Shown piece by piece: positions 1 to 64,000 of a stretch of 64,000 nt of DNA. This DNA is from an uncultured Pelagibacteraceae bacterium (GTDB lineage: Bacteria > Pseudomonadota > Alphaproteobacteria > Pelagibacterales > Pelagibacteraceae): NCBI GenBank assembly GCA_902613855.1, contig CACMIX010000002.1, positions 1 through 64,000 of the forward strand, in the 5' to 3' direction. Every line of letters begins with the position of its first letter. The stretch's first letter is position 1. The notes beneath the pieces are model-generated. The model made no database searches and had not been told where the DNA came from. It was given only the letters and a program-made list of their open reading frames with translations. The position numbers and the translations under genes were made by a program.

Positions 1-877
1 TAAAAATATTCTCTATTCGGAAAATGAAATATTTAATACTCCTTATTCTTTAAAGATCATTAACCACAAAGACGAAAAAAAATTATACACAAAATTAAAT
101 TTAGAATTGATAGGGCTCAAAATAGAAAATATACATAACTATGATGATGAGATTAAATCAGGCTCAACTACTCTCAACCTTAAAAGAAATAAAAGCTTTG
201 TAAATTACAAGGGTAATAAAAATTTTTTTGAATTTAGTTATTATAACGATTTAGATAAAAAAAAATTTTTATATAATGGAAAATTAAACTTTAACCCTTT
301 TTATTCTACCCTTGAAGGCACTACAGAAGAAATTAAAACTTCTTATTTGTTTGGTACAAATGCAATAATTCCTGAATTATTAAGAACTAGTATTTTTAAT
401 AGTAGAAACATAGATTTTAAATTAAACATAAATGCAAATAAAATTCAGAATAATCGTAATTTTGTTAATCTTTTTTTAAAAACTAAAATTCAAGAAGGCC
501 TTATTGATATAGATGATACCCAAATAGAGTGGAAAAATAATTCAACTATAAAATTAACTGATACACTAATTTTTGTTAAGGATGGCAAACTTTTTTTAGA
601 TGGAAAATCACAGGTAAATATTAAAAATGTTAAAAATATCTATAAATTTTTACTTACACCTAAAAATTATAGAAAAAAAATAAAGACAATTGATTTTCGC
701 TTTTCTTATGCATTTAATGAAAAAGTAATAATTCTGAACGATATTATTATAGACGGGAAATATAATCAAAAAGTTAACGAAAAATTAAATAATATTTATT
801 TTCGTGGTTCTGATATGCAAAATAAAATATTTTTTAAAAATATGACGAATGATTTGCTTAAAGCTTATGCTGGATAG
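1..877 (+). CDS. AsmA-like protein, C-terminal part (5' truncated by window edge)
   Basis: The reading frame is open from base 2 to the stop at 875-877, so the gene begins outside the window; the TTG at 107 is only the first start-like codon inside it. The visible part alternates short beta-prone stretches rich in Asn, Lys, Ile and Phe with phrases such as '[13 protein letters not shown]' and '[10 protein letters not shown]'. That style is typical of the C-terminal repeats of AsmA/DUF3971-like envelope proteins involved in lipid transport or outer-membrane assembly. No catalytic motif is visible. Its 3' end overlaps the convergent fumC by 13 bases. The family call is inference from composition; an unrelated periplasmic protein is possible. 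Confidence 0.5.
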
Positions 878-2253
878 ATCATTTTTTTAGGATCAACTAT
901 TTTTTTATAATCTTTTTCTGTGATTAGCCCAGTCTTTAATGTTTCATGTTTTAAAGTAGTATTTTTTTTCAACGCAGTCTTTGCAATTTTAGCAGCATTA
1001 TCGTAGCCTATGTGGGGTGCCAATGCTGTTACTAGCATTAAAGAATTGTCTAAGTGTTCCTGAATTTTCTTTTTATTGGCTTTTATCCCTTTAACACAAT
1101 AAAGAGCAAAATTTTTAGTACTGTCTGCTATTAGATCTACAGATTGTAAAATATTATGAGCAATCAAAGGTTTAAAAACATTCAATTCAAAATGTCCATG
1201 AGATCCAGCCATTGTTATACCATTATGGTTTCCAATAACTTTTACGCAAACCATTGTAACAGCTTCACATTGAGTAGGGTTAACTTTACCTGGCATAATT
1301 GATGAACCAGGCTCATTTTCTGGTAAAATTAATTCTCCATATCCAGCTCTTGGACCTGAACCTAAAAATCTTATATCATTAGATATCTTCATTAATGCGA
1401 CTGCGCAAGTATTTAAGGTTCCAGAGAAATTAACTATCGCATCATGTGCTGCAAGTTCCGCAAATTTATTTGGAGCAGGTTTAAATTTTATTTTTGTAAA
1501 TTTTGCAATTTCTTTAACTATTTTTTTGTCAAAGTTTTTCCTTGAATTAATTCCTGTGCCAACAGCAGTTCCTCCCTGAGCAAGAAATAAAATTTCTTTT
1601 AAAGCATATTCAATTCTTTCGATACTTTTTTTAACTTGCACATGGTATCCAGAAAATTCTTGACCCAACGAGAGTGGAGTAGCATCTTGCAGATGTGTCC
1701 GTCCAATTTTTACTATATTTTTAAATTCTTTAGATTTTCTATTTAATTCTTTTTCTAAAATCCTTAAGCTTGGTAACAATTTACTTAATGCTTCTTTTGC
1801 AACTGATATATGCATTGCAGTTGGAAAAACATCATTTGTAGATTGTGATTTATTCACATGATCATTTGGATGAACAGGTTTTTTTGAACCTTTTTTTCCA
1901 CCCATTATTTCTATTGCTCGATTGGCAATAACTTCATTTACATTCATGTTTGTTTGTGTTCCGGAGCCTGTTTGCCAAACTTTTAATGGAAAATTATCAT
2001 CTAACTTACCTTTTATTACTTCATCTGAAGCTCTAATAATTGCTTTAGATATTCTGCTATCTATTAATTTGTCATTTGCGTGAACTATTGCTGCAGATCT
2101 CTTAATAATTGCGATAGATTTAATTATGGAAATATTTACTAAAATTTTGCCAATGTTAAAAAACTTCTTAGATCTTTGAGTAGACGCTCCCCATAATTTA
2201 TCATTTGGAACATTTACACTTCCAATGCTATCGAATTCTTTTCTTAATTTCAT
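865..2253 (-). CDS. fumC: class II fumarate hydratase
   Basis: Interconverts fumarate and L-malate in the TCA cycle in the cytoplasm. The family signature [11 protein letters not shown] is intact, as is the '[19 protein letters not shown]' block near residue 100 and the '[11 protein letters not shown]' block in the middle that forms the active site. At 462 residues it has the normal length of the iron-free, homotetrameric class II enzyme, which suits an iron-poor ocean habitat. It starts with ATG and diverges from the MazG-like gene across a 67-base gap that must hold both promoters. Its stop overlaps the end of the upstream AsmA-like gene tail to tail. Confidence 0.96.
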
Positions 2254-2320
2254 TGATTAATTTCTTAGTTACAAATAATTATAAATATACAATAAATTAT
2301 TAAAAACATACAGGAGCAAT

Positions 2321-2692
2321 ATGTCGAATTTTAGCAAAGTAGGAACTTTCATGAAAACTTTTGGGCAAGAAGTTAAAACAGAACCATCATTTAGCACAGA
2401 TAAAATCAACAAATTAAGGATTGATCTTATTAAGGAGGAATTAGAAGAGTTGACTGACGCTATGTATAAAAAGGATTTATTAGAAATAGCTGATGCCTTA
2501 ACTGATATTTTGTATGTTACTTATGGGGCAGGGCACGCATTTGGAATTGACTTAGATAAGTGTTTCGATGAGGTTCAAAATTCAAATATGAGTAAGTTAG
2601 ATGAGAATGGCAAACCTATATACAATGATGCAGGCAAAGTAATGAAAGGACCAAATTACTTCAAACCTGATCTTTCTAAATTCGTATCTTAA
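2321..2692 (+). CDS. MazG-like all-alpha NTP pyrophosphohydrolase
   Basis: A 123-residue helical protein with the metal-binding pattern of the all-alpha NTP pyrophosphatase superfamily (MazG / HisE-like): a Glu cluster at residues 39-43 (KEELEEL) followed by E55-x-x-D58 and D62. Such enzymes hydrolyse nucleoside triphosphates, or phosphoribosyl-ATP, to the monophosphate plus pyrophosphate. The C-terminal part, with 'MSKLDENGKPIYNDAGKVMKGP', is typical of the stand-alone family members, which often act in house-cleaning of non-canonical nucleotides. There are no his genes nearby, so a HisE role is unlikely. The start has a GGAG ribosome binding site 7 bases upstream. It ends in a 4-base overlap with nadC. 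Confidence 0.8.
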   Translation: MSNFSKVGTFMKTFGQEVKTEPSFSTDKINKLRIDLIKEELEELTDAMYKKDLLEIADALTDILYVTYGAGHAFGIDLDKCFDEVQNSNMSKLDENGKPIYNDAGKVMKGPNYFKPDLSKFVS

Positions 2693-3522
2693 ATTTCCAA
2701 TTTAAGATCAACCGCTTGTGCACTATGAGTAATAGACCCTACAGAAATTCTATTAACACCTGTTGCTGCAACTAACTTTACTTTTTTTAAACTTATATTT
2801 CCTGATGCCTCAGTTTCATAAAGTTTGTTACAGATTTTGACACCTTTTTTTAAACTTTTAATACTCATATTGTCAAATAATACAGTATCAAACTTAAGCC
2901 CCATTATTGATTTAAGTTGATTAAGGTTGTCCACCTCGACTGTAATTTTTCTTCCCCGTTTATTGTTTATAGCTTTTGATACTAAAGTTTTAAGATCTGA
3001 ATTGGCTATATGATTGTCTTTGATTAAATATTCATCACTTAAATTAAATCGATGATTTGTCCCTCCTCCTAATTTAACTGCATATTTTTGAATTACTCTT
3101 AAATTTGGGATTGTTTTTCGTGTACAACAAATTTTAGTTCTTTTTCCAGCCAGCTTTACAAATTCATTAGTCCTAGTAGCTATACCAGAAATATGAGACA
3201 AAAAATTTAATGCAACCCTTTCAGCAATTAATATATTTTTCGCATTTCCTTTAATTAAAGCAATTAAAGAACCTTTTTTTACCTTTGAGCCATCTTTCTT
3301 TTTAATTATGAATTTAATTTTACTGTCAATTAGTGCGAAAGCTTGCTTAGTAAATAATAATCCTCCTATAATAGCATTTTGATTTGATAAAAGTTTAATC
3401 GTAATAATTTTATCATCTTTAATTAAGCCTGAAGTAATATCTCCAGAAGGGTATAGGTCTTCATTAAGTGCTAGCTTGACAGTATTACGAATAAATTCTT
3501 TGCTGAGTTTTATTTTTGACAC
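2689..3522 (-). CDS. nadC: nicotinate-nucleotide pyrophosphorylase (carboxylating)
   Basis: Converts quinolinate and PRPP to nicotinate mononucleotide, CO2 and pyrophosphate, the third step of de novo NAD synthesis. Visible family blocks are 'LNFLSHISGIAT', 'CTRKTIPNLR' and 'KLGGGTNHRFNLSDEYLIKDNH', which hold the substrate-binding Arg, Lys and His residues, and the barrel strands 'VEVDN' and 'LFDNMS'. Length 277 residues is normal. The start codon is GTG. It lies 4 bases downstream of nadA and forms an operon with it. It converges with the MazG-like gene with overlapping stops. No nadB is in the window, so the iminoaspartate source lies elsewhere. Confidence 0.95.
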   Translation of the reverse strand: MSKIKLSKEFIRNTVKLALNEDLYPSGDITSGLIKDDKIITIKLLSNQNAIIGGLLFTKQAFALIDSKIKFIIKKKDGSKVKKGSLIALIKGNAKNILIAERVALNFLSHISGIATRTNEFVKLAGKRTKICCTRKTIPNLRVIQKYAVKLGGGTNHRFNLSDEYLIKDNHIANSDLKTLVSKAINNKRGRKITVEVDNLNQLKSIMGLKFDTVLFDNMSIKSLKKGVKICNKLYETEASGNISLKKVKLVAATGVNRISVGSITHSAQAVDLKLEI

Positions 3523-3526
3523 CTAT

Positions 3527-4531
3527 TTATCTACCGATAGCTGCCATTTTCTCAACTGAAATTCTTGCCTTATCGATAGTTTCTTTATCCATAATTATTT
3601 CACCTGTTTCATTTTCTAAACAGTCTAAAATTTTTGGAAGGGTAATTTTTTTCATGTGAGGACACATATTGCATGGCTTGATAAATTCAACATTTGGATT
3701 TTCAACCTCTATGTTGTCACTCATTGAACACTCTGTGACCATCATTACTTTTTTGGGCTGGTTATCTTTAACATAGTTGATCATACCCGATGTAGAGCCT
3801 GCAAAGTCACTTGCTTTAATCACATCTGGAGGACATTCGGGGTGTGCAATTATTTTTATCCCAGGATTATTTTTTCGAATATCATGTATCTCTTGCTCGT
3901 TAAATTGATCATGAACAATGCAAATGCCTTTCCATGAAATAATTTCTATGTCTGTTTGTGAAGCAACATACTTTGCAAGGTAGTCGTCAGGTAAAAATAT
4001 TACTTTTTTAACTCCAAGTGATTTTACAATTTTAAGGGCATTGGCAGATGTACAACATACATCAGTTTCTGCTTTAACCTCTGCAGAAGTGTTTACATAT
4101 GAAACAACAGGAACGCCTGGATATTTTTCTTTCAATAATCTCACATCTTTACCAGTTATTGATGAAGACAACGAACAACCTGCATCCATATCAGGTAAAA
4201 TTACTTTTTTTTCAGGGCTCATTAATTTTGCAGTTTCTGCCATGAAATGAACTCCTGCCATCAAAATTATATCTGCTGAAGTCTTAGAAGCTTCAATTGC
4301 TAGTGCCAAAGAGTCAGCAGAAAAATCAGCAACACCATGATATATTTCAGGGGTTTGATAATTATGAGCAAGAATAACTGCGTTCTTTTCTTTTTTTAAT
4401 TTATTAATTTTGTGAATGTAAGGTGCATGAACTGACCACTCAATTTCAGGCATGACCTTAGAAATTTTTTGGTAAATTGGATCTGTTGCTTGCTTTACTT
4501 CTTGTGTAAATTCCATGCAGATTTTTACCAA
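3527..4531 (-). CDS. nadA: quinolinate synthase (4Fe-4S)
   Basis: Condenses iminoaspartate with dihydroxyacetone phosphate to quinolinate. The three cysteines expected to hold the [4Fe-4S] cluster are visible as C119 (DAGCSL), C204 (KGICIVH) and C290 (CNMCPHMK). Substrate-binding blocks 'LAHNYQTPEI' and 'HPECPPDV' are intact. The annotated start gives 334 residues; an ATG at residue 6 (base 4516) would remove only 'MVKIC' and cannot be excluded. It is the first gene of a nadA-nadC operon and diverges from tRNA-Leu 40 bases away. Confidence 0.95.
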   Translation of the reverse strand: MVKICMEFTQEVKQATDPIYQKISKVMPEIEWSVHAPYIHKINKLKKEKNAVILAHNYQTPEIYHGVADFSADSLALAIEASKTSADIILMAGVHFMAETAKLMSPEKKVILPDMDAGCSLSSSITGKDVRLLKEKYPGVPVVSYVNTSAEVKAETDVCCTSANALKIVKSLGVKKVIFLPDDYLAKYVASQTDIEIISWKGICIVHDQFNEQEIHDIRKNNPGIKIIAHPECPPDVIKASDFAGSTSGMINYVKDNQPKKVMMVTECSMSDNIEVENPNVEFIKPCNMCPHMKKITLPKILDCLENETGEIIMDKETIDKARISVEKMAAIGR

Positions 4532-4571
4532 TTTGAAAGATAGTTGTCATTCATTTATTATGAGACATATT

Positions 4572-4657
4572 GCGGTCGTGCTGAAATTGGTAGACAGGCA
4601 CGGTTGAGGGCCGTGTGGACCTTGTCCATGAGAGTTCGAGTCTCTCCGACCGCACCA
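4572..4657 (+). tRNA. tRNA-Leu (anticodon GAG)
   Basis: A complete cloverleaf can be drawn. The acceptor stem GCGGTCG pairs with CGACCGC. The anticodon stem CACGG/CCGTG closes a seven-base loop TTGAGGG with anticodon GAG. A long variable arm (GGACCTTGTCC) marks a class II tRNA, and the T arm carries GTTCGAGTC. The discriminator A is at 4654 and CCA is encoded at 4655-4657. It reads CUC/CUU leucine codons. It sits alone between divergent nadA and the convergent ygfZ gene, whose stop is 10 bases downstream. Confidence 0.97.
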
Positions 4658-4666
4658 ATTAATTAG

Positions 4667-5557
4667 TTATTTGCTCATCCAATCAGGCTTTTTAATTCTG
4701 ATCAATGCTTCTTTGGTTTTGAATTCAATATTTTCATCAAAATTTTTATCTAGAAATTTTATGAGCGCAAATGGATATTCATTATTAATCAATACTTTTC
4801 CAATTTCTTTTTCGTTATTGAAAATACCTTCACCTTCATGCAATTTTCCATTTATAATATTTATTGGTAACAATCTCTTTGTGAGTTTCTTTTTAAGTTT
4901 GATTCTTGCTGTATTTTCTTGTCCAACATAACAACCTTTTTTAAAATCAATTCCATTAAGTTCATCATAATTACATTCAATTCCAAAAGCTTTATTTTGT
5001 AATTGGTTTAGGTTTTTTGGAACTATTCCAAGTTTATGACTTAATGAATAGTAATCATTTACATCAGCATCATATAACTCTAATTTTTTTAAAGATAAAT
5101 AGAGTTTCTCTAAATTTATAATTAATCTTGCACCTAATTTTTTGTTACGGGGATCTAAAAATATAGGATCTTCTCTAAATTTTAATGTAAACCCAGCAAC
5201 ATCTTGTACATTGTCAAAAGCTAAAAACTTTTCATAACTAAAAGCAGCAACTACAAATTCATTACTAAGATTTAATATTTCAACTTTTGATCTTAATTTG
5301 TAAAGACTAAGCTGTTTATATAATCCATCTATTTGAGATTTTTCACAATCAATTAAGTAACCTGACTTATGTTTAATTATAATGAATTCATACAAAAATT
5401 TTCCTTGAGCAGATAACAAAGACGCAAAGCAACTGCAGGTTTTACTAACCTTACCAATATCATTACTAATAAGATTCTGAAGAAAACTTATAGCATCTTC
5501 TCCGTTTATATAGAGTATTGCTCGATCATCTAAAATGTAAACGTTCTTGATATTCAT
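4667..5557 (-). CDS. ygfZ: YgfZ/CAF17-type folate-binding Fe-S cluster repair protein
   Basis: A GcvT-like protein that helps build or repair some Fe-S enzymes using tetrahydrofolate. The diagnostic motif K-G-C-Y-x-G-Q-E is present as KGCYVGQE near residue 209, with its conserved cysteine. The N-terminal 'LYINGEDAISFLQNLISNDI' matches the aminomethyltransferase-like fold. Length is 296 residues, close to the usual 300-330. The start is ATG at 5555-5557, only 43 bases from the divergent amidohydrolase start. A possible minus-strand promoter must therefore overlap the opposite one. Confidence 0.9.
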   Translation of the reverse strand: MNIKNVYILDDRAILYINGEDAISFLQNLISNDIGKVSKTCSCFASLLSAQGKFLYEFIIIKHKSGYLIDCEKSQIDGLYKQLSLYKLRSKVEILNLSNEFVVAAFSYEKFLAFDNVQDVAGFTLKFREDPIFLDPRNKKLGARLIINLEKLYLSLKKLELYDADVNDYYSLSHKLGIVPKNLNQLQNKAFGIECNYDELNGIDFKKGCYVGQENTARIKLKKKLTKRLLPINIINGKLHEGEGIFNNEKEIGKVLINNEYPFALIKFLDKNFDENIEFKTKEALIRIKKPDWMSK

Positions 5558-5600
5558 ATTTGATTAATCATGATATGTAATATAATAACATTTTCTTATA

Positions 5601-6911
5601 ATGTTAGATCTTATAATTAAAAACGGTAAATGCTACATTGATGAAGAATTAAAGGATGTAGATGTAGCTATAAAAGACAAAAAAATTCATAAGATTGGCC
5701 AAATTTCAGAAGAAGCTAAGGAAATAATTGATGCAAGCGATCATACAGTATTACCAGGATGTATAGATACTCAAACTCATTTTAGAGAACCTGGATCAAC
5801 AGACACTGAAGATCTTCATTCAGGAAGTAGAGCAGCAATTGCAGGAGGTATCACGAGTGTTTTTGAAATGCCTAATACCAACCCACCAACTTCTAATAAG
5901 AAAGAGTTTCAAAGAAAGTTAGATCTCGCTAAAAACAGAATGTATTGTAATTATGCATTTTATTTTGGAGCGACAGCCGATAATGCGGACGATTTAGCAA
6001 GTTTAAAAGATCTAGAAGGTTGCTGTGGAATTAAACTTTTTGCAGGATCTTCAACAGGCAATTTACTTGTGGCTGAAGAAGATGAAATAGACAAAGTTTT
6101 TCAAAACAGTTCAAAAGTTGTTGCAGTTCACTCAGAGGATGAAGCAATATTAAAAGTTAATAAAAAACTAATTAAGAAAGGAGACGTTCATACGCATCCT
6201 GTTTGGAGAAGTGCAGAATGCGCAATTTCATCTACTCGTAGAATTGTAAGGATTGCTGAAAAATATAATAAAAAAGCGCATGTTCTTCATATAACAACAA
6301 AAGAGGAAATTGATTTTTTATCTCAGCATAAAGGAAACATTACTTTTGAGATTACTCCTCAGCATCTAACATTGTACGCTCCCGATTGTTACGATAAACT
6401 TGGTACATATGCACAAATGAATCCTCCACTAAGAGAAAAATCTCACTACGATAGATTATGGTATGCAGTAAGAAATAACTTTAATGATACAATTGGTTCG
6501 GATCATGCTCCTCATTTAAAGATAAATAAAGATAAAGAATATCCGAATACTCCCTCAGGTATGCCGGGTGTTCAAACTTTAATGCCAGTGATGTTAAACC
6601 ATGTGAATGACGGAAAATTATCCTTAACTCAGTTAATAAATCTTGTTTGTGAAAATCCTATTAAAATTTTTGGTATCCAAAACAAAGGATTTATTAAAGA
6701 GGGATACGATGCTGATTTTACAATAGTGGACATGAACAAAACTATTGAGATTAAAAATGAAAATATTGAGAGTAAATGTGCATGGTCTCCTTTCAATGGT
6801 TATAAATTTAAAGGAACACCTACCCATACGATTATTGCTGGTAAAATTAAAATGCAAAAGGGAAAAATTTTAGGTGATCCAGAAGGTAAACCTCTTTCTT
6901 TTAATAAATAA
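5601..6911 (+). CDS. pyrC: dihydroorotase-type cyclic amidohydrolase (probable PyrC)
   Basis: A 436-residue amidohydrolase-superfamily protein, most like class I dihydroorotase (carbamoyl-aspartate to dihydroorotate, pyrimidine synthesis). Visible residues are 'REPG' at 62-65, 'EMPNTNPP' near 89-96, H177, H230 and D301 in GSDHAPH. Two points are unusual. The first metal-binding motif reads D56-T-Q-T-H60, with Gln58 where HxH enzymes have His. K145 (IKLF) stands where hydantoinases carry the carboxylated lysine. Hydantoinase-like or altered-metal chemistry is therefore possible. A TATAAT at 5581-5586 with a weak -35 (TTGATT, 5560-5565) would give a leader of about 8 bases, so translation may be nearly leaderless. 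Confidence 0.8.
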   Translation: MLDLIIKNGKCYIDEELKDVDVAIKDKKIHKIGQISEEAKEIIDASDHTVLPGCIDTQTHFREPGSTDTEDLHSGSRAAIAGGITSVFEMPNTNPPTSNKKEFQRKLDLAKNRMYCNYAFYFGATADNADDLASLKDLEGCCGIKLFAGSSTGNLLVAEEDEIDKVFQNSSKVVAVHSEDEAILKVNKKLIKKGDVHTHPVWRSAECAISSTRRIVRIAEKYNKKAHVLHITTKEEIDFLSQHKGNITFEITPQHLTLYAPDCYDKLGTYAQMNPPLREKSHYDRLWYAVRNNFNDTIGSDHAPHLKINKDKEYPNTPSGMPGVQTLMPVMLNHVNDGKLSLTQLINLVCENPIKIFGIQNKGFIKEGYDADFTIVDMNKTIEIKNENIESKCAWSPFNGYKFKGTPTHTIIAGKIKMQKGKILGDPEGKPLSFNK

Positions 6912-6928
6912 TTTATAAAGATAATTAT

Positions 6929-7723
6929 ATGCTTGATAGTTCTTACGATTATCTAAAACCTTTTGATGAGATTGATTTAATAAGACTTGGAAAAAAAGGG
7001 GATGGAGGATACGTAATCTCAAAAAAAAGTTTAGAAGCAGATAACTGTTTATTAACCTTTGGGATGTCCAACGATTGGTCCTTCGAGGAAGATTTTGTGA
7101 AACACAATTCACAAAATTTCGTGCACATTTATGATCACACTGTAAATTTAAATTTTTTTTTATATAGATTGTATAAATCAGTAAAGAGACTGCTTTACTT
7201 TAAATCTAATTTCTTAAATATTTATGAAAAATTTAATGAATTAACTAAATACCTAAAACTAAATAATTCAAAAATAAATCACTTTAAATACAAGATTAGT
7301 AACAAAAAAGAATTAAGTAATAAAAGTCTTGAAGAAACGATAAAAGACACAGGACACAATGGAAAACTTATGCTTAAAATTGATATCGAGGGAGACGAAT
7401 TTGAAATATTAAACGATATTACTTTATACTCTAACCAAATTCACACTCTGATTGTTGAATTTCATGAGCTGAATAAAAACTATAATAAATTTGAGACATT
7501 AATAAAAGAAATCAATAAGAAATTTTATATTATACATATACACGGCAACAACGTTACAGGTGTCAATGAAATGGGCTTACCTAATACCTTGGAAATAAGT
7601 TTCTTAAATTATAACCTTTTTTTTAAAAAAAATATAAAAACTAAAAGTAAATTTCCTATCAAAAATTTAGATTTTCCAAATCATAAGTATATTGAAGATA
7701 TAGAAATAAATTTTACAGAATAA
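6929..7723 (+). CDS. FkbM-type SAM-dependent methyltransferase
   Basis: The C-terminal half carries the FkbM-family (Methyltransf_21) hallmark LKIDIEGDEFEIL near residues 150-162, followed by 'LIVEFHEL', the strand pair typical of this family. The N-terminal part has 'RLGKKGDGGYVI', often seen in FkbM proteins linked to surface polysaccharides. These enzymes generally O-methylate sugars or related compounds, but the substrate cannot be read from the sequence. The middle (residues 70-110) is Lys/Asn/Phe-rich and poorly conserved in appearance. It follows the amidohydrolase by 17 bases. No other glycan gene is adjacent. Confidence 0.75.
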   Translation: MLDSSYDYLKPFDEIDLIRLGKKGDGGYVISKKSLEADNCLLTFGMSNDWSFEEDFVKHNSQNFVHIYDHTVNLNFFLYRLYKSVKRLLYFKSNFLNIYEKFNELTKYLKLNNSKINHFKYKISNKKELSNKSLEETIKDTGHNGKLMLKIDIEGDEFEILNDITLYSNQIHTLIVEFHELNKNYNKFETLIKEINKKFYIIHIHGNNVTGVNEMGLPNTLEISFLNYNLFFKKNIKTKSKFPIKNLDFPNHKYIEDIEINFTE

Positions 7724-7743
7724 ATTTAAATATCTTCGATTAT

Positions 7744-8076
7744 TTAATTTAGTTTTACAGTAAAACTATTTACAAGAATAACACCAATTACAATTAAAAA
7801 TAACCCAACTATGGCTTGCCATGCTAAGGTTTGTTTAAAGAATATATAACCTAGTATTGCAATTGTAAAAATTCCAAGACCACTCCATGTAGCATAAACA
7901 ATTGCAATTGGCAGCTTGTTAACAACAAATGTTAAAAGATAGAATGCACAAAGATAAAATATTGAAAGTGCAACAGTTGGCACAAGCTTAGTAAAATTTT
8001 GAGACACAGGTAATAGCATAGTTCCAGCAACTTCACAAAATATTGCCCCAACTAAAAAAATATAAGTCTTAACCAT
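7744..8076 (-). CDS. small multidrug resistance (SMR) family transporter
   Basis: A 110-residue protein with four predicted membrane helices, the size and shape of EmrE/SugE. The essential proton- and drug-coupling glutamate is present in helix 1 as E15 (FCEVAGT). The conserved 'AIVYATWSGLG' of helix 3 follows. Aromatic substitutions do not separate EmrE-type drug exporters from Gdx-type guanidinium exporters with confidence. Its start overlaps the end of prpE by 8 bases, so the two are co-transcribed, although a functional link to propionate is not evident. Confidence 0.9.
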   Translation of the reverse strand: MVKTYIFLVGAIFCEVAGTMLLPVSQNFTKLVPTVALSIFYLCAFYLLTFVVNKLPIAIVYATWSGLGIFTIAILGYIFFKQTLAWQAIVGLFLIVIGVILVNSFTVKLN

Positions 8077-9967
8077 TAAGAATTTTATGTTTGATTAAAT
8101 CTTCTTTTATTTCAGTTAATATGGCTGGATCATCTATTGTAGGAGGAACTTTATATTCAACTTTGTCAGCTATTTTTCTTATAGTTCCTCTTAAAATTTT
8201 TCCTGATCTTGTTTTTGGAAGTCTCTTAATAACTATTGCTACTTTAAATGCAGCTACAGGACCAATTTTTGCTCTAACCATTTGTATACATTCTTTAGAA
8301 ATTGTTTCATTATCTTTATCAACTCCAGATTTTAGAACGACCAAGCCAATTGGTAATTGACCCTTTAATTTATCTGCAATCCCTAACACCGCACATTCAG
8401 CAACTGACTGATGTTCAGATAAAACTTCTTCTATTGCTCCAGTAGATAACCTATGACCAGCTACGTTAATAATATCATCTGTTCTAGACATAATCCAAAT
8501 GTAACCATCATCATCGATGTGACCAGCGTCATAGGTTTGATAATAGCCCTCATAATTTGACATGTAATTTTCTTTATATCTTTTGTCAGCATTCCATAAC
8601 GTAGGGAATGTTCCAGGAGGCAAAGGTAATTTTACTACAATATCCCCCATCTCATTTGGTTTTGCTAAAGATTGATCTGGTTTGATAATTTTTACATCAT
8701 ATCCAGGCACTGCTTTACATGCTGAACCGTATTTAGTTTCCATCATTTCAATCCCTGTGCAATTCGAGCTTATTGCCCAACTTGTTTCAGTTTGCCACCA
8801 ATGATCTATTACTGGAACTTTAAGTAAATTTTCAGCCCATTTAATAGTATCTGGATCTGCTCTTTCCCCGGCAAGAAACAAGCTTTTAAAACTACTAAGA
8901 TCATACTTAGAAAAAAATTTACCTTCAGGATCTTCTTTTTTTATTGCTCTAAATGCAGTTGGTGCAGTAAATAAGGATTTAACTTTATAGTCTGAAATAA
9001 TTTTCCAAAATGCTCCAGCATCAGGAGTTCCAACTGGTTTACCTTCAAATAAAACTGTTGTGCATCCTTTGAATAAAGGAGCATAAACAATATATGAGTG
9101 TCCAACAATCCATCCAATATCACTAGCTGACCACCAAATATCATTCGTATCAATATTATATATATTTTTCATGGTCCATTTTAGAGCAACAATATGACCT
9201 CCAACATCTCTCACTATTCCTTTAGGAGTTCCAGTCGTACCAGAGGTATATAAAATATATGCAAACTCATTTGAATTCATCTCAACACAATCAGCAGATT
9301 CAGCATGTGATACTACCTCATCCCAACTAACTTCGGTCGGTGCATTTAATTTTACCTCATTACCTGGTCTTTGAAATAAAATCATCTTTTCAATTTTATG
9401 ATTTGCAATTTTTATGGCTTCATCTACCAGTGGCTTATATTCAACTGTTCTACCTGGCTCAAAACCACATGAAGCTGTCACTAATAATTTTGCTTTACTA
9501 TCATCAATTCTGCTTGCAAGTTCATTTGATGCAAATCCTCCAAAGACAACAGAGTGAATTGCACCAATTCTTGCACACCCAAGCATTGCAATCACGGACT
9601 CTGGGATCATCGGCATGTAAATAATTACCCGGTCACCTTTGTTAACCCCTTGAGCTTTTAATGCTCCAGCAAATTTTGCAACTTTAGATTTAAGTTCTTC
9701 GTAGGTGAGCTTAGTTTTGTTACCCGTGATTGGGCTATCATAAATAAGAGCAATGTTTTTTCCTCTACCTTGATCAATATGAAAGTCTAAGGCGTTATAA
9801 CAAGTGTTGGTTACTCCATCTTCATACCATTTATAGAAGGGAGGGTTAGATTGATTTAAAATTTTTGTCGGTTTTTTAAACCAAAAGATGTCTTCAGCTG
9901 CTTCTTGCCAAAATTTTTCAGGATTTTTTATTGAATGATCGTAAATTTTATTGAATTTAGCCGACAT
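8069..9967 (-). CDS. prpE: propionate--CoA ligase (AMP-forming)
   Basis: Activates propionate to propionyl-CoA through an acyl-AMP. It belongs to the ANL superfamily, with 'YTSGTTGTPKGIVRD' (phosphate loop) near residue 245, 'WWQTETSWAI' near 400 and the C-terminal 'PKTRSGKILRGT' with the catalytic, acetylatable lysine. 'NTCYNALDFHIDQGRG' and 'LIYDSPITG' near the N-terminus are PrpE-like rather than Acs-like. Length 632 residues is normal. It is the first gene of a two-gene minus-strand unit with the SMR transporter. No methylcitrate-cycle genes lie beside it, so propionyl-CoA probably enters other routes. Confidence 0.9.
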   Translation of the reverse strand: MSAKFNKIYDHSIKNPEKFWQEAAEDIFWFKKPTKILNQSNPPFYKWYEDGVTNTCYNALDFHIDQGRGKNIALIYDSPITGNKTKLTYEELKSKVAKFAGALKAQGVNKGDRVIIYMPMIPESVIAMLGCARIGAIHSVVFGGFASNELASRIDDSKAKLLVTASCGFEPGRTVEYKPLVDEAIKIANHKIEKMILFQRPGNEVKLNAPTEVSWDEVVSHAESADCVEMNSNEFAYILYTSGTTGTPKGIVRDVGGHIVALKWTMKNIYNIDTNDIWWSASDIGWIVGHSYIVYAPLFKGCTTVLFEGKPVGTPDAGAFWKIISDYKVKSLFTAPTAFRAIKKEDPEGKFFSKYDLSSFKSLFLAGERADPDTIKWAENLLKVPVIDHWWQTETSWAISSNCTGIEMMETKYGSACKAVPGYDVKIIKPDQSLAKPNEMGDIVVKLPLPPGTFPTLWNADKRYKENYMSNYEGYYQTYDAGHIDDDGYIWIMSRTDDIINVAGHRLSTGAIEEVLSEHQSVAECAVLGIADKLKGQLPIGLVVLKSGVDKDNETISKECIQMVRAKIGPVAAFKVAIVIKRLPKTRSGKILRGTIRKIADKVEYKVPPTIDDPAILTEIKEDLIKHKILNG

Positions 9968-10121
9968 ATTTATTTGATTCGATTTTAGTAATTTATATGG
10001 TTTTTAACTTATAAATTGTATTTAATTTTAAAAATTAAGTAAAATCAATGTTAATTAGTGACAATTTATTCTTCATTAATCTATTTTTATTTGCTATTTA
10101 ACGTGAACTTTGGCTTAGGGT

Positions 10122-10147
10122 GACTTAAGTCTAGTTTATATAAACTA
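10122..10147. promoter_or_regulatory. two abutting perfect palindromes upstream of proteorhodopsin
   Basis: GACTTAAGTC (10122-10131) and TAGTTTATATAAACTA (10132-10147) are both perfect inverted repeats and touch each other directly. The second ends 34 bases before the proteorhodopsin ATG. The strong ribosome binding site AGAGAGGGAG follows at 10166-10175. TATATA inside the second palindrome could be a -10 element with TTGGCT (10110-10115) as a distant -35. The pair may be an operator over the promoter or a 5'-UTR hairpin. The remainder of the 214-base gap shows no gene. Confidence 0.45.
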
Positions 10148-10181
10148 AAAAAATAAAAACTAACTAGAGAGGGAGTTTTTT

Positions 10182-10955
10182 ATGAATAAACTAAAATTGT
10201 TTGCTTTAGCAGCTATGGCACTGATTGGATTTTCAGGTATAGCTATTGCGGCAGACGCAACCATGTTGAATCAGGATGATTTCGTAGGTATTTCATTTTG
10301 GATCATATCTATGGGAATGTTAGCAGCGACTGCTTTCTTTTTCATGGAAGTTGGTAACGTAGCAGCAGGCTGGAGAACTTCAGTTATCGTTGCTGGGCTA
10401 GTAACTGGTATTGCATTCATACACTACATGTACATGAGAGAAGTATGGGTTGCTACTGGGGACTCACCAACTGTTTACAGATATATTGACTGGTTAATTA
10501 CTGTGCCATTACAGATGGTAGAATTTTATTTAATTCTAGCTGCTATCGGTAAAGCAAATTCTGGAATGTTCTGGAGATTGCTAATTGGTTCATTAGTAAT
10601 GTTAATCGGTGGATACTTAGGTGAAGCTGGATACATCAACGCTACTCTTGGATTTATAATCGGAATGGCTGGTTGGGTATACATTCTTTATGAAGTATTC
10701 TCAGGTGAAGCTGGAAAAGCTGCAGCAAAAAGTGGAAGCAAGGCTCTTGTAACTGCTTTTGGTGCAATGAGAATGATTGTTACAGTAGGTTGGGCTATTT
10801 ACCCATTAGGTTACATATTTGGTTACCTAACAGGTGGAGTAGATGCTGACTCACTTAACGTTGTTTACAACTTAGCAGACTTTATTAACAAAATTGCATT
10901 TGGTCTAGTAATCTGGGCTGCTGCAACTAGTGTTAGCGGAAAAAGAGCTAAGTAG
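10182..10955 (+). CDS. proteorhodopsin, blue-absorbing type proton pump
   Basis: A light-driven outward proton pump with seven membrane helices and retinal bound to a lysine. A signal peptide (about residues 1-23, ending AIA-A) is visible. Key residues, in this protein's numbering, are H81 (partner of the proton acceptor), D103 (acceptor), T107, E114 (donor) and K237 (Schiff base, in FINKIAFG). The spectral tuning position is Q111 (VPLQMVEF), which in characterised proteorhodopsins gives blue absorption typical of open water. The gene is visibly less AT-rich than its neighbours, as expected for a highly expressed membrane protein. It has its own terminator. No retinal or carotenoid synthesis genes are in the window. 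Confidence 0.97.
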   Translation: MNKLKLFALAAMALIGFSGIAIAADATMLNQDDFVGISFWIISMGMLAATAFFFMEVGNVAAGWRTSVIVAGLVTGIAFIHYMYMREVWVATGDSPTVYRYIDWLITVPLQMVEFYLILAAIGKANSGMFWRLLIGSLVMLIGGYLGEAGYINATLGFIIGMAGWVYILYEVFSGEAGKAAAKSGSKALVTAFGAMRMIVTVGWAIYPLGYIFGYLTGGVDADSLNVVYNLADFINKIAFGLVIWAAATSVSGKRAK

Positions 10956-10978
10956 TTTTACTTAAAAGTTTAAATTAA

Positions 10979-11012
10979 GGGCAGGTATATTTTTATACTT
11001 GCCCTTTTTTTT
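10979..11012 (+). terminator. intrinsic terminator of the proteorhodopsin gene
   Basis: An 11-base-pair stem (10979-10989 with 10994-11004, one G-T pair, GGGC at the base) closes a TTTT loop and is followed directly by eight T residues. This is a textbook rho-independent terminator, and it separates proteorhodopsin transcription from the desaturase gene that starts 45 bases later. Confidence 0.9.
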
Positions 11013-11056
11013 GTCTGTAATAAAATTATGTATAATCACTATACATATATTTAAAA

Positions 11057-12058
11057 ATGGACGTTAAATTAGATAAATGGCACAAATGTCATGTAGACAA
11101 AGAAATCCTTAAAGAGTTATCAAAAAAATCTGACTTAAAAGGTATTCAACATATTTCTGTTTTTTTTGGATTATTAATAATAACTGGAACTTTAGCTTTT
11201 ATAACGTGGGGAACCTGGTGGTCGGTATTTTGGTTTTTAGTCTATGGAAATATTTATTCTTTCTCTAATCCATTGTGGCATGAGACAGGGCACAAGACTG
11301 CTTTTAAATCTAAATTTTTAAACGAAATTTTTTACTATGTTTCCTCTTTCATGTCGAACTTTGAACCTATAAGATGGAGATATACTCATTTCGTTCACCA
11401 TGGAAATACTTATTCTACAGAAAATCCTTTTGATCATGAAATAGAATATGGTAACAACTTAAGAGAAACTCCAAAAAGATTATTAATTAATATTATTCCT
11501 TTTTTAGATTTACTTTTTTTCAAAAAACATATTTCATTTGAAATTATTCAGCACGCTTTTGGAATTAAAACAAAAGTTATGCAAGACAGTATTCCTGAAA
11601 ATGCTCACTCGAAAGCAGTATTAAATTCAAGAGTATATTTATTTATTTGGTTATCTATTATTTGGTGGTCAATATTAGCTACAAGTTGGTTACCTGTTCT
11701 TTATTTTTTATTACCACAATTTTATGGAAAAACACTACATAAACTTGTTGCTTTTACTCAACATGCTGGCCTTGCAAGAAATGTTAAGGATCATCGTCTT
11801 ACTTCAAGAGAAATGTACTTAAACCCTGTTTTAAGTTTTTTGTATTGGAAGATGGAATACCATTTGACACACCACATGTTCCCAACAGTACCATCTTACA
11901 ATTTAGATAAGCTTCATCATCACATTAAAGATCAACTTCCAAGAACAAACGAGGGACTGATTGATGCATATAAAGAAATCATTCCAGCAATAATGAAACA
12001 ATCAAAAGAGGAAGATTATTTTCTAAAAAAAGACATCCCGCAGTTACAAAATGTCTAA
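11057..12058 (+). CDS. membrane di-iron fatty-acid-desaturase family protein
   Basis: A membrane protein of 333 residues with the three histidine boxes of the desaturase/hydroxylase superfamily: H75-E-T-G-H79, H111-F-V-H114-H115 and H269-L-T-H272-H273. Hydrophobic helix pairs lie between the boxes (about 33-65 and 190-220). The third box sits in 'MEYHLTHHMFPTVPSYNLDKLH', a pattern common in bacterial desaturases. These enzymes use O2 and ferredoxin electrons. The following genes encode a [2Fe-2S] ferredoxin and its reductase, which would supply them. The substrate is unknown: an acyl chain is most likely, and a carotenoid or another lipid is possible. The start is ATG after an AT-rich leader without an obvious Shine-Dalgarno. 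Confidence 0.85.
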   Translation: MDVKLDKWHKCHVDKEILKELSKKSDLKGIQHISVFFGLLIITGTLAFITWGTWWSVFWFLVYGNIYSFSNPLWHETGHKTAFKSKFLNEIFYYVSSFMSNFEPIRWRYTHFVHHGNTYSTENPFDHEIEYGNNLRETPKRLLINIIPFLDLLFFKKHISFEIIQHAFGIKTKVMQDSIPENAHSKAVLNSRVYLFIWLSIIWWSILATSWLPVLYFLLPQFYGKTLHKLVAFTQHAGLARNVKDHRLTSREMYLNPVLSFLYWKMEYHLTHHMFPTVPSYNLDKLHHHIKDQLPRTNEGLIDAYKEIIPAIMKQSKEEDYFLKKDIPQLQNV

Positions 12059-12060
12059 AA

Positions 12061-12075
12061 ATAGACTAAGTCTAT
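12061..12075. repeat. 15-base inverted repeat between desaturase and ferredoxin genes
   Basis: ATAGACTAAGTCTAT is a perfect palindrome around one central base and begins 3 bases after the desaturase stop. A second, imperfect GCTCT...AGAGC pair follows at about 12088-12106. TATATA at 12108-12113 lies so close to the ferredoxin ATG (12120) that any transcript from it would be nearly leaderless. The element could be an operator, an RNA processing site or a weak hairpin; nothing here decides which. Confidence 0.4.
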
Positions 12076-12119
12076 CTTTACTCACTTGCTCTATCTAGAG
12101 AAGAGCCTATATATAAATC

Positions 12120-12440
12120 ATGCCAAAAATTACATACAATACACACGATAACCAAACTCATACCATTGATGTTCAAAATGGATTGACTGTGATGGAAGGT
12201 GCAATCCAAAATGATATTCCAGGTATTGATGCAGATTGCGGCGGAGGAATGTCGTGTGCTACCTGTCACGTATATGTTAATGAGGAATGGCTTGATAAGC
12301 TTCCAAAAAAAGAAGATGGTGAGGAAGATATGTTAGATATGGCATTTGAACCAAAAAAAAATAGCCGATTAAGTTGCCAACTTATTGTTTCAGATACACT
12401 TGATGGGCTGGTAGTAAACATTCCATCAAAGCAAGGATAA
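12120..12440 (+). CDS. [2Fe-2S] ferredoxin (adrenodoxin type)
   Basis: A small soluble electron carrier of 106 residues. The cluster ligands follow the C-x5-C-x2-C ... C pattern: '[12 protein letters not shown]' near residues 40-51 and 'RLSCQLIV' near 87. The acidic stretch '[11 protein letters not shown]' between them is the usual partner-docking region of adrenodoxin/putidaredoxin-like proteins, which serve P450s and oxygenases. Here the desaturase upstream and the reductase immediately downstream (stop and start codons abut with no gap) are the natural partners. Confidence 0.92.
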
Positions 12441-13460
12441 ATGATCAAAACAGATGTATTAATTATTGGAGCAGGTCCAACAGGTTTATTTTGTGCGCAT
12501 CAACTTGGAATAATTGGATTAACTTGTGAGATAGTTGATAATTTGGATAAGGCTGGCGGACAATGTATCGAGCTTTATCCTGATAAACCTATTTATGATA
12601 TTCCAGCAATACCTGAGTGTACCGGTGAAGAATTAACTAATAATCTTTTAAAACAAATCAAACCATTTAATGTTAATTTCCACTTAAATCAAAGAGTTGA
12701 AGAACTCAAAAAAGTTGAAAAACGTTGGCACGTAAAAACTAATGGTAATAAAGAATTTGATGTTGCAAGTATTGTTGTTGCGGGAGGGGTAGGATCTTTT
12801 GAACCAAGAAAATTTTCAGTAAAAGAATGCGAAAAATTTGAGGGAAATTCTTTATTTTACTCAGTTAAAGATAAAACAATTTTCAAAGATAAAACAATTT
12901 CAATTTTTGGTGGAGGAGACTCAGCATTAGATTGGGCTATAGAACTTTCAAATACGTCTAAAGTAAATTTAATTCACCGAAGAGATGGATTTAGCGGTAT
13001 GGAGTCAAGTGTTCAAAAAGTAAAAGAATTAAATAATCAAGGTAAAATAAATTTATATACCAAATATCAATTAGAGTCTGTTTCAGGAGATAATAAAATT
13101 GATTTAGTTAAAATTAAACACGATGAGGGTGAAGTAAAAGAAATTAAATCTGATTATATACTTGGTTTCTTTGGTTTAATTATGCAACTTGGTCCAATAT
13201 TGGATTGGGGATTAAATATTGATAAAAAAAAAGTTGAGGTCAATACAGAAAATTTTGAGACCAATATAAATGGTATATTTGCAATTGGCGATATTTGTTC
13301 TTATCCAGGGAAATTAAAATTAATTCTTTCTGGTTTTCATGAAGGAGCTTTGGCTGCTAGAGGTTGTTTTAAATATGCAAAACCAGATGAAAAATTAAAG
13401 TTTGAGTTTACAACTACTTCGAAAGTTGCTCAGGAAAGGCTTGGCATTAAAAATGATTGA
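12441..13460 (+). CDS. ferredoxin--NADP reductase, thioredoxin-reductase-like (YumC type)
   Basis: A two-dinucleotide-fold flavoprotein of 339 residues. The FAD site is 'IIGAGPTGLFCAHQLG' at residues 8-23, and the NAD(P)H site is 'IFGGGDSALDWA' near 152-163. 'GGQCIELYPDKPIYDIPA' and the C-terminal 'AIGDICSYPGKLKLILSGFHEGA' are typical of the YumC-type ferredoxin reductases. The redox-active CxxC of true thioredoxin reductase is absent, so reduction of thioredoxin is unlikely even though such genes are often annotated trxB. It starts right after the ferredoxin stop codon and overlaps the GST by 8 bases. Confidence 0.9.
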   Translation: MIKTDVLIIGAGPTGLFCAHQLGIIGLTCEIVDNLDKAGGQCIELYPDKPIYDIPAIPECTGEELTNNLLKQIKPFNVNFHLNQRVEELKKVEKRWHVKTNGNKEFDVASIVVAGGVGSFEPRKFSVKECEKFEGNSLFYSVKDKTIFKDKTISIFGGGDSALDWAIELSNTSKVNLIHRRDGFSGMESSVQKVKELNNQGKINLYTKYQLESVSGDNKIDLVKIKHDEGEVKEIKSDYILGFFGLIMQLGPILDWGLNIDKKKVEVNTENFETNINGIFAIGDICSYPGKLKLILSGFHEGALAARGCFKYAKPDEKLKFEFTTTSKVAQERLGIKND

Positions 13461-14082
13461 ATTGTTTTCGTCTGACACACCTAATGGAAAAAAAATAAGT
13501 ATAATGTTGGAGGAAATAGGTTTTGAATACAAAGTTACAAAATTAGATTTAGCTAAGGGAGATCAATTTAAACCTGATTTTAAGAAGATAAGCCCTTTTT
13601 CAAAAATACCAACAATTGTTGATCATTCAAATAATAATCAAGCAGTTTTTGAATCTGGTGCAATCCTTATTTATTTATCAGAAAGAAGTGGAAAGTTTTA
13701 TGACAAAGAGAATAAATTAAATATTGATCAATGGCTAATGGCACAAATGGGATTGATAGGACCAATGATAGGACAATATCACTATTTTTACAGATTTAAT
13801 AAAGGCCTAAGTGAAGTCGGTGAAAAAAGATATTTTGAAATTACTAGAAGTATTTATGAGGTTTTAGAAGATCACTTATCAAAAAATAAATATTTAGCGG
13901 GTGAAAATTATTCAATTGCAGATATTGCCACCTGGCCATGGTTAGCTAGACACGAATGGCACGACATTGGTCTTAAAAATTATCAAAATTTATCAAGATG
14001 GTATTTAGAAATTGCAGATCGTGATGCAGTTATTAAAGGTTATGCTTTTATGGATGAAAATGCAGTTATACCTAAGCCTTAA
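13453..14082 (+). CDS. glutathione S-transferase family protein
   Basis: The N-terminal thioredoxin fold ('MIELFSSDTPNGKKISIMLEE', then 'FSKIPTIVDH' with the cis-Pro, and 'FESGAILIYLSE' binding the glutathione gamma-Glu) is followed by an all-helical domain containing 'SIADIATWPW'. This is the YfcG/YghU-like (Nu-class) layout, whose members often act as disulfide reductases of glutathione or peroxides. The ATG at 13453 is chosen because an upstream extension to 13402 would lie wholly inside the reductase gene and lacks homology. It overlaps the reductase by 8 bases, so it is co-translated with the ferredoxin system. Confidence 0.9.
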   Translation: MIELFSSDTPNGKKISIMLEEIGFEYKVTKLDLAKGDQFKPDFKKISPFSKIPTIVDHSNNNQAVFESGAILIYLSERSGKFYDKENKLNIDQWLMAQMGLIGPMIGQYHYFYRFNKGLSEVGEKRYFEITRSIYEVLEDHLSKNKYLAGENYSIADIATWPWLARHEWHDIGLKNYQNLSRWYLEIADRDAVIKGYAFMDENAVIPKP

Positions 14083-14084
14083 GA

Positions 14085-14180
14085 TTAGCTCATCAATCTA
14101 TACAAAGAACTAAATATTCCCATTCCAGACAACTCTATTGCTATAACTACAATGATTATCAAAATTAGTTTTTTGTTCAT
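14085..14180 (-). CDS. 31-residue single-helix membrane micropeptide
   Basis: I do not recognise this protein. It reads M-N-K-K, then about 14 strongly hydrophobic residues (LILIIIVVIAIEL), then a short tail ending RLMS. This is the shape of a one-pass membrane peptide with a positive N-terminus. Its ATG overlaps the TGA of the 42-residue gene upstream as ATGA, a classic translational coupling. Its stop lies 2 bases from the convergent GST stop, so with its partner it fills the gap exactly. Confidence rests on this packing, not on homology. Confidence 0.55.
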   Translation of the reverse strand: MNKKLILIIIVVIAIELSGMGIFSSLYRLMS

Positions 14181-14305
14181 TTAAGAAATAGGTAAAGTAT
14201 TAAAATTGCCCAAATAAAAGGATAATAAAAATAGATATATTTTTTTGCAAACAAGAAAGAGATAGAATTTTGATATGCAGATTTTCTTTTATTTTTTTTA
14301 GTCAT
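14177..14305 (-). CDS. 42-residue membrane micropeptide overlapping dksA-like gene
   Basis: Unrecognised. It starts at an ATG inside the last codons of the DksA-like gene (8-base overlap ATGACTAA) and ends in an ATGA overlap with the 31-residue gene. The product has a basic start (MTKKNKRKSAYQ), an aromatic middle and one hydrophobic helix (YYPFIWAILILYLFLK) at its C-terminus. The three genes thus form one tightly coupled minus-strand unit of about 740 bases. A chance open frame cannot be ruled out in AT-rich DNA, but chained start-stop overlaps argue for genuine translation. Confidence 0.55.
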   Translation of the reverse strand: MTKKNKRKSAYQNSISFLFAKKYIYFYYPFIWAILILYLFLK

Positions 14306-14825
14306 CAGCGTGAACTTTTTCATCTTTTTCATGCTTCTCTTGAGCTGCAATAGTATATTTAGCTACAGGTCGTGCCATTAATCTTTTTAATCCTATTGGC
14401 TCAGCTGTATCTAAACAATATCCATAAGTATCATCTCTAATTCTCATTAAAGCTTTATCAATTTCAGAGATTAGTTTTATTTGTCTATTGATAGCTTTCA
14501 TTTCTACATTTTTATCAGTATACGAGCTTGCCTGATCAACAATATCAGCTGAGATACTGTTGTCATCCATACTGCCATTGTAAAGTGCCTCATTGTTTGC
14601 CTTTACTAATTCTTTTTTCCACTCATTCAATTTGATTCTAAAAAAAACTTTATGTTTTTCACACATATATTTTTCAGTATCTTTTGGTATATAAGTTTTT
14701 GAAATTTTGATAGGACCTTTGGCTACAGCTATTTTTGCTTTGCTCACAATTTTAGATTTAGGTTTGCTCGCAACCTTAGCTTTTGATTTGATGACTTTTT
14801 TCTTTGCTTTGATAGTCTTTGGCAT
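14298..14825 (-). CDS. dksA: DksA/TraR-family transcription regulator with basic N-terminal tail
   Basis: The C-terminal 110 residues match DksA, which enters the RNA polymerase secondary channel and works with ppGpp. They contain a coiled-coil region (about 60-130) with 'DDNSISADIVDQAS' at the tip, and the 'YGYCLDTAEPIGLKRLMARP' block. Only one of the four zinc cysteines remains; the others are Thr, Tyr/Thr and Ala. This resembles alphaproteobacterial DksA and implies a zinc-free fold. Residues 1-40 are a Lys/Ala/Ser-rich, histone-H1-like tail that could bind nucleic acid. It diverges from the GT39 gene across 77 bases and overlaps the 42-residue gene. Confidence 0.88.
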   Translation of the reverse strand: MPKTIKAKKKVIKSKAKVASKPKSKIVSKAKIAVAKGPIKISKTYIPKDTEKYMCEKHKVFFRIKLNEWKKELVKANNEALYNGSMDDNSISADIVDQASSYTDKNVEMKAINRQIKLISEIDKALMRIRDDTYGYCLDTAEPIGLKRLMARPVAKYTIAAQEKHEKDEKVHADD

Positions 14826-14902
14826 AGGTCAATTTTGAGTTCCGGAGTATATTCAGCAAATTATGGGTGTCAAGCAACCTGATTTGATATAAATATTTAC
14901 AA

Positions 14903-16225
14903 ATGAGCGTTAATAGCAAAAATATAAATAATATTTTTTATATTTTTGTTACAGTTCATCTAATATTCTGGACTTTAATTCCATCGCTCACAAATAACAA
15001 CTTGCCTCTAGACACCATTGAAGCTTTAGCTTGGGGTAGCAATTTAGATTGGGGATTTAATAAACATCCACCCATGAGTGCTTTTTTTCCAGAAGTCTTT
15101 TATCAAATTTTTGGTTCACAAGATTGGGTTTATTATTTGCTTAGTCAAATCTTTGTAGTTATTTCATTCTATTATGTTTTTAAACTTTCTAAAGAAATCT
15201 TAAATAATAACTTATTAGGTTTAATTTCAGTTTTATTAATTGAAACTATTTATTTTTATAATTTTACTTCACCAGAATTTAATGTAAATGTTTGCCAACT
15301 TCCATTTTGGTCATTGACTGCTTATTATTCATGGAGAATATTTAGTGGAAAGAATATTAAATTTTCTGACTGTTTTTTAGTTGGTCTGTTTGCAGCTTTT
15401 GGTTTTTTATCTAAATACTTGTTTCTTTATCTTTTAGTGTCAATTGATCTTTTCTTTATTTATCTAATCTTTATCAAGAAAGATCGAAAATTTGATTTTA
15501 AATATTTGATAACTGCTGAAGTATTTTTGGTTGTATTAGTACCTCACTTTATTTGGCTTACCAACAATGAGTTTATTACTATTACTTATGGTCTAGCTAG
15601 AACAGGTTTAGAACAATCAAGCTTAATAAACCATGTTCAATTTCCTTTAATTTTTATAGGAAAACAAATTGGGATATTAATTCCATTTTTGATTTTAACC
15701 TGGCTATTAGTTCAAAAAATAAAATTTAAAATAAATTTTAAGGATAAAAAATTACTTTTTTTGTTATCCATTAATCTCTTACCAATCTTTTTAATATTTT
15801 TAACATCATTTATAACTGGATCAAAAATTAGAACGATGTGGATGACACCATTTTATTTATTTTTTGGTACATTCTTCGTCTATATGCTTCAAACTCAAAT
15901 CAATATAAAAAGATTAAAACCATTTGTAATTGGATTTGTATTCTTTTTCTTTTTATCACCAGTGCTCTATGCATATGTATCAATTTCAAAAGACGATAAA
16001 AGAACAGATTATCCAGGAAAAGAAATTGCTATTAAAACACAATACGCTTGGGACCAACAATTTGACTCGAAGATAAATGTAGTTTTAGGTAATGAATGGA
16101 ATGCTGGTAATTTATCTTTTCACTTAAAATCAAGACCAGTTTGGGAAGGTTTTGTAGAAAGATCTAAACTAGATCAATTGAAAGATTATATGTGCCTTGA
16201 TAATGTTTGTGTGGGCTCAAGATAG
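14903..16225 (+). CDS. ArnT/PMT-like (GT39-type) membrane glycosyltransferase
   Basis: A polytopic protein of 440 residues with about ten membrane helices. The first periplasmic loop carries 'PLDTIEALAWGSNLDWGFNKHPPMSAF', the acidic-plus-KHPP pattern of ArnT/PMT_2 glycosyltransferases. These transfer a sugar from a polyprenyl phosphate carrier to lipid or protein on the periplasmic side. A short soluble tail follows the last helix. The next gene, 3 bases away, encodes a GT2 enzyme of the kind that makes polyprenyl-phosphate sugars, so the two probably supply donor and acceptor steps of one surface modification. Confidence 0.8.
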   Translation: MSVNSKNINNIFYIFVTVHLIFWTLIPSLTNNNLPLDTIEALAWGSNLDWGFNKHPPMSAFFPEVFYQIFGSQDWVYYLLSQIFVVISFYYVFKLSKEILNNNLLGLISVLLIETIYFYNFTSPEFNVNVCQLPFWSLTAYYSWRIFSGKNIKFSDCFLVGLFAAFGFLSKYLFLYLLVSIDLFFIYLIFIKKDRKFDFKYLITAEVFLVVLVPHFIWLTNNEFITITYGLARTGLEQSSLINHVQFPLIFIGKQIGILIPFLILTWLLVQKIKFKINFKDKKLLFLLSINLLPIFLIFLTSFITGSKIRTMWMTPFYLFFGTFFVYMLQTQINIKRLKPFVIGFVFFFFLSPVLYAYVSISKDDKRTDYPGKEIAIKTQYAWDQQFDSKINVVLGNEWNAGNLSFHLKSRPVWEGFVERSKLDQLKDYMCLDNVCVGSR

Positions 16226-16228
16226 TTT

Positions 16229-17101
16229 ATGAAAAAGTATACAATTTTAATTCCTATTTATAACGATAGAGAGTCTTTAACAAAATTAATTGAAAATATT
16301 AATGAGGAGCTAAATGGGGTGAATTCTGAAGTATCAATTTTAGTAATAAATGATGCCTCATCACAACAAATTGTAGATACTTACCAAAATCTTGAAAATA
16401 TCCATTCTTTTGAAATCATCAATATGAAACAAAATAGAGGACACGCAAGATGTATTGCTTCAGGATTGAAATATATTTATGAAAAAAAAGAATTTGATTA
16501 TGTAATACCAATGGATGGAGATGGGGAAGATAGACCTGAAGAAATTAAAAATTTTATTGAACTTTCTGAACAGGTAGGAGAACAATCAATTATAGGAGAG
16601 AGAGTTAAGAGGTCCGAGGGATTATTTTTTCAAATATGTTACAAATTTCACAAGTTTTTGACTTTAGCATTTACAGGTCAGTCAATTAAATTTGGAAATT
16701 TTACTTGTTTATCAAAATCAACAATTGAAAAAATGTTAAAGGAAAAGGCTACTTGGAGTAGTTTTTCTGGATCATTAAGAAAATTAGAGAAAGATTTAGT
16801 ATCTTCGCCATCTATTAGAGGAACAAGATATTTTGGACCCTCACAAATGAGTTTTTTCAATTTATTAAAACATTCTTTGTCAATTATAAGTGTCTATAGA
16901 AAAACTGTATTAATTCGTTCCGCTTTATTTATTGTTTTTTACATTTTGCTAATCAAAAGTAATGCCTCAGTTATTACCTCTTTGCCTTTAGTTTTTTTGC
17001 TAATTATGATTTATTCAATTTCTAGTTTAGCTTTAAGAGAAAATATTGATGAATTTAATAATTGTTTAACAAATATTAATGATATTGAAAAAATAAAGTA
17101 A
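16229..17101 (+). CDS. GT2 glycosyltransferase, polyprenyl-phosphate sugar synthase-like
   Basis: The GT-A nucleotide-sugar fold is visible: 'TILIPIYNDRESLTKLIENI' at the start, 'KQNRGHARCIASGLKYI' and the metal-binding 'MDGDGEDRPEEI' near residue 95-106, resembling dolichol-phosphate mannose synthase and ArnC. Two hydrophobic segments (about 230-245 and 250-268) at the C-terminus anchor it to the membrane. It probably loads a sugar onto undecaprenyl phosphate for the GT39-like enzyme encoded 3 bases upstream. The sugar cannot be deduced. Confidence 0.82.
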   Translation: MKKYTILIPIYNDRESLTKLIENINEELNGVNSEVSILVINDASSQQIVDTYQNLENIHSFEIINMKQNRGHARCIASGLKYIYEKKEFDYVIPMDGDGEDRPEEIKNFIELSEQVGEQSIIGERVKRSEGLFFQICYKFHKFLTLAFTGQSIKFGNFTCLSKSTIEKMLKEKATWSSFSGSLRKLEKDLVSSPSIRGTRYFGPSQMSFFNLLKHSLSIISVYRKTVLIRSALFIVFYILLIKSNASVITSLPLVFLLIMIYSISSLALRENIDEFNNCLTNINDIEKIK

Positions 17102-17119
17102 TTTTTATAACTTTTATTT

Positions 17120-18553
17120 ATGAAAAACTTCTTTAGAAAAGTTGCATTTGGAATAGGACCTAACGAAGAAGTTCCATCAGATCCTCTAAACTGGGCTTTA
17201 AGTCAAATTAATGAAATTCCAGATTTATCTTGGCAAGGTAAAATATTTTCAGAAAAGGAGTTAAGAAAGCATTACAGAAATTATGTTTATAATGACAGAA
17301 AGGTTTTAAGAAAAAAATATAAAGACGATAAAACTCTTTATAAAACTTATAAAGACCTATTAAGACATGAGACAGGTCAAAAGTTTTGGGAGTCGTTAGA
17401 GATATCAATTAGACATAATGAGGGAATAAATAGTCAAAATCCTGTACTTGCAAAACTTTGGATGTTTTGGGGTAACTTTTTTGCAATCAGTGAAAAAGAT
17501 ATGTTGGCATATTATTCCACAGGCCCATATCAGCGAGAAATAATTAGACCGAACTTAAATCAGACTTTTGAAAAAATGGTTTACGATGCAACTACTTCAT
17601 GGGCAATGATACATCATTTGGATAATAGTGAAAGTGCAGGACCAAAAAGTGTCACTGCAAGTCAAGAGTGGAGAAGAAGAAAAAAAAGACCAGCTACTAT
17701 AAATGAAAATCATGCAAGGGAATTATTAGAACTACATACCGTATCTCCTAAAGCTGGCTACACACAAGAGGATGTTATTCAGCTTGCTTATATCATGACA
17801 GGCTGGCAACAAAGATGGAGCAAACAAAAGCTAGAGACAGGCAATGTCTGGTTTAATAGCGAGTATCACCAGCCCGGTAAAAAAAATGTTTTGGGAAAAG
17901 AATACAAAAGTGGAAAGAAAAGTTTAGCAGTAGTTATTAAAGATTTGGTAAATCATCCAAATTGTAGAGACTTTGTTGCAGATAGATTATGCAAATTTTT
18001 AATTACTGATGAACCTACAAAGCAAATGAAACAACCTATTATTGATGCTTTTAAAAAATCTGATGGATTTCTTCCTGAAATACACAAAGCAGTAATAAAA
18101 GTTGCATTCGAAAATAATAATAAATTTAAAAAGTTCCAAACCCCTGAAAATTGGTTCATTCAAGTAGCAAAAATTGGTGATTTGCAATGGCCTCCATCAC
18201 CAAAAGTAATGGACTCATATGAGCTAGGAACAAAACCTTCAAGAAAACAAAGATCACCTGAAAGACTTCTAAGAAATTTAGGGCACCATCCTTACAGAGC
18301 AAAACAACCTAATGGTTGGCCTGATCATTCTGATGAATGGATTTCGCCAGAATTGTTAATAAGAAGACTTGTGTATGCCAAGTTAAGTCATTCTTTTTCA
18401 AAAATAGAAAATAATAATAATGAGTATTATGAAAATATAGTACAAAAAAACTTTGATAATCCAGGAAAAATTATGAAATATTTAAATCAAAAAAATAGAA
18501 CTATTGAAAAACAAACTTTACTTTTTAATCATCCGGAGTTCTTAAAATCATGA
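17120..18553 (+). CDS. DUF1800 family protein
   Basis: A 477-residue protein with the DUF1800 core: 'FWGNFFAIS', 'YQREIIRPNLNQTFEKMVYD', 'NENHARELLELHT' and 'GYTQEDVIQLAYIMTGW'. The molecular function of this family is not established. No N-terminal signal peptide is apparent ('MKNFFRKVAFGIGPNEEVP'). It overlaps the DUF1501 gene by 4 bases (ATGA), a pairing known from many bacteria that suggests the two proteins act together, probably at the cell surface. It is 18 bases downstream of the glycosyltransferase gene and may be in the same transcript. Confidence 0.85.
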   Translation: MKNFFRKVAFGIGPNEEVPSDPLNWALSQINEIPDLSWQGKIFSEKELRKHYRNYVYNDRKVLRKKYKDDKTLYKTYKDLLRHETGQKFWESLEISIRHNEGINSQNPVLAKLWMFWGNFFAISEKDMLAYYSTGPYQREIIRPNLNQTFEKMVYDATTSWAMIHHLDNSESAGPKSVTASQEWRRRKKRPATINENHARELLELHTVSPKAGYTQEDVIQLAYIMTGWQQRWSKQKLETGNVWFNSEYHQPGKKNVLGKEYKSGKKSLAVVIKDLVNHPNCRDFVADRLCKFLITDEPTKQMKQPIIDAFKKSDGFLPEIHKAVIKVAFENNNKFKKFQTPENWFIQVAKIGDLQWPPSPKVMDSYELGTKPSRKQRSPERLLRNLGHHPYRAKQPNGWPDHSDEWISPELLIRRLVYAKLSHSFSKIENNNNEYYENIVQKNFDNPGKIMKYLNQKNRTIEKQTLLFNHPEFLKS

Positions 18554-19701
18554 AAATTACCAGAAGAGATTTTTTAAAAACTACTGCATTAACGTCTTTG
18601 TATTTTGCTGGGTTTGCAGCTCCAGGATATACAAATTCTGGAACAAAAAAAAACTTAGTGGTTATTATGTTGAGAGGTGGCATGGATGGTTTATGCGCAA
18701 TACCTATTAAGGGTGATAAAAATTTTGAAAAATTAAGAAACAAAATTAACCTTGATAGAACTTTATCACTATCAAGTGATTTTGATTTACATCCTGCGTT
18801 AAAAACATTTAAAAGTCTTTGGGATCAAAATCAAAGTGCAGCTGTCCATGCAACAAATATTCCATATACAGGTAGATCACATTTTGACGGACAAAATTTA
18901 ATGGAGTCAGGTGGTAAAATTCCTTACCAAGAAAAAACTGGTTGGCTTGGACGAGGTATGAAAATTGCCGGATTAACCGGAAATGGATTGGCATTAGCAC
19001 TACCGATGCCATTACTAATAAGAGGTGTGCCAATGAACAACAATTATTTTCCTGTTGGTCATAAGTTGCCATATCCTTCTACTCTAAAAATAATTCAAGA
19101 GGCATATAAACAATATGATGAAAAATTATTAAGTGAAAATTTAGAGATAATTCAAACTAGAGAATTAAGCAACACTACAAGTGATGAAAGTTGGGTGCTT
19201 GCTTCAAATGCTGCTAACGAATTATCTAAAACTGATGGACCTCGAGTAGCTGTTTTCGAAGTTGATGGATTCGATACCCATGCAGCTCAAGGAGGAACAA
19301 ACGGAGCTCATGCAGATTGCCTCTCAGATTATGATAATATTGTTCGATCACTTAAGTCATCAATGACAAAAGAAGCTTTTGATAATACTTTAATTTTAAC
19401 TCTTACAGAGTTTGGTAGAACCATAAAACAGAACAGCGGTAATGGAACTGAACATGGTTATGGTTCAGCTGTTTTAATGGCTGGTGGATTAGTTAAAAAG
19501 GCTCAAGTACACGCAGATTGGCCTGGATTGAAAAGAAAAGAACTATTTGAAGGAAGAGATTTAAATTCTACTATTGATGCTAGATCAATTTATGCATCAG
19601 CAATGTCGACTGTATTTGATTTAGATTTTAAACGTATTCAAAAAGATGTTTTTTGGGGAGAGAATTTACAAAATCTATCTGATAAACTTTTTAAAGTTTA
19701 G
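18550..19701 (+). CDS. DUF1501 family protein with Tat signal
   Basis: A 383-residue, alkaline-phosphatase-superfamily-like (DUF1501, sulfatase-related) protein. The N-terminus has a twin-arginine export signal, 'TRRDFLKTTALTS', followed by a hydrophobic stretch and AAPGYTNS. Family blocks include 'VVIMLRGGMDGL' near 36-47, 'TGRSHFDGQNLMESG' and 'FDTHAAQGG' / 'LTEFGRTIKQN'. Export in folded form suggests a bound cofactor. The function of DUF1501/DUF1800 pairs is unknown. Its stop overlaps the convergent 73-residue gene by 4 bases. Confidence 0.87.
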   Translation: MKITRRDFLKTTALTSLYFAGFAAPGYTNSGTKKNLVVIMLRGGMDGLCAIPIKGDKNFEKLRNKINLDRTLSLSSDFDLHPALKTFKSLWDQNQSAAVHATNIPYTGRSHFDGQNLMESGGKIPYQEKTGWLGRGMKIAGLTGNGLALALPMPLLIRGVPMNNNYFPVGHKLPYPSTLKIIQEAYKQYDEKLLSENLEIIQTRELSNTTSDESWVLASNAANELSKTDGPRVAVFEVDGFDTHAAQGGTNGAHADCLSDYDNIVRSLKSSMTKEAFDNTLILTLTEFGRTIKQNSGNGTEHGYGSAVLMAGGLVKKAQVHADWPGLKRKELFEGRDLNSTIDARSIYASAMSTVFDLDFKRIQKDVFWGENLQNLSDKLFKV

Positions 19702-19919
19702 CAACAACTACAACTTTTTTTAGCAGCTTTAGGTTGATTGTTAACTCTTGCAGCTTCTAATTCTTTTTGCTCGTTTTCAAAAGCTTTCTGCTTCTTTGAT
19801 ATTTTATATTCAAAGTAATCATAGAGGCATGTAAAACCTAATTTAGAGGCTCTTTTTTCCTCATAATTTCTTCGGCCTCCAAGATTTTCTATTATTTTAA
19901 CTATTTCTTGATTTTGCAT
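19698..19919 (-). CDS. small conserved-looking protein with C-terminal CSCC
   Basis: I do not recognise this 73-residue protein. It is highly charged and helical, with 'IVKIIENLGGRRNYEEKRASKLGF' followed by a Lys/Glu-rich coiled-coil-like segment (about 38-58), and it ends in KKSCSCC. Three cysteines in the last four residues could bind metal, form disulfides or be lipidated. The segment 'ASKLGFTCLYDYFEYKI' adds a fourth cysteine. It begins with ATG 30 bases downstream of the umuC start-of-gap and is on the same strand, so it could be read from the umuDC transcript running in the other order: umuD, umuC, then this gene. Confidence 0.65.
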   Translation of the reverse strand: MQNQEIVKIIENLGGRRNYEEKRASKLGFTCLYDYFEYKISKKQKAFENEQKELEAARVNNQPKAAKKSCSCC

Positions 19920-19949
19920 GCTCTCTTTTTATAAAAAAACCCTATTAAA

Positions 19950-21227
19950 TCAACCACTAATAGTGGGTAGACAATAAAAGTCAGCAGTATCAATTTTAGA
20001 AGAATATTGCCTTCTCATGTTCCACTTTTTATGAACCCCAGCACTTGCAACACTCAAAGTAGATCTTCCGTATCGATGATTGGTATTATCAATTGATCTC
20101 ATCAAGCTATTTATTTTCTCATCTTTTTTAGATGTAAATAAATTTGTTTTATCACTAGCATTAGATAATCCTGTAAGCATCACTCCTGCTTTTTGATATC
20201 GGTAACCATTTTTAAATATATTTTCCAAGATTGAAACTGCTGTTTTAACTATTTCAATACTATTGTTTGTTGCAATTGGAAAATCTACTGTTTTTGAATT
20301 TGAATAATAACCAAAGTTTCTTTGAAAGGGACTGGTTCTAACAAATACCGTAATTGCTTTTGCAACCAAAGACTCTGATCTTATTTTTTCAGATGCGTTT
20401 AAACAATAATTTGCAACTGCTTCTTTTAACTCTTGGAACATTTCAATTCTTTTTCCAAACGATCTGGATACGACACAACTCTTTCTTTTAGTGGTAGTGG
20501 TTTCTAAACCTATACAAGGAATTCCTCTAAGCTCCATTGCTGTTCTTGAACTTAGAACATTTGAAGATTTTTTGATCCAGGTATTAGATTTATTCTTTAA
20601 TTGTTTAGCGTTATAAATACCATGCTTTTGATAAAATTTAGTTAATTGTCTACCAACGCCCCAAACATCATTAATTTCAACTTTTTCTAAAATAGGATCT
20701 AAATTTTCTATACCAATTAAACTAGTAACTCCTGATTGTTTTTTCTTTGCAATATGATTTGCAATTTTACTTAAAGTTTTTGTTTTAGCAATTCCAATAC
20801 TAGTTGGAATACCTGTCCATTGTAAAACAGTTTCTCTAATTTCTTTACCAATTTTTTCTACATCTTCATCAGGAAAATTTGATAAATCTAAAAATGCCTC
20901 ATCAATTGAATAGACTTCTATTTCTGAATTAAATCTTTTAAGAGTTCGCATCACTCTTCTAGATAAATCACCATACAAAGAATAATTTGAGGAAAAAACT
21001 TCAACTTTATTTTTAATAATAATATCTTTTCCTTTAAAGTAGGGCTCTCCCATCTTAATTCCTAAAGCTTTTGCTTCATTGGATCTAGAGATGATACAGC
21101 CATCATTATTAGATAAAACAACAACAGGTTTTCGTCTTATTTTAGGATTAAATAATCTTTCACAAGAAACATAAAAAGAATTACAGTCAACTAATGCTAT
21201 TTTTTTAGTACGTAGAATGGATGACAT
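19950..21227 (-). CDS. umuC: DNA polymerase V catalytic subunit (Y-family)
   Basis: An error-prone lesion-bypass polymerase of 425 residues. The palm begins with 'ALVDCNSFYVSCERLF' (first catalytic Asp), the second acidic pair is in 'YSIDEAFLDL' near residue 104, and the helix-hairpin-helix region follows ('VWGVGRQLTKFYQKHGI'). The little-finger domain and the C-terminal UmuC-specific part ('RYGRSTLSVASAGV') are complete. It overlaps umuD by 23 bases, as in many umuDC operons, and shares its LexA-type promoter. SOS mutagenesis is a notable keep in a streamlined genome. Confidence 0.93.
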   Translation of the reverse strand: MSSILRTKKIALVDCNSFYVSCERLFNPKIRRKPVVVLSNNDGCIISRSNEAKALGIKMGEPYFKGKDIIIKNKVEVFSSNYSLYGDLSRRVMRTLKRFNSEIEVYSIDEAFLDLSNFPDEDVEKIGKEIRETVLQWTGIPTSIGIAKTKTLSKIANHIAKKKQSGVTSLIGIENLDPILEKVEINDVWGVGRQLTKFYQKHGIYNAKQLKNKSNTWIKKSSNVLSSRTAMELRGIPCIGLETTTTKRKSCVVSRSFGKRIEMFQELKEAVANYCLNASEKIRSESLVAKAITVFVRTSPFQRNFGYYSNSKTVDFPIATNNSIEIVKTAVSILENIFKNGYRYQKAGVMLTGLSNASDKTNLFTSKKDEKINSLMRSIDNTNHRYGRSTLSVASAGVHKKWNMRRQYSSKIDTADFYCLPTISG

Positions 21228-21600
21228 AAGTTACAACCCCCCAAATAAAAATATCTTGCTCTTCATTAATTAAAATTCTGTCAGCAAATTCTTTAGATCC
21301 TGATGTTAAAAATTTTTTATCTCGCTCTTGAACTAAAGTTTTTACCACTAACTCGTCATGAACATTTGCAATCACTGTTGAAAAGTTTTTTGGTTTCAAA
21401 CTCTTATCAACTACTAATAAATCTCCATCATTAATTCCAACATCCACCATGGATTTACCTTGCACTCTGATAATGAAAGTAGCTGGAACATTTCTTATTA
21501 AATGCATGTTCAGATCAATATCTTCCTCGATATAATCAGTTGCAGGGGAAGGAAAACCAGCGCCTGCTTTATGTAGATAATAAGGGATTGTTAGTTTCAT
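21205..21600 (-). CDS. umuD: UmuD-like, self-cleaving S24 peptidase
   Basis: Accessory subunit of Pol V that becomes active after RecA-assisted self-cleavage. From the start I favour (131 residues) the cleavage site is A14-G15 (KAGAGFPSPA), the catalytic serine S50 (GKSMVD) and lysine K87 (VVKTL). An in-frame ATG at 21630 would give 141 residues. I prefer 21600, because a good -35/-10 pair places transcription start between the two ATGs, and because UmuD homologues begin only about 12-24 residues before the cleavage site. The extra ten codons coincide with the LexA-type box. Confidence 0.92.
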   Translation of the reverse strand: MKLTIPYYLHKAGAGFPSPATDYIEEDIDLNMHLIRNVPATFIIRVQGKSMVDVGINDGDLLVVDKSLKPKNFSTVIANVHDELVVKTLVQERDKKFLTSGSKEFADRILINEEQDIFIWGVVTYVIHSTY

Positions 21601-21647
21601 GTTCTTGTTTTGTTCCAATTTATAGACCATTTATACAATACACTCAA
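21601..21647 (-). promoter_or_regulatory. umuDC promoter with alphaproteobacterial LexA (SOS) box
   Basis: On the minus strand TTGAGT (21647-21642), a 17-base spacer and TATAAA (21624-21619) form a sigma-70-type promoter. Immediately downstream, GAACAAAACAAGAAC (21615-21601) matches exactly the alphaproteobacterial SOS box GAAC-N7-GAAC (GTTC-N7-GTTC on the plus strand). It covers the expected transcription start and runs to the last base before the umuD ATG. LexA bound here would block initiation. The lexA gene is not in the window. Confidence 0.82.
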
Positions 21648-21762
21648 GAGGTTGTATTTTGAGTCTGTAACTGAATCAAAAGTGAATCAAAAGGTGAACA
21701 TTCAAACTACATTTTGTATGGTTGTGGATAACTTCAACCAGAGATAGTTTAAATAATTAAAA

Positions 21763-22320
21763 ATGAAAAAAATTTTAGTAATTTTAATTTCAATAATAAC
21801 CTTAAGTTCTCAAACCATGGCATACGAAGAAGCAAACTACGAGATAATAAATGAAAATAATAACTACGAAATAAGAAAATATTTTGATCGTTTGGTGATA
21901 GAAACTAACACAACACAGGGTAATGGTTTTAGAAAGTTATTTAATTATATCTCAGGAAATAATGAGCAAAAAAAAGAAATTAAAATGACTGTTCCGGTAA
22001 CCCAAGAAATTAAGAACGGAAATATGACAATGCAGTTTTATTTGCCATCAAAATTCAACAAAGATAATGCGCCCAAGCCATCTAATTCAGATATAAAAAT
22101 TTTAACTATAGAAGGTGGATATTATGCAGTGATTAAATATTCAGGTCGATCTTCAGATAATAATTTTTTAAAAAATAAAGAAATTCTGGAAGAAGAACTT
22201 AAAAAAGATAAGATTGTAATTCTAAGCCCACCTATTAGAGCGTCTTACAATTCACCATTTACTCTGCCAATGTTAAAAAGAAATGAAATAATGTTTAGAG
22301 TAGATATAAACAAAGGATAA
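21763..22320 (+). CDS. SOUL family heme-binding protein, exported
   Basis: A signal peptide (MKKILVILISIITLSSQTMA, cut before Y21) is followed by a single SOUL domain: 'YEIINENNNYEIRKYFDRLVIET', 'EIKMTVPVTQEI', 'MQFYLPSKF', 'VIKYSGRSSDNNF' and a Pro-rich 'NSPFTLPMLKRNEIMFRV' end. Length 185 is normal. SOUL proteins bind heme or related hydrophobic ligands; the bacterial role is not established. It starts a plus-strand run ending in tolC, with gaps of 6 and 5 bases and then a 4-base overlap. Confidence 0.88.
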   Translation: MKKILVILISIITLSSQTMAYEEANYEIINENNNYEIRKYFDRLVIETNTTQGNGFRKLFNYISGNNEQKKEIKMTVPVTQEIKNGNMTMQFYLPSKFNKDNAPKPSNSDIKILTIEGGYYAVIKYSGRSSDNNFLKNKEILEEELKKDKIVILSPPIRASYNSPFTLPMLKRNEIMFRVDINKG

Positions 22321-22326
22321 ATAAAT

Positions 22327-22692
22327 ATGAAAATACTAAAATGTCATTGTGGAAGTGTAGAGGCAGAGATTAATATAGATGGAGATTTAGCCAAAGTAAT
22401 AAAATGCAATTGTTCTATTTGTAAAAGAAAAGGTGCAATTATGTCGATGGTAAAAAATGAAGATTTTAAAATTATTAAAGGTGAAGATAAATTAAAACTT
22501 TATCAATTTCATTCAAAGGTTGCCAAACACTACTTTTGCTCTGATTGTGGAATTTATACCCATCATAATCCAAGAATAAATCCAGCAATGACAGGCTTTA
22601 ATGTTGGATGTATAGATGAGATTGATACACTTGCACTAGAAAATGTTCCAGTTAATGATGGACAAAATCATCCTTTAGACCAAAAAAAATAA
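22327..22692 (+). CDS. GFA (glutathione-dependent formaldehyde-activating) family protein
   Basis: A 121-residue zinc-binding protein with the CENP-V/GFA cysteine arrangement: 'CHCGSV' at 5-10, 'CNCSICKRKG' at 28-37 and 'YFCSDCGIYTHH' near 70-81. Family members bind two zinc ions. Only some speed the reaction of formaldehyde with glutathione, so the activity here is uncertain. It follows the SOUL gene by 6 bases and precedes the kinase by 5 bases. Formaldehyde handling would suit methylated-compound users such as SAR11, but no glutathione-dependent formaldehyde dehydrogenase is adjacent. Confidence 0.88.
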   Translation: MKILKCHCGSVEAEINIDGDLAKVIKCNCSICKRKGAIMSMVKNEDFKIIKGEDKLKLYQFHSKVAKHYFCSDCGIYTHHNPRINPAMTGFNVGCIDEIDTLALENVPVNDGQNHPLDQKK

Positions 22693-22697
22693 TCTTT

Positions 22698-23627
22698 ATG
22701 CAGTCGGTAAGTCTTTGTTTTAATAAGGTGAAAAATGACTGTATAAAGTTTATTACATCTCAAGAAACTGCTAATGATAAATTTAAAAATAAAGAGAAGA
22801 TGATAAAGTTTTTTTTGATCCCAATATGTTTTTGGATTGCAAAAAAAGCAAACAAAAAAAAACCTTATTTTATTGGTTTAGCTGGTGGACAAGGAACTGG
22901 TAAAACTACAATTAGCTCAATTATAAAAATTATATTAGAGAAATATTTTAAAAAGAAAGTATTTAAAATTTCTATCGATGATTTTTATAAAACGAGAAAA
23001 GAAAGGATAAATTTATCAAAAAAAATCCACCCAATGTTAATGACGAGGGGAGTACCAGGTACTCATGACATTAAGATGATGTTAGACTTTTTTAAAAAAG
23101 CAAAAAACAAAAAATTTAAAAAATTGAAATTGCCAAATTTTAATAAGGCGATAGATGATAGATTTCCTAAGAAAAACTGGAATAATATTAATGAACAACC
23201 AGATATTATTATATTTGAAGGTTGGTGTGTGGGTGCTAGAGCAGAGATAAATAAAACGTTAAAAAAACCAATTAACTCTCTTGAGAAAACTAATGATCAA
23301 AATTTAATTTGGAGAAAACACGTAAATCAACAATTAAAAACAAAATATAAAAAGCTATACTCACAGCTTAATTGTATGATTTACTTAAAAGCTAGAAGTT
23401 TCAGCTTGTTACAAAAATGGCGATTAAAGCAGGAAAAAAAACTATGGCTCAAAACTAAGAATAAAAGTAGCCATAAAATAATGAGTAAAGGGGATGTAAT
23501 TAATTTTATGCAAACTTATCAAAGAATTACTCAAAATATGTTTAAGAATATGCCTAAATATGCCTCAATAATTTTAAATTTAAATGATAACCATCAAATT
23601 AAATCTGCTGTATATAAAACCAAATGA
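22698..23627 (+). CDS. P-loop kinase, D-glycerate 3-kinase-like
   Basis: A phosphoribulokinase/uridine-kinase-like P-loop protein of 309 residues. The Walker A motif GGQGTGKT is at residues 63-70. It is followed by 'ISIDDFYKTRKER' and the GLYK-type phrases 'LMTRGVPGTHDIKMML' and 'IFEGWCVGAR'. This combination is characteristic of plant-type D-glycerate 3-kinase and yeast Tda10. Phosphorylation of glycerate to 3-phosphoglycerate would link glycolate/glycerate use to central metabolism. It is very Lys-rich, as is usual in AT-rich genomes. It overlaps tolC by 4 bases (ATGA). Confidence 0.8.
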   Translation: MQSVSLCFNKVKNDCIKFITSQETANDKFKNKEKMIKFFLIPICFWIAKKANKKKPYFIGLAGGQGTGKTTISSIIKIILEKYFKKKVFKISIDDFYKTRKERINLSKKIHPMLMTRGVPGTHDIKMMLDFFKKAKNKKFKKLKLPNFNKAIDDRFPKKNWNNINEQPDIIIFEGWCVGARAEINKTLKKPINSLEKTNDQNLIWRKHVNQQLKTKYKKLYSQLNCMIYLKARSFSLLQKWRLKQEKKLWLKTKNKSSHKIMSKGDVINFMQTYQRITQNMFKNMPKYASIILNLNDNHQIKSAVYKTK

Positions 23628-24916
23628 AAAAAATATTAGTACTAATTAGTTTATCATTATTTTATTTTAGTAATGCATTTTCTGTCACCCTATATGATGC
23701 ATTAAACCAAACTTACCAAAATAATATTCAATTAAATGCAGAAAGAGAAAACATTAAAGCTTCAGAGGAAGATGTAAATATTTCTAAGGCTGATTATAAA
23801 CCTTCATTAACATTAAGTGGATCTAAAAGTATTGAGGATACCACTAAGTTAACCAATCAAAGTGGTGGAGATGCAACTATCAGTGACGTTGATCCATTTA
23901 CAACTTCAATTAAATTAGAACAAACAATATTGGATTTTGGAAGAAACAAAACACTTCAGAAAACTATTACAGCTTTAGATTTAGCAAAAGCCAAATTAGT
24001 AAAAAAAGAGCAGGACATTCTTCACAGTGCAATTTATGCTTTCACAAATTTAATATACGCTAGAGAAACACTTGAAATTAATGAACAGAATTTAAATCTT
24101 TTAATTAGACAAGTAGAAAACGATAAAATTAGAAGAAATAGAGGTCAAATTACAAATACGGACTTAGCACAATCAGAATCCTCTCTTGCAGGTGCCCAAG
24201 CTCAATTCGCAAAATCAAAAAGTGATTTATTAATTAGCAAATTAAACTATGAAAATATAATTGGTAAAATTAATGATCCAAATCAATTGCAAAAAAATTC
24301 TAATGCAATTGTTGGTATTCCAAGTACCCTTAATGAAGCTATTAATCTTTCAAAAAAAAGTAATCCAGATATTTTAATTGCAAAACTTGATCTTGAAAAG
24401 TCTGAAAAAGATTTAGCAATTTCTGAGTCTGACTTAAAACCTACAGCCTCTTTATCTTTAGAAAGATCTTACTCAGACGACCTTACTTCAACTATTGATG
24501 AGAGGGAAAAAGATACATTAAAAGCAACTTTAAGTTGGCCTTTTTATTCAGGTGGAAAAAAAAGATCGACTATTAATAAAAACTCAAATTTAACCACTCG
24601 AAAAAGGTTATTGTTAGATGATGCTGTTAGAACTAATGAGACTAATGTTGCTAGTGCCTGGTCAAGTTTGCAATCTTCAGAAAGTTTCCTGAGTTCTGTA
24701 AAAGTTCAGGTTAAATCATCTCAAATAGCGTATGAGGGAATTGCAGCAGAGTATGAAAGAGGATCGAGAAATACTCTTGATGTTATTCAATCAAATGCAT
24801 TATTGCTTTCTGCTCAAATATCTTTAGCAAATTCTGAGAAAAACTACCTTATGGCCCAATATAATCTCCTGAAAGCAGTAGGGCTTTTAAATAGTCAGTA
24901 TCTAAATCTTAAGTAA
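23624..24916 (+). CDS. tolC: TolC-family outer-membrane efflux channel
   Basis: Outer-membrane exit duct for efflux pumps and type I secretion. A signal peptide (about 1-20, ending NAFS) is followed by two tandem OEP repeats with long heptad coiled coils. Visible hallmarks include 'TLYDALNQTYQNN', 'TSIKLEQTILDFGRNKT', 'ATLSWPFYSGGKKRSTINKN' and 'EYERGSRNTLDVIQSNALLLSAQ'. Length 430 residues is normal. No inner-membrane pump or adaptor gene is adjacent. It is the last gene of the SOUL-GFA-kinase-tolC run, and recA follows after 109 bases. Confidence 0.92.
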   Translation: MKKILVLISLSLFYFSNAFSVTLYDALNQTYQNNIQLNAERENIKASEEDVNISKADYKPSLTLSGSKSIEDTTKLTNQSGGDATISDVDPFTTSIKLEQTILDFGRNKTLQKTITALDLAKAKLVKKEQDILHSAIYAFTNLIYARETLEINEQNLNLLIRQVENDKIRRNRGQITNTDLAQSESSLAGAQAQFAKSKSDLLISKLNYENIIGKINDPNQLQKNSNAIVGIPSTLNEAINLSKKSNPDILIAKLDLEKSEKDLAISESDLKPTASLSLERSYSDDLTSTIDEREKDTLKATLSWPFYSGGKKRSTINKNSNLTTRKRLLLDDAVRTNETNVASAWSSLQSSESFLSSVKVQVKSSQIAYEGIAAEYERGSRNTLDVIQSNALLLSAQISLANSEKNYLMAQYNLLKAVGLLNSQYLNLK

Positions 24917-24950
24917 TTATTTGACTTTTTGAGATACAAAAATAAATATA

Positions 24951-24978
24951 TTGCTAATGAGAACAAAATGTGTACATT
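24951..24978 (+). promoter_or_regulatory. recA promoter region with near-consensus LexA box
   Basis: TTGCTA (24951-24956) and TACATT (24973-24978), 16 bases apart, are a plausible weak promoter. Between and over them lies GAACAAAATGTGTAC (24961-24975), which matches the GAAC-N7-GAAC SOS consensus at seven of eight positions and shares its first eight bases with the umuDC box. This would make recA SOS-inducible. One mismatch and the AT-rich background keep confidence moderate. Confidence 0.55.
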
Positions 24979-25025
24979 TAATATCATGATTCGAGTGTTA
25001 AAAAATTTAATAAAAGAGGCAAAAT

Positions 25026-26180
25026 ATGACTAAAAATAACCTAAAAGTAGTTAAATCTACTAAAGATCAAGAGGCGGACAACAAAGAGAAAAACAAAGCA
25101 TTAGATGCTGCGATAGCTCAGATTACAGATAATTTTGGAAAAGGCTCAGTAATGAAGCTTGGCGAAAAAAGAGCTATGGATATTGAGTCAATATCTACAG
25201 GATCTTTAAGTTTAGATTTAGCATTAGGAATAGGTGGATTGCCTAAAGGAAGAATTGTTGAAGTTTACGGACCAGAGTCATCTGGAAAAACAACATTAGC
25301 TTTACAAGTTGTTGCTGAAGCACAAAAGGCTGGAGGAATTTGTGCATTTGTTGATGCAGAGCATGCTTTAGATCCAGTTTATGCAAAAAAATTAGGTGTT
25401 AATACTGAAGAACTTTTAATTTCACAACCAGATGCTGGTGAGCAAGCCTTAGAAATTGCTGATACACTAGTAAAATCAGGGTCTATTTCAGTAATTGTTA
25501 TCGACTCTGTTGCTGCCTTAACACCAAAAGCTGAAATCGAAGGAGAGATGGGAGATCATCATGTTGGTCTTCAATCAAGATTAATGAGTCAGGCTTTAAG
25601 AAAATTAACTGGTTCAATTTCTAACACAAACACAATGATGATTTTCATTAACCAAATCAGAATGAAAATTGGAGTTATGTTTGGAAGTCCTGAAACAACA
25701 TCAGGTGGAAATGCACTTAAATTTTATTCATCAGTAAGAATGGACATTAGAAGAATTGGTGCCATTAAAGATAAAGATGAAATTATTGGTAACTCAACAC
25801 GAGTTAAAGTAGTTAAGAACAAAGTTGCTCCACCATTTAAAGTTGTAGAATTTGACTTAATGTATGGAAGAGGAATTAGCAAGATGGGTGAACTCGTCGA
25901 TCTTGGTTCTAAAGCTGATATAATTGAAAAATCTGGTGCATGGTATGCTTATAAAGGAGAGAAAATTGGTCAAGGTAGAGAGAATGCTAAGACTTATTTA
26001 GCTCAAAATCCTCAAGTTGCTGCAGAAATTGAAATGGCTATCAGAGAGAAAGCAGGAGTAATTTCTAAGAAAATAGAGGGAAATCCGCTTGATCCTGACA
26101 AAATTGAGAAAGAAAAGAAAGTAGCTGAAAAAGAAGAAGCTGAAAAAGCAGAAGCTACTCCTCCATCTAAAAAGAATTAA
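25026..26180 (+). CDS. recA: recombinase RecA
   Basis: Forms filaments on single-stranded DNA, drives strand exchange and triggers LexA/UmuD self-cleavage. Walker A is GPESSGKTT near residue 80, with '[22 protein letters not shown]' as Walker B and L1, and '[45 protein letters not shown]' spanning L2 (given here as family landmarks). The N-terminus has about 25 extra polar residues, and the C-terminus is a Lys/Glu/Ala-rich acidic tail. GAGGC 5 bases before the ATG is the ribosome binding site. It ends at a strong terminator. Confidence 0.98.
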
Positions 26181-26199
26181 TAAGTCATCTTTATTAATA

Positions 26200-26226
26200 A
26201 AAGGCGCTTAATTTAAGCGCCTTTTT
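26200..26226 (+). terminator. intrinsic terminator after recA
   Basis: AAAGGCGCTTA (26200-26210) pairs perfectly with TAAGCGCCTTT (26214-26224) around a 3-base loop, giving an 11-base-pair stem that runs into a T tract. It lies 20 bases after the recA stop and separates recA from alaS, so alaS needs its own promoter in the following 47 bases. Confidence 0.9.
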
Positions 26227-26273
26227 CCCTATCGATATCTAGACATAAAATTAAAAAGCTGTATTTTAAAAAT

Positions 26274-28940
26274 ATGGCAGACAAAACACTTAATGAAATA
26301 AGAAATACTTTTCTAAAGTATTTTGAAAAGAATGAACACAAGATTGTTGAGTCTAGCAATTTAGTTCCCAATAATGATCCAACATTGATGTTTGCCAACT
26401 CCGGCATGGTACAGTTTAAAAATGTATTTACAGGTTTGGAAAAAAGAGATTATGTAAGAGCGACTACTTCTCAAAAATGTGTCAGGGCAGGAGGAAAACA
26501 TAATGACCTAGAAAATGTTGGTTATACACCTCGTCACCACACTTTTTTTGAGATGCTAGGAAACTTTTCTTTTGGAGATTACTTTAAAGAACAAGCAATT
26601 CATTATGCTTGGGATTTGATCACTAAAGATTTTGGCATAGATAAAGACCGGCTTTATGTAACTGTATTTCACGAAGATGATGAAGCCTTCAATTTTTGGA
26701 AGAAAATAGCGGGTTTTAGCGATGATCGAATTATTAGAATAGCTACTTCAGATAATTTTTGGTCAATGGGTGAAACAGGTCCATGTGGCCCTTGTTCTGA
26801 AATCTTTTTTGACCATGGAGATCATTTAGCTGGGGGATTGCCTGGTTCTAAAGACGAAGATGGGGATAGATTTATTGAGATTTGGAATTTAGTCTTTATG
26901 CAATATGAGCAAGTTTCAAAAGACAAAAGAATAAATTTACCAAAACCATCTGTTGATACTGGTATGGGTTTAGAGAGAATAGCTGCTTTGTTACAAGGTT
27001 CACATGATAACTATGAAACAGATCATTTTAAAAAAATAATTAGTTCAGCATCCGAAATTGTAAAAGTTAAATCAGATAAATCTAATCTTGCAAGTTTCAG
27101 AGTAATTGCTGATCATCTAAGAGCAAGCTCCTTTTTAATTGCAGAAGGTGTTTTACCTTCCAATGAAGGAAGAGGATATGTGCTTAGAAGAATTATGAGA
27201 AGGGGAATGAGACACTCTCACTTATTAGGATCCAAGGAACCAGTTTTTTATAATTTGTTTGATACACTTAAAGATGAAATGTCAGGAAATTATCCAGAAC
27301 TTGTGAGAGCTGATTCTTTGATAAAAGAAACTTTAAGAATGGAAGAGGAAAAATTTTTAGTTCTACTTGATAGAGGAATTAAAATTTTAAATGATGAAAT
27401 TTCTAAAATTGATAAAGTTTTACCAGGTGAGGTGGCATTTAAATTGTATGATACTTATGGTTTCCCATTAGATCTTACTGAAGATATTTTAAGAAACAAA
27501 TCAATGTCCATTGATACAAATAAGTTTAAATCTTTAATGAAAGAAAGTAGAGAACTTGCAAAAAAAAATTGGAAAGGTTCAGGAGATGCTGCAGTCGAAG
27601 ATATTTGGTTTGGGATTAAAGATAGGTTAGAGCCAACAGAATTTTTAGGTTACGAAACAAATCAAGCAGAGGGTGTTGTATTGTCTTTATTAAAGAAAAA
27701 TAAGGAAGTTGATCAACTAAAAGAAAATGATGAGGGGATGATTATAGTAAATCAAACTCCATTTTATGGAGAGTCTGGAGGTCAAGTAGGAGATACGGGT
27801 GAGATAGTGTCGAATGAATTTAAATTCGAGGTGACAGATGTTCAGAAAAAACTTGGAGACCTATTTGTACATTACGGAAAAGTGGTTAGTGGCTCTATAA
27901 ACCTCAAAGATAGTGTTGAAATGAAGATAAATGTTGAAAGGAGAGATGATACTAGAGCTTATCACTCTGCAACTCATCTTTTACATGAATCTTTGAGAAG
28001 AGTATTAGGGGATCACGTTACACAAAAAGGTTCTCTAGTTGAACCTAGTAGATTGAGATTTGATTTTAGTCATATGAAGCCAATCCAAAATGATGAAATT
28101 GATAAGATAGAGAACTTTGTAAATAATATGGTTTCAAAAAAGTCAGATGTAAAAACCAGGTTAATGACACCTGATGAAGCTGTAGAAAACGGAGCTTTAG
28201 CTTTATTTGGCGAAAAATATGGTGACGAAGTAAGGGTGCTTTCTATGGGAGATGAAGATGGAAAGTATTTCTCCACAGAATTATGTGGTGGAACCCACGT
28301 TAAAAATACTGGAGATATTGGAAAATTTAAAATAGTCAGCCAATCCTCAATAGCTGCTGGGGTAAGAAGAATAGAGGCTTTAAGAGACAAACAATTAGAG
28401 GATTATCTGAAAAATAAAGAAAAACTTTCAGCGTTATCCTCTGAAAAAGACAATGAAACCGTTAAAGATTTAAGTGAGCAAATTATCAAGCTTGGAGGAA
28501 ACCCTAGCTTGGACCAATCTGATCAAAAAAACTTAATTAAAAACTTAACAAAGCAATTAGAAACACTTTCTGTAAATTCAATTTTAAATGATAAATCAAA
28601 AAATATTATTAAAGACCAAGATATTAATGGAATTAAATTAAGACTTCAAAAAGTTGATGATCTTCCTCCTAAAGAGTTAAGAAAATTAGTTGATCAAGGT
28701 AAAAAAGATTTATCACAAGGTATTGTGATAGTTTTCGCAAGTAAAGATGACAAAGTTGGAATAGCAGTAGGGGTTACAGAAAGCTTAACTAGTAAATATG
28801 ATGCTGTTGAATTCGTAAAAATTGGTTCAGAGATTATTGGTGGTCAGGGTGGTGGCGGAAGAAAAGATTTTGCCCAAGCTGGAGGCCAAGATCAGTCAAA
28901 AATTGAAGATGCTTTTGAAAAACTTAAGACTTTAATTTAA
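26274..28940 (+). CDS. alaS: alanyl-tRNA synthetase
   Basis: Charges tRNA-Ala. All domains are present in 888 residues. The class II catalytic core begins at '[22 protein letters not shown]', with '[22 protein letters not shown]' and 'GMGLERIA'. The editing domain has the zinc-ligand motifs 'HSATHLLH' and 'CGGTHV', and the C-terminal C-Ala domain ends with '[16 protein letters not shown]'. The recA-alaS order is frequent in alphaproteobacteria. The stop overlaps the convergent icd gene by 9 bases. Confidence 0.97.
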
Positions 28941-30146
28941 TTTCGCTTTTAGATTTCCATCAATTTCATCTAAAAATTGATTAGTCGTTAAGTATTTGCT
29001 GGAGGGGCCAATTAGTATTGCTAAATCTTTCGTCATAGCTCCGTTTTCAACACACTCAATACAAACTTTTTCAATTGTTTGGGCAAATTTAATTAATTCA
29101 TTATTATTATCCAGCTTTCCTCTATGAGCTAGACCTCTAGTCCATGCAAATATAGATGCGATAGGATTTGTTGAAGTTTCTTTACCTTGTTGATGCATCC
29201 TATAATGTCTTGTCACCGTTCCATGAGCAGCTTCTGCTTCCATAATTTTCCCATCTGGTGTTAGGAGGGTACTAGTCATTAATCCCAATGAACCATAACC
29301 CTGTGCCATAGTATCAGACTGAACATCACCATCGTAATTTTTACAAGCCCAAATATATTTACCACTCCATTTCATTGCACATGCAACCATGTCATCGATT
29401 AATCTATGTTCGTAAGTTAATTTATTTTTATCAAAATCTTCTTTATATTCATCCTCAAATACTTCTTGGAAAATATCTTTAAATCTACCATCATACTGTT
29501 TTAGAATTGTATTTTTTGTCGACATATAAACTGGCCATTTTTTTATTAATCCATAGCTGAAACATGATCTTGCAAAATCTTGAATAGATTTATCTAAATT
29601 ATACATTGAAAGTGCTACACCTGGACCAGTGAAATTAAATACCTCGTATTTTATCTCGTCTTTTCCATCTTCTGATGTCCACTTAACTTCCATTTTTCCT
29701 TTACCAGGAACTTTAAAATCTGTTGCTCTGTACTGATCTCCAAAAGCATGTCTTCCTATAATTACTGGATCTGTCCAAGAGGGAACAAGTTTTGGGATAT
29801 TTTTACAAATAATAGGCTCTCTAAATACAGTTCCTCCGATTATATTTCTGATTGTACCATTTGGTGACCTCCACATTTTCTTTAGGTCAAATTCTTCTAC
29901 TCTTGCTTCATCAGGTGTAATAGTTGCACATTTAATCCCAACTCCAATTTTTTTGATAGCATTTGCCGAGTCTATTGTGATTTGATCATCTGTATTATCA
30001 CGGCTTTTCATGCCTAGATCGTAATATTCTATGCCCAAATCAAGATATGGTAGGATAAGTTTATTCTTAATGAACTCCCATATAATTCGAGTCATTTCAT
30101 CTCCGTCTAACTCTACAACTGGGTTTTTTACCTTGATTTTACTCAT
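28932..30146 (-). CDS. icd: NADP-dependent isocitrate dehydrogenase
   Basis: Oxidatively decarboxylates isocitrate to 2-oxoglutarate. The sequence is of the eukaryote-like dimeric type: '[13 protein letters not shown]' at the N-terminus, '[19 protein letters not shown]', '[22 protein letters not shown]' and '[12 protein letters not shown]'. I place the start at 30146 (404 residues), because [18 protein letters not shown] is the conserved beginning. The open frame upstream to 30203 adds 19 residues with no family resemblance. It diverges from psd across 77 bases. Confidence 0.96.
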
Positions 30147-30223
30147 TAAAATAAAAATTATCTTATTAATTGAATTTGATTGGTTTATATACATATTAAT
30201 CAAAAATTAGCAAATAGAAGAAT

Positions 30224-30871
30224 ATGTTTACCAAGATATTTCCAAAAATTCACACAGAGGGATATAAGTTTTTAGTCATTGCTGCTTTCATAACTATTAT
30301 TTTATTAATCATTAACAACTTTTTAGGCCTGATTGGTTTGTTGTTAACGATATGGGTTTATTATTTTTTTAGAGACCCTGACAGAATTATTATAGGTGAT
30401 GATAATTATCTTGTGAGTCCTGCTGATGGGGAAATTATAAAAGTTGAAGAAGTAGATGGACCAAAAGAAGTGGGTCTTGAAAATAAAAAATTTAAAAAAA
30501 TTAGTATTTTTATGAATGTATTTGATTGCCATGTAAACAGAACTCCATGCTCAGGAACTGTTGAAGATATTTTATATAAACCTGGAAAATTTTTAAATGC
30601 ATCATTAGACAAAGCTAGTGAGGATAATGAAAGAAATTATTACAAAATAAAAGATAAGCACGGCAATGATATAATAGTAGTACAAATTGCAGGTTTAGTA
30701 GCAAGAAGAATTGTTTGTGAAACAGATAAGAGCCAAGAACTAAAACAAGGTGATAGAATTGGAATGATAAGGTTTGGAAGTCGAGCAGATGTTTATTATG
30801 AAAACTATGAGCCTCTTGTAAAAGTTGGTCAAACAGCAATTTCTGGTGAGACTTTACTGGCTAAAAAATAA
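30224..30871 (+). CDS. psd: phosphatidylserine decarboxylase (short, archaeal-type)
   Basis: Makes phosphatidylethanolamine from phosphatidylserine. The proenzyme is expected to cleave itself between G185 and S186 (MIRFGSRADVYY), generating the pyruvoyl group. At 215 residues it belongs to the short Psd form common in alphaproteobacteria. Two hydrophobic helices (about 17-45) anchor the N-terminus, then 'VSPADGEIIKVEEV' and 'NVFDCHVNRTPCSGTV' mark the catalytic domain. It is followed by pssA after 2 bases, so substrate-making and substrate-using enzymes are co-expressed. Confidence 0.95.
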   Translation: MFTKIFPKIHTEGYKFLVIAAFITIILLIINNFLGLIGLLLTIWVYYFFRDPDRIIIGDDNYLVSPADGEIIKVEEVDGPKEVGLENKKFKKISIFMNVFDCHVNRTPCSGTVEDILYKPGKFLNASLDKASEDNERNYYKIKDKHGNDIIVVQIAGLVARRIVCETDKSQELKQGDRIGMIRFGSRADVYYENYEPLVKVGQTAISGETLLAKK

Positions 30872-30873
30872 TT

Positions 30874-31674
30874 ATGCTAAAACCAAAAAATAATTTTAAA
30901 GTTGTTACTGACAAAAAAACAGCAAGAGTAATTTTACCCAATATGCTTACACTTATCGGAGTTTGTATTGGGTTAACTTCAATTAGATTTGCTTTGGATG
31001 GAAGATTTGAGTTCGCAATTGTTGCAATAATCTTAGCAGCACTAATAGATGGATTAGATGGACGAATTGCAAGATTGATTAAAGGCACCTCAAAAGTTGG
31101 AAAAGAATTAGACTCTTTAACTGACATGATTAGCTTTGGTGTTGCCCCAGCTTTTATAATGTATTTTTGGAAACTAAATACCTTAGGGCGGTTTGGTTGG
31201 TTAGTTTGCCTTGTTTATGTAATTTGTGTTGCTCTAAGACTAGCAAGATTTAATGTTAATTCTAGTCAAGAACCTTCATGGAGAGATAATTTCTTTGAAG
31301 GAGTGCCATCCCCAGCAGGAGGAATTTTAGTTTTAACACCATTGATATTTAGTTTGAGTGGAATTGAAATATTTCAAATTAATTACTCTGTAATTGTTCC
31401 ATTGTTCTTCATTGCAACATCATTATTATTAATAAGTAAGCTTCCAACATATTCGTTTAAAAAAATTGTTATTAGAAGGAGCACAACTATCTTTTTACTA
31501 TTTTCAATAATATTGTTTTTTGGTTTATTATTAATTTACACTTTTGAAGTTATAGCAGTGAGTAGTATAATTTATATTTTATTAATTCCAGTAAGTTTCT
31601 TTCATTTTCGAAAAATCAAAAAAGAAAGCAGCACTATAGAAGACGAAGATGAAAAATTAGAAGATATCTTATAA
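30874..31674 (+). CDS. pssA: CDP-diacylglycerol--serine O-phosphatidyltransferase
   Basis: Makes phosphatidylserine from CDP-diacylglycerol and serine in the inner membrane. The CDP-alcohol phosphatidyltransferase signature is complete: D59-x2-D62-G63-x2-A66-R67-x8-G76-x3-D80-x3-D84. About seven to eight hydrophobic segments are spread over 266 residues, and the acidic C-terminus (EDEDEKLEDIL) is cytoplasmic. It lies 2 bases after psd, in an arrangement found throughout alphaproteobacteria. Confidence 0.95.
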   Translation: MLKPKNNFKVVTDKKTARVILPNMLTLIGVCIGLTSIRFALDGRFEFAIVAIILAALIDGLDGRIARLIKGTSKVGKELDSLTDMISFGVAPAFIMYFWKLNTLGRFGWLVCLVYVICVALRLARFNVNSSQEPSWRDNFFEGVPSPAGGILVLTPLIFSLSGIEIFQINYSVIVPLFFIATSLLLISKLPTYSFKKIVIRRSTTIFLLFSIILFFGLLLIYTFEVIAVSSIIYILLIPVSFFHFRKIKKESSTIEDEDEKLEDIL

Positions 31675-31709
31675 TTTCAATTTTGAAGAAATTAGAAATT
31701 TTAAAATGT

Positions 31710-32678
31710 ATGAAAATTCTTGTCTATAATTCAGGTGGTGGTTTAGGTGATAGTATTCAATTATTTGATTTAATCACAAGTTTGAAAGAAAAATTTGGTC
31801 AAAACAATATATTTTATCTTTCAGCGCACAAGAATCATTTTAACAATGCCCTTATGGATTACAATGTTCATATAAATGATTTTAAAACTGAAATTTCTTA
31901 TTTTGGCTTCAGGCTTTGGCATTTTTTAATCTCTAAAAAAAAACTATTATTAAAAAATTCTATTGAAAAATTTGATTTGATTATTGATCTTCAGTCTAAG
32001 TTAAGAAATACAATCATTCTTAATCAAATCCCTAGTAAATATTTCTATTCCTCTACTTTTAATTTTAAATTTTGTAGTACTTCTAAGGATTATATTTCGA
32101 CAAAATTTGATAATAATAAAATATTACATAATTTGGAGAAACTACTCAATGATACCATAATCTATGAAAAATATAATATCGATTTAATAGATGATAAATA
32201 TTTCAAAGAAGCAAAGAGATTATTACCTGATAATAATTATATTGGCTTCTCTATAACTCAAGGTAATATTTATAGAAAGAAAAGTTGGCCATTAGAAAAA
32301 TTTTTAAATGTAGCAGATAAAATTTTAAAAAAAAATAGAAAGCCAGTTTTTTTTATTGAAAAACATAATTCAGAATTAATTAATAAAATTAAAAAACAAA
32401 TTCCAAATGCATTAATTCCAGAATTAGACTCTAATTTATCTGGTCCTCCACTTGTCACTGCTCTTTCAAAGAGGTTGGATAAGGCAATTTCAATAGATAA
32501 TGGAATTATGCATATGATTGGACTAGCTAATATTCCTATGATTGTATTATTTGGACCTACTAATTCAAAAAAGTTTTCTCCAAAAATTAAAAATATAAAT
32601 ATTTTAGATAGTAAAATACTTTATAATTCTAAAGAAATATCAAAAATAAAAGAAGAAGATGTTTTAAATTTAATATAA
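31710..32678 (+). CDS. glycosyltransferase family 9 (heptosyltransferase-like)
   Basis: A 322-residue GT-B protein from the preferred ATG at 31710; a TTG at 31683 would add nine residues before the conserved start. 'MKILVYNSGGGLGDSIQLFDLI' is the GT9 acceptor-domain start, and 'NGIMHMIGLANIPMIVLFGPTNSKKFSP' near residues 272-300 is the nucleotide-sugar site of ADP-heptose:LPS heptosyltransferases. It probably adds a sugar to the lipopolysaccharide core. It follows pssA by 35 bases. Codon use is extremely AT-rich, common for surface-sugar genes. Confidence 0.82.
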   Translation: MKILVYNSGGGLGDSIQLFDLITSLKEKFGQNNIFYLSAHKNHFNNALMDYNVHINDFKTEISYFGFRLWHFLISKKKLLLKNSIEKFDLIIDLQSKLRNTIILNQIPSKYFYSSTFNFKFCSTSKDYISTKFDNNKILHNLEKLLNDTIIYEKYNIDLIDDKYFKEAKRLLPDNNYIGFSITQGNIYRKKSWPLEKFLNVADKILKKNRKPVFFIEKHNSELINKIKKQIPNALIPELDSNLSGPPLVTALSKRLDKAISIDNGIMHMIGLANIPMIVLFGPTNSKKFSPKIKNINILDSKILYNSKEISKIKEEDVLNLI

Positions 32679-32709
32679 ACTTATACTTCTTAAGTAAAAC
32701 ATTAATAAA

Positions 32710-33330
32710 TTGAAAAAAAACAAAATTTCTAAAAATTGGGTAAATAAGCAAAGAAGAGATATTTATGTAAGACAATCTAGGGTTGATGGATACAGAGCAA
32801 GATCGGCCTACAAATTGATTGAAATAGACGAAAAATTTAAAATATTCAAAGGTGGATTATCAGTAATTGATATTGGTGCAGCTCCAGGTAGTTGGTCTCA
32901 ATATGCATCGAAAGTTATTAAAAATGGAAAATTAATTTCAATTGACCTTAAAAAAATGGAACCGATTGGTAATAGCTTTCAAATCCAGGGTGATTTTACA
33001 GAAGACAAAACTCAAGATGAAATTAGAAATAATATAAATACAAAAGTTGACGTTGTTTTGTCTGATATGGCCGTGAATACTACAGGAATAAAGAATATTG
33101 ACTCAATCCAAACTGGAGAATTATGTAAAGAGGCAATGTTATTTGCTAAAGAAATGATAAAAGAAAATGGTTATTTCATATCAAAAATTTTTATGGGTGG
33201 GACATTTAATGAAATAGTCGCAGAAGGTAAAAAGTATTTTAAAGAAGTTAAGGTTTTTAAACCTAAATCAAGTAGAAAAGATTCCAAAGAAAGTTTTATA
33301 ATTTGTAGAAAAATAAGATCGGGACTTTAA
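32710..33330 (+). CDS. rlmE: 23S rRNA 2'-O-ribose methyltransferase (RlmE/FtsJ)
   Basis: Methylates U2552 of 23S rRNA on the 50S subunit. The Rossmann fold is clear: 'SVIDIGAAPGSWSQYA' binds SAM, and the catalytic K-D-K-E set is suggested by 'RSAYKLIEIDE' (Lys), 'VVLSDMAVNTTG' (Asp), 'ISKIFMGG' (Lys) and 'RKDSKESFII' (Glu). Length is 206 residues. The start codon is TTG at 32710, which follows directly from the alignment-like N-terminus 'KNKISKNWVNKQRRDIYVRQS'. guaB begins 28 bases later. Confidence 0.94.
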   Translation: MKKNKISKNWVNKQRRDIYVRQSRVDGYRARSAYKLIEIDEKFKIFKGGLSVIDIGAAPGSWSQYASKVIKNGKLISIDLKKMEPIGNSFQIQGDFTEDKTQDEIRNNINTKVDVVLSDMAVNTTGIKNIDSIQTGELCKEAMLFAKEMIKENGYFISKIFMGGTFNEIVAEGKKYFKEVKVFKPKSSRKDSKESFIICRKIRSGL

Positions 33331-33358
33331 ATTTAAAAGGAATCGTATATAAAAGATT

Positions 33359-34435
33359 ATGGTTCCTATAAAAGAAGCACTTACCTTTGACGACGTAACA
33401 TTAGCTCCGAATTACTCAGAAATACTTCCGTCCGAGACTGATACTGCTGTATCATTAACTAATAATCTTAAGCTTAAAATTCCACTTTTATCTTCTGCAA
33501 TGGATACAGTTACTGAGAGTAAAATGGCTATTGCTATTGCCAAAGCAGGCGGGATAGGTGTTATTCATAGAAATTTAGATATCAAAACACAAGTTTCAGA
33601 AATTAGAAAAGTTAAAAAACACTCCTTAAATGTTGGAGCAGCTGTAGGGGCGTCAGATAAAGAATTTAATAGAGCAAAAGAAATTATTAAAGAAGGTGTG
33701 GATTTAATTGTAGTGGATACAGCACATGGGCATACTAGAAAAGTTGGAGAAATTATAAAATATATAAAAAAAAGTAAAAACAATAAAATTGCGTTATGTG
33801 CAGGAAATATTGCAACACCGGATGCTGCAAAATTTTTAATCAAATTAGGAGTAGACATAATTAAAGTTGGAATTGGTCCAGGCTCAATTTGTACTACTAG
33901 ATTAGTTGCGGGCATTGGGGTTCCACAGCTTAGTGCAATTTTGTCAGTGAGAAATGGAGTTAAAAATAAAAAGGTTAAAATAATTTCTGATGGAGGAATA
34001 AAATATTCTGGTGATTTAGCAAAAGCATTTGCTGCTGGTGCAGATGCTGTAATGATAGGATCATTATTTGCTGGAACAGACGAGACCCCTGGAAAATTAA
34101 TAAAAAAAAAGGGTAAGATTTTTAAAAGTTTTCGAGGAATGGGCTCTGTAGGCGCTATGAACAAAGGTTCAGCAGATAGATATTTTCAAAATAAACAAAA
34201 AGATATGTCTAAATATGTACCAGAGGGTGTTGAAGGTTTTGTAAAATATAAAGGAGACGTTGGAAGCATTATTTATAAATTAGTTGGAGGCTTAAAATCT
34301 TCCATGGGATATTTAGGTTCAAAAAATATTATTGGATTAAGAAATAAACCTCACTTTGTTAAAATTACCAAAGCGGGATTTTATGAGAGTATGGTTCACA
34401 ATGTTGATGTAATAAAAAGTGATAGTAAATATTAA
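33359..34435 (+). CDS. guaB: IMP dehydrogenase lacking the Bateman (CBS) domain
   Basis: Oxidises IMP to XMP, the first step to GMP. The TIM barrel is complete: 'LTFDDVTLAPNYSEILPSE' at the N-terminus, catalytic C178 in 'GIGPGSICTTRLVAGIG', and the flap region 'DMSKYVPEGVEGFVKYKG'. Length is 358 residues against about 490 in typical enzymes. The regulatory CBS pair that normally interrupts the barrel is missing, since 'EIRKVKKHSLNVGAAVG' (81-97) joins the two halves directly. Without it, allosteric control by ATP/GTP is expected to be lost while catalysis remains. GMP reductase is less likely given guaA downstream. Confidence 0.92.
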   Translation: MVPIKEALTFDDVTLAPNYSEILPSETDTAVSLTNNLKLKIPLLSSAMDTVTESKMAIAIAKAGGIGVIHRNLDIKTQVSEIRKVKKHSLNVGAAVGASDKEFNRAKEIIKEGVDLIVVDTAHGHTRKVGEIIKYIKKSKNNKIALCAGNIATPDAAKFLIKLGVDIIKVGIGPGSICTTRLVAGIGVPQLSAILSVRNGVKNKKVKIISDGGIKYSGDLAKAFAAGADAVMIGSLFAGTDETPGKLIKKKGKIFKSFRGMGSVGAMNKGSADRYFQNKQKDMSKYVPEGVEGFVKYKGDVGSIIYKLVGGLKSSMGYLGSKNIIGLRNKPHFVKITKAGFYESMVHNVDVIKSDSKY

Positions 34436-34872
34436 TGAGCAAAATTTTTAAATTAATATTTATAATTGTATTATTTTTTTCATTTAATACTCAAACATTT
34501 AGTAAAGAAAATTTTTTTAAAAAAGCCTTAAAATTATATGAAAAAGAAAAGTATGAAGATGCTCGCTTTCTATTTGAAAGAAATATAGTTTTTAACCCTA
34601 AAGATGCTACTTCATATTTATATCTTGCCAAAATTTATAATCATGAAGAAAATCAGCGTAAAGAAGAGTTTAATTTAGAAACCGCCCTTTTAATAGAACC
34701 AGACAATGAAGAAGCTATATTAATGATGATGAAAATAGCAATTGAAAAATCAAATTATGTCGAAGTTAAAAATCTGTCTGATACATTTTCAAAAGTTTGT
34801 AAAAATTTATGCGATCAAAATCAGGAAATTAAAGAGTCATTAAAAAATATAGACCCGAAAAATGAGTCTTGA
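34435..34872 (+). CDS. small periplasmic TPR-repeat protein
   Basis: A signal peptide (about 1-23, [10 protein letters not shown]) is followed by roughly three tetratricopeptide-like helical hairpins: '[42 protein letters not shown]' style repeats with the usual small and aromatic spacing. No catalytic residue is apparent. The start overlaps the guaB stop by 1 base (TAATG) and its end overlaps guaA by 11 bases, so it is translationally tied to GMP synthesis genes although it seems to be exported. The role is unknown. Confidence 0.75.
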
Positions 34873-36424
34873 TCAAAATCTGGATAAAATTGTAATCATA
34901 GATTTTGGTTCACAGTTCACACAATTAATTGCAAGAAGAATTAGAGAATTAGGTGTTTTTTCTGAAATTATAAGTCATAAAAAAATTAGAATTATCGATA
35001 TTAACCACAGAGTAAGAGGAATTATTTTATCTGGAGGACCTTTAAATGTTTACCAAATCAATAAATATTCATTTGATAAAAAAATATTAGAATTGAATAT
35101 TCCAATTTTAGGAATTTGTTTTGGTCATCAAATTTTATCAAAGTTAAATGGGGGTAGAGTAAAACAATCAAAACACCGTGAATTTGGATTGGCTAATATT
35201 TTTAAAAAAAGAGATAGCTTATTAATTAAGAACTTCTATGGTATCAAAAAAACCAAAAAAGTCTGGATGAGCCATGCAGATCAGGTTTCCACACTACCTA
35301 AAAATTTTAAGGTTATTGCTTCTAGTACAAATTCTAAATATGCCATAGTTGAAAATAAACAAAAAAAATTTTATGGGGTACAATTTCATCCAGAGGTTAC
35401 TCATACTGAAAATGGAAAAAAATTAATAAGTAACTTTATATTTTTAATCTGTAAGGTGAGAAGAAACTGGTCTTTAAGAGATCAAAAAATAAAATTAATC
35501 AATGAAATAAGAGATCAAGTAGGTACCCATAAAGTTATTTGTGCTTTATCTGGAGGAGTAGATAGTAGTGTGGTTGCTCAACTATTAAATAAAGCAATTG
35601 GAAAGAAATTATATTGTATTTTTGTTAATACAGGGCTTTTAAGAAAAAATGAGGAAACTCAAGTAGTTCAAACTTTTAAGAAGAAATTAAAAATGAATCT
35701 CATCTACGTAAATGCAGAAAAGGAATTTTTAGGAAAATTAAAAAATGTTTCTGATCCAGAAAAAAAAAGAAAAATAATAGGAAATTTATTTATAAAAATT
35801 TTTGAACGATATGCCAAAAAAATCAAAAATGTTAAATTTTTGGCTCAAGGGACACTTTATCCTGATTTGATTGAAAGTAAATCTGTCACTGGCAGTCAAA
35901 CTTCTAAGATAAAATCTCATCATAATGTTGGTGGTTTACCAAAAAAAATGAACCTAAAACTTGTTGAGCCATTAAAGTTTTTATTTAAAGATGAAGTTAG
36001 AAAATTAGGTCTAGAATTAAAATTAAGAGAAGAGATTATATCAAGACACCCTTTCCCTGGTCCAGGCCTAGCAATTAGAATGCCAGGAATTATTACTAAT
36101 AAGAAAATTAAAATTTTAAAAGAAGCTGATTATTATTTTATACAAGCATTAAGGGAACATGGACTTTATCATAAAATCTGGCAGGCATATGCTGCTTTGC
36201 TTCCTGTCAAAACGGTCGGTGTAATGGGCGATAATCGTACTTATGAGTATTTATGTCTTTTAAGAGCAATTACATCTGAAGATGGAATGACAGCAGATTT
36301 TTTTGAATTTAGAAAGTCCTTTATGCAAACAATTTCTAATAAAATAGTTAATAGCATAAGAGGTATAAATAGAGTTGTTTATGATGTTACCTCAAAACCT
36401 CCAAGCACTATTGAATTAGAGTAG
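34862..36424 (+). CDS. guaA: GMP synthase (glutamine-hydrolysing)
   Basis: Amidates XMP to GMP with glutamine and ATP. The class I glutaminase domain has its nucleophile in 'GICFGHQ' and the His-x-Glu of '[12 protein letters not shown]'. The ATP pyrophosphatase P-loop is '[15 protein letters not shown]' near residue 228, and the C-terminal dimerisation part has '[15 protein letters not shown]' and ends 'STIELE'. Length 520 residues is normal. Its ATG lies inside the preceding TPR gene. With guaB upstream it completes the GMP branch. Confidence 0.97.
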
Positions 36425-36446
36425 TTTTAAACTATAAAGTAAGTCA

Positions 36447-36866
36447 ATGAAATATTTACATACAATGATTAGAATTAAGAATGTAGATGAGTCTTTAAAA
36501 TTTTTCTGCGAAGGCCTTGGTCTTAAAGAAACAAGAAGAATGGAAGATGAAAAGGGAAGATATACACTTATTTTTCTTGCTGCACCTAATGATGATAATG
36601 CAGAAATTGAATTAACTTACAATTGGGATGGAGACGAATTAGGAGAAGGCTCAAGAAATTTTGGTCATCTCGCTTACCGTGTAGACAATATTTATGAAAC
36701 TTGTCAAAGATTAATGGATATGGGCTATACTATAAGTAGACCTCCAAGAGATGGTCACATGGCATTTGTTAGATCTCCAGATAAGATTTCTATTGAAATT
36801 CTTCAAGAAGGAAACCTAGAGCCTAAAGAACCTTGGGCTTCTATGGAGAATTCTGGCTCTTGGTAA
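36447..36866 (+). CDS. gloA: lactoylglutathione lyase (glyoxalase I)
   Basis: Converts the methylglyoxal-glutathione hemithioacetal to S-lactoylglutathione. The four metal ligands are visible as H5 (LHTMIRI), E55 (AEIELTYNW), H74 (FGHLAYRV) and E117 (SIEILQ). The two betaalphabetabetabeta repeats account for the whole 139 residues. The gene sits 22 bases after guaA and 4 bases before panB, probably in the same transcript. No glyoxalase II gene is visible nearby. Confidence 0.95.
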   Translation: MKYLHTMIRIKNVDESLKFFCEGLGLKETRRMEDEKGRYTLIFLAAPNDDNAEIELTYNWDGDELGEGSRNFGHLAYRVDNIYETCQRLMDMGYTISRPPRDGHMAFVRSPDKISIEILQEGNLEPKEPWASMENSGSW

Positions 36867-36870
36867 GCCA

Positions 36871-37644
36871 ATGAATAAAAAAATATTATCTATAATTAAA
36901 AAAAAAAATAAAACTAAAATCGTAAGCTTGTCTGCTTACTCAAAAAATGTAGCTGAAATTCTAGATAATTATTGTGATATTGTTCTTGTTGGTGACTCAC
37001 TTGGGTCTGTTTTATATAATTATAGATCAACCAGAGAAGTTACATTAAATACTATGATTGAACATTCTAAAAGCGTGAGATTAGGAGTTAAAAAAAGTTT
37101 GATGGTCGTTGATATGCCTTATAATACTTATAGAAATTCTAAAGAGGCACTTAAAAATGCAAAAAAAATAATGTCAAAAACTAAATGTGATGCTTTAAAA
37201 TTAGAAGGTGGAAAAAAAATTTATGAAATTATTAAAAATTTAGTAAAGAATAATATCCCTGTTATGGGTCATTTGGGACTTCTTCCACAATCAGCTAAGA
37301 ATTTTAGGTTTAAGGGAAAAAAAAATTACGAAAGAGAAAAAATTTTAAAAGAAGCAAAATTACTAGAAACTGCAGGTGTTTTTTCAATGGTATTAGAATG
37401 CATAGAAAGCTCTCTAGCTAAGGCTATTACAAAACAAATCAAAATCCCAACCATTGGTATAGGAGCCTCAAATAATTGTGATGGGCAAATTTTGGTTTTT
37501 GATGACTTAATTGGTTTAAATCCAATTAATGTTAGATTTATAAAGAAATACACGAACATTAGAAAAGAGATTGCCGAAGCTGTATCAACTTATGCAAGAG
37601 AAGTGAGAAGTAAGAAATTTCCTTTAAAAAAACACTCTTATTAA
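36871..37644 (+). CDS. panB: 3-methyl-2-oxobutanoate hydroxymethyltransferase
   Basis: Transfers a hydroxymethyl group from methylene-tetrahydrofolate to 2-oxoisovalerate, giving ketopantoate for pantothenate and CoA. Family motifs are 'VLVGDSLGSVLYNYRSTREVTLNTMIEH' (metal-binding Asp in the GDS segment), 'MVVDMPY', 'KLEGG', 'MGHLGLLPQS' and 'TIGIGASNNCDGQILVFDDLIG'. Length is 257 residues. Its TAA directly abuts the TAA of the convergent TerC-like gene, with no base between. panC and panE are not in the window. Confidence 0.95.
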   Translation: MNKKILSIIKKKNKTKIVSLSAYSKNVAEILDNYCDIVLVGDSLGSVLYNYRSTREVTLNTMIEHSKSVRLGVKKSLMVVDMPYNTYRNSKEALKNAKKIMSKTKCDALKLEGGKKIYEIIKNLVKNNIPVMGHLGLLPQSAKNFRFKGKKNYEREKILKEAKLLETAGVFSMVLECIESSLAKAITKQIKIPTIGIGASNNCDGQILVFDDLIGLNPINVRFIKKYTNIRKEIAEAVSTYAREVRSKKFPLKKHSY

Positions 37645-38259
37645 TTAAAAGTATTTTTTAAATTCTTCGTTAATATTTAGAATTTCTAAATCTACCAGTC
37701 CACCGATAATCAATTGAAGACCAACTATTAAGATAAATACTAAACCCACATAGGCTATCCAAATATGTTGTTGGATATATTTTGCCATATATGTGGCTAA
37801 TGCTCCTGTTAAAACTACAGATAAAACTAATCCAAAAATCATGAAACCAAAATAACCTTTGGCCGCTCCAACTACTCCAATTACGTTATCAAAACTAATT
37901 GTAATATCTGCAAATAAAACTTTGTAAACACTTTTGATAAAGGAAGGTTCTTTTGATTTCTTGGTAGGAGATTTCTTTTCCTTTTTAATTTCAACCAAAT
38001 CTTTTCTCAGATCATTAACGATCCATATCAGTAAAAGACCACCCAGAATTTTAATGAAATAAAACTTAAACAAGTATGTAGCAAAGACTGCAAAAATAAC
38101 TTTAAAAACTAAAGCACCAGCTACACCCCACAAAATAATTTTTTTTCTATTTTTAGGAACAAAATTTGCTGCTATTAGACCAATAATAATAGCATTATCA
38201 GCAGCTAGAATTATATCTATAAAGATTATTTGTAATAAAATTATGGATTGTTCAATCAA
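37645..38259 (-). CDS. TerC/YjbE-family membrane protein
   Basis: A 204-residue protein with about seven membrane helices. The family's acidic intramembrane motifs are present: 'FIDIILAADNAIIIGLIAANF' in the first helix and 'FADITISFDNVIGVVGAAKG' in the second half, forming the internal repeat typical of TerC-like (YjbE/YkoY) proteins. Relatives export manganese or assist metal loading of exported proteins. A Lys-rich cytoplasmic loop (about 90-108) separates the halves. A single-gene unit or co-transcribed downstream of the TPR gene, 75 bases away. Confidence 0.87.
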   Translation of the reverse strand: MIEQSIILLQIIFIDIILAADNAIIIGLIAANFVPKNRKKIILWGVAGALVFKVIFAVFATYLFKFYFIKILGGLLLIWIVNDLRKDLVEIKKEKKSPTKKSKEPSFIKSVYKVLFADITISFDNVIGVVGAAKGYFGFMIFGLVLSVVLTGALATYMAKYIQQHIWIAYVGLVFILIVGLQLIIGGLVDLEILNINEEFKKYF

Positions 38260-38334
38260 AATAAAAATATATTAGTCTAATTTAGTAAAATTTCAATGTG
38301 AGCTGTGTTAATTTTTATTTATATGAGGTGCAGA

Positions 38335-38820
38335 TTAATATTTAGACTCTTTTACACCTTCTATGATATCTTTTAACTGATCATACTCTTCACAATTACA
38401 GTTTTCTAACACTTTCAATCTCTCCCTTGCTAGCTCTATCCTGTTTGTGGTTACATATAGTTCACCCAAATACTCATTTATACCTATATGATTAGGGTTA
38501 ATTTCTAAACCCATTAGATAATATTTTTCGCCGTTTTCGTAATCACCCAATTTTCTTGTAGTAAAACCTAAATAATTCAATGTATCAGCTTGATTTGGTT
38601 TTTCTTTGTTTGATTTAAGAAGAAATTTTTGAGCCTTTTCATATCTTTTTTTAGCTTTTTCAACTTTACCTTTTTTTTCATATTTTTTGGCAAATTTAAT
38701 TGACTCCACAGCTTTGTCATAATCTGATTTTACTTTTTTGGGAGTAGAGTCAGAGCCAGCTGAATATGCGTGAGCTGAAAATAGTATTAAAAATAAAACT
38801 AAAGATATTTTTTTTAACAT
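38335..38820 (-). CDS. exported TPR-repeat protein
   Basis: A signal peptide (about 1-20, cut after SAHAYS) leads into a 140-residue helical domain of tetratricopeptide repeats, with 'NPNHIGINEYLGELYVTTNRIELARERL' and 'TLNYLGFTTRKLGDYENGEKYYLMGLEI' as clear repeat units. The phrase order resembles short TPR proteins common in SAR11 periplasm. Its start codon overlaps the pxpA stop by one base (TAATG), so it is expressed with pxpA. The function is unknown; a scaffold or assembly role is likely. Confidence 0.78.
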   Translation of the reverse strand: MLKKISLVLFLILFSAHAYSAGSDSTPKKVKSDYDKAVESIKFAKKYEKKGKVEKAKKRYEKAQKFLLKSNKEKPNQADTLNYLGFTTRKLGDYENGEKYYLMGLEINPNHIGINEYLGELYVTTNRIELARERLKVLENCNCEEYDQLKDIIEGVKESKY

Positions 38821-39593
38821 TAAATAAATTTCTCCAAATGATTTAAAGGTTTTAATTTAAGCCCATTATCTAACAAATTATTTTTTATAGAAACTGCTGT
38901 AGCTAATGCACTTTTATTATCTCCATGTATGCAAATAGAGTCTATTTCACAAGGTATTTGTTTTCCACTGTGACAATTAAGTGACTGATTTTTAACCATT
39001 GATAAAACGTGTTTTTTTGCTTGTTCTGGATCAGTTATTAAAGCATGAGGTTTTTTTCTTGAGACCAGGTTTCCATCATCCTCATAGTTTCTATCTGCAA
39101 AGATTTCACATGCAATTTTCATATTTAATTTTTTAGCAGCTTGTTCCATTTTTGAACCAGTGGGAACTAAATATATTAAATCTTTACTAATTTCGTTTAT
39201 TGCGCTTGCTAAAGTTGTTGCTAAGTTAATATCTTCACATGCCATATTGTTTAATGCTCCGTGAGGCTTAATATGAGTAACGGTTTCTCCATGATCATGA
39301 GCAATTTTTTGAAGAATTTCATATTGATCGAAAATTAGTTTTTTTATTTCAACAGATGATAATTCCATTCTTTTACGTCCAAAATTTTCTGGATCATTGA
39401 ATGATGGATGAGCACCAATACTTACTCCATTTTTTTTTGATATTTGGACCACTTCATTCATGGATTGACTATCTCCAGCGTGATATCCACAAGCTACGTT
39501 AGCAGAATTTACTATTTCAAGTAAATCTGGATCATAAATATTCGAATGGTGTTTTGATTTTTCACCTAAATCACAATTTATATTAATTTCCAT
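38820..39593 (-). CDS. pxpA: 5-oxoprolinase subunit A (LamB/YcsF family)
   Basis: With PxpB and PxpC it hydrolyses 5-oxoproline (pyroglutamate) to glutamate using ATP. The conserved start 'MEININCDLGE' and the blocks 'NSANVACGYHAGD', 'GAHPSFNDPENFGRK', 'HIKPHGALNN' and 'FADRNYEDDGNL' identify the family. I place the start at 39593 (257 residues). The frame stays open to 39869, but that part lies over pxpB in antisense and has no family resemblance. It diverges from pxpBC across only 28 bases. Confidence 0.92.
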   Translation of the reverse strand: MEININCDLGEKSKHHSNIYDPDLLEIVNSANVACGYHAGDSQSMNEVVQISKKNGVSIGAHPSFNDPENFGRKRMELSSVEIKKLIFDQYEILQKIAHDHGETVTHIKPHGALNNMACEDINLATTLASAINEISKDLIYLVPTGSKMEQAAKKLNMKIACEIFADRNYEDDGNLVSRKKPHALITDPEQAKKHVLSMVKNQSLNCHSGKQIPCEIDSICIHGDNKSALATAVSIKNNLLDNGLKLKPLNHLEKFI

Positions 39594-39612
39594 ACCGTTA
39601 ATTGTTGAAGTA

Positions 39613-39627
39613 TAACATGGCATGTTA
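39613..39627. promoter_or_regulatory. palindrome TAACATGGCATGTTA in the pxpA/pxpB divergent region
   Basis: Seven-base arms TAACATG and CATGTTA flank a single G. The palindrome covers the pxpB start codon (39622) and lies 20 bases upstream of the pxpA start. Its symmetry and its place between divergent genes of one pathway fit an operator for a shared regulator. No such regulator gene is adjacent, and the symmetric arms also contain ATG codons on both strands, so chance or constraint from start codons remains possible. Confidence 0.45.
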
Positions 39628-40299
39628 AAAAATATATCAAATCTTGGTGACGCAGCTTTATATTGTGACTTTGGTATACAGGTAAATAAAGCAACAAATT
39701 TAGAAGTAATAAAATATTTCAATACTATTAGAGAAAAAAAAATTAAAGGAATAAACAACCTTACTCCATCATATAATAAATTAATTATTTCATTTGATCT
39801 TCGAGTTACCAATTTTAGTGAAATTAAAAATAAAGTTGAAAACTTGGATACAACCATTGAACAGAACAAAAATAATAAAAAAATTGAAGTACCTGTTTGT
39901 TGTGAGGAAAATTTTGCATTAGATAAAAGTAGATTAGAAAAAAAATTAAATTTAAGTTATCAGGAAATTTTGACAAAGTTTTTTGATAAAGATTATTTTT
40001 GTTATATGACAGGTTTTATTGCTGGAATGCCTTTTTTGGGAGATATAGATGAAAATTTAAGAACTCAACGTTTAGAAACTCCTAGAGTCAAAGTACCCCA
40101 GGGATCAGTCGGTATAACTGAACAATTTGCAAATATTTATACTTTTGATAGCCCAGGCGGTTGGAATATAATTGGAAACACTCCTCTAAAAGTATTTGAT
40201 GATAGTAAAGAGAGAGATCCAAATTTAATTAATCCTGGAGATACAATCATTTTTAAAAAAATTTCACGACAAGAATATGAGAGTAGCAATGACAAGTAA
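39622..40299 (+). CDS. pxpB: 5-oxoprolinase subunit B (KipI-like)
   Basis: The 225-residue protein has the allophanate hydrolase subunit 1 / KipI fold: 'NISNLGDAALYCDFG' at the N-terminus, 'EVPVCCEENFALD' in the middle, and the C-terminal hallmark 'GFIAGMPFLGDIDENLRTQRLETPRVKVPQGSVGI' followed by 'TFDSPGGWNIIGNTP'. It pairs with PxpC, encoded in an overlapping frame, and with divergent PxpA to use 5-oxoproline. An in-frame stop at 39613-39615 fixes the start to ATG 39622 or later. Confidence 0.92.
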   Translation: MLKNISNLGDAALYCDFGIQVNKATNLEVIKYFNTIREKKIKGINNLTPSYNKLIISFDLRVTNFSEIKNKVENLDTTIEQNKNNKKIEVPVCCEENFALDKSRLEKKLNLSYQEILTKFFDKDYFCYMTGFIAGMPFLGDIDENLRTQRLETPRVKVPQGSVGITEQFANIYTFDSPGGWNIIGNTPLKVFDDSKERDPNLINPGDTIIFKKISRQEYESSNDK

Positions 40300-41233
40300 T
40301 TATTTTGAAATATTAAGGGGTGGCGTTAATACAACGTTCCAAGATAAAGGAAGAGAAAATTTATATCATATTGGAATTCCTTTTAGTGGTGTAATGGATA
40401 ACCGAAATTTCCTTTTGGCAAATAAATTAGTTGGCAATCATTTGACTGCTCCTGTTATTGAATTTGCTTATCAGGGTCCACATTTGAGATATACAGGTGA
40501 TCAATTAAATTTTGTAATTACTGGAGATGTAATTTTTAAAATCAAAAAAAAAGATTATGAAATTGATGGAGATTGTTATCATAGCTACCATTTAGAAAAT
40601 GGCGATGAAATTAACATAATTTCTACGAACAAATCTGTTTATGGTTATTTTGCAATAGGGTCTGAAATTGATCTTAAATTTCAGTGGAATAGTTGTTCAA
40701 TAAATACTAAAGCAAATATAGGTTCAAATAATGGAAAGAAATTAGATAGTGGACAAAAAATTAATCTATTAAAAATCAATTCTGACAAAACACTTAAAAA
40801 AGTAAATTATATAAACAGTAAAATTGAAAATATAAGAGTAATTAAGGGAACTAATTTTGACTATTTTTCAGACGAGGGAAAAAAAATATTTTTTGAAAAA
40901 GAATTTATTGTTTCAAAGTTATCTGACAGAATGGGGATGAGACTTGAGGGGCCAAAAATTGAAAATATTATAAATACTAATATTAAGTCTGAGGGTTTGG
41001 TCAAGGGTGTCATCCAGGTACCAGCTGATGGTAATCCAATAATTATGCTATCAGATCATGGCACAGTAGGTGGTTATCCAAAAATAGGTGTTGTAGTTAG
41101 CGTTGATTATGATCGCTTAGTGCAGTTAGCTCCAGGTTCGAAAGTGAAGTTTCAAGAAATAGAATTATCAGATGCAGAAACTTTATTTAAACTGTATGAA
41201 ATGGAGACAAAAAATTTACTTAATCAAATTTGA
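40289..41233 (+). CDS. pxpC: 5-oxoprolinase subunit C (KipA-like)
   Basis: The allophanate hydrolase subunit 2 / KipA family protein of about 314 residues. Conserved blocks are 'EILRGGVNTTFQDKGRENLYHIGIPFSGVMD' at the start, 'SKLSDRMGMRLEGPKI' and 'SEGLVKGVIQVPADGNPIIMLSDHGTVGGYPKIGVV' toward the end. I prefer the ATG at 40289, which has AGAG six bases upstream; 40277 would add four residues. It overlaps pxpB by 11 bases and its TGA shares a base with the next ATG. Confidence 0.92.
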   Translation: MTSNYFEILRGGVNTTFQDKGRENLYHIGIPFSGVMDNRNFLLANKLVGNHLTAPVIEFAYQGPHLRYTGDQLNFVITGDVIFKIKKKDYEIDGDCYHSYHLENGDEINIISTNKSVYGYFAIGSEIDLKFQWNSCSINTKANIGSNNGKKLDSGQKINLLKINSDKTLKKVNYINSKIENIRVIKGTNFDYFSDEGKKIFFEKEFIVSKLSDRMGMRLEGPKIENIINTNIKSEGLVKGVIQVPADGNPIIMLSDHGTVGGYPKIGVVVSVDYDRLVQLAPGSKVKFQEIELSDAETLFKLYEMETKNLLNQI

Positions 41234-42105
41234 TGAATATAATTAGAAAATTACCAGGACCCTTATTAGTATTTCTGGGTGCATGTAGTTTAAGCTTTGG
41301 GGGATTAATAGTAAAATCTTTTGAGGGAGCAACTCTTTGGCAAATTTTATTTTGGAGAACTGTTTTTTTTCTAATTATAATTAGTCTTTACTTAATCATA
41401 ACTTACAAAAAACAAGTATTTCGTTCATTCTATAATTTAGGTTTTCCAGGATTTATTGGAGGTTTTGTTTTATCGTTTGGTTTTTGCGGTTACGTTTTTG
41501 CGATGTATAACACTACTGTTGCAAATGCTAATTTCATTATTCAAACTCAAACAATCTTTTTAGCAATTTTTGGATATTTTTTTTTAAAGGAAAAAATTTC
41601 AGTCATCACACTCACTTCTATAATATTAGCAATTTCTGGTATCCTGTTGATGGTAGGAAACTCTTTATCTCCTGGTCAAATGACAGGAAATATTGCTGCA
41701 TTTATAATGCCAATTTCGTTTGCAGTTTTAATATTAGTTGTAAGAAAATATCCTAATGTAGATATGGTGCCTGCACAATTTATTGCTGGGGTTTTTGCTC
41801 TAACCATTGGGTTTTTAATGTCTGGAAAAATTCTAATTTCTGCACATGATATTTTTTTAGGTTTCTTGGCAGGTTTTATGCAATTAGGATTTGGATTTAT
41901 TTTAATTACAATTGGTGCTCAAAGAACACCCTCTGCTATGGTTGGAATCATAATGTTGACAGAGGCAGTTTTAGGGCCGCTTTGGGCATGGATGTTTATT
42001 AATGAACAGCCACCATTTATAGTGATTATTGGAGGTGCAATTGTAATTTTTGCAGTATTACTTCAATTTTACAATCTTTATTCATTAGAAAAAAAGGCTG
42101 CTTAA
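41233..42105 (+). CDS. EamA/DMT-superfamily transporter
   Basis: Ten predicted membrane helices in 290 residues, arranged as two EamA repeats. The repeat ends read 'TVANANFIIQTQTIFLAIFGYFFLKEKIS' and 'TPSAMVGIIMLTEAVLGPLWAWMFINEQP', the usual drug/metabolite-transporter signature. The substrate is unknown; being translationally coupled to pxpC suggests uptake or export of 5-oxoproline or a related amino acid. The ATG at 41233 overlaps the pxpC stop. The glycine riboswitch begins 40 bases after its stop. Confidence 0.85.
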   Translation: MNIIRKLPGPLLVFLGACSLSFGGLIVKSFEGATLWQILFWRTVFFLIIISLYLIITYKKQVFRSFYNLGFPGFIGGFVLSFGFCGYVFAMYNTTVANANFIIQTQTIFLAIFGYFFLKEKISVITLTSIILAISGILLMVGNSLSPGQMTGNIAAFIMPISFAVLILVVRKYPNVDMVPAQFIAGVFALTIGFLMSGKILISAHDIFLGFLAGFMQLGFGFILITIGAQRTPSAMVGIIMLTEAVLGPLWAWMFINEQPPFIVIIGGAIVIFAVLLQFYNLYSLEKKAA

Positions 42106-42109
42106 AATA

Positions 42110-42136
42110 TTGACATTGGTTAATATATGATAGAAT
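42110..42136 (+). promoter_or_regulatory. promoter of the glycine riboswitch-gcvTHP operon
   Basis: A perfect -35 hexamer TTGACA (42110-42115) is followed after 15 bases by TAGAAT (42131-42136), a five-of-six -10. The spacer is shorter than the usual 16-18, and TATGAT at 42126-42131 is too close to serve. Transcription would begin a few bases before the first glycine aptamer. Confidence 0.6.
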
Positions 42137-42144
42137 ATTTCTTA

Positions 42145-42301
42145 ACGGGAGAGATCACAATTTAATGTGGCACCGAAGGAGCAACCACCCAGGAAACTCT
42201 CAGGTAAAAGGACCGTAACATATTAACTCTGGAAAGAGATTAGATTCTCGCCGAAGGAGTAAAACTCTCAGGCAAATATACAGATGGGTACGATAGAGTT
42301 A
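42145..42301 (+). promoter_or_regulatory. tandem glycine riboswitch
   Basis: Two glycine aptamers lie in series. Aptamer I (about 42145-42216) has P1 ACGG/CCGT, GGAGAG-type P2/P3 entry, CCGAAGGAGCAA and ACTCTCAGG. Aptamer II (about 42226-42290) has CTGGAAAGAG, GCCGAAGGAGTAAA, ACTCTCAGGCAAA and ACAGATGGG. Glycine binding normally switches gcv operons on. TAACTCT (42224-42230) can pair either within the aptamer II P1 (TCTG/CAGA at 42281-42284) or with AGAGTTA (42295-42301), which contains the likely gcvT Shine-Dalgarno. That fits a translational ON switch. Confidence 0.93.
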
Positions 42302-42303
42302 GT

Positions 42304-43407
42304 ATGGAAATTAAAAAAACATCTTTAAATAAACTACATCAAGATAGTCAAGCTAAGTTTGTTGAATTTGCTGGGTATGAGATGCCAATTCAATACAGTA
42401 AAGGTGTTATTGAAGAGCATAAATTTACAAGATCTCATGCTGGTATCTTTGATGTTTCACATATGGGTCAATTATTTATTTATGGAAATAAAAATCTAAC
42501 ATCCGATCTTGAAAAAATTTTTCCTTTAGATTTAAAAAATCTTCAACAAAATTTCTCTAAGTATAGTTTTCTTATGAATGAAGAGGCAGGTATTTATGAT
42601 GATCTTATAATTACCAAACTGGAAGATGGATACTTAATTATTTTAAATGCTGCATGCAAAGAAAAAGATTTTGAAATTCTAAGCAATATATTGTCTAAAA
42701 AATATAAAATGGAACTAAGTAATGATAGAGCACTAGTTGCAATACAAGGTCCAAAAGCAGTTGAAATTTTAAATGAAACTATAAATGGGGTTAAAAACTT
42801 AACTTTTATGACTGGTGACTGGTTTGATTATAATGGTCAAAAGTTATTTGTGACTAGATCAGGATACACAGGAGAAGATGGTTTTGAAGTATCCATTCTA
42901 AATGATTTAGCTGAAGAATTCACAAAAAGCCTAATTAAGAAGGGTGCAGAACTAATTGGTCTTGGAGCAAGAGATACTTTGAGATTAGAGGCGGGATTAT
43001 GCTTATATGGTCATGAATTAGACCTAAATAAAACTCCAGTAGAGGCAAACCTTAAATGGGCAATATCCAAGGAAAGATTATCGAATGGAGGTTTTGTGGG
43101 TTCGGATAAAATAATTAACCAAATTAAGGATGGTGCCAAACAAATAAGAGTTGGAATTAAACCTGAAGGTAGATTAATCGCTAGAGAAAAGACTAAGATT
43201 TTTAATGAAACTGAATTACCAATTGGAGAAATTACAAGTGGTACATTTGGTCCAAGTATTAATGGTCCAATAGCAATGGGATATGTTGATAAAGAATTTT
43301 CTAAAATTGATACTAAAATTTTATTAGAGGTAAGAGGTAAAAAACATCCAGCAAATATTTGTAAGTTACCGTTTTATAAAAAAAGTTATGTGAAAGGAGC
43401 GAATTAA
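42304..43407 (+). CDS. gcvT: glycine cleavage system T protein (aminomethyltransferase)
   Basis: Releases ammonia from the aminomethyl-lipoyl group of GcvH and passes the one-carbon unit to tetrahydrofolate. Visible family blocks: '[21 protein letters not shown]', 'FDVSHMGQ', '[13 protein letters not shown]', '[21 protein letters not shown]' (folate-site Asp/Arg) and '[21 protein letters not shown]'. Length is 367 residues. It is first in gcvT-gcvH-gcvP, directly under the glycine riboswitch, and overlaps gcvH by one base. Confidence 0.97.
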
Positions 43408-43787
43408 TGAGTGAAGTTAAATTTTCAAAAGAACATGAGTGGATTACTTTAGAGGGAGATGTAGCCACAATTGGTATAACTCAACATGCAACTGAAATGC
43501 TGGGTGATATAGTATTTGCAGAATTACCTGAGAAGGGCTCAAATGTTGAAAAAGATGGAACCGCTGGAGTAGTTGAATCTACTAAAGCTGCAAGTGACGT
43601 TTATACACCTGTAAGTGGGGAAGTTGTTGATATAAACCAAGCCATTGTTGATGATCCTGCAAAAATAAATGAGGATCCAGAGGGTACAGCTTGGTTTTTT
43701 AAATTAAAAATGAAAGATATTTCTGAGCTAGATAGTTTAATGAATAAAGAGGAATATGATAAGTTCGCAAAGGAGAGTTCTAGTTAA
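43407..43787 (+). CDS. gcvH: glycine cleavage system H protein (lipoyl carrier)
   Basis: Carries the aminomethyl group on a lipoyl arm between P, T and L proteins. The lipoylated residue is K60 in [11 protein letters not shown]. The hybrid barrel is otherwise complete, with '[31 protein letters not shown]' upstream and '[14 protein letters not shown]' downstream. Length is 126 residues. One-base overlaps with gcvT and gcvP keep the three subunits coupled. The shared L protein (dihydrolipoyl dehydrogenase) is not encoded here. Confidence 0.97.
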
Positions 43788-46657
43788 TGTTACATAATTC
43801 ACAAAAAGATTTTTTGAGAAGGCATATCGGACCGTCTGAAGAAGATCAAAAAAAAATGCTCAGTGAACTTAAATATAGTTCTTTAGATGACCTTATAAAA
43901 AATACTGTTCCAGAAAAAATACAGTTTAAAGGTGAACTTAATATCGGCGAGTCTAATTCAGAATATGAAGCGCTAAGAAAATTAAAAGTGATTTCAAAAA
44001 AAAATCAGATTTACTCTAATTTTATTGGTATGGGTTATTATGGAACTTATACACCTTATGTGATTTTAAGAAATATATTAGAAAATCCTGGTTGGTATAC
44101 TTCATACACACCTTATCAGCCTGAAGTAGCTCAAGGTAGGTTAGAAATGTTACTGAACTTCCAACAGATGATTGTTGATTTTACTGGTATGGACATTGCA
44201 AATGCATCTTTACTTGATGAAAGCACAGCTGCTGCTGAAGCTGTAGGTTTGAGCTACAGATTAAATAAAAGTGATTGCAAACTAGTATTTGTCTCTGAAA
44301 ACTGTCATCCACAAACAATTGATCTCATAAAAACTAGGGCAGAACCCATGGGGCTCAAAGTTCTTGTTGGGAATGAAGATAAAGTTTTAGATAATTTAAA
44401 AGAAGATATTGTATGTGGAATTTTACAATATCCTGGAACTTTAGGTGACATTAAAGATCCAAGTGAGTCAATAAGTAAAATTCATAAAAAGAATGGTAAA
44501 GCGATACTTGCATGTGATCTACTTTCACTCGCTAAGTTGAAAACACCAAGAGAATTAGGTGCTGATATAGCCGTGGGTAGTTCTCAACGGTTTGGAATTC
44601 CAATGGGTTATGGTGGACCTCATGCAGCATTTTTTGCGACAAAAGATGAATATAAAAGATCCTTACCTGGTAGATTAGTAGGAGTTTCAGTAGATAGACA
44701 TGGAAATAAAGCCTACAGATTATCATTACAAACAAGAGAACAGCACATAAGAAGAGATAAAGCTACAAGCAACATTTGTACAGCTCAAGCCTTGTTAGCA
44801 ATTGTGTCAGCAGCATATGCTATTTATCATGGACCTGATGGAATTAAAAATATTTCTGAAAGAGTATCTCAATTAGCAAAAAATTTTGCTGATAAAATTA
44901 AACAATCTGGATATGAATTATATTCAGATTATTTTTTTGATACTGTAACTATTATCACTAAAGAAAAAACTGATCAGATTTTTGAAAATGCTTTAAATCA
45001 AAAAGTTAATATTAGAAAAGTAAATTCAGAAATGTTGTCTGTATCTTTCGATGAAAGAAAAAATGTTTATAGAGTAAACCAACTACTAAAAATTTTTAAT
45101 GCAGCAGAATCAATTAAAAAAGAAGATCCTGTAGCAAATTTAGTAAATTTACCAAAAAATTTAATTAGAACTTCAAAATTTCTAGTGCATCCTGTTTTTA
45201 ATTCTTACCATTCAGAGACAGAAATGCTTAGATATCTTAAAAAGTTAGAAGATAAAGATATAGCTCTTAACAGAACCATGATTGCACTAGGCTCATGTAC
45301 TATGAAATTAAATGCTACTGCAGAAATGATACCTATTTCATGGAGAGAATTAGCTGAGCCTCATCCGTTTGTGCCTGTTGAACAGATGGAGGGTTATAGA
45401 GAATTGTTCACTGATCTTAAAAATTGGCTAAGATCAATTACTGGTTTTTCTGGAGTTTCGCTTCAGCCAAACGCAGGTGCTCAAGGTGAATATGCAGGAT
45501 TAATGGTAATACGAAAATATCATTTAGACAGAGGTGATAAAAATAGAAATATATGTTTAATACCTAGCTCAGCACATGGAACAAATCCAGCAAGTGCACA
45601 AATGGTTGGAATGAAAGTTGTAGTAGTTGATTGTGATAAAGAAGGGAATGTAGATTTTGAAGATTTAAAGAAAAAAGCAGAAACACATTCAGAAAATCTT
45701 GGAGCTTTAATGGTTACATATCCATCTACACATGGTGTTTTTGAAGAAAAAATATCAGATATCTGTGATTTAATTCATAAACATGGTGGTCAAGTTTATA
45801 TGGATGGTGCAAACCTAAATGCGCTCGTAGGTATTGCAAAACCTGGAAATTTTGGTCCAGATGTTTGTCATATAAACTTACACAAAACTTTCTGTATTCC
45901 ACATGGTGGTGGAGGACCAGGTATGGGTCCAATTGCTTGCAAAAGACATTTACAAGTTTATCTGCCCAATCATCCAGTAGTTAAAGATTGTGGTCCTGCA
46001 ACAGGTATAGGAGCAGTTTCTGCAGCACCTTGGGGTAGTTCAAGTATTTTATCTATTTCTTGGATGTATATAAAAATGATGGGATCTCAAGGTTTGAAAT
46101 TAGCTACAGAAGTTGCCATTTTAAACGCCAATTATATAGCTCATAGATTAAAAAACCATTTTCCAATTTTATACAAAGGTACTAATGGGAATGTTGCCCA
46201 TGAATGCATAATTGATATTAGATCAATTAAAAGCGAAACGGGTGTGAGTGAGGAAGACATTGCAAAAAGATTAATAGACTATGGGTTCCATGCACCAACT
46301 ATGTCATGGCCAGTTGCTGGTACAATGATGATAGAACCAACTGAAAGTGAAAGTTTACCGGAAATAGATAGATTTTGTGATACTTTAATAAATATTAAAA
46401 CGGAAATAGAAATGATTAAGTCTGGTAAATTTGATAAAGCAGATAATCCAATTAAAAATGCACCTCATACTGATATTGAACTTTCATCAGATGAATGGGA
46501 ACACAAATATTCTAGACAGCAAGCAGCGTATCCTGCAAAATTCTTGAAAACAAATAAATTTTGGCCTCCAGTCGCAAGAGTAGACAATGTTTATGGAGAT
46601 AAAAATATTTTTTGTACTTGTCCTAGTATGGATGAGTTTAAAGAAGATGCAGCATAA
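43787..46657 (+). CDS. gcvP: glycine dehydrogenase (decarboxylating), P protein
   Basis: The PLP enzyme that decarboxylates glycine and loads the rest on GcvH. It is a fused, full-length 956-residue protein with both halves present: 'RHIGPSEEDQKKML' at the start, 'NASLLDESTAAAEA', and in the second half 'LQPNAGAQGEYAGL' and the PLP lysine K700 in HINLHKTFCIPHGGGGPG. With gcvT and gcvH it gives methylene-tetrahydrofolate, CO2 and ammonia from glycine, an important one-carbon and serine source in SAR11-like cells. The next gene follows after 6 bases. Confidence 0.98.
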   Translation: MLHNSQKDFLRRHIGPSEEDQKKMLSELKYSSLDDLIKNTVPEKIQFKGELNIGESNSEYEALRKLKVISKKNQIYSNFIGMGYYGTYTPYVILRNILENPGWYTSYTPYQPEVAQGRLEMLLNFQQMIVDFTGMDIANASLLDESTAAAEAVGLSYRLNKSDCKLVFVSENCHPQTIDLIKTRAEPMGLKVLVGNEDKVLDNLKEDIVCGILQYPGTLGDIKDPSESISKIHKKNGKAILACDLLSLAKLKTPRELGADIAVGSSQRFGIPMGYGGPHAAFFATKDEYKRSLPGRLVGVSVDRHGNKAYRLSLQTREQHIRRDKATSNICTAQALLAIVSAAYAIYHGPDGIKNISERVSQLAKNFADKIKQSGYELYSDYFFDTVTIITKEKTDQIFENALNQKVNIRKVNSEMLSVSFDERKNVYRVNQLLKIFNAAESIKKEDPVANLVNLPKNLIRTSKFLVHPVFNSYHSETEMLRYLKKLEDKDIALNRTMIALGSCTMKLNATAEMIPISWRELAEPHPFVPVEQMEGYRELFTDLKNWLRSITGFSGVSLQPNAGAQGEYAGLMVIRKYHLDRGDKNRNICLIPSSAHGTNPASAQMVGMKVVVVDCDKEGNVDFEDLKKKAETHSENLGALMVTYPSTHGVFEEKISDICDLIHKHGGQVYMDGANLNALVGIAKPGNFGPDVCHINLHKTFCIPHGGGGPGMGPIACKRHLQVYLPNHPVVKDCGPATGIGAVSAAPWGSSSILSISWMYIKMMGSQGLKLATEVAILNANYIAHRLKNHFPILYKGTNGNVAHECIIDIRSIKSETGVSEEDIAKRLIDYGFHAPTMSWPVAGTMMIEPTESESLPEIDRFCDTLINIKTEIEMIKSGKFDKADNPIKNAPHTDIELSSDEWEHKYSRQQAAYPAKFLKTNKFWPPVARVDNVYGDKNIFCTCPSMDEFKEDAA

Positions 46658-46663
46658 AAATTA

Positions 46664-47902
46664 ATGAAAATTGCTGTTGTTGGCTCAGGTATTTCCGGTT
46701 TAAGTGCTGCATACTACTTATCCCAAAAACATCATGTAGATCTTTTTGAAAAAGAAGACCGTTTTGGGGGTCACTCACATACCATTGATCTTACTTTTGG
46801 AGAAAAAAAAGTCTCTGTTGATATAGGTTTTATTGTATTTAACTTTCAAACATACCCAAATTTAATAAAATTTTTTAAAGAAAATAATATTGAAATTGAA
46901 AAAAGTGACATGTCTTTTTCAGTTTCAGTTGATAATACCAATTTTGAATATTGTGGAAAAGGGATAAGTGGTATTTTCTCTAATAGATTAAATTTGTTTA
47001 ATATAAAATTTTTAAAAATGTTCTTTGATATAATTAAATTTTATAAAAAAAGTGATCAAGAAAGTATCTCAGAAGAAAAATTAACTTTAGGTGAATATCT
47101 TGAAAAAAACAAATTATCAAAACCATTTATAGATTACCATATAATTCCTATGGTTTCAGCTATTTGGTCAATGCCTCCATTAGAGGCAAGTAAAATGCCA
47201 ATAAGTTTTTTTTTAAAATTTTTTCAAAATCATGGTTTATTTAAATTAAAAAACAGACCTCAATGGTATACGGTATCAAATAGAAGCAGAACTTATGTAA
47301 ATCAAATCATATCAAAAATTAGTGGTGAGCATTATAAAAATTATAAAGTTAAAAAATTAAAAAGAAAGACATCAGGTATTGATTTATACTATGGAGGGCA
47401 AAGTGAGTTTTTTGATTATGACAAAGTAGTCATAGCAACTCATGCAGACGAAGCTTTAGAAATAATTGATAATCCAACAGAGGACGAAAAAAAAATTCTA
47501 TCTAATTTTAGCTATAAAGAAAATATCGCTTATATTCATACTGATGTTAGAGCTATGCCTAAGAACAAAAAAGCTTGGAGTTCTTGGAATTCATCTATCG
47601 ACGATAAAGACGTTGAAAAGAACTCAATTAGTTATTGGCTAAATTTGCTACAAAATTTAAAGTGTGAACAAGATATTTTTTTGACCTTAAATCCATATTT
47701 TGAGATTGATAAGTCAAAAATACTTAAAAAAGTTAGATTTACTCATCCATATTATGATCAAAAAGCATTGGATACGCAACACGAGCTCTCTAAATTACAA
47801 AATCAAAAAGATCTACTTTTTTGTGGAAGTTATTTTGGTTACGGATTTCATGAAGATGGAATAAAATCATCTATTGAAATGCTGAATAACCTTAATGATT
47901 AA
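46664..47902 (+). CDS. COG2907-type FAD flavoprotein (NAD(P)-binding amine-oxidase-like)
   Basis: A 412-residue flavoprotein with an N-terminal dinucleotide fold, 'MKIAVVGSGISGLSAAYYLS', and the GGHSHT motif ('RFGGHSHTIDL') of this family. 'VDIGFIVFNFQTYPNL', 'YHIIPMVSAIWSMPP' and the C-terminal 'FCGSYFGYGFHEDGIKSSIEML' complete it. Members occur beside cyclopropane fatty acid synthase genes and probably desaturate or otherwise modify acyl chains. It overlaps the DUF1365 gene by 8 bases and begins a five-gene plus-strand run. Confidence 0.85.
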   Translation: MKIAVVGSGISGLSAAYYLSQKHHVDLFEKEDRFGGHSHTIDLTFGEKKVSVDIGFIVFNFQTYPNLIKFFKENNIEIEKSDMSFSVSVDNTNFEYCGKGISGIFSNRLNLFNIKFLKMFFDIIKFYKKSDQESISEEKLTLGEYLEKNKLSKPFIDYHIIPMVSAIWSMPPLEASKMPISFFLKFFQNHGLFKLKNRPQWYTVSNRSRTYVNQIISKISGEHYKNYKVKKLKRKTSGIDLYYGGQSEFFDYDKVVIATHADEALEIIDNPTEDEKKILSNFSYKENIAYIHTDVRAMPKNKKAWSSWNSSIDDKDVEKNSISYWLNLLQNLKCEQDIFLTLNPYFEIDKSKILKKVRFTHPYYDQKALDTQHELSKLQNQKDLLFCGSYFGYGFHEDGIKSSIEMLNNLND

Positions 47903-48659
47903 CTCTTGTATATATACTGGAACCGTAATCCATAAACGATTTAAACCTAAAGAGCATTTCTTTAAATATAAAGTTTTTTCACTGTTTATAGATTTGTCTG
48001 AACTAGAAACATTAAGTGATAAAATAAGTTTTTTTTCTCTAAATCGTTTTAACTTAATTAGTTTTCAAGAAAAAGATCACGGAGATCGAGATGGTTCATC
48101 CCTTGTCGAATGGGTAAAAAAAAACCTGAAACAAAATAATATTAATTCAGAAAATATTAAAATTAAACTTTTGTGCTACCCAAGAATATTGGGATACGTA
48201 TTTAATCCTCTTAGTATTTTTTTTGTTTACAACAATCAAGAACAGTTGGTATCAATCTTATATGAAGTAAAAAATACGTTTGGAGAACAACATACTTATG
48301 TATTTAGAGTGGATGATAAAAATAATTTAATAAAGAATAATTGCTCAAAGAAATTTCATGTATCTCCATTTATTGAAATGGACTGTCAGTACTTTTTTAA
48401 AATATTAAAACCAGAAGATAAATTATCTGTAATTATTGATCAATATGATAAGGATGGAAAGATTTTGTTTGCTTCTCAAGATGGTGTAAGAAATGACCTA
48501 AATAGTAAACAATTAATTAAATCTTATATAAAACATCCTTTGATGACTTTAAAAATTATTTCTGCGATACATTTTGAAGCGTTCAAATTATGGTTAAAAG
48601 GAATAAGATTAGTTAAAAAAAAATTTAATATTAAAAATAATTTAACAGTTGAGAATTAA
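47895..48659 (+). CDS. DUF1365 family protein
   Basis: A 254-residue protein with the DUF1365 pattern: 'SCIYTGTVIHKRFKPKEHFFKYKVFSLFIDLSEL', 'LSLNRFNLISFQEKDHGDR', 'LLCYPRILGYVFNPLSIFFVYN' and 'HVSPFIEMDCQYFF'. The biochemical activity is not established, but the family is strongly linked to Cfa-like methyltransferases and COG2907 flavoproteins and is thought to act in acyl-chain modification. It overlaps both neighbours (8 bases and 1 base). A hydrophobic patch near residues 105-118 could touch the membrane. Confidence 0.87.
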   Translation: MINSCIYTGTVIHKRFKPKEHFFKYKVFSLFIDLSELETLSDKISFFSLNRFNLISFQEKDHGDRDGSSLVEWVKKNLKQNNINSENIKIKLLCYPRILGYVFNPLSIFFVYNNQEQLVSILYEVKNTFGEQHTYVFRVDDKNNLIKNNCSKKFHVSPFIEMDCQYFFKILKPEDKLSVIIDQYDKDGKILFASQDGVRNDLNSKQLIKSYIKHPLMTLKIISAIHFEAFKLWLKGIRLVKKKFNIKNNLTVEN

Positions 48660-49837
48660 TGTTTCTAAATAAAATATCAGATAAATTGGTTTTTAATTTT
48701 TTGAGTAAGATTGATTATGGATATCTTGAGATTAAAACTTTTGATGGAGAACTTCACAAGTTTGGAAATCAAGAAGAACCACTTAGTGCTAATATAATTA
48801 TTAAAAAACCAAATTTTAATTATAATTTAATACGTGGTGGAAGCATTGGTTTTGCCGAGTCTTATATGAGAGGTGAATTTGAAACAGACAATCTCTCAAA
48901 TTTGATTGAGCTTACCGCAAGAAATATAAAAATTATTCACAAGTTTTCAGGTTTACTTGATATACCTTTAATTAATTTCATTAAAAATAAAATTATTAAA
49001 AACACCAAGAGTAGGAGTAAGGAGAATATCGCTAAGCACTACGACTTAGGAAACGAATTTTTTTCACTATGGCTTGATGATACTTTAACTTATTCAAGTG
49101 CTATATTTAATGAAAATTCAAAAAACTTATCCGAAGCACAAAATAATAAATATCAAAAATTAATTGATCTTATTAAACCGAATAATGGTGACAAAGTTTT
49201 AGAAATTGGTTGCGGGTGGGGTGGTTTTGCTGAGTACTTAGGTAAAAAATATGACGTAAAACTTGATTGCATTACTATTTCAAAAAAACAATTTGAATAT
49301 GCCAAAGAGCGAATTCACAAATGTGGTTTAAATGAAAAAGTTAATATTGAGATAAAAGATTATAGAGATTTACAAGGAAAATATAATTCTATTGCTTCAA
49401 TAGAAATGATCGAAGCTGTTGGGCAAAATTATCTTGATGGATATTTTAGAACAATCAAAAATAATTTATCAGGAGGTGGTAAAGCAGCTATTCAAGCAAT
49501 AACAATTGATGACAATTTGTTTGATAGATATAAAAATAAACAAGATTTTATTCAAAAATATATCTTTCCTGGAGGATTTCTTCCCAATAAAAACAGCATA
49601 AATAGATATGTTTCAGATAATGGACTGACAATTAACTCATATATCTCATATGCAGATCACTATGCTGATACTTTAGAAATTTGGAGAAATCAATTTATCA
49701 AAAAATGGGAGTTAATTAAAAATCAAGGTTTTGATTTAAAATTTAAGAGAATGTGGGAATTTTATTTATCTTATTGTGAAGCTGGCTTTAAATCAAAGAA
49801 TATAGATCTAATTCAATTTTCACTTCAAAACAAATAA
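48659..49837 (+). CDS. cfa: cyclopropane-fatty-acyl-phospholipid synthase family methyltransferase
   Basis: A SAM-dependent enzyme acting on unsaturated acyl chains of membrane phospholipids. The SAM site is 'VLEIGCGWGGFAEYLG' near residue 180. The Cfa-specific 'YDLGNEFFSLWLDDTLTYSSAIF' lies before it, and 'SIEMIEAVGQNYLDGYF' and 'YIFPGGFLPN' after. Length 392 is normal. With COG2907 and DUF1365 upstream, it might make a product other than a cyclopropane ring, such as a furan or methylated fatty acid. It is followed by the DUF3833 lipoprotein after 17 bases. Confidence 0.9.
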   Translation: MFLNKISDKLVFNFLSKIDYGYLEIKTFDGELHKFGNQEEPLSANIIIKKPNFNYNLIRGGSIGFAESYMRGEFETDNLSNLIELTARNIKIIHKFSGLLDIPLINFIKNKIIKNTKSRSKENIAKHYDLGNEFFSLWLDDTLTYSSAIFNENSKNLSEAQNNKYQKLIDLIKPNNGDKVLEIGCGWGGFAEYLGKKYDVKLDCITISKKQFEYAKERIHKCGLNEKVNIEIKDYRDLQGKYNSIASIEMIEAVGQNYLDGYFRTIKNNLSGGGKAAIQAITIDDNLFDRYKNKQDFIQKYIFPGGFLPNKNSINRYVSDNGLTINSYISYADHYADTLEIWRNQFIKKWELIKNQGFDLKFKRMWEFYLSYCEAGFKSKNIDLIQFSLQNK

Positions 49838-49854
49838 CTGATAAAAGGACATTT

Positions 49855-50403
49855 ATGCAAAATATAAAAACAATTAAATCTATTTTATTGATAATTTGTG
49901 CTTTCTTAATTACAAGTTGTTCAAACAATAGTGCTATGAAACCAGAAGATTTTAAAAATAAAGAGCCGAGATTAATAATTGAAGAATATTTAAGTGGAAA
50001 TGTTAAGGCATGGGGTGTTTTACAAAACAGATCAGGTAAAGTTACAAGACAGTTTAATGCTGATTTAAATGGTACATGGGATGGCAAACAATTAATTTTA
50101 AAAGAAAAATTTAATTGGGATGATGGCGAAGTCCAAGACAGAGAATGGACAATAAATAAAATTGATGAACATAATTATGAGGGAACCGCAGGAGATGTTG
50201 TAGGTAAAGCCAAAGGTTATTCATATGGTCCAGCCTTTAAATTTGAATATGTTTTATTAGTTCCAGTAAAAGGAAGAGAATTAAAAATCACATTTGATGA
50301 TTGGATTTTTAAACAAGATGACCGTGTCGCAATCAATAGAGCTACAATGACAAAATTTGGTTTTAAAGTTGCTGAGCTGACTGTAGTATTTGTTAAAGAT
50401 TAA
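49855..50403 (+). CDS. DUF3833 family lipoprotein
   Basis: A 182-residue lipoprotein: the signal peptide ends in the lipobox LITSC with C22 as the lipidated residue. The mature part has the DUF3833 pattern 'EDFKNKEPRLIIEEYLSGNVKAWGVLQNRSGKVTRQF', 'GTWDGKQLILKEKFNWDDGEVQDREWTI' and 'DDRVAINRATMTKFGFKVAELTVVF', which suggests a lipocalin-like beta barrel. It always seems to travel with Cfa/DUF1365 clusters, so a role in handling modified lipids is likely. Its stop abuts the convergent SDR gene. Confidence 0.88.
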   Translation: MQNIKTIKSILLIICAFLITSCSNNSAMKPEDFKNKEPRLIIEEYLSGNVKAWGVLQNRSGKVTRQFNADLNGTWDGKQLILKEKFNWDDGEVQDREWTINKIDEHNYEGTAGDVVGKAKGYSYGPAFKFEYVLLVPVKGRELKITFDDWIFKQDDRVAINRATMTKFGFKVAELTVVFVKD

Positions 50404-51162
50404 TTATTTCTTTTGATGTTTTGTCAATCGACCTACTAAATTAAAATATAACTTGCTAGGCAGAAAACTTAAAATTTTAAGTGTAATTGTAAGTGCTTTT
50501 GGAAAATGTATTTCAAAAGACTTTTTGTTAACTAAACCTTCATAAATTTGATCTGCAGCATATTCTGGTGTTTTTAAGAAAGGCATTTTAAAATCATTTT
50601 TATCTGTCATAGGAGTTTTTATAAATCCAGGTGAAACTAAACAAACACGTACGTTAGACCTTTTAAAATCAAAATATAGGCTTTCAGCTAGATTATTTAA
50701 TGCAGATTTAGATGGACCATAGCCTGTAGAATTAGGAAGTCCCCTGTAACCAGCGATAGAGGAAACTATAGTAATTACACCATTTTTTCTGTCTTTAAAG
50801 TGTTGTTCAACAGCTTTAATGGTATTTACAGTCCCAAAAAAATTAACTTTAAATACTTCCTCCATTTGCTCTACATCAATATCTTTTTCTTTTTTAGGGT
50901 TCCATGTCCCTGTTGAAAAAAAACAAATATCAATATCATTAAATTTATTTTTAATTTCATTGAATACCTCAAAACAATTTTCTTTATGTGTAACATCTAA
51001 AGGAAAAGCTGTAATATTTTCATATTGATCACAAAGCTCATTTAATAATTCAACTCTTCTTGCAGAAACTGCAACATTCCATCCTTTACTAGAAAATTTA
51101 ATAGCTAGAGCCTTGCCGATACCTGTACTTCCGCCTGTGATCCATATTGTTTTTTTATTCAT
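50404..51162 (-). CDS. short-chain dehydrogenase/reductase
   Basis: A classical SDR of 252 residues: 'WITGGSTGIGKALA' binds the nucleotide, with 'VSSIAGYRGL' providing the catalytic serine and 'YGPSK' the Tyr-x3-Lys pair. 'SPGFIKTPM' follows as usual. The arginine after the second strand (SARRVELL) favours NADPH. Its location converging on the cfa cluster, and similar SDRs in such clusters elsewhere, suggest reduction of a lipid-derived carbonyl. It shares a 23-base divergent region with tspO. Confidence 0.9.
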   Translation of the reverse strand: MNKKTIWITGGSTGIGKALAIKFSSKGWNVAVSARRVELLNELCDQYENITAFPLDVTHKENCFEVFNEIKNKFNDIDICFFSTGTWNPKKEKDIDVEQMEEVFKVNFFGTVNTIKAVEQHFKDRKNGVITIVSSIAGYRGLPNSTGYGPSKSALNNLAESLYFDFKRSNVRVCLVSPGFIKTPMTDKNDFKMPFLKTPEYAADQIYEGLVNKKSFEIHFPKALTITLKILSFLPSKLYFNLVGRLTKHQKK

Positions 51163-51185
51163 AGTTAATCGTATATATTACTAAC

Positions 51186-51653
51186 ATGTTTAAAAATAAA
51201 TTTTTAACTTTTATATCCTTTCTTCTGGTCACTTTTGGAGCTTCAGCTATTGGAAGCTTAGCAACAATTAATTATAAAGAGCCATGGTATTCATTATTGA
51301 ATAAACCAACCTTTAATCCTCCAGATTGGGTTTTTGGACCTGTGTGGACAACATTGTACTTGATGATGACACTTGCAATATGGTTATTTTGGCACTCAAA
51401 CAATAGGAATAAAAATACTGTTTATGTTTATTTAATTCATCTAGTGTTTAATACAACTTGGAGTGTAGTTTTCTTTGTTTTGCACAATATGGTCTTAGCT
51501 TTATTTATATTAATTTTATTAATTGGACTGATAATTAATCTCATTTTAAGATTTAAACGTGTCAATCTAGTTAGTTCCTATTTAATGATTCCTTATTTAC
51601 TTTGGTGTAGCTTTGCACTATTCCTCAATATTAATCTTATAATGATAAATTAA
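51186..51653 (+). CDS. tspO: TspO/MBR family membrane protein
   Basis: Five membrane helices in 155 residues. The family landmarks are visible: 'INYKEPWYSLLNKPTFNPPDWVFGPVWTTLYLMM' between helices 1 and 2, 'FNTTWSVVFFVLHN' and 'PYLLWCSFALFLNINLI' at the end. Bacterial TspO proteins bind porphyrins and, in Rhodobacter, tune photosynthesis-gene expression with oxygen. Tryptophan-rich helices are typical. The DAO gene begins 1 base after its stop, so the two are co-transcribed. Confidence 0.92.
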   Translation: MFKNKFLTFISFLLVTFGASAIGSLATINYKEPWYSLLNKPTFNPPDWVFGPVWTTLYLMMTLAIWLFWHSNNRNKNTVYVYLIHLVFNTTWSVVFFVLHNMVLALFILILLIGLIINLILRFKRVNLVSSYLMIPYLLWCSFALFLNINLIMIN

Positions 51654-51654
51654 T

Positions 51655-52758
51655 ATGGATGATGTTGTAGTAATAGGTGGTGGAATTATTGGGGCAGCAA
51701 CAGCCTATTTTTTGTCTAAAGAGGGCAGAAAAGTTAAAGTAATCGAGAGAGACCCAACATACAAAACTGCATCATTCCCATTATCTTTAGGTGGGTTTAG
51801 AAGACAATTTTTTCAAAAAGAAAATATTTTACTAGGAAAATTTGCTAGAGAATTTATTAATCAAATACCACAATTATTAAAAACTGAAAAAAATCCAAAC
51901 CCTACTGCTAGCATGGTAACAAATGGTTATTTATTAATGTTTGGACCTGAACATGCTGAAGAACAATACCGAGCATTAGAAAATCATAAAAAGTGTGAAG
52001 CAGGAACAAAAAATATTAAAGGGTCAGAATTATCTGACATATTTCCCTATATAAATAATGAGGGAATAGAAACAGCAACTTACACGGATAATCAAACTGA
52101 AGGTTGGATTGATCCTTTTCTTTTTCATACTGCATTAAAAAGTAAAGCAATTGAGCTTGGAGCTGAATTTATTAAAGGAGAAATTAAAAACATTTCTGAA
52201 GTAAAGGCTAAAACTATTGTTTCTGCTGCAGGGTGTTGGACAAAAAAATTACTTGAAGATATTCCTGTAGTACCGCAGAAGCACACGGTATTTAGAGTTA
52301 AATGTCCAAAATATATTAAAGAAATGCCCCTAACAGGGGATCTAACAACAGGTGTTTATTGGAGACCAGAGGGTGGTGAATACCTAGCCGGATCACCAAT
52401 TTCTGTGTTTGACGCTGATGATTTAGAACCAGCATGGAATGATTTTGAAGAATTAGTTTGGCCAGCATTAGCAAAAAGAATCCCAGCTTTTGAAGAACTA
52501 AAACTAACAGGTGGATGGGCTGGATATTACGATTGTAATAAATTAGATAACAATGCAGTGGTTGGTAAGCATCCAAAATATGAAAATGTTTATATGGCAT
52601 CTGGTTTCACTGGGCGGGGATTAATGCAAGCACCTGGTATTGGAAGAGCATTAACAGAATTAATTACAACGGGATCTTACCAAACAATTGATATTAGTGA
52701 TTTTTCAGTTGAAAGAGTGCTAGGTAATAGCGCAAGGCCAGAACCATACGTATTGTAA
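51655..52758 (+). CDS. FAD-dependent oxidoreductase, DAO family
   Basis: A 367-residue flavoprotein with an N-terminal FAD fold, 'VVVIGGGIIGAATAYFLSKEG', then 'SLGGFRRQFFQKENILLG', resembling FOXRED1 and sarcosine/dimethylglycine oxidase-type enzymes. 'GVYWRPEGGEYLAGSP' and the terminal 'VYMASGFTGRGLMQAPGIGRALTELI' are typical. It probably oxidises an N-methylated or D-amino acid; the exact substrate is not readable. It lies one base after tspO and converges with selO with 2 bases between stops. Confidence 0.85.
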   Translation: MDDVVVIGGGIIGAATAYFLSKEGRKVKVIERDPTYKTASFPLSLGGFRRQFFQKENILLGKFAREFINQIPQLLKTEKNPNPTASMVTNGYLLMFGPEHAEEQYRALENHKKCEAGTKNIKGSELSDIFPYINNEGIETATYTDNQTEGWIDPFLFHTALKSKAIELGAEFIKGEIKNISEVKAKTIVSAAGCWTKKLLEDIPVVPQKHTVFRVKCPKYIKEMPLTGDLTTGVYWRPEGGEYLAGSPISVFDADDLEPAWNDFEELVWPALAKRIPAFEELKLTGGWAGYYDCNKLDNNAVVGKHPKYENVYMASGFTGRGLMQAPGIGRALTELITTGSYQTIDISDFSVERVLGNSARPEPYVL

Positions 52759-52760
52759 TT

Positions 52761-54263
52761 TTAAGTCCCACAAAAAGTTTGATACTTCTCTTTTGATGCT
52801 GGTGCAGGTGTTTGAAATTTTAAAATATCAACTTTAGGGTCATAAGGGTTTTGAATTACTGACAATAATATATTAAGAGTGTTATAATTATTTTTCTCTG
52901 CATCAGATAAAGCCTCTTCTACTTTATGATTTCTAGGAATGATGACTGGATTGACTTTTTTCATTAGTTCAAATTGTTTTTCTTTGTCAGAATTGTTTAA
53001 ACTTGATCTATTTTTCCATGCATCTAACCAGTCTTCGAAACTTTTATTTTTATAAATTTCATCACCATCATAAATTCCCATTAAAAAACAAAATGTATTT
53101 GTGTAATCAGCTTTATTTTTTTCCATCCAATTAAGTAAAGAATTAATCAGTTTTAAGTCATCTTTATTATCACCCACCAAACCAAGTTTAGATTTCATCA
53201 TATCCAACCATTTTTGTTCATAGATATTTTGAAAATTATCAATAATTTTAGTTGCAGTTTTAATAGCCTGTTCTTCGTCTTCATCAATTAGAGGGATTAA
53301 GCATTCAGCAAATCGAGCTAAATTCCATTTTGCAATTGCTGGCTGGTTAGAAAATGCATATCTTCCAAACTTATCGATTGAACTAAAAACAGTTTTAGGA
53401 TCATAGTAATCCATAAAAGCACAGGGTCCATAATCTATAGTTTCACCTGAAATCGCCATGTTATCAGTATTCATTACTCCATGAATAAATCCAACTCGCA
53501 TCCAATTAACTATTAGCTGACATTGTTTCTCAATTACCAAATTTAACAAATCTACAGCTTTTGTTTTGGAAGATTTAATTTCTGGGTAATGTCTATCAAC
53601 TGTATAATCAAGTAACACTTTCATCTCATCAATATTTTGTTTTGCAGCGATGTATTGAAATGTGCCAACTCGAATATGACTAGAGGCAACTCTAGTTAAT
53701 ATTGCACCCTCTAATAAATTTTCCCTCACAACCTTCTCTCCAGTTTTAGTCACAGCAAGACTTCTAGTTGTAGGAATATTTAATGAGTTTATGGCCTCAC
53801 TAATAATATATTCTCTTAGCATTGGCCCCAAAGCTGCACGACCATCACCGCCTCTTGAAAAAGAAGTCCTGCCAGATCCTTTGAATTGAATATCATATCT
53901 TTTATTTTGATTAGTTACATGCTCACCGATTAAAACTGCCCTTCCATCACCTAACATTGTAAAATGTCCAAATTGATGCCCTGCATAAGCTTGAGCTATT
54001 GAGCTAGTTCCTTCAGGTAGAATATTTCCTGCAAATAGAGCGGATAATTCATTTTTTTCGATTTTAGAAAAATCAAGCCCTAATTCCTTTGCCAAATTTT
54101 CATTTAAGATAACCAACTCAGGTTTCAAAACTGAAACAGGTTTAATAATCTCCTTAAAAGCTTTGGGTAACTTTGAATAAGAATTATCAAAATTCCATTT
54201 AATATAGTTTTTCACAGATTTTATAGGTTCCAAATATTGTTTAAAATTTCTTCTCTTCTGCAA
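52761..54263 (-). CDS. selO: SelO/YdiU family pseudokinase (protein AMPylator)
   Basis: In characterised relatives SelO transfers AMP from ATP to serine, threonine or tyrosine of proteins and responds to oxidative stress. Visible are 'YAGHQFGHFTMLGDGRAVLIGE', 'QFKGSGRTSFSRGGDGRAALGPMLREYIISEA', 'HGVMNTDNMAISGETIDYGPCAFMD' (metal-binding Asn/Asp) and a C-terminal Cys in FCGT, where many homologues have selenocysteine or Cys. Length is 500 residues. Its start lies inside msrA by 43 bases, and MsrA is a redox repair enzyme, so they are co-expressed. Confidence 0.92.
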   Translation of the reverse strand: MQKRRNFKQYLEPIKSVKNYIKWNFDNSYSKLPKAFKEIIKPVSVLKPELVILNENLAKELGLDFSKIEKNELSALFAGNILPEGTSSIAQAYAGHQFGHFTMLGDGRAVLIGEHVTNQNKRYDIQFKGSGRTSFSRGGDGRAALGPMLREYIISEAINSLNIPTTRSLAVTKTGEKVVRENLLEGAILTRVASSHIRVGTFQYIAAKQNIDEMKVLLDYTVDRHYPEIKSSKTKAVDLLNLVIEKQCQLIVNWMRVGFIHGVMNTDNMAISGETIDYGPCAFMDYYDPKTVFSSIDKFGRYAFSNQPAIAKWNLARFAECLIPLIDEDEEQAIKTATKIIDNFQNIYEQKWLDMMKSKLGLVGDNKDDLKLINSLLNWMEKNKADYTNTFCFLMGIYDGDEIYKNKSFEDWLDAWKNRSSLNNSDKEKQFELMKKVNPVIIPRNHKVEEALSDAEKNNYNTLNILLSVIQNPYDPKVDILKFQTPAPASKEKYQTFCGT

Positions 54264-54796
54264 GCTTTTTTATATTCCAAATACCTTTGAAATTTTTTTA
54301 CATAAAAATCTTGGTGATAAACTTCAGCTTGGTAAAATTTATCGAAACTTCTTACGTAAGTGACGATTTCTTTATTAAATTTTTTCTCTAATTCATTAAC
54401 ACTATTTTCTATAAGTTTTTTTTCCTCATTGTTTTGATAAAAAGCAACTGATCTATAGCTATATCCTTTATCACAAAATTGCCCATAAGGATCGAAGGGA
54501 TCTATATTTTTCCAAAAAATATTAAGTAATTCTTTAAAAGAAATAATTTCTTCGTCATAGATAATTTCAACAACTTCAAAATGGCCTGTCTTACCATAAA
54601 CTACTTCTTTGTAGGTTGGGTTTTCTGTGGTCCCACCAGAGTAACCCGATATTACCTTTTCAACTCCACTCAATTTTTCAAAGGATTCTTCCATGCACCA
54701 AAAACACCCACCAGCAAAATATGCCTTACTTTTTTGGTTTGCCTCTGCTGCAGTAAAGAAGGATATAATAAAAATTATGATAGTTAAAAATTTCAT
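54221..54796 (-). CDS. msrA: peptide-methionine (S)-S-oxide reductase, exported
   Basis: Repairs oxidised methionine in proteins. The catalytic C31 is in GGCFWCMEESF; a second cysteine, C34, lies in the same motif. 'SGYSGGTTENPTYKEVVYGKTGHFEVVEI' and 'WKNIDPFDPYGQFCDKGYSYRS' are family landmarks. A signal peptide (1-19, TAAEA) sends it to the periplasm, where oxidants meet envelope proteins. Length is 191 residues. It overlaps selO by 43 bases, the largest overlap in the window. Confidence 0.95.
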   Translation of the reverse strand: MKFLTIIIFIISFFTAAEANQKSKAYFAGGCFWCMEESFEKLSGVEKVISGYSGGTTENPTYKEVVYGKTGHFEVVEIIYDEEIISFKELLNIFWKNIDPFDPYGQFCDKGYSYRSVAFYQNNEEKKLIENSVNELEKKFNKEIVTYVRSFDKFYQAEVYHQDFYVKKFQRYLEYKKACRREEILNNIWNL

Positions 54797-54836
54797 TAAA
54801 CATCATAAACAAAAAAAAAGAATTTAGTCTATGATA

Positions 54837-54870
54837 TTAAAGGTAGCTACTTTTAGTAAACTACCTTTAA
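54837..54870 (-). terminator. probable terminator hairpin after formate dehydrogenase
   Basis: TTAAAGGTAG (54837-54846) pairs perfectly with CTACCTTTAA (54861-54870) around a 14-base loop that can form a short inner stem. Read on the minus strand it follows the formate dehydrogenase stop by 16 bases. A run of nine T residues lies about 16 bases further on, rather than directly behind the stem, so termination may be partial. It separates fdh from msrA. Confidence 0.55.
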
Positions 54871-54886
54871 TAAGTATTAGTGTGAG

Positions 54887-56086
54887 TTATTTTTTCTTAT
54901 ATTTAGCTGCTTCCTCAGATCCACCTGTTGCTGATCCTTTACTGTATGAGTGAGCGCCCATTCCAGCTAATTGGCCGTCTTTAACAATAAGATATTGATC
55001 TCTAATTTCACTACCTGCAAAGAAACATTCTAAAATTTCTCTTACACCATCAGCATATCTCGTTTGTGCAGATAATGAAGTTCCAGAAGTGTGTGGTGTC
55101 ATTCCATGATTGGGCATAGTTCTCCAAACATGATCATTTGGAGCTGGCTGCGGAAACCAAACGTCTCCTGCATAACCACTTAATTGTCCACTTTTTAGAG
55201 CTTTTGCAATAGCCTCACGGTTACAAATTTTACCTCTAGCAGTATTAACAATGTATGCACCTTTTTTCATTTTACTTATCATTGCATCATCAAATAGGTT
55301 TTCAGTTTCTGGATGGAGTGGACAATTTATTGTCACCACATCACAGACTTTAACCATAGATTCTACTGACTCATGAAAAGTTAAATTTAATTCCTTTTCA
55401 ACACTGTCAGGTAGTTTATGTCTATCAAAGTAATGTAAATGTACATCAAAAGGTTTCATCTTTCTAAGTGCGTCTAATCCTATACGACCAGCAGCAACTG
55501 TTCCGATATGCATACCTTCAACGTCATAAGATCTTTGCACAGCGTCTGCTATATTCCAACCACCTTCATTAACGATCCTATGTTGATTGTGATAATCTCT
55601 TACCATTGAAACAATCATCATTACTATATGTTCTGCAACTGATCTTGAATTACAAAATGTAACTTCCACTACATCAATTTTGTTATCCATTGCTGCTTGT
55701 AAATCAACATGGTCTGAACCAATTCCAGCAGTAATAGCCATTTTTAAATTTTTTGCTTTAGCAATTCTCTCCTTTGTTAAATAGTAAGGAAAAAATGGTT
55801 GAGATATAACAATATCTGCATCAACGATATGTTTATCTGCTTCACATCCATCTCCATCTTTACTATTTGTTACAACAAATTCATGTCCATTAGACTCTAA
55901 ATATTTTCTTAATCCTAATCCTCCTGAAACACATCCTAATAATTCACCTGGTGTGAAGTCTCTACCTTTTGGACTAGGTAAAGTCATTCCATCTGGATAT
56001 TTTTCTAATTTAGGAAGATCACTAAGTGGATATGATTTTGGCATTCCACCTTTAGGATCATCGTATAATACGCACAATATCTTCAT
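54887..56086 (-). CDS. fdh: NAD-dependent formate dehydrogenase
   Basis: Oxidises formate to CO2, making NADH. It is the metal-free D-2-hydroxyacid-dehydrogenase type and is closely similar in layout to the Pseudomonas enzyme. It shows the NAD fold 'GRIGLDALRKMKPFDVHLHYFDR', the catalytic arginine in 'VNTARGKI', the His in 'MTPHTSGTSLSAQTRYADG', and the FDH-specific ending 'GAHSYSKGSATGGSEEAAKYKKK'. Length 399 is normal. It starts with ATG after an AGGAG site (56096-56092). No molybdenum FDH accessory genes are needed. Formate may arise from one-carbon metabolism fed by glycine cleavage. Confidence 0.96.
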   Translation of the reverse strand: MKILCVLYDDPKGGMPKSYPLSDLPKLEKYPDGMTLPSPKGRDFTPGELLGCVSGGLGLRKYLESNGHEFVVTNSKDGDGCEADKHIVDADIVISQPFFPYYLTKERIAKAKNLKMAITAGIGSDHVDLQAAMDNKIDVVEVTFCNSRSVAEHIVMMIVSMVRDYHNQHRIVNEGGWNIADAVQRSYDVEGMHIGTVAAGRIGLDALRKMKPFDVHLHYFDRHKLPDSVEKELNLTFHESVESMVKVCDVVTINCPLHPETENLFDDAMISKMKKGAYIVNTARGKICNREAIAKALKSGQLSGYAGDVWFPQPAPNDHVWRTMPNHGMTPHTSGTSLSAQTRYADGVREILECFFAGSEIRDQYLIVKDGQLAGMGAHSYSKGSATGGSEEAAKYKKK

Positions 56087-56162
56087 TTAATCTCCTGTAT
56101 GTAATAAAATATTAATTTATTTTTGGCCATCTAACCTTATTTTCAAGAGGCTAGCAAACAAA

Positions 56163-56627
56163 TTATTTCTTAGAGGGATAATTTTTTTTTAGGATTAATC
56201 GATTAATAATTATTGCAAAAATTAGAATAATTATTGAACCAGAAATCACAGGGGTCAATAAGTAGTCCACCGACACACTACCCATTATGACTATAATAGG
56301 ATTTCCACCAGCTGGTGGATGAGTTACATTAAATAATATCATCAATCCAACACCAAAACCTACAGCCAAAGGGATAGTTAAATATAAAGGTAAAGGTATA
56401 AAGTATAAAAAAATCATTCCCACAATTGCAGTAAGAACGTGACCAAAGAAAACATTTTTTGGCTGGGCGAAAGGACTTTCTGGATATCCATAGAGTAGAA
56501 CCATTGAAGATCCAAAGGAAGCAATTAAAAATATTCCATACTCAGTTTTGTAAGTTAAAAGAGTAAGTATTCCAATTGTAATAATCGAAAAGAGTCCTGC
56601 GTAGAATGATTGCTTTAAATTTCCCAT
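56163..56627 (-). CDS. HPP family membrane protein
   Basis: A 154-residue protein with four to five membrane helices and the eponymous motif in 'NVTHPPAGGNPIIVIMGS'. 'FGSSMVLLYGYPESPFAQPKNVFFGHVLTAIVG' is the other conserved block. A plant HPP member transports nitrite in chloroplasts; bacterial roles are untested, so anion or formate/nitrite-like transport is only a suggestion. It lies 3 bases after the IscU/SufU-like gene and 76 bases before fdh, all on one strand. Confidence 0.88.
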   Translation of the reverse strand: MGNLKQSFYAGLFSIITIGILTLLTYKTEYGIFLIASFGSSMVLLYGYPESPFAQPKNVFFGHVLTAIVGMIFLYFIPLPLYLTIPLAVGFGVGLMILFNVTHPPAGGNPIIVIMGSVSVDYLLTPVISGSIIILIFAIIINRLILKKNYPSKK

Positions 56628-56630
56628 AAT

Positions 56631-57029
56631 TTAATTTGATATAATCTTTTTTAAGGCATTGAAAGGAAGAAGAATACATTCTTTTCTTGATAAATTTTTT
56701 TGATCAAACAATTTACTTAAAAAAGACCATTTTTTTTCAATACTTTCTTGTTCTTTATTAAAAAAAGATTTTGCATAATCACAAAGCTCTTTAATTTTAT
56801 TTTTTTTGGAGTTTATCAAATTTTTTGACAATAGACTTGCAGTAGCCTGACAATAAACACATGATTTTCCCTGGTAGCCAAAATCAACAAGTTTTTCATT
56901 TTTCATAACTAACTTAATTTCAATTTCATCACCACATAAAGGATTTTTGGATTTTGCAGCATGAGTGTAATTTTTGATATTTTTGTTATTTTCTGTATCT
57001 GAAGCAATCTCTAAAATTTTTAAATCCAT
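56631..57029 (-). CDS. IscU/SufU-like Fe-S scaffold protein
   Basis: A 132-residue NifU-N-domain protein. The three cluster or zinc cysteines are C32 (NPLCGDEIEI, with D34), C57 (GYQGKSCVYCQATASLL) and C118 (RKECILLPF), matching the SufU pattern, and C60 is extra. It is on its own, away from suf or isc genes and next to an HPP membrane protein. It could be a dedicated scaffold or a zinc-dependent sulfur-transfer protein. It diverges from the DMT transporter across 101 bases. Confidence 0.85.
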   Translation of the reverse strand: MDLKILEIASDTENNKNIKNYTHAAKSKNPLCGDEIEIKLVMKNEKLVDFGYQGKSCVYCQATASLLSKNLINSKKNKIKELCDYAKSFFNKEQESIEKKWSFLSKLFDQKNLSRKECILLPFNALKKIISN

Positions 57030-57130
57030 ATAAACTTTTAATTTTATTTCATATATATCACTGATTTTATATTTAGATTTAAAATATATTTTTGTTGTAG
57101 AAAATTCTATTTAGAATTAGATTTCGGCAT

Positions 57131-58036
57131 ATGATTGAGCTTAGAAGTCCTAAAATATCTATTCCAGTTGTTTTATTTGCAGGCTTACTGTGGTCATTTG
57201 GCCCATTAGTTGTGAGATACATGGATAATCCGCAATTAGTCCCATGGCAGTATATTTTTGGTAGAGGCTTAACTATTTTCATTTTATTAAATCTTTATTT
57301 ATTTTTTGAAGAAGGAAAAAATTTTTATAAAAATTACTTTAAAATAGGATTATCAGGCATGATAGGTGGGGCTGGCCTAGGTGTTGCAATGATCACCTTT
57401 ATTTATTCAATTACTAACACTAGTGCTGCTGTAACATTACTATGTTTAGCTGCAATGCCATTTTTTACTGCATTATTAGCATTTTTGTTTTTAAAAGAAA
57501 AAATTTCTTTAAATGTTTGGATTTCAATTGTCATAGCAACAGCAGGTATACTAATTATGGCACTTGGTAATACCAGTGAAAAATCTTTAATTGGATTTGT
57601 ATTTGGTCTTACGGCTTCAATTGGTTTCTCAGTTTTTTCAGTGACGTTAAGATGGAGAAAAGAAACTCCTAAATTCACAACAGTTGCTTTTGCAGGCTTC
57701 TTTTGTGTTGTTTTTTCATCTATAGCAATCATTACAAACGATTTAGTATTTTTTTCATCAAGCTATAATGGAACTTTATTTTCTTTACATGGAACATTAG
57801 TTTGCTTTGGTTTAATTTTATATTCAATAGGCTCAAAAGCTATTCCAGCAGCAGAACTTACATTGCTATCTTTAACTGAAGTAGTGGGTGGAATATTCTG
57901 GGTATGGCTACCACTATTTGGTATCAATGAGGTTCCTACAACAAACACTATTATTGGTGGATTTTTTCTTTTTGTTTCAATAATTTATTACAGTTTGATC
58001 ATGAGATGGAATAAAAGATACATCGCTTTAAATTAA
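57131..58036 (+). CDS. EamA/DMT-superfamily transporter
   Basis: A ten-helix protein of 301 residues with two EamA repeats: 'TSAAVTLLCLAAMPFFTALLAFLFLKEKISLNVW' and 'IPAAELTLLSLTEVVGGIFWVWLPLFGINEVP'. It lies 3 bases before the amidinotransferase-like gene and is surely co-transcribed, which suggests export or import of that enzyme's product or substrate. It is not obviously a duplicate of the DMT transporter at 41.2 kb; the two share only family-level features. Confidence 0.87.
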   Translation: MIELRSPKISIPVVLFAGLLWSFGPLVVRYMDNPQLVPWQYIFGRGLTIFILLNLYLFFEEGKNFYKNYFKIGLSGMIGGAGLGVAMITFIYSITNTSAAVTLLCLAAMPFFTALLAFLFLKEKISLNVWISIVIATAGILIMALGNTSEKSLIGFVFGLTASIGFSVFSVTLRWRKETPKFTTVAFAGFFCVVFSSIAIITNDLVFFSSSYNGTLFSLHGTLVCFGLILYSIGSKAIPAAELTLLSLTEVVGGIFWVWLPLFGINEVPTTNTIIGGFFLFVSIIYYSLIMRWNKRYIALN

Positions 58037-58039
58037 TCT

Positions 58040-59155
58040 ATGAACAAAAATAATATTATTGTGAATAGTTGGAATGAATGGGATCCATTAAAACATGTAA
58101 TTGTCGGAAGAGCAGATGGCACTTGTATTCCAGCACCCGAACCAGCACTTGATGCTAAAGTTCCTGAAGATAGTGATATGCGAGGCCAGTTTGGACCAAG
58201 AACTAAAGATACAGTTGATAAAGCCAATCAACTTTTAGATGATTTTTCAAATATACTTAAGAAAAGAGGAATTAAAGTTGATAGACCGACACCTTTAGAT
58301 TTTAATCAAAAAACATCTACTCCTGATTGGGAGGCAGAAACCATGTTTGGCTGTATGCCACCAAGAGATGTTTTATTGACCGTTGGTAATGAAATTTTAG
58401 AAGCGACAATGAGCTATCGTTGTCGTTGGTTTGAATATTTATGTTACAGACCACTTCTACAAGATTATTACAATCAAGATCCAAATATGAGACATGAGTC
58501 TGCACCAAAACCTAGATTGACAGACCTTGATTATAGAAAAGATTACTTATCAGATAAAATTGGAGTACAGAAAAGATTAGAATGGACAGAAAAAAAACAT
58601 TTTGTAACAACAGAGGAAGAACCATTATTTGATGCAGCTGATGTATTGAGATTTGGAAAAGATTTAGTAGTGCAACATGGTTTTACTACAAATCTAAAAG
58701 GTATTGATTGGTTAAAGAGACATTATAAAGATCACAGAGTTCATGCAGTGAACTTTCCTGGTGATCCATATCCAATTCATATTGATGCAACCTTCACACC
58801 AATAAAAGAAGGGTTAATAATAAATAATCCTCAAAGAAGACTACCAAAAGAACAAAGAAAATTATTTGAAAATAATGGATGGGAAATAATTGATAGTGCA
58901 CAACCAGCACACAACGAGCCGCCCCCATTATGTTATTCATCAACTTGGTTATCTATGAATGTGTTAGTCTTAGATTCTAAAACTGTATGTGTTGAAAAAA
59001 GTGAGACTTATCAAGCAGAGCAATTAGATAAACTTGGAATGGAAGTTGTACCAGTAGAGCTACGAGATGCTTATGCATTTGGAGGAGGACTTCATTGTTG
59101 TACTGCAGATGTATATAGAGAAGGGGAGCTTAAGGATTATTTTCCTAAACAATAA
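58040..59155 (+). CDS. glycine amidinotransferase-like enzyme
   Basis: A 371-residue amidinotransferase of the AGAT/StrB1 type. The catalytic cysteine is C353 in 'GGGLHCCTADVYREG'. The supporting residues are D201 in 'FDAADVLRFGKD' and H247 in 'YPIHIDATF'; this block and order match vertebrate AGAT. The N-terminus 'SWNEWDPLKHVIVGRA' is also typical. The reaction would move an amidino group from arginine to an amine such as glycine (giving guanidinoacetate), taurine or an aminocyclitol. The acceptor cannot be read from sequence. It is coupled with the upstream DMT transporter. Confidence 0.88.
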   Translation: MNKNNIIVNSWNEWDPLKHVIVGRADGTCIPAPEPALDAKVPEDSDMRGQFGPRTKDTVDKANQLLDDFSNILKKRGIKVDRPTPLDFNQKTSTPDWEAETMFGCMPPRDVLLTVGNEILEATMSYRCRWFEYLCYRPLLQDYYNQDPNMRHESAPKPRLTDLDYRKDYLSDKIGVQKRLEWTEKKHFVTTEEEPLFDAADVLRFGKDLVVQHGFTTNLKGIDWLKRHYKDHRVHAVNFPGDPYPIHIDATFTPIKEGLIINNPQRRLPKEQRKLFENNGWEIIDSAQPAHNEPPPLCYSSTWLSMNVLVLDSKTVCVEKSETYQAEQLDKLGMEVVPVELRDAYAFGGGLHCCTADVYREGELKDYFPKQ

Positions 59156-59159
59156 GTCT

Positions 59160-59387
59160 CTAATTTGGATTTTGTTTCAAAAATTCAATATATTTTATAA
59201 CTTCATCAAACTTTTCATCAGGGATATCCTTATAACTTGCATTAAAATTAGATTTTACACAAATAGCTACATGGGCATAGGCATTTCTACCCTTAGGATG
59301 ATTAGGATGATCAGGTAATTGCCCCTGTAAATAATCGCCAGCTTCCTGAATAATTTTCCAGAGTTTACTTGCGTTTTCTTTATTCAT
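59160..59387 (-). CDS. small hypothetical protein
   Basis: I do not recognise this 75-residue protein. It has an N-terminal helix (NKENASKLWKIIQEAGDYL), a His/Pro/Gly-rich centre (LPDHPNHPKGRNAYAHV) and a C-terminal helix with 'SYKDIPDEKFDEVIKYIEFL'. The latter recalls the short C-terminal domain of some phage-type ORF6C proteins, where YKDLP-x-x-x-x-x-E is common. No phage gene is nearby, and this resemblance is weak. It converges with the amidinotransferase gene, leaving 4 bases between stops. Confidence 0.65.
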   Translation of the reverse strand: MNKENASKLWKIIQEAGDYLQGQLPDHPNHPKGRNAYAHVAICVKSNFNASYKDIPDEKFDEVIKYIEFLKQNPN

Positions 59388-59465
59388 TCTTTCTAAATCG
59401 ATACTTTATCTAATTCTGGCATAGTGAATAGCATAGTTTATAATTTTAAAAATTAAATTTTAAAA

Positions 59466-60614
59466 ATGATTAAAGAATTTAACATTAATTTTACTGAAAA
59501 AGAGATTTCTTTGATTTATCAAAAAGTTAAAGATTATCCTTGGGACTCAATAAAGGATTTAGATGGTTGGGAACATGGAACTAACAAAAAATATTTAAAA
59601 GAATTATGTAATTATTGGATTACTAAATTTGATTGGAGCAAACATGAATTAGAAATAAATAAGTTTAATAATTATACAACAAATATAGATGGTATAAAAA
59701 TTCATTTTATTAAAGTAAAAGGAAGCAGCGCAAATTCTAAACCATTACTTCTAATGCATGGTTGGCCTGGATCAATAATTGAATTTCTACATATTATTGA
59801 AAAACTTGCTCATCCAGAAAAATTTGGAGGAAATGAAAATGATTCTTTTGATGTAATAGTTCCTTCTTTGCCAGGGTTTGGTTTTTCAGGTAGTCCATCT
59901 AAACCAATGGGGCCTAGAAAAATGGCTGAAATATTAAATAAACTAATGATAGAAAATCTTGGTTACAAAAATTATATTGCTCAAGGAGGTGATTGGGGCG
60001 CAACCATTGCCAATTGGCTTGGTTATGATCATTCAAATTCTTGCAAAGCAATTCACATAAACTGTCTAACTATGCGCCATCCTGAAGGCCCACAATCTGA
60101 TGAAGAAAGAAATTGGCAAAAAAAATTTAATGAAGATCAAATTATGCAAGAAGGATATAGAACTCAACAAGCAACAAAACCTCAATCTTTAGGTTATGGA
60201 ATGATGGACAGTCCAGTTGGTATAGCTGCTTGGATAACTGAAAAAATGTACTCATGGTCAGATTTAAAGAATAATGATATTGAAAGCGTCTATTCTAAAG
60301 ATACTTTGTTAGCAAATATAATGGTTTATATTTTAACAAAAACATTTGATACAGCTAGTTGGATTTATTTTGGTAGAAGAGAGGAAGGAGGAAGATTTTT
60401 TCCAAAAGATTTTAAAAAAATTGAAACTCCAACAGCAGCAGCAATATTCCCAGCTGAAATGTCTGAATGGCCACCCAGGTCCTATGTGGAAAGAATATTT
60501 AATCTTAAACAATGGACTGAAATGCCAGCAGGAGGTCATTTCGCTGCATTGGAAAAGCCTGATCTTTTAATTGACGATATTAAAAAATTTTCAAGCAGTT
60601 TAAAATTTAATTAA
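59466..60614 (+). CDS. epoxide hydrolase (EHN plus alpha/beta-hydrolase domains)
   Basis: Opens epoxides to diols. The N-terminal EHN domain ('DYPWDSIKDLDGWEHGTNKKYLKELCNYW') is followed by an alpha/beta hydrolase with the oxyanion H98-G-W-P-G, nucleophile D176 (GGDWGATIANWLG) and catalytic H358 (GGHFAALEKP). This is the microsomal-epoxide-hydrolase (EPHX1-like) arrangement, with 382 residues. It starts 78 bases after the small divergent gene and is followed by an aldehyde dehydrogenase 43 bases later, which could oxidise downstream carbonyl products. The natural substrate is unknown. Confidence 0.9.
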   Translation: MIKEFNINFTEKEISLIYQKVKDYPWDSIKDLDGWEHGTNKKYLKELCNYWITKFDWSKHELEINKFNNYTTNIDGIKIHFIKVKGSSANSKPLLLMHGWPGSIIEFLHIIEKLAHPEKFGGNENDSFDVIVPSLPGFGFSGSPSKPMGPRKMAEILNKLMIENLGYKNYIAQGGDWGATIANWLGYDHSNSCKAIHINCLTMRHPEGPQSDEERNWQKKFNEDQIMQEGYRTQQATKPQSLGYGMMDSPVGIAAWITEKMYSWSDLKNNDIESVYSKDTLLANIMVYILTKTFDTASWIYFGRREEGGRFFPKDFKKIETPTAAAIFPAEMSEWPPRSYVERIFNLKQWTEMPAGGHFAALEKPDLLIDDIKKFSSSLKFN

Positions 60615-60657
60615 TATTCTTGCTAATTTGAATTATTAATAATAACTTAATCCCTTA

Positions 60658-62139
60658 ATGTCTGTTAACTACAAATCTATTGCACAAAAATTAAAATTTG
60701 AAGGCCGTGCCTTTATAAATGGTAAGTATGTTAATGCTATAGATGGTAAAAAATTTGAAACCATAAATCCTGCGACTGGAGAAAAACTTTGTGCAGTAGC
60801 GAAATGTAACGAAAAAGACGTTAATTTAGCAGTCAAAGTTTCAAGGAAAGCATTCAATAGCGGTGTTTGGTCTAGAAGCTCACCTGAATATCGAAAAGAA
60901 GTATTATTAAAATTTGCTGAACTACTTAGAAAGTATGGCAATGAAAATTCAGTTTTAGAATGCGTCGATACAGGAAAATTAATATTGGACTGTATAAATG
61001 AAGTTGCTAACGACGCTCCAATGCATTTTCAGTGGTATGGAGAATTAATTGATAAGGTTTTTGGAAAGGTTGGTCCTACCGAACCATCTATTACAAGTTT
61101 AATAGTAAAAGAACCTATTGGAGTTGTTGCAGGTATAGTACCATGGAATTTCCCTTTGATGATGGCAGTTTGGAAAATGGCGCCTGCTCTTGCTGCAGGA
61201 TGTTCTGTTATTATTAAACCGGCAGAAGACACACCACTAACAGCTATAAGAGTTGCAAAAATCGCTCAAGAAGCAGGAATTCCTGATGGAGTTTTAAATG
61301 TTCTTCCTGGTTATGGTGATGTGGGAGAAGCACTTGGTAGACATAAAGATGTAGATGCGGTTTCCTTTACAGGATCAACTGAAGTAGGTGGATATTTTCT
61401 AAAATATTCAAGTGAAAGTAATTTAAAACCAGTTGCGCTAGAAATGGGAGGTAAAAGTCCATTCATAGTATTAGAAGATGCAAAAATTAATGATGATTTA
61501 ATTGATAATGCAATTAATTCTGCTTTTTGGAATGGAGGCCAAAACTGCTCTGCAAATATGAGGCAGATAGTTCATGAAAAAGTTAAAGATGAATTTTTAG
61601 ATAAAGTTTCAAAAAAAGTTAAGAGTTTAAAAGTTGGAGATCCATTAAATTTAAAATCAAATATGGGATCAATGATTTCAAAAAATCATTTAATTAATGT
61701 TAATAATTATATCCAAAAAGGAATCGATGAAGGTGCAAAACTTTTATTAGGAGGTGTTTCAGACATTAAACAAAAAGGCTTTTATGCAAAACCAACATTA
61801 TTTGATGGATTAAAAGAAAATATGACCATTGCTCAAGAAGAAATTTTTGGACCGGTGTTAGGAGTTTTGACTGTTAAGAATGATAAAGATGCTCTCAAAG
61901 TTGCAAGTAATTCTAAATATGGTTTGCATGCAAGTGTATTTACTCAAGACATAGATAGAGCATTTCATTTGGCAAAAAGTTTACCTTGTGGAACAGTTTC
62001 TGTTAATACGTTTTCAGAGGGAGATATAAAAACTCCATTTGGTGGATATAAACAATCTGGATCTTTATCAAGAGATCAAGGTACCGAGGCTTTAAATTCT
62101 TTTCTTCAAACAAAAACAATTTGGATTAGTCATTCTTAA
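60658..62139 (+). CDS. NAD(P)-dependent aldehyde dehydrogenase
   Basis: A 493-residue ALDH. The catalytic C297 (GGQNCSANMR) and general base E262 (LEMGGKSPF) are in place, as are the 'PWNFPLMMAVWKMAPALAAGCSVIIKPAE' cofactor segment and the 'FTGSTEVGG' loop. The layout resembles PuuC/BetB-type enzymes acting on amino- or betaine-aldehydes, but specificity is not determined by these motifs. It begins with ATG 43 bases after the epoxide hydrolase. A weak terminator follows it. Confidence 0.9.
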   Translation: MSVNYKSIAQKLKFEGRAFINGKYVNAIDGKKFETINPATGEKLCAVAKCNEKDVNLAVKVSRKAFNSGVWSRSSPEYRKEVLLKFAELLRKYGNENSVLECVDTGKLILDCINEVANDAPMHFQWYGELIDKVFGKVGPTEPSITSLIVKEPIGVVAGIVPWNFPLMMAVWKMAPALAAGCSVIIKPAEDTPLTAIRVAKIAQEAGIPDGVLNVLPGYGDVGEALGRHKDVDAVSFTGSTEVGGYFLKYSSESNLKPVALEMGGKSPFIVLEDAKINDDLIDNAINSAFWNGGQNCSANMRQIVHEKVKDEFLDKVSKKVKSLKVGDPLNLKSNMGSMISKNHLINVNNYIQKGIDEGAKLLLGGVSDIKQKGFYAKPTLFDGLKENMTIAQEEIFGPVLGVLTVKNDKDALKVASNSKYGLHASVFTQDIDRAFHLAKSLPCGTVSVNTFSEGDIKTPFGGYKQSGSLSRDQGTEALNSFLQTKTIWISHS

Positions 62140-62191
62140 AATAATTTAAGCAGTTTATATAAGCTAATTGCATATCAGTTAACCCAAAATG

Positions 62192-62218
62192 GACGAGCAT
62201 TTTCTTTGACTCGTCTTT
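62192..62218 (+). terminator. possible weak terminator after aldehyde dehydrogenase
   Basis: GACGAG (62192-62197) pairs with CTCGTC (62210-62215) around a 12-base loop, followed by TTTGTT. The stem is short, but it is the only GC-rich element in the 124-base gap before dctP. The dctP gene then has a strong AAGGGG ribosome binding site at about 62252-62257. Confidence 0.4.
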
Positions 62219-62263
62219 GTTAATCTAGTTAAATTAAAACTTAAATTAAAGAAGGGGAAAATA

Positions 62264-63313
62264 ATGAAAATAATTAATACTAAAAAAATTTGCAAAACTT
62301 TGCTTAAAGTATTTGCAATTGCTTTTTTTGCCCAAGCTGCCTATGCAGAGGTAACTCTTAAGCTTGGAACTACTGGAAGATTGGGTATGCCTATTGGTGA
62401 TGCCATAGATCAAGCATTGATACCAGCTTTGGCAAAAGCTTCTGGTGGTAAAATGAAAATCGAACCACATTATCAAAAAAGTTTATGCGCAGAGCAAAAA
62501 TGTGGTGAACAAGCCAATCAAGGACTTATAGCTCTGTGGACTAGTTCTACTGCAAACTATGGTAATTTTGGACCAGAGTTAGCAATTTTTGATTTGCCTT
62601 TCATTTTTAAATCATTGGAAGATGCAAAAAGAATATCAGATGAATGGTTAGCTGAAAGGCAGTGTAAACTTGCCCTTGAAAATGCTGGTCACATTTGCCT
62701 TTCTGTATATTCAAGTGGTGGATTTAGACAGCTTGGAAATGCAACTAAACCAGTCCATGTTCCTAATGATATGAAGGGACTGAAATGGCGTACTACCAAG
62801 AGTCCTGTTGAGTTCATGCTAGTTAAAAATTGGGGTGCAACTCCAACTCCTTATGACTGGAGCCAGTTATACTCAGGCCTACAGTCGGGTGTAGTTGAAG
62901 GCCAGTATGTTGCTAGTCCATGGCAGCACGTAGCAAAACTTCATGAAGTTGCAAAATACTTCACTGAAATTGGTGGTATGTGGTCTGGAAACATTTTAGC
63001 AATGGATGCAAAGCAGTATAATGCTCTGTCATCTCAAGAGAAGAAATGGTTACACGAAGCAGCTGATGCTTATGGAGAAAAAGTAAACCAGTTAGATAAC
63101 GCTTGGATTAAGAATGGTGAAGATGCAATCAAAGCTTCTGCTAAAGAGTGGTATGTACCAACTGAAGCGGAAATGTCTAAATGGAGAGCAGGTGCAATTG
63201 GTGCTTGGTTAGATGCTAAAGGTACTTTTGAACCAGAAGTAGCTAAAAGAGTTCTTCTAGAACAAGGAATGGATGGATTTGTAGCTCAGTTAGAGAAAGC
63301 TGGGGCTCTATAA
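62264..63313 (+). CDS. dctP: TRAP transporter substrate-binding protein (DctP type)
   Basis: The periplasmic receptor of a TRAP transporter. A signal peptide (1-28, AQAAYA) precedes the DctP domain. 'TANYGNFGPELAIFDLPFIFKSLEDAKRI', 'VYSSGGFRQLGN' (with the ligand-carboxylate Arg region), 'DMKGLKWRTTKSPVEF' and 'GVVEGQYVASPWQHVAKLHEVAKYF' identify the family. The paired cysteines in 'LCAEQKCGEQ' and 'RQCKLAL...HICL' are unusual and may form disulfides. It is less AT-rich than most neighbours, as expected for an abundant protein. The ligand, probably a carboxylate, cannot be named. Confidence 0.93.
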   Translation: MKIINTKKICKTLLKVFAIAFFAQAAYAEVTLKLGTTGRLGMPIGDAIDQALIPALAKASGGKMKIEPHYQKSLCAEQKCGEQANQGLIALWTSSTANYGNFGPELAIFDLPFIFKSLEDAKRISDEWLAERQCKLALENAGHICLSVYSSGGFRQLGNATKPVHVPNDMKGLKWRTTKSPVEFMLVKNWGATPTPYDWSQLYSGLQSGVVEGQYVASPWQHVAKLHEVAKYFTEIGGMWSGNILAMDAKQYNALSSQEKKWLHEAADAYGEKVNQLDNAWIKNGEDAIKASAKEWYVPTEAEMSKWRAGAIGAWLDAKGTFEPEVAKRVLLEQGMDGFVAQLEKAGAL

Positions 63314-63334
63314 ATCGTTTAAAGATAAACTGTG

Positions 63335-63374
63335 TAAAGATCATTTAGTTCTATTTAGAGCTAGATGATCTTTA
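63335..63374 (+). promoter_or_regulatory. long intercistronic hairpin between dctP and dctM
   Basis: An 18-base-pair stem (63335-63352 with 63357-63374, two G-T pairs) closes a 4-base ATTT loop. No T tract follows, so it is not a standard terminator. Between a binding-protein gene and its permease gene such a structure usually stabilises the upstream mRNA or limits read-through, so that the receptor is made in excess. The rest of the 91-base gap holds no small permease gene. Confidence 0.7.
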
Positions 63375-63404
63375 CCTAAAACAAATCATAACATATAAGT
63401 AACT

Positions 63405-64000
63405 ATGGAAAGTATCATTCTACTTGTAGTACTACTTTTCCTAATCTTATTAGGTGCACCCATTGGCTTCATATTAATACTAATACCATTCGTTTATATT
63501 TTATTTACCGACGCTGTACCGCTTGTTTTGATCCCTAGTCAAATGTTTAATGCTATTGACTCAGTTCCATTAACTGCAATCGCGTTCTTTATGCTAACAG
63601 GTGAGTTAATGACAAGTGCTACGATTACGGACCGATTAGTAGCTTTGAGTAGGGCATTAATTGGACGTATACGAGGGGGGTTGGCCCAAGTAAATGTTCT
63701 TGTAAGCATGTTTTTTGCGGGGATGAATGGTTCTGTAGTAGCAGATACAGCTACAGTGGGAGCACTAGTTTTACCAGCAATGAAAAAAGCTGGATATCCT
63801 GCTGCGTTTTCGGCTGCAGTTACAGGAGTTAGTTCCACCATCGGAGGGATAATTCCACCTAGTATCATGATGATTGTGCTTGCTAACTCGACTGAAATTT
63901 CGATTGCAGCTTTATTTGCGGCTGGGATTGTTCCAGGCGTATTGATAGGAGTTGTTATCATGATAATCAATCATTACTTTGCAATCAAATATAACTTTGA
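63405..64000 (+). CDS. dctM: TRAP transporter large permease, DctM type (3' truncated by window edge)
   Basis: The reading frame opens at ATG 63405 and runs off the window after 198 codons. The visible part is the start of a DctM permease: 'LGAPIGFILILIPFVYILF', 'FFMLTGELMTSATITDRLVALSRALIGRIRGGLAQVNVLVSMFFAGMNGSVVADTATVG' and 'GGIIPPSIMMIVLA' are family landmarks, with six or so membrane helices. It follows dctP without an intervening small DctQ subunit, which may lie downstream or elsewhere. Codons such as GCG, TCG, ACG and GGG are more frequent than in neighbouring genes. Confidence 0.92.
   Translation, partial: MESIILLVVLLFLILLGAPIGFILILIPFVYILFTDAVPLVLIPSQMFNAIDSVPLTAIAFFMLTGELMTSATITDRLVALSRALIGRIRGGLAQVNVLVSMFFAGMNGSVVADTATVGALVLPAMKKAGYPAAFSAAVTGVSSTIGGIIPPSIMMIVLANSTEISIAALFAAGIVPGVLIGVVIMIINHYFAIKYNF

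Follow-up and report, generated by a model that had tools for sequence, protein, structure and literature searches.

Two predicted membrane micropeptide families of Pelagibacteraceae, found behind a dksA-like gene and separable from it

SAR11 bacteria are among the most abundant marine cells and have very compact genomes. In the window, by which we mean the whole 64,000-nucleotide stretch of Pelagibacteraceae DNA analysed here, a dksA-like gene on the minus strand is followed by two very short reading frames, ORF1 and ORF2, which occupy the space up to a convergent GST-family gene. The locus raises the question of whether the two frames are genes and, if they are, whether they work with DksA, as a preliminary description had proposed by reading the trio as a small stringent-response or envelope-stress module. 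The features are as follows.

14298–14825, minus strand: DksA-like gene (175 aa), the upstream neighbour of ORF1; its 3′ end reads GAT GAC TAA.
14177–14305, minus strand, stop codon included: ORF1 (42 aa), with a basic N-terminus and a single hydrophobic helix; the ATG is at 14305 and the stop ends at 14177.
14085–14180, minus strand, stop codon included: ORF2, a predicted 31-aa membrane micropeptide with an I-E-x-S-G-x-G signature.
14298–14305, minus strand: 8-base overlap, ATGACTAA, between the dksA stop and the ORF1 start.
14177–14180, minus strand: 4-base ATGA overlap between the ORF1 stop and the ORF2 start.
13453–14082, plus strand: GST-family gene, the convergent neighbour, which ends a rhodopsin–desaturase–ferredoxin–reductase–GST run; its start is placed at the ATG giving an 8-base overlap with the reductase gene.

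Rechecking of the coordinates confirmed that dksA shares 8 bases with a 42-codon frame, that ATGA joins this frame to one of 31 codons and that the pair fills the gap to the convergent gene, leaving 2 free bases between the end of ORF2 (14085) and the end of the GST stop (14082). The preliminary description had also given each product one hydrophobic helix and a basic N-terminus, and this holds: each has one hydrophobic stretch, with a best 19-residue Kyte–Doolittle mean of 1.81 in ORF1 and 2.77 in ORF2, and a net charge on its N side of +7 and +2, respectively. By the positive-inside rule, both peptides would insert with the N-terminus in and the C-terminus out. AlphaFold2 gives ORF1 a loose basic N-terminus and a helix at residues 15–41 (mean pLDDT 77.4), and ORF2 a helix at 3–17, a break at SGxG and a second helix at 22–30 (mean pLDDT 89.6), with the reservation that models of 42 and 31 residues carry little information beyond helix propensity. 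The 126 ORF1–ORF2 pairs collected reduce to 96 when exact DNA identity is removed, 88 of which are linked to dksA. Nearly all of these carry a signature, Y-I-x-[FYI]-Y-Y-x3-W in 95 of the 96 distinct ORF1 and I-E-x-S-G-x-G in 95 of the 96 distinct ORF2; the latter is also present in all 27 rows of a wider ORF2 alignment. In the wide ORF1 alignment Y-Y alone is invariant, so its outer members are less certain. A light-harvesting-like reading was dropped, as ORF2 has no invariant His, and so was a TatA-like one, as TatA has the orientation opposite to that implied by a positive N-terminus.

The upstream protein exceeds the Pfam cut-offs for both DksA_N (49.3 bits, cut-off 27) and zf-dskA_traR (32.9 bits, cut-off 24.9), and falls under that of the NCBIfam DksA equivalog TIGR02420 (102.5 bits, cut-off 115.5). 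Set against E. coli DksA, it presumably retains one of the four zinc-finger cysteines. It also carries a Lys-rich N-terminal extension of ~35 aa that lies outside the match in many same-genus relatives, with matches beginning at residue 31–39. On the other side of the pair, the rhodopsin, fatty acid desaturase, 2Fe-2S ferredoxin, pyridine-nucleotide reductase and GST genes (10182–14082, plus strand) all run in one direction, and from ferredoxin to GST their ends abut or overlap.

Sequence comparison indicates that ORF1 and ORF2 are very probably genuine genes under in-frame purifying selection. The dN/dS comparison used 86 ORF1, 88 ORF2 and 88 dksA sequences, all from dksA-linked pairs. In tree-free Nei–Gojobori counts, in which the pairs are not independent, the median was 0.22 for ORF1, from 86 sequences and 1125 usable pairs, and 0.16 for ORF2, from 88 sequences and 429 pairs; the wrong frames (two shifted and one antisense) had medians of 0.89 to 2.54, and the last 100 codons of dksA one of 0.02. 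Substitutions in both frames fall mainly at third codon positions and not equally at all three. Nor does the gap after dksA vary freely. Among 120 dksA–GST junctions distinct by DNA, 84 have a gap of 213–231 bases holding both frames, in 35 the two genes are at most 10 bases apart with neither frame, and one (L136) has a 128-base gap with ORF2 but no ORF1; as the loci were chosen mainly for dksA or the peptides, these proportions should not be read as frequencies in the population. None of the 120 is a half-decayed junction of full length. Chance reading frames were rejected on the dN/dS contrast and the all-or-nothing junctions, and a structured RNA on the lack of any Rfam match in 13000–15500 and on changes that track codon positions. 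The lack of internal stops in the 96 pairs holds by construction, as stop-free segments were scanned, and is not counted as evidence.

The narrow ORF1 profile matched 194 of 397 genomes of the order, all within the window's genus, and the ORF2 profile 268 of 397, from four genera of one family, the Pelagibacteraceae; these profiles and the wider ones include rows from some of the genomes searched. Among the 114 genomes of the genus that are at least 90% complete, with one genome per species, a wider profile found ORF2 in 90 and a wide ORF1 profile found ORF1 in 93, some of which may belong to another family because this profile lumps weakly similar peptides. With unlisted negatives assigned by elimination, 86 of the 114 have both peptides (57 adjacent, 29 apart), 7 have ORF1 only, 4 have ORF2 only and 17 have neither. 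Each positive genome listed has one match at E 0.001 or better, and weaker second hits are few. Four single-contig genomes that are 99–100% complete (G012, G103, G106 and G110) are without both at the thresholds used, and three single-contig genomes (G102, G107 and G108) have both; therefore, ORF1 and ORF2 are dispensable. In G012, the GST gene lies 2 bases from dksA. A diverged ORF2 in the ORF2-negative genomes was considered and rejected, as each of the weak hits (L300–L302) falls within another gene, antisense to one or in a frame of no relevance.

Both peptides are conserved beyond one species, and their range is narrow. In a class-wide sample, ORF2 matched 2 of 289 genomes, both of the window's genus, and ORF1 had hits in 9 of 308 at E 0.05: two in the window's genus at 1e-16 and seven outside the family at E 0.006–0.038, which are likely chance. 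When 84,980 species genomes were scanned for the pattern, 101 relatives turned up, and the 80 listed are all titled Pelagibacteraceae or Pelagibacterales. No curated Pfam or NCBIfam family was found above cut-off for the window peptides and eight relatives; a profile search of the PDB returned no match for ORF1 and a best E of 0.43 for ORF2, and PADLOC returned none for either. No relatives were found on viral contigs, and the best PHROGs match (E 0.01) is to an entry of unknown function; a phage origin was rejected on these grounds. A listings-level search of the open-licence literature found no paper naming the peptides. On these searches they appear to form two undescribed families, with relatives found only in Pelagibacteraceae or Pelagibacterales.

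We then compared the genes around them. Of 47 readable same-genus dksA loci (truncated L047 being excluded), 15 have the pair, the window included, in 25 no more than 10 bases separate dksA from the GST gene, and 7 show neither arrangement, so that the pair is absent behind dksA in 32. In another family, it is absent from all 22 dksA loci read of the 33 matched. Seen from ORF2, 37 of the 80 loci listed among the 101 matches are dksA–ORF1–ORF2, 21 have nadA within 3 kb, 11 sit at a PMT/GT2 glycosyltransferase pair or next to GT2, 5 have ORF1–ORF2 in the carB region and 6 are other. The intact pair occurs behind PhyH (L169), behind carB (L168 and L209) and behind a 148-aa neighbour of carB (L197 and L203), and in L170 a 243-aa gene intervenes between dksA and ORF1, leaving the pair intact. 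ORF1 is found without ORF2 beside an arginase-family and an aldehyde dehydrogenase gene (L161), following a gene for a short-chain dehydrogenase (L277) and ahead of a DsbD-type gene (L272); ORF2 is found without ORF1 behind dksA (L177), a sigma-70-family gene (L179) and a DctM-type transporter gene (L176). The peptides are thus separable from dksA and from each other. In seven loci (L171, L172, L173, L174, L175, L185 and L186), ORF2 sits between a PMT_2-type gene and a GT2 gene; in the window, PMT_2-type and GT2 genes lie 3 bases apart and ORF2 is ~2 kb off, beyond dksA.

The reading we favour, with a probability of about 0.62, is that these are two real Pelagibacteraceae families of inner-membrane micropeptides, which would either modulate larger membrane proteins or belong to them as accessory subunits, often in one assembly, and would not serve DksA. 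Each would usually be present as one copy per genome. In ORF2, a short helix in the membrane would terminate at E-x-S-G-x-G and give way to a second short helix lying at the membrane's outer face. Both peptides may use their conserved faces to dock laterally on larger proteins of the inner membrane, as CydX and AcrZ do. Their repeated placement side by side suggests that they may often act in the same assembly. In the window, they would be carried on the dksA transcript at its 3′ end, with translation probably coupled; the reason would be that small genes are packed into such junctions in compact SAR11-type genomes, and not that the peptides serve DksA.

Known small membrane proteins offer parallels. 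CydX, a 37-aa subunit of cytochrome bd oxidase, is described as a single-span protein with a cytosolic N-terminus, a periplasmic C-terminus and few highly conserved residues (PMC4325964). ORF1 and ORF2 resemble it as predicted single-span micropeptides with few conserved residues and a putative N-in, C-out topology, but its motif YxxWxxGx15[E/D] occurs in 0 of 96 ORF1 and 0 of 96 ORF2, and whereas CydX neighbours cydAB, the immediate flanks of our pair in the window are dksA and GST. AcrZ is described as a small protein that attaches to the membrane portion of the large transporter AcrB and tunes the efflux pump (PMC7267776); it serves as the working model for how ORF1 and ORF2 would act. More generally, small membrane proteins have been characterized as short ORFs with one membrane helix that are conserved beyond the species (PMC10903887), and ORF1 and ORF2, with one predicted helix each, would fit this account, although in our searches they are confined to one bacterial family and their genomic position shifts. 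The cbb3 oxidase assembly protein CcoS was the only NCBIfam model listed for ORF2 (E 0.37), but the score of 10.5 bits against a cut-off of 28.35 is at chance level.

The main alternative holds that ORF1 and ORF2 have separate partners and functions, and that they lie side by side through an accident of packing that descent has spread, which we consider doubtful and yet worth serious weight. It accords with the finding that the genes are not obligate partners, since among the 114 genomes 29 have them apart, 11 have a single one and 17 have neither, and with the loci in which ORF2 stands alone behind dksA, the sigma-70-family gene or the DctM-type gene. Co-occurrence over the 114 genomes is strong when kinship is ignored (p = 2e-11, or 1.4e-5 without the adjacent pairs), and mostly reflects clade membership. 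A carB tree was built for 80 of the 114; G170, G171, G166, G189 and G134 have no full carB match, G184 was included with a partial match, and the remaining genomes, among them G724 with two partial pieces, were left out. In a clade of 48, the genes are adjacent in 36 genomes, apart in 1 and both missing in 11; the earlier claim of two undescribed membrane micropeptide genes is supported, and this one large clade of the genus keeps them as a pair. In a clade of 32, they are apart in 17, adjacent in 2, single in 7 and 3, and both missing in 3. Within this mostly-apart clade co-occurrence is not significant (Fisher p = 0.35), so we reject it as proof of partnership, and the case for partnership therefore comes from repeated adjacency only.

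This adjacency is what the separate-functions alternative explains less well. ORF1 is upstream in 57 of the 57 adjacent cases among the 114 genomes, the adjacent pair occurs behind at least four different upstream genes, and adjacency is found in two parts of the carB tree, the large clade and G108/G213, whose carB-region pair is nested in the clade of 32 with low internal support. In G108/G213, ORF1 scores best with a split-type copy and ORF2 with dksA-linked copies (9 and 7 split-type sequences against 88 dksA-linked). The simplest reading is a second joining of the two genes, with transfer of the pair as the alternative.

The second alternative, which we consider unlikely, is that the peptides belong to the neighbouring proteorhodopsin or electron-transfer gene run and assist light-driven or redox proteins of the membrane as small accessories. 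That run ends facing the pair in the window, and in 36 of the 37 dksA–ORF1–ORF2 loci among the matches listed, the GST gene and a reductase gene come next. In a second genus, an ORF1-like peptide of 43–45 aa lies between rhodopsin and ferredoxin-like genes in 5 of 7 loci read from 11 matches (L288, L289, L291, L293 and L295; the rhodopsin is Pfam-checked in L288 only), but these five matches are weak, with single-genome E values of 4e-4 to 9e-4. The peptides also occur in contexts without such a run, including the other 2 of the 7 second-genus loci, and G012 retains the reductase–GST end without either peptide. We thus regard the proteorhodopsin or redox link as a weak lead.

The proposal of the preliminary description, that DksA and the two peptides are co-made as a stringent-response or envelope-stress device with translational coupling setting their ratio, appears quite improbable. 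The overlaps that suggested it are indeed kept across genomes: ORF1 starts at −8 relative to dksA in 73 of 88 distinct dksA-linked pairs, and ORF2 starts at −4 in 71 of 88, as well as in 3 of 8 distinct other pairs. Similarly, an ATG at −8 is present in 82 of 86 distinct dksA ends with ORF1 next and in 12 of 65 without it, a contrast that ignores kinship and in which some of the 82 lie outside the frame of ORF1. The dksA–ORF1–ORF2 order is also the one seen in 37 of the 80 listed ORF2 loci. However, the pair is missing behind dksA in the 32 of 47 same-genus and 22 of 22 other-family loci, the peptides also follow unrelated genes, and in L170 another gene splits dksA from ORF1. ORF1 and ORF2 are therefore not stably linked to dksA; their tie to it is probably local and incidental, and the DksA-centred module is left unsupported.

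The overlaps are, moreover, ordinary in the window. Among neighbours of at least 90 aa on the same strand, there is an ATG overlapping or adjoining the stop of the preceding gene in 14 of 43, when the ATG nearest that stop is picked, a choice that favours overlaps; three of these overlap by exactly 8 bases, including the reductase (FNR)–GST junction beside the locus, and two by 4. Similarly, 7 of 9 convergent junctions measure 20 bases or fewer, the two larger ones being the dksA/GST junction and 19701–19950. Because overlapping or abutting neighbours and tight convergent junctions are this common, the overlaps and the close fit at dksA–ORF1–ORF2 are not remarkable per se. In such packed genomes, gene overlap is weak evidence for shared function.

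Two further readings have less in their favour. It would be a long shot to take ORF1 and ORF2 as a two-peptide SAR11 device that modulates the proton circuit through proteorhodopsin or a respiratory complex, the pair being reassembled at more than one site from separate genes. Type I toxin-like or selfish hydrophobic peptides roaming between sites, which would suit their shortness, hydrophobicity, patchy distribution and positional mobility, are hardly credible given one match at E 0.001 or better per listed positive genome, purifying selection, and the lack of viral-contig relatives, of any PADLOC match and of any Rfam match in 13000–15500. Both micropeptides are retained in 86 of the 114 genomes, although they change position and can be lost, and they point to an unstudied layer of membrane biology.

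The other convergent gap of more than 200 bases in the window (19701–19950) likewise contains a small ORF. It has no Pfam match at E 0.01, encodes 73 aa on the minus strand (19698–19919) with a C-terminal KKSCSCC tail, and fills that gap.
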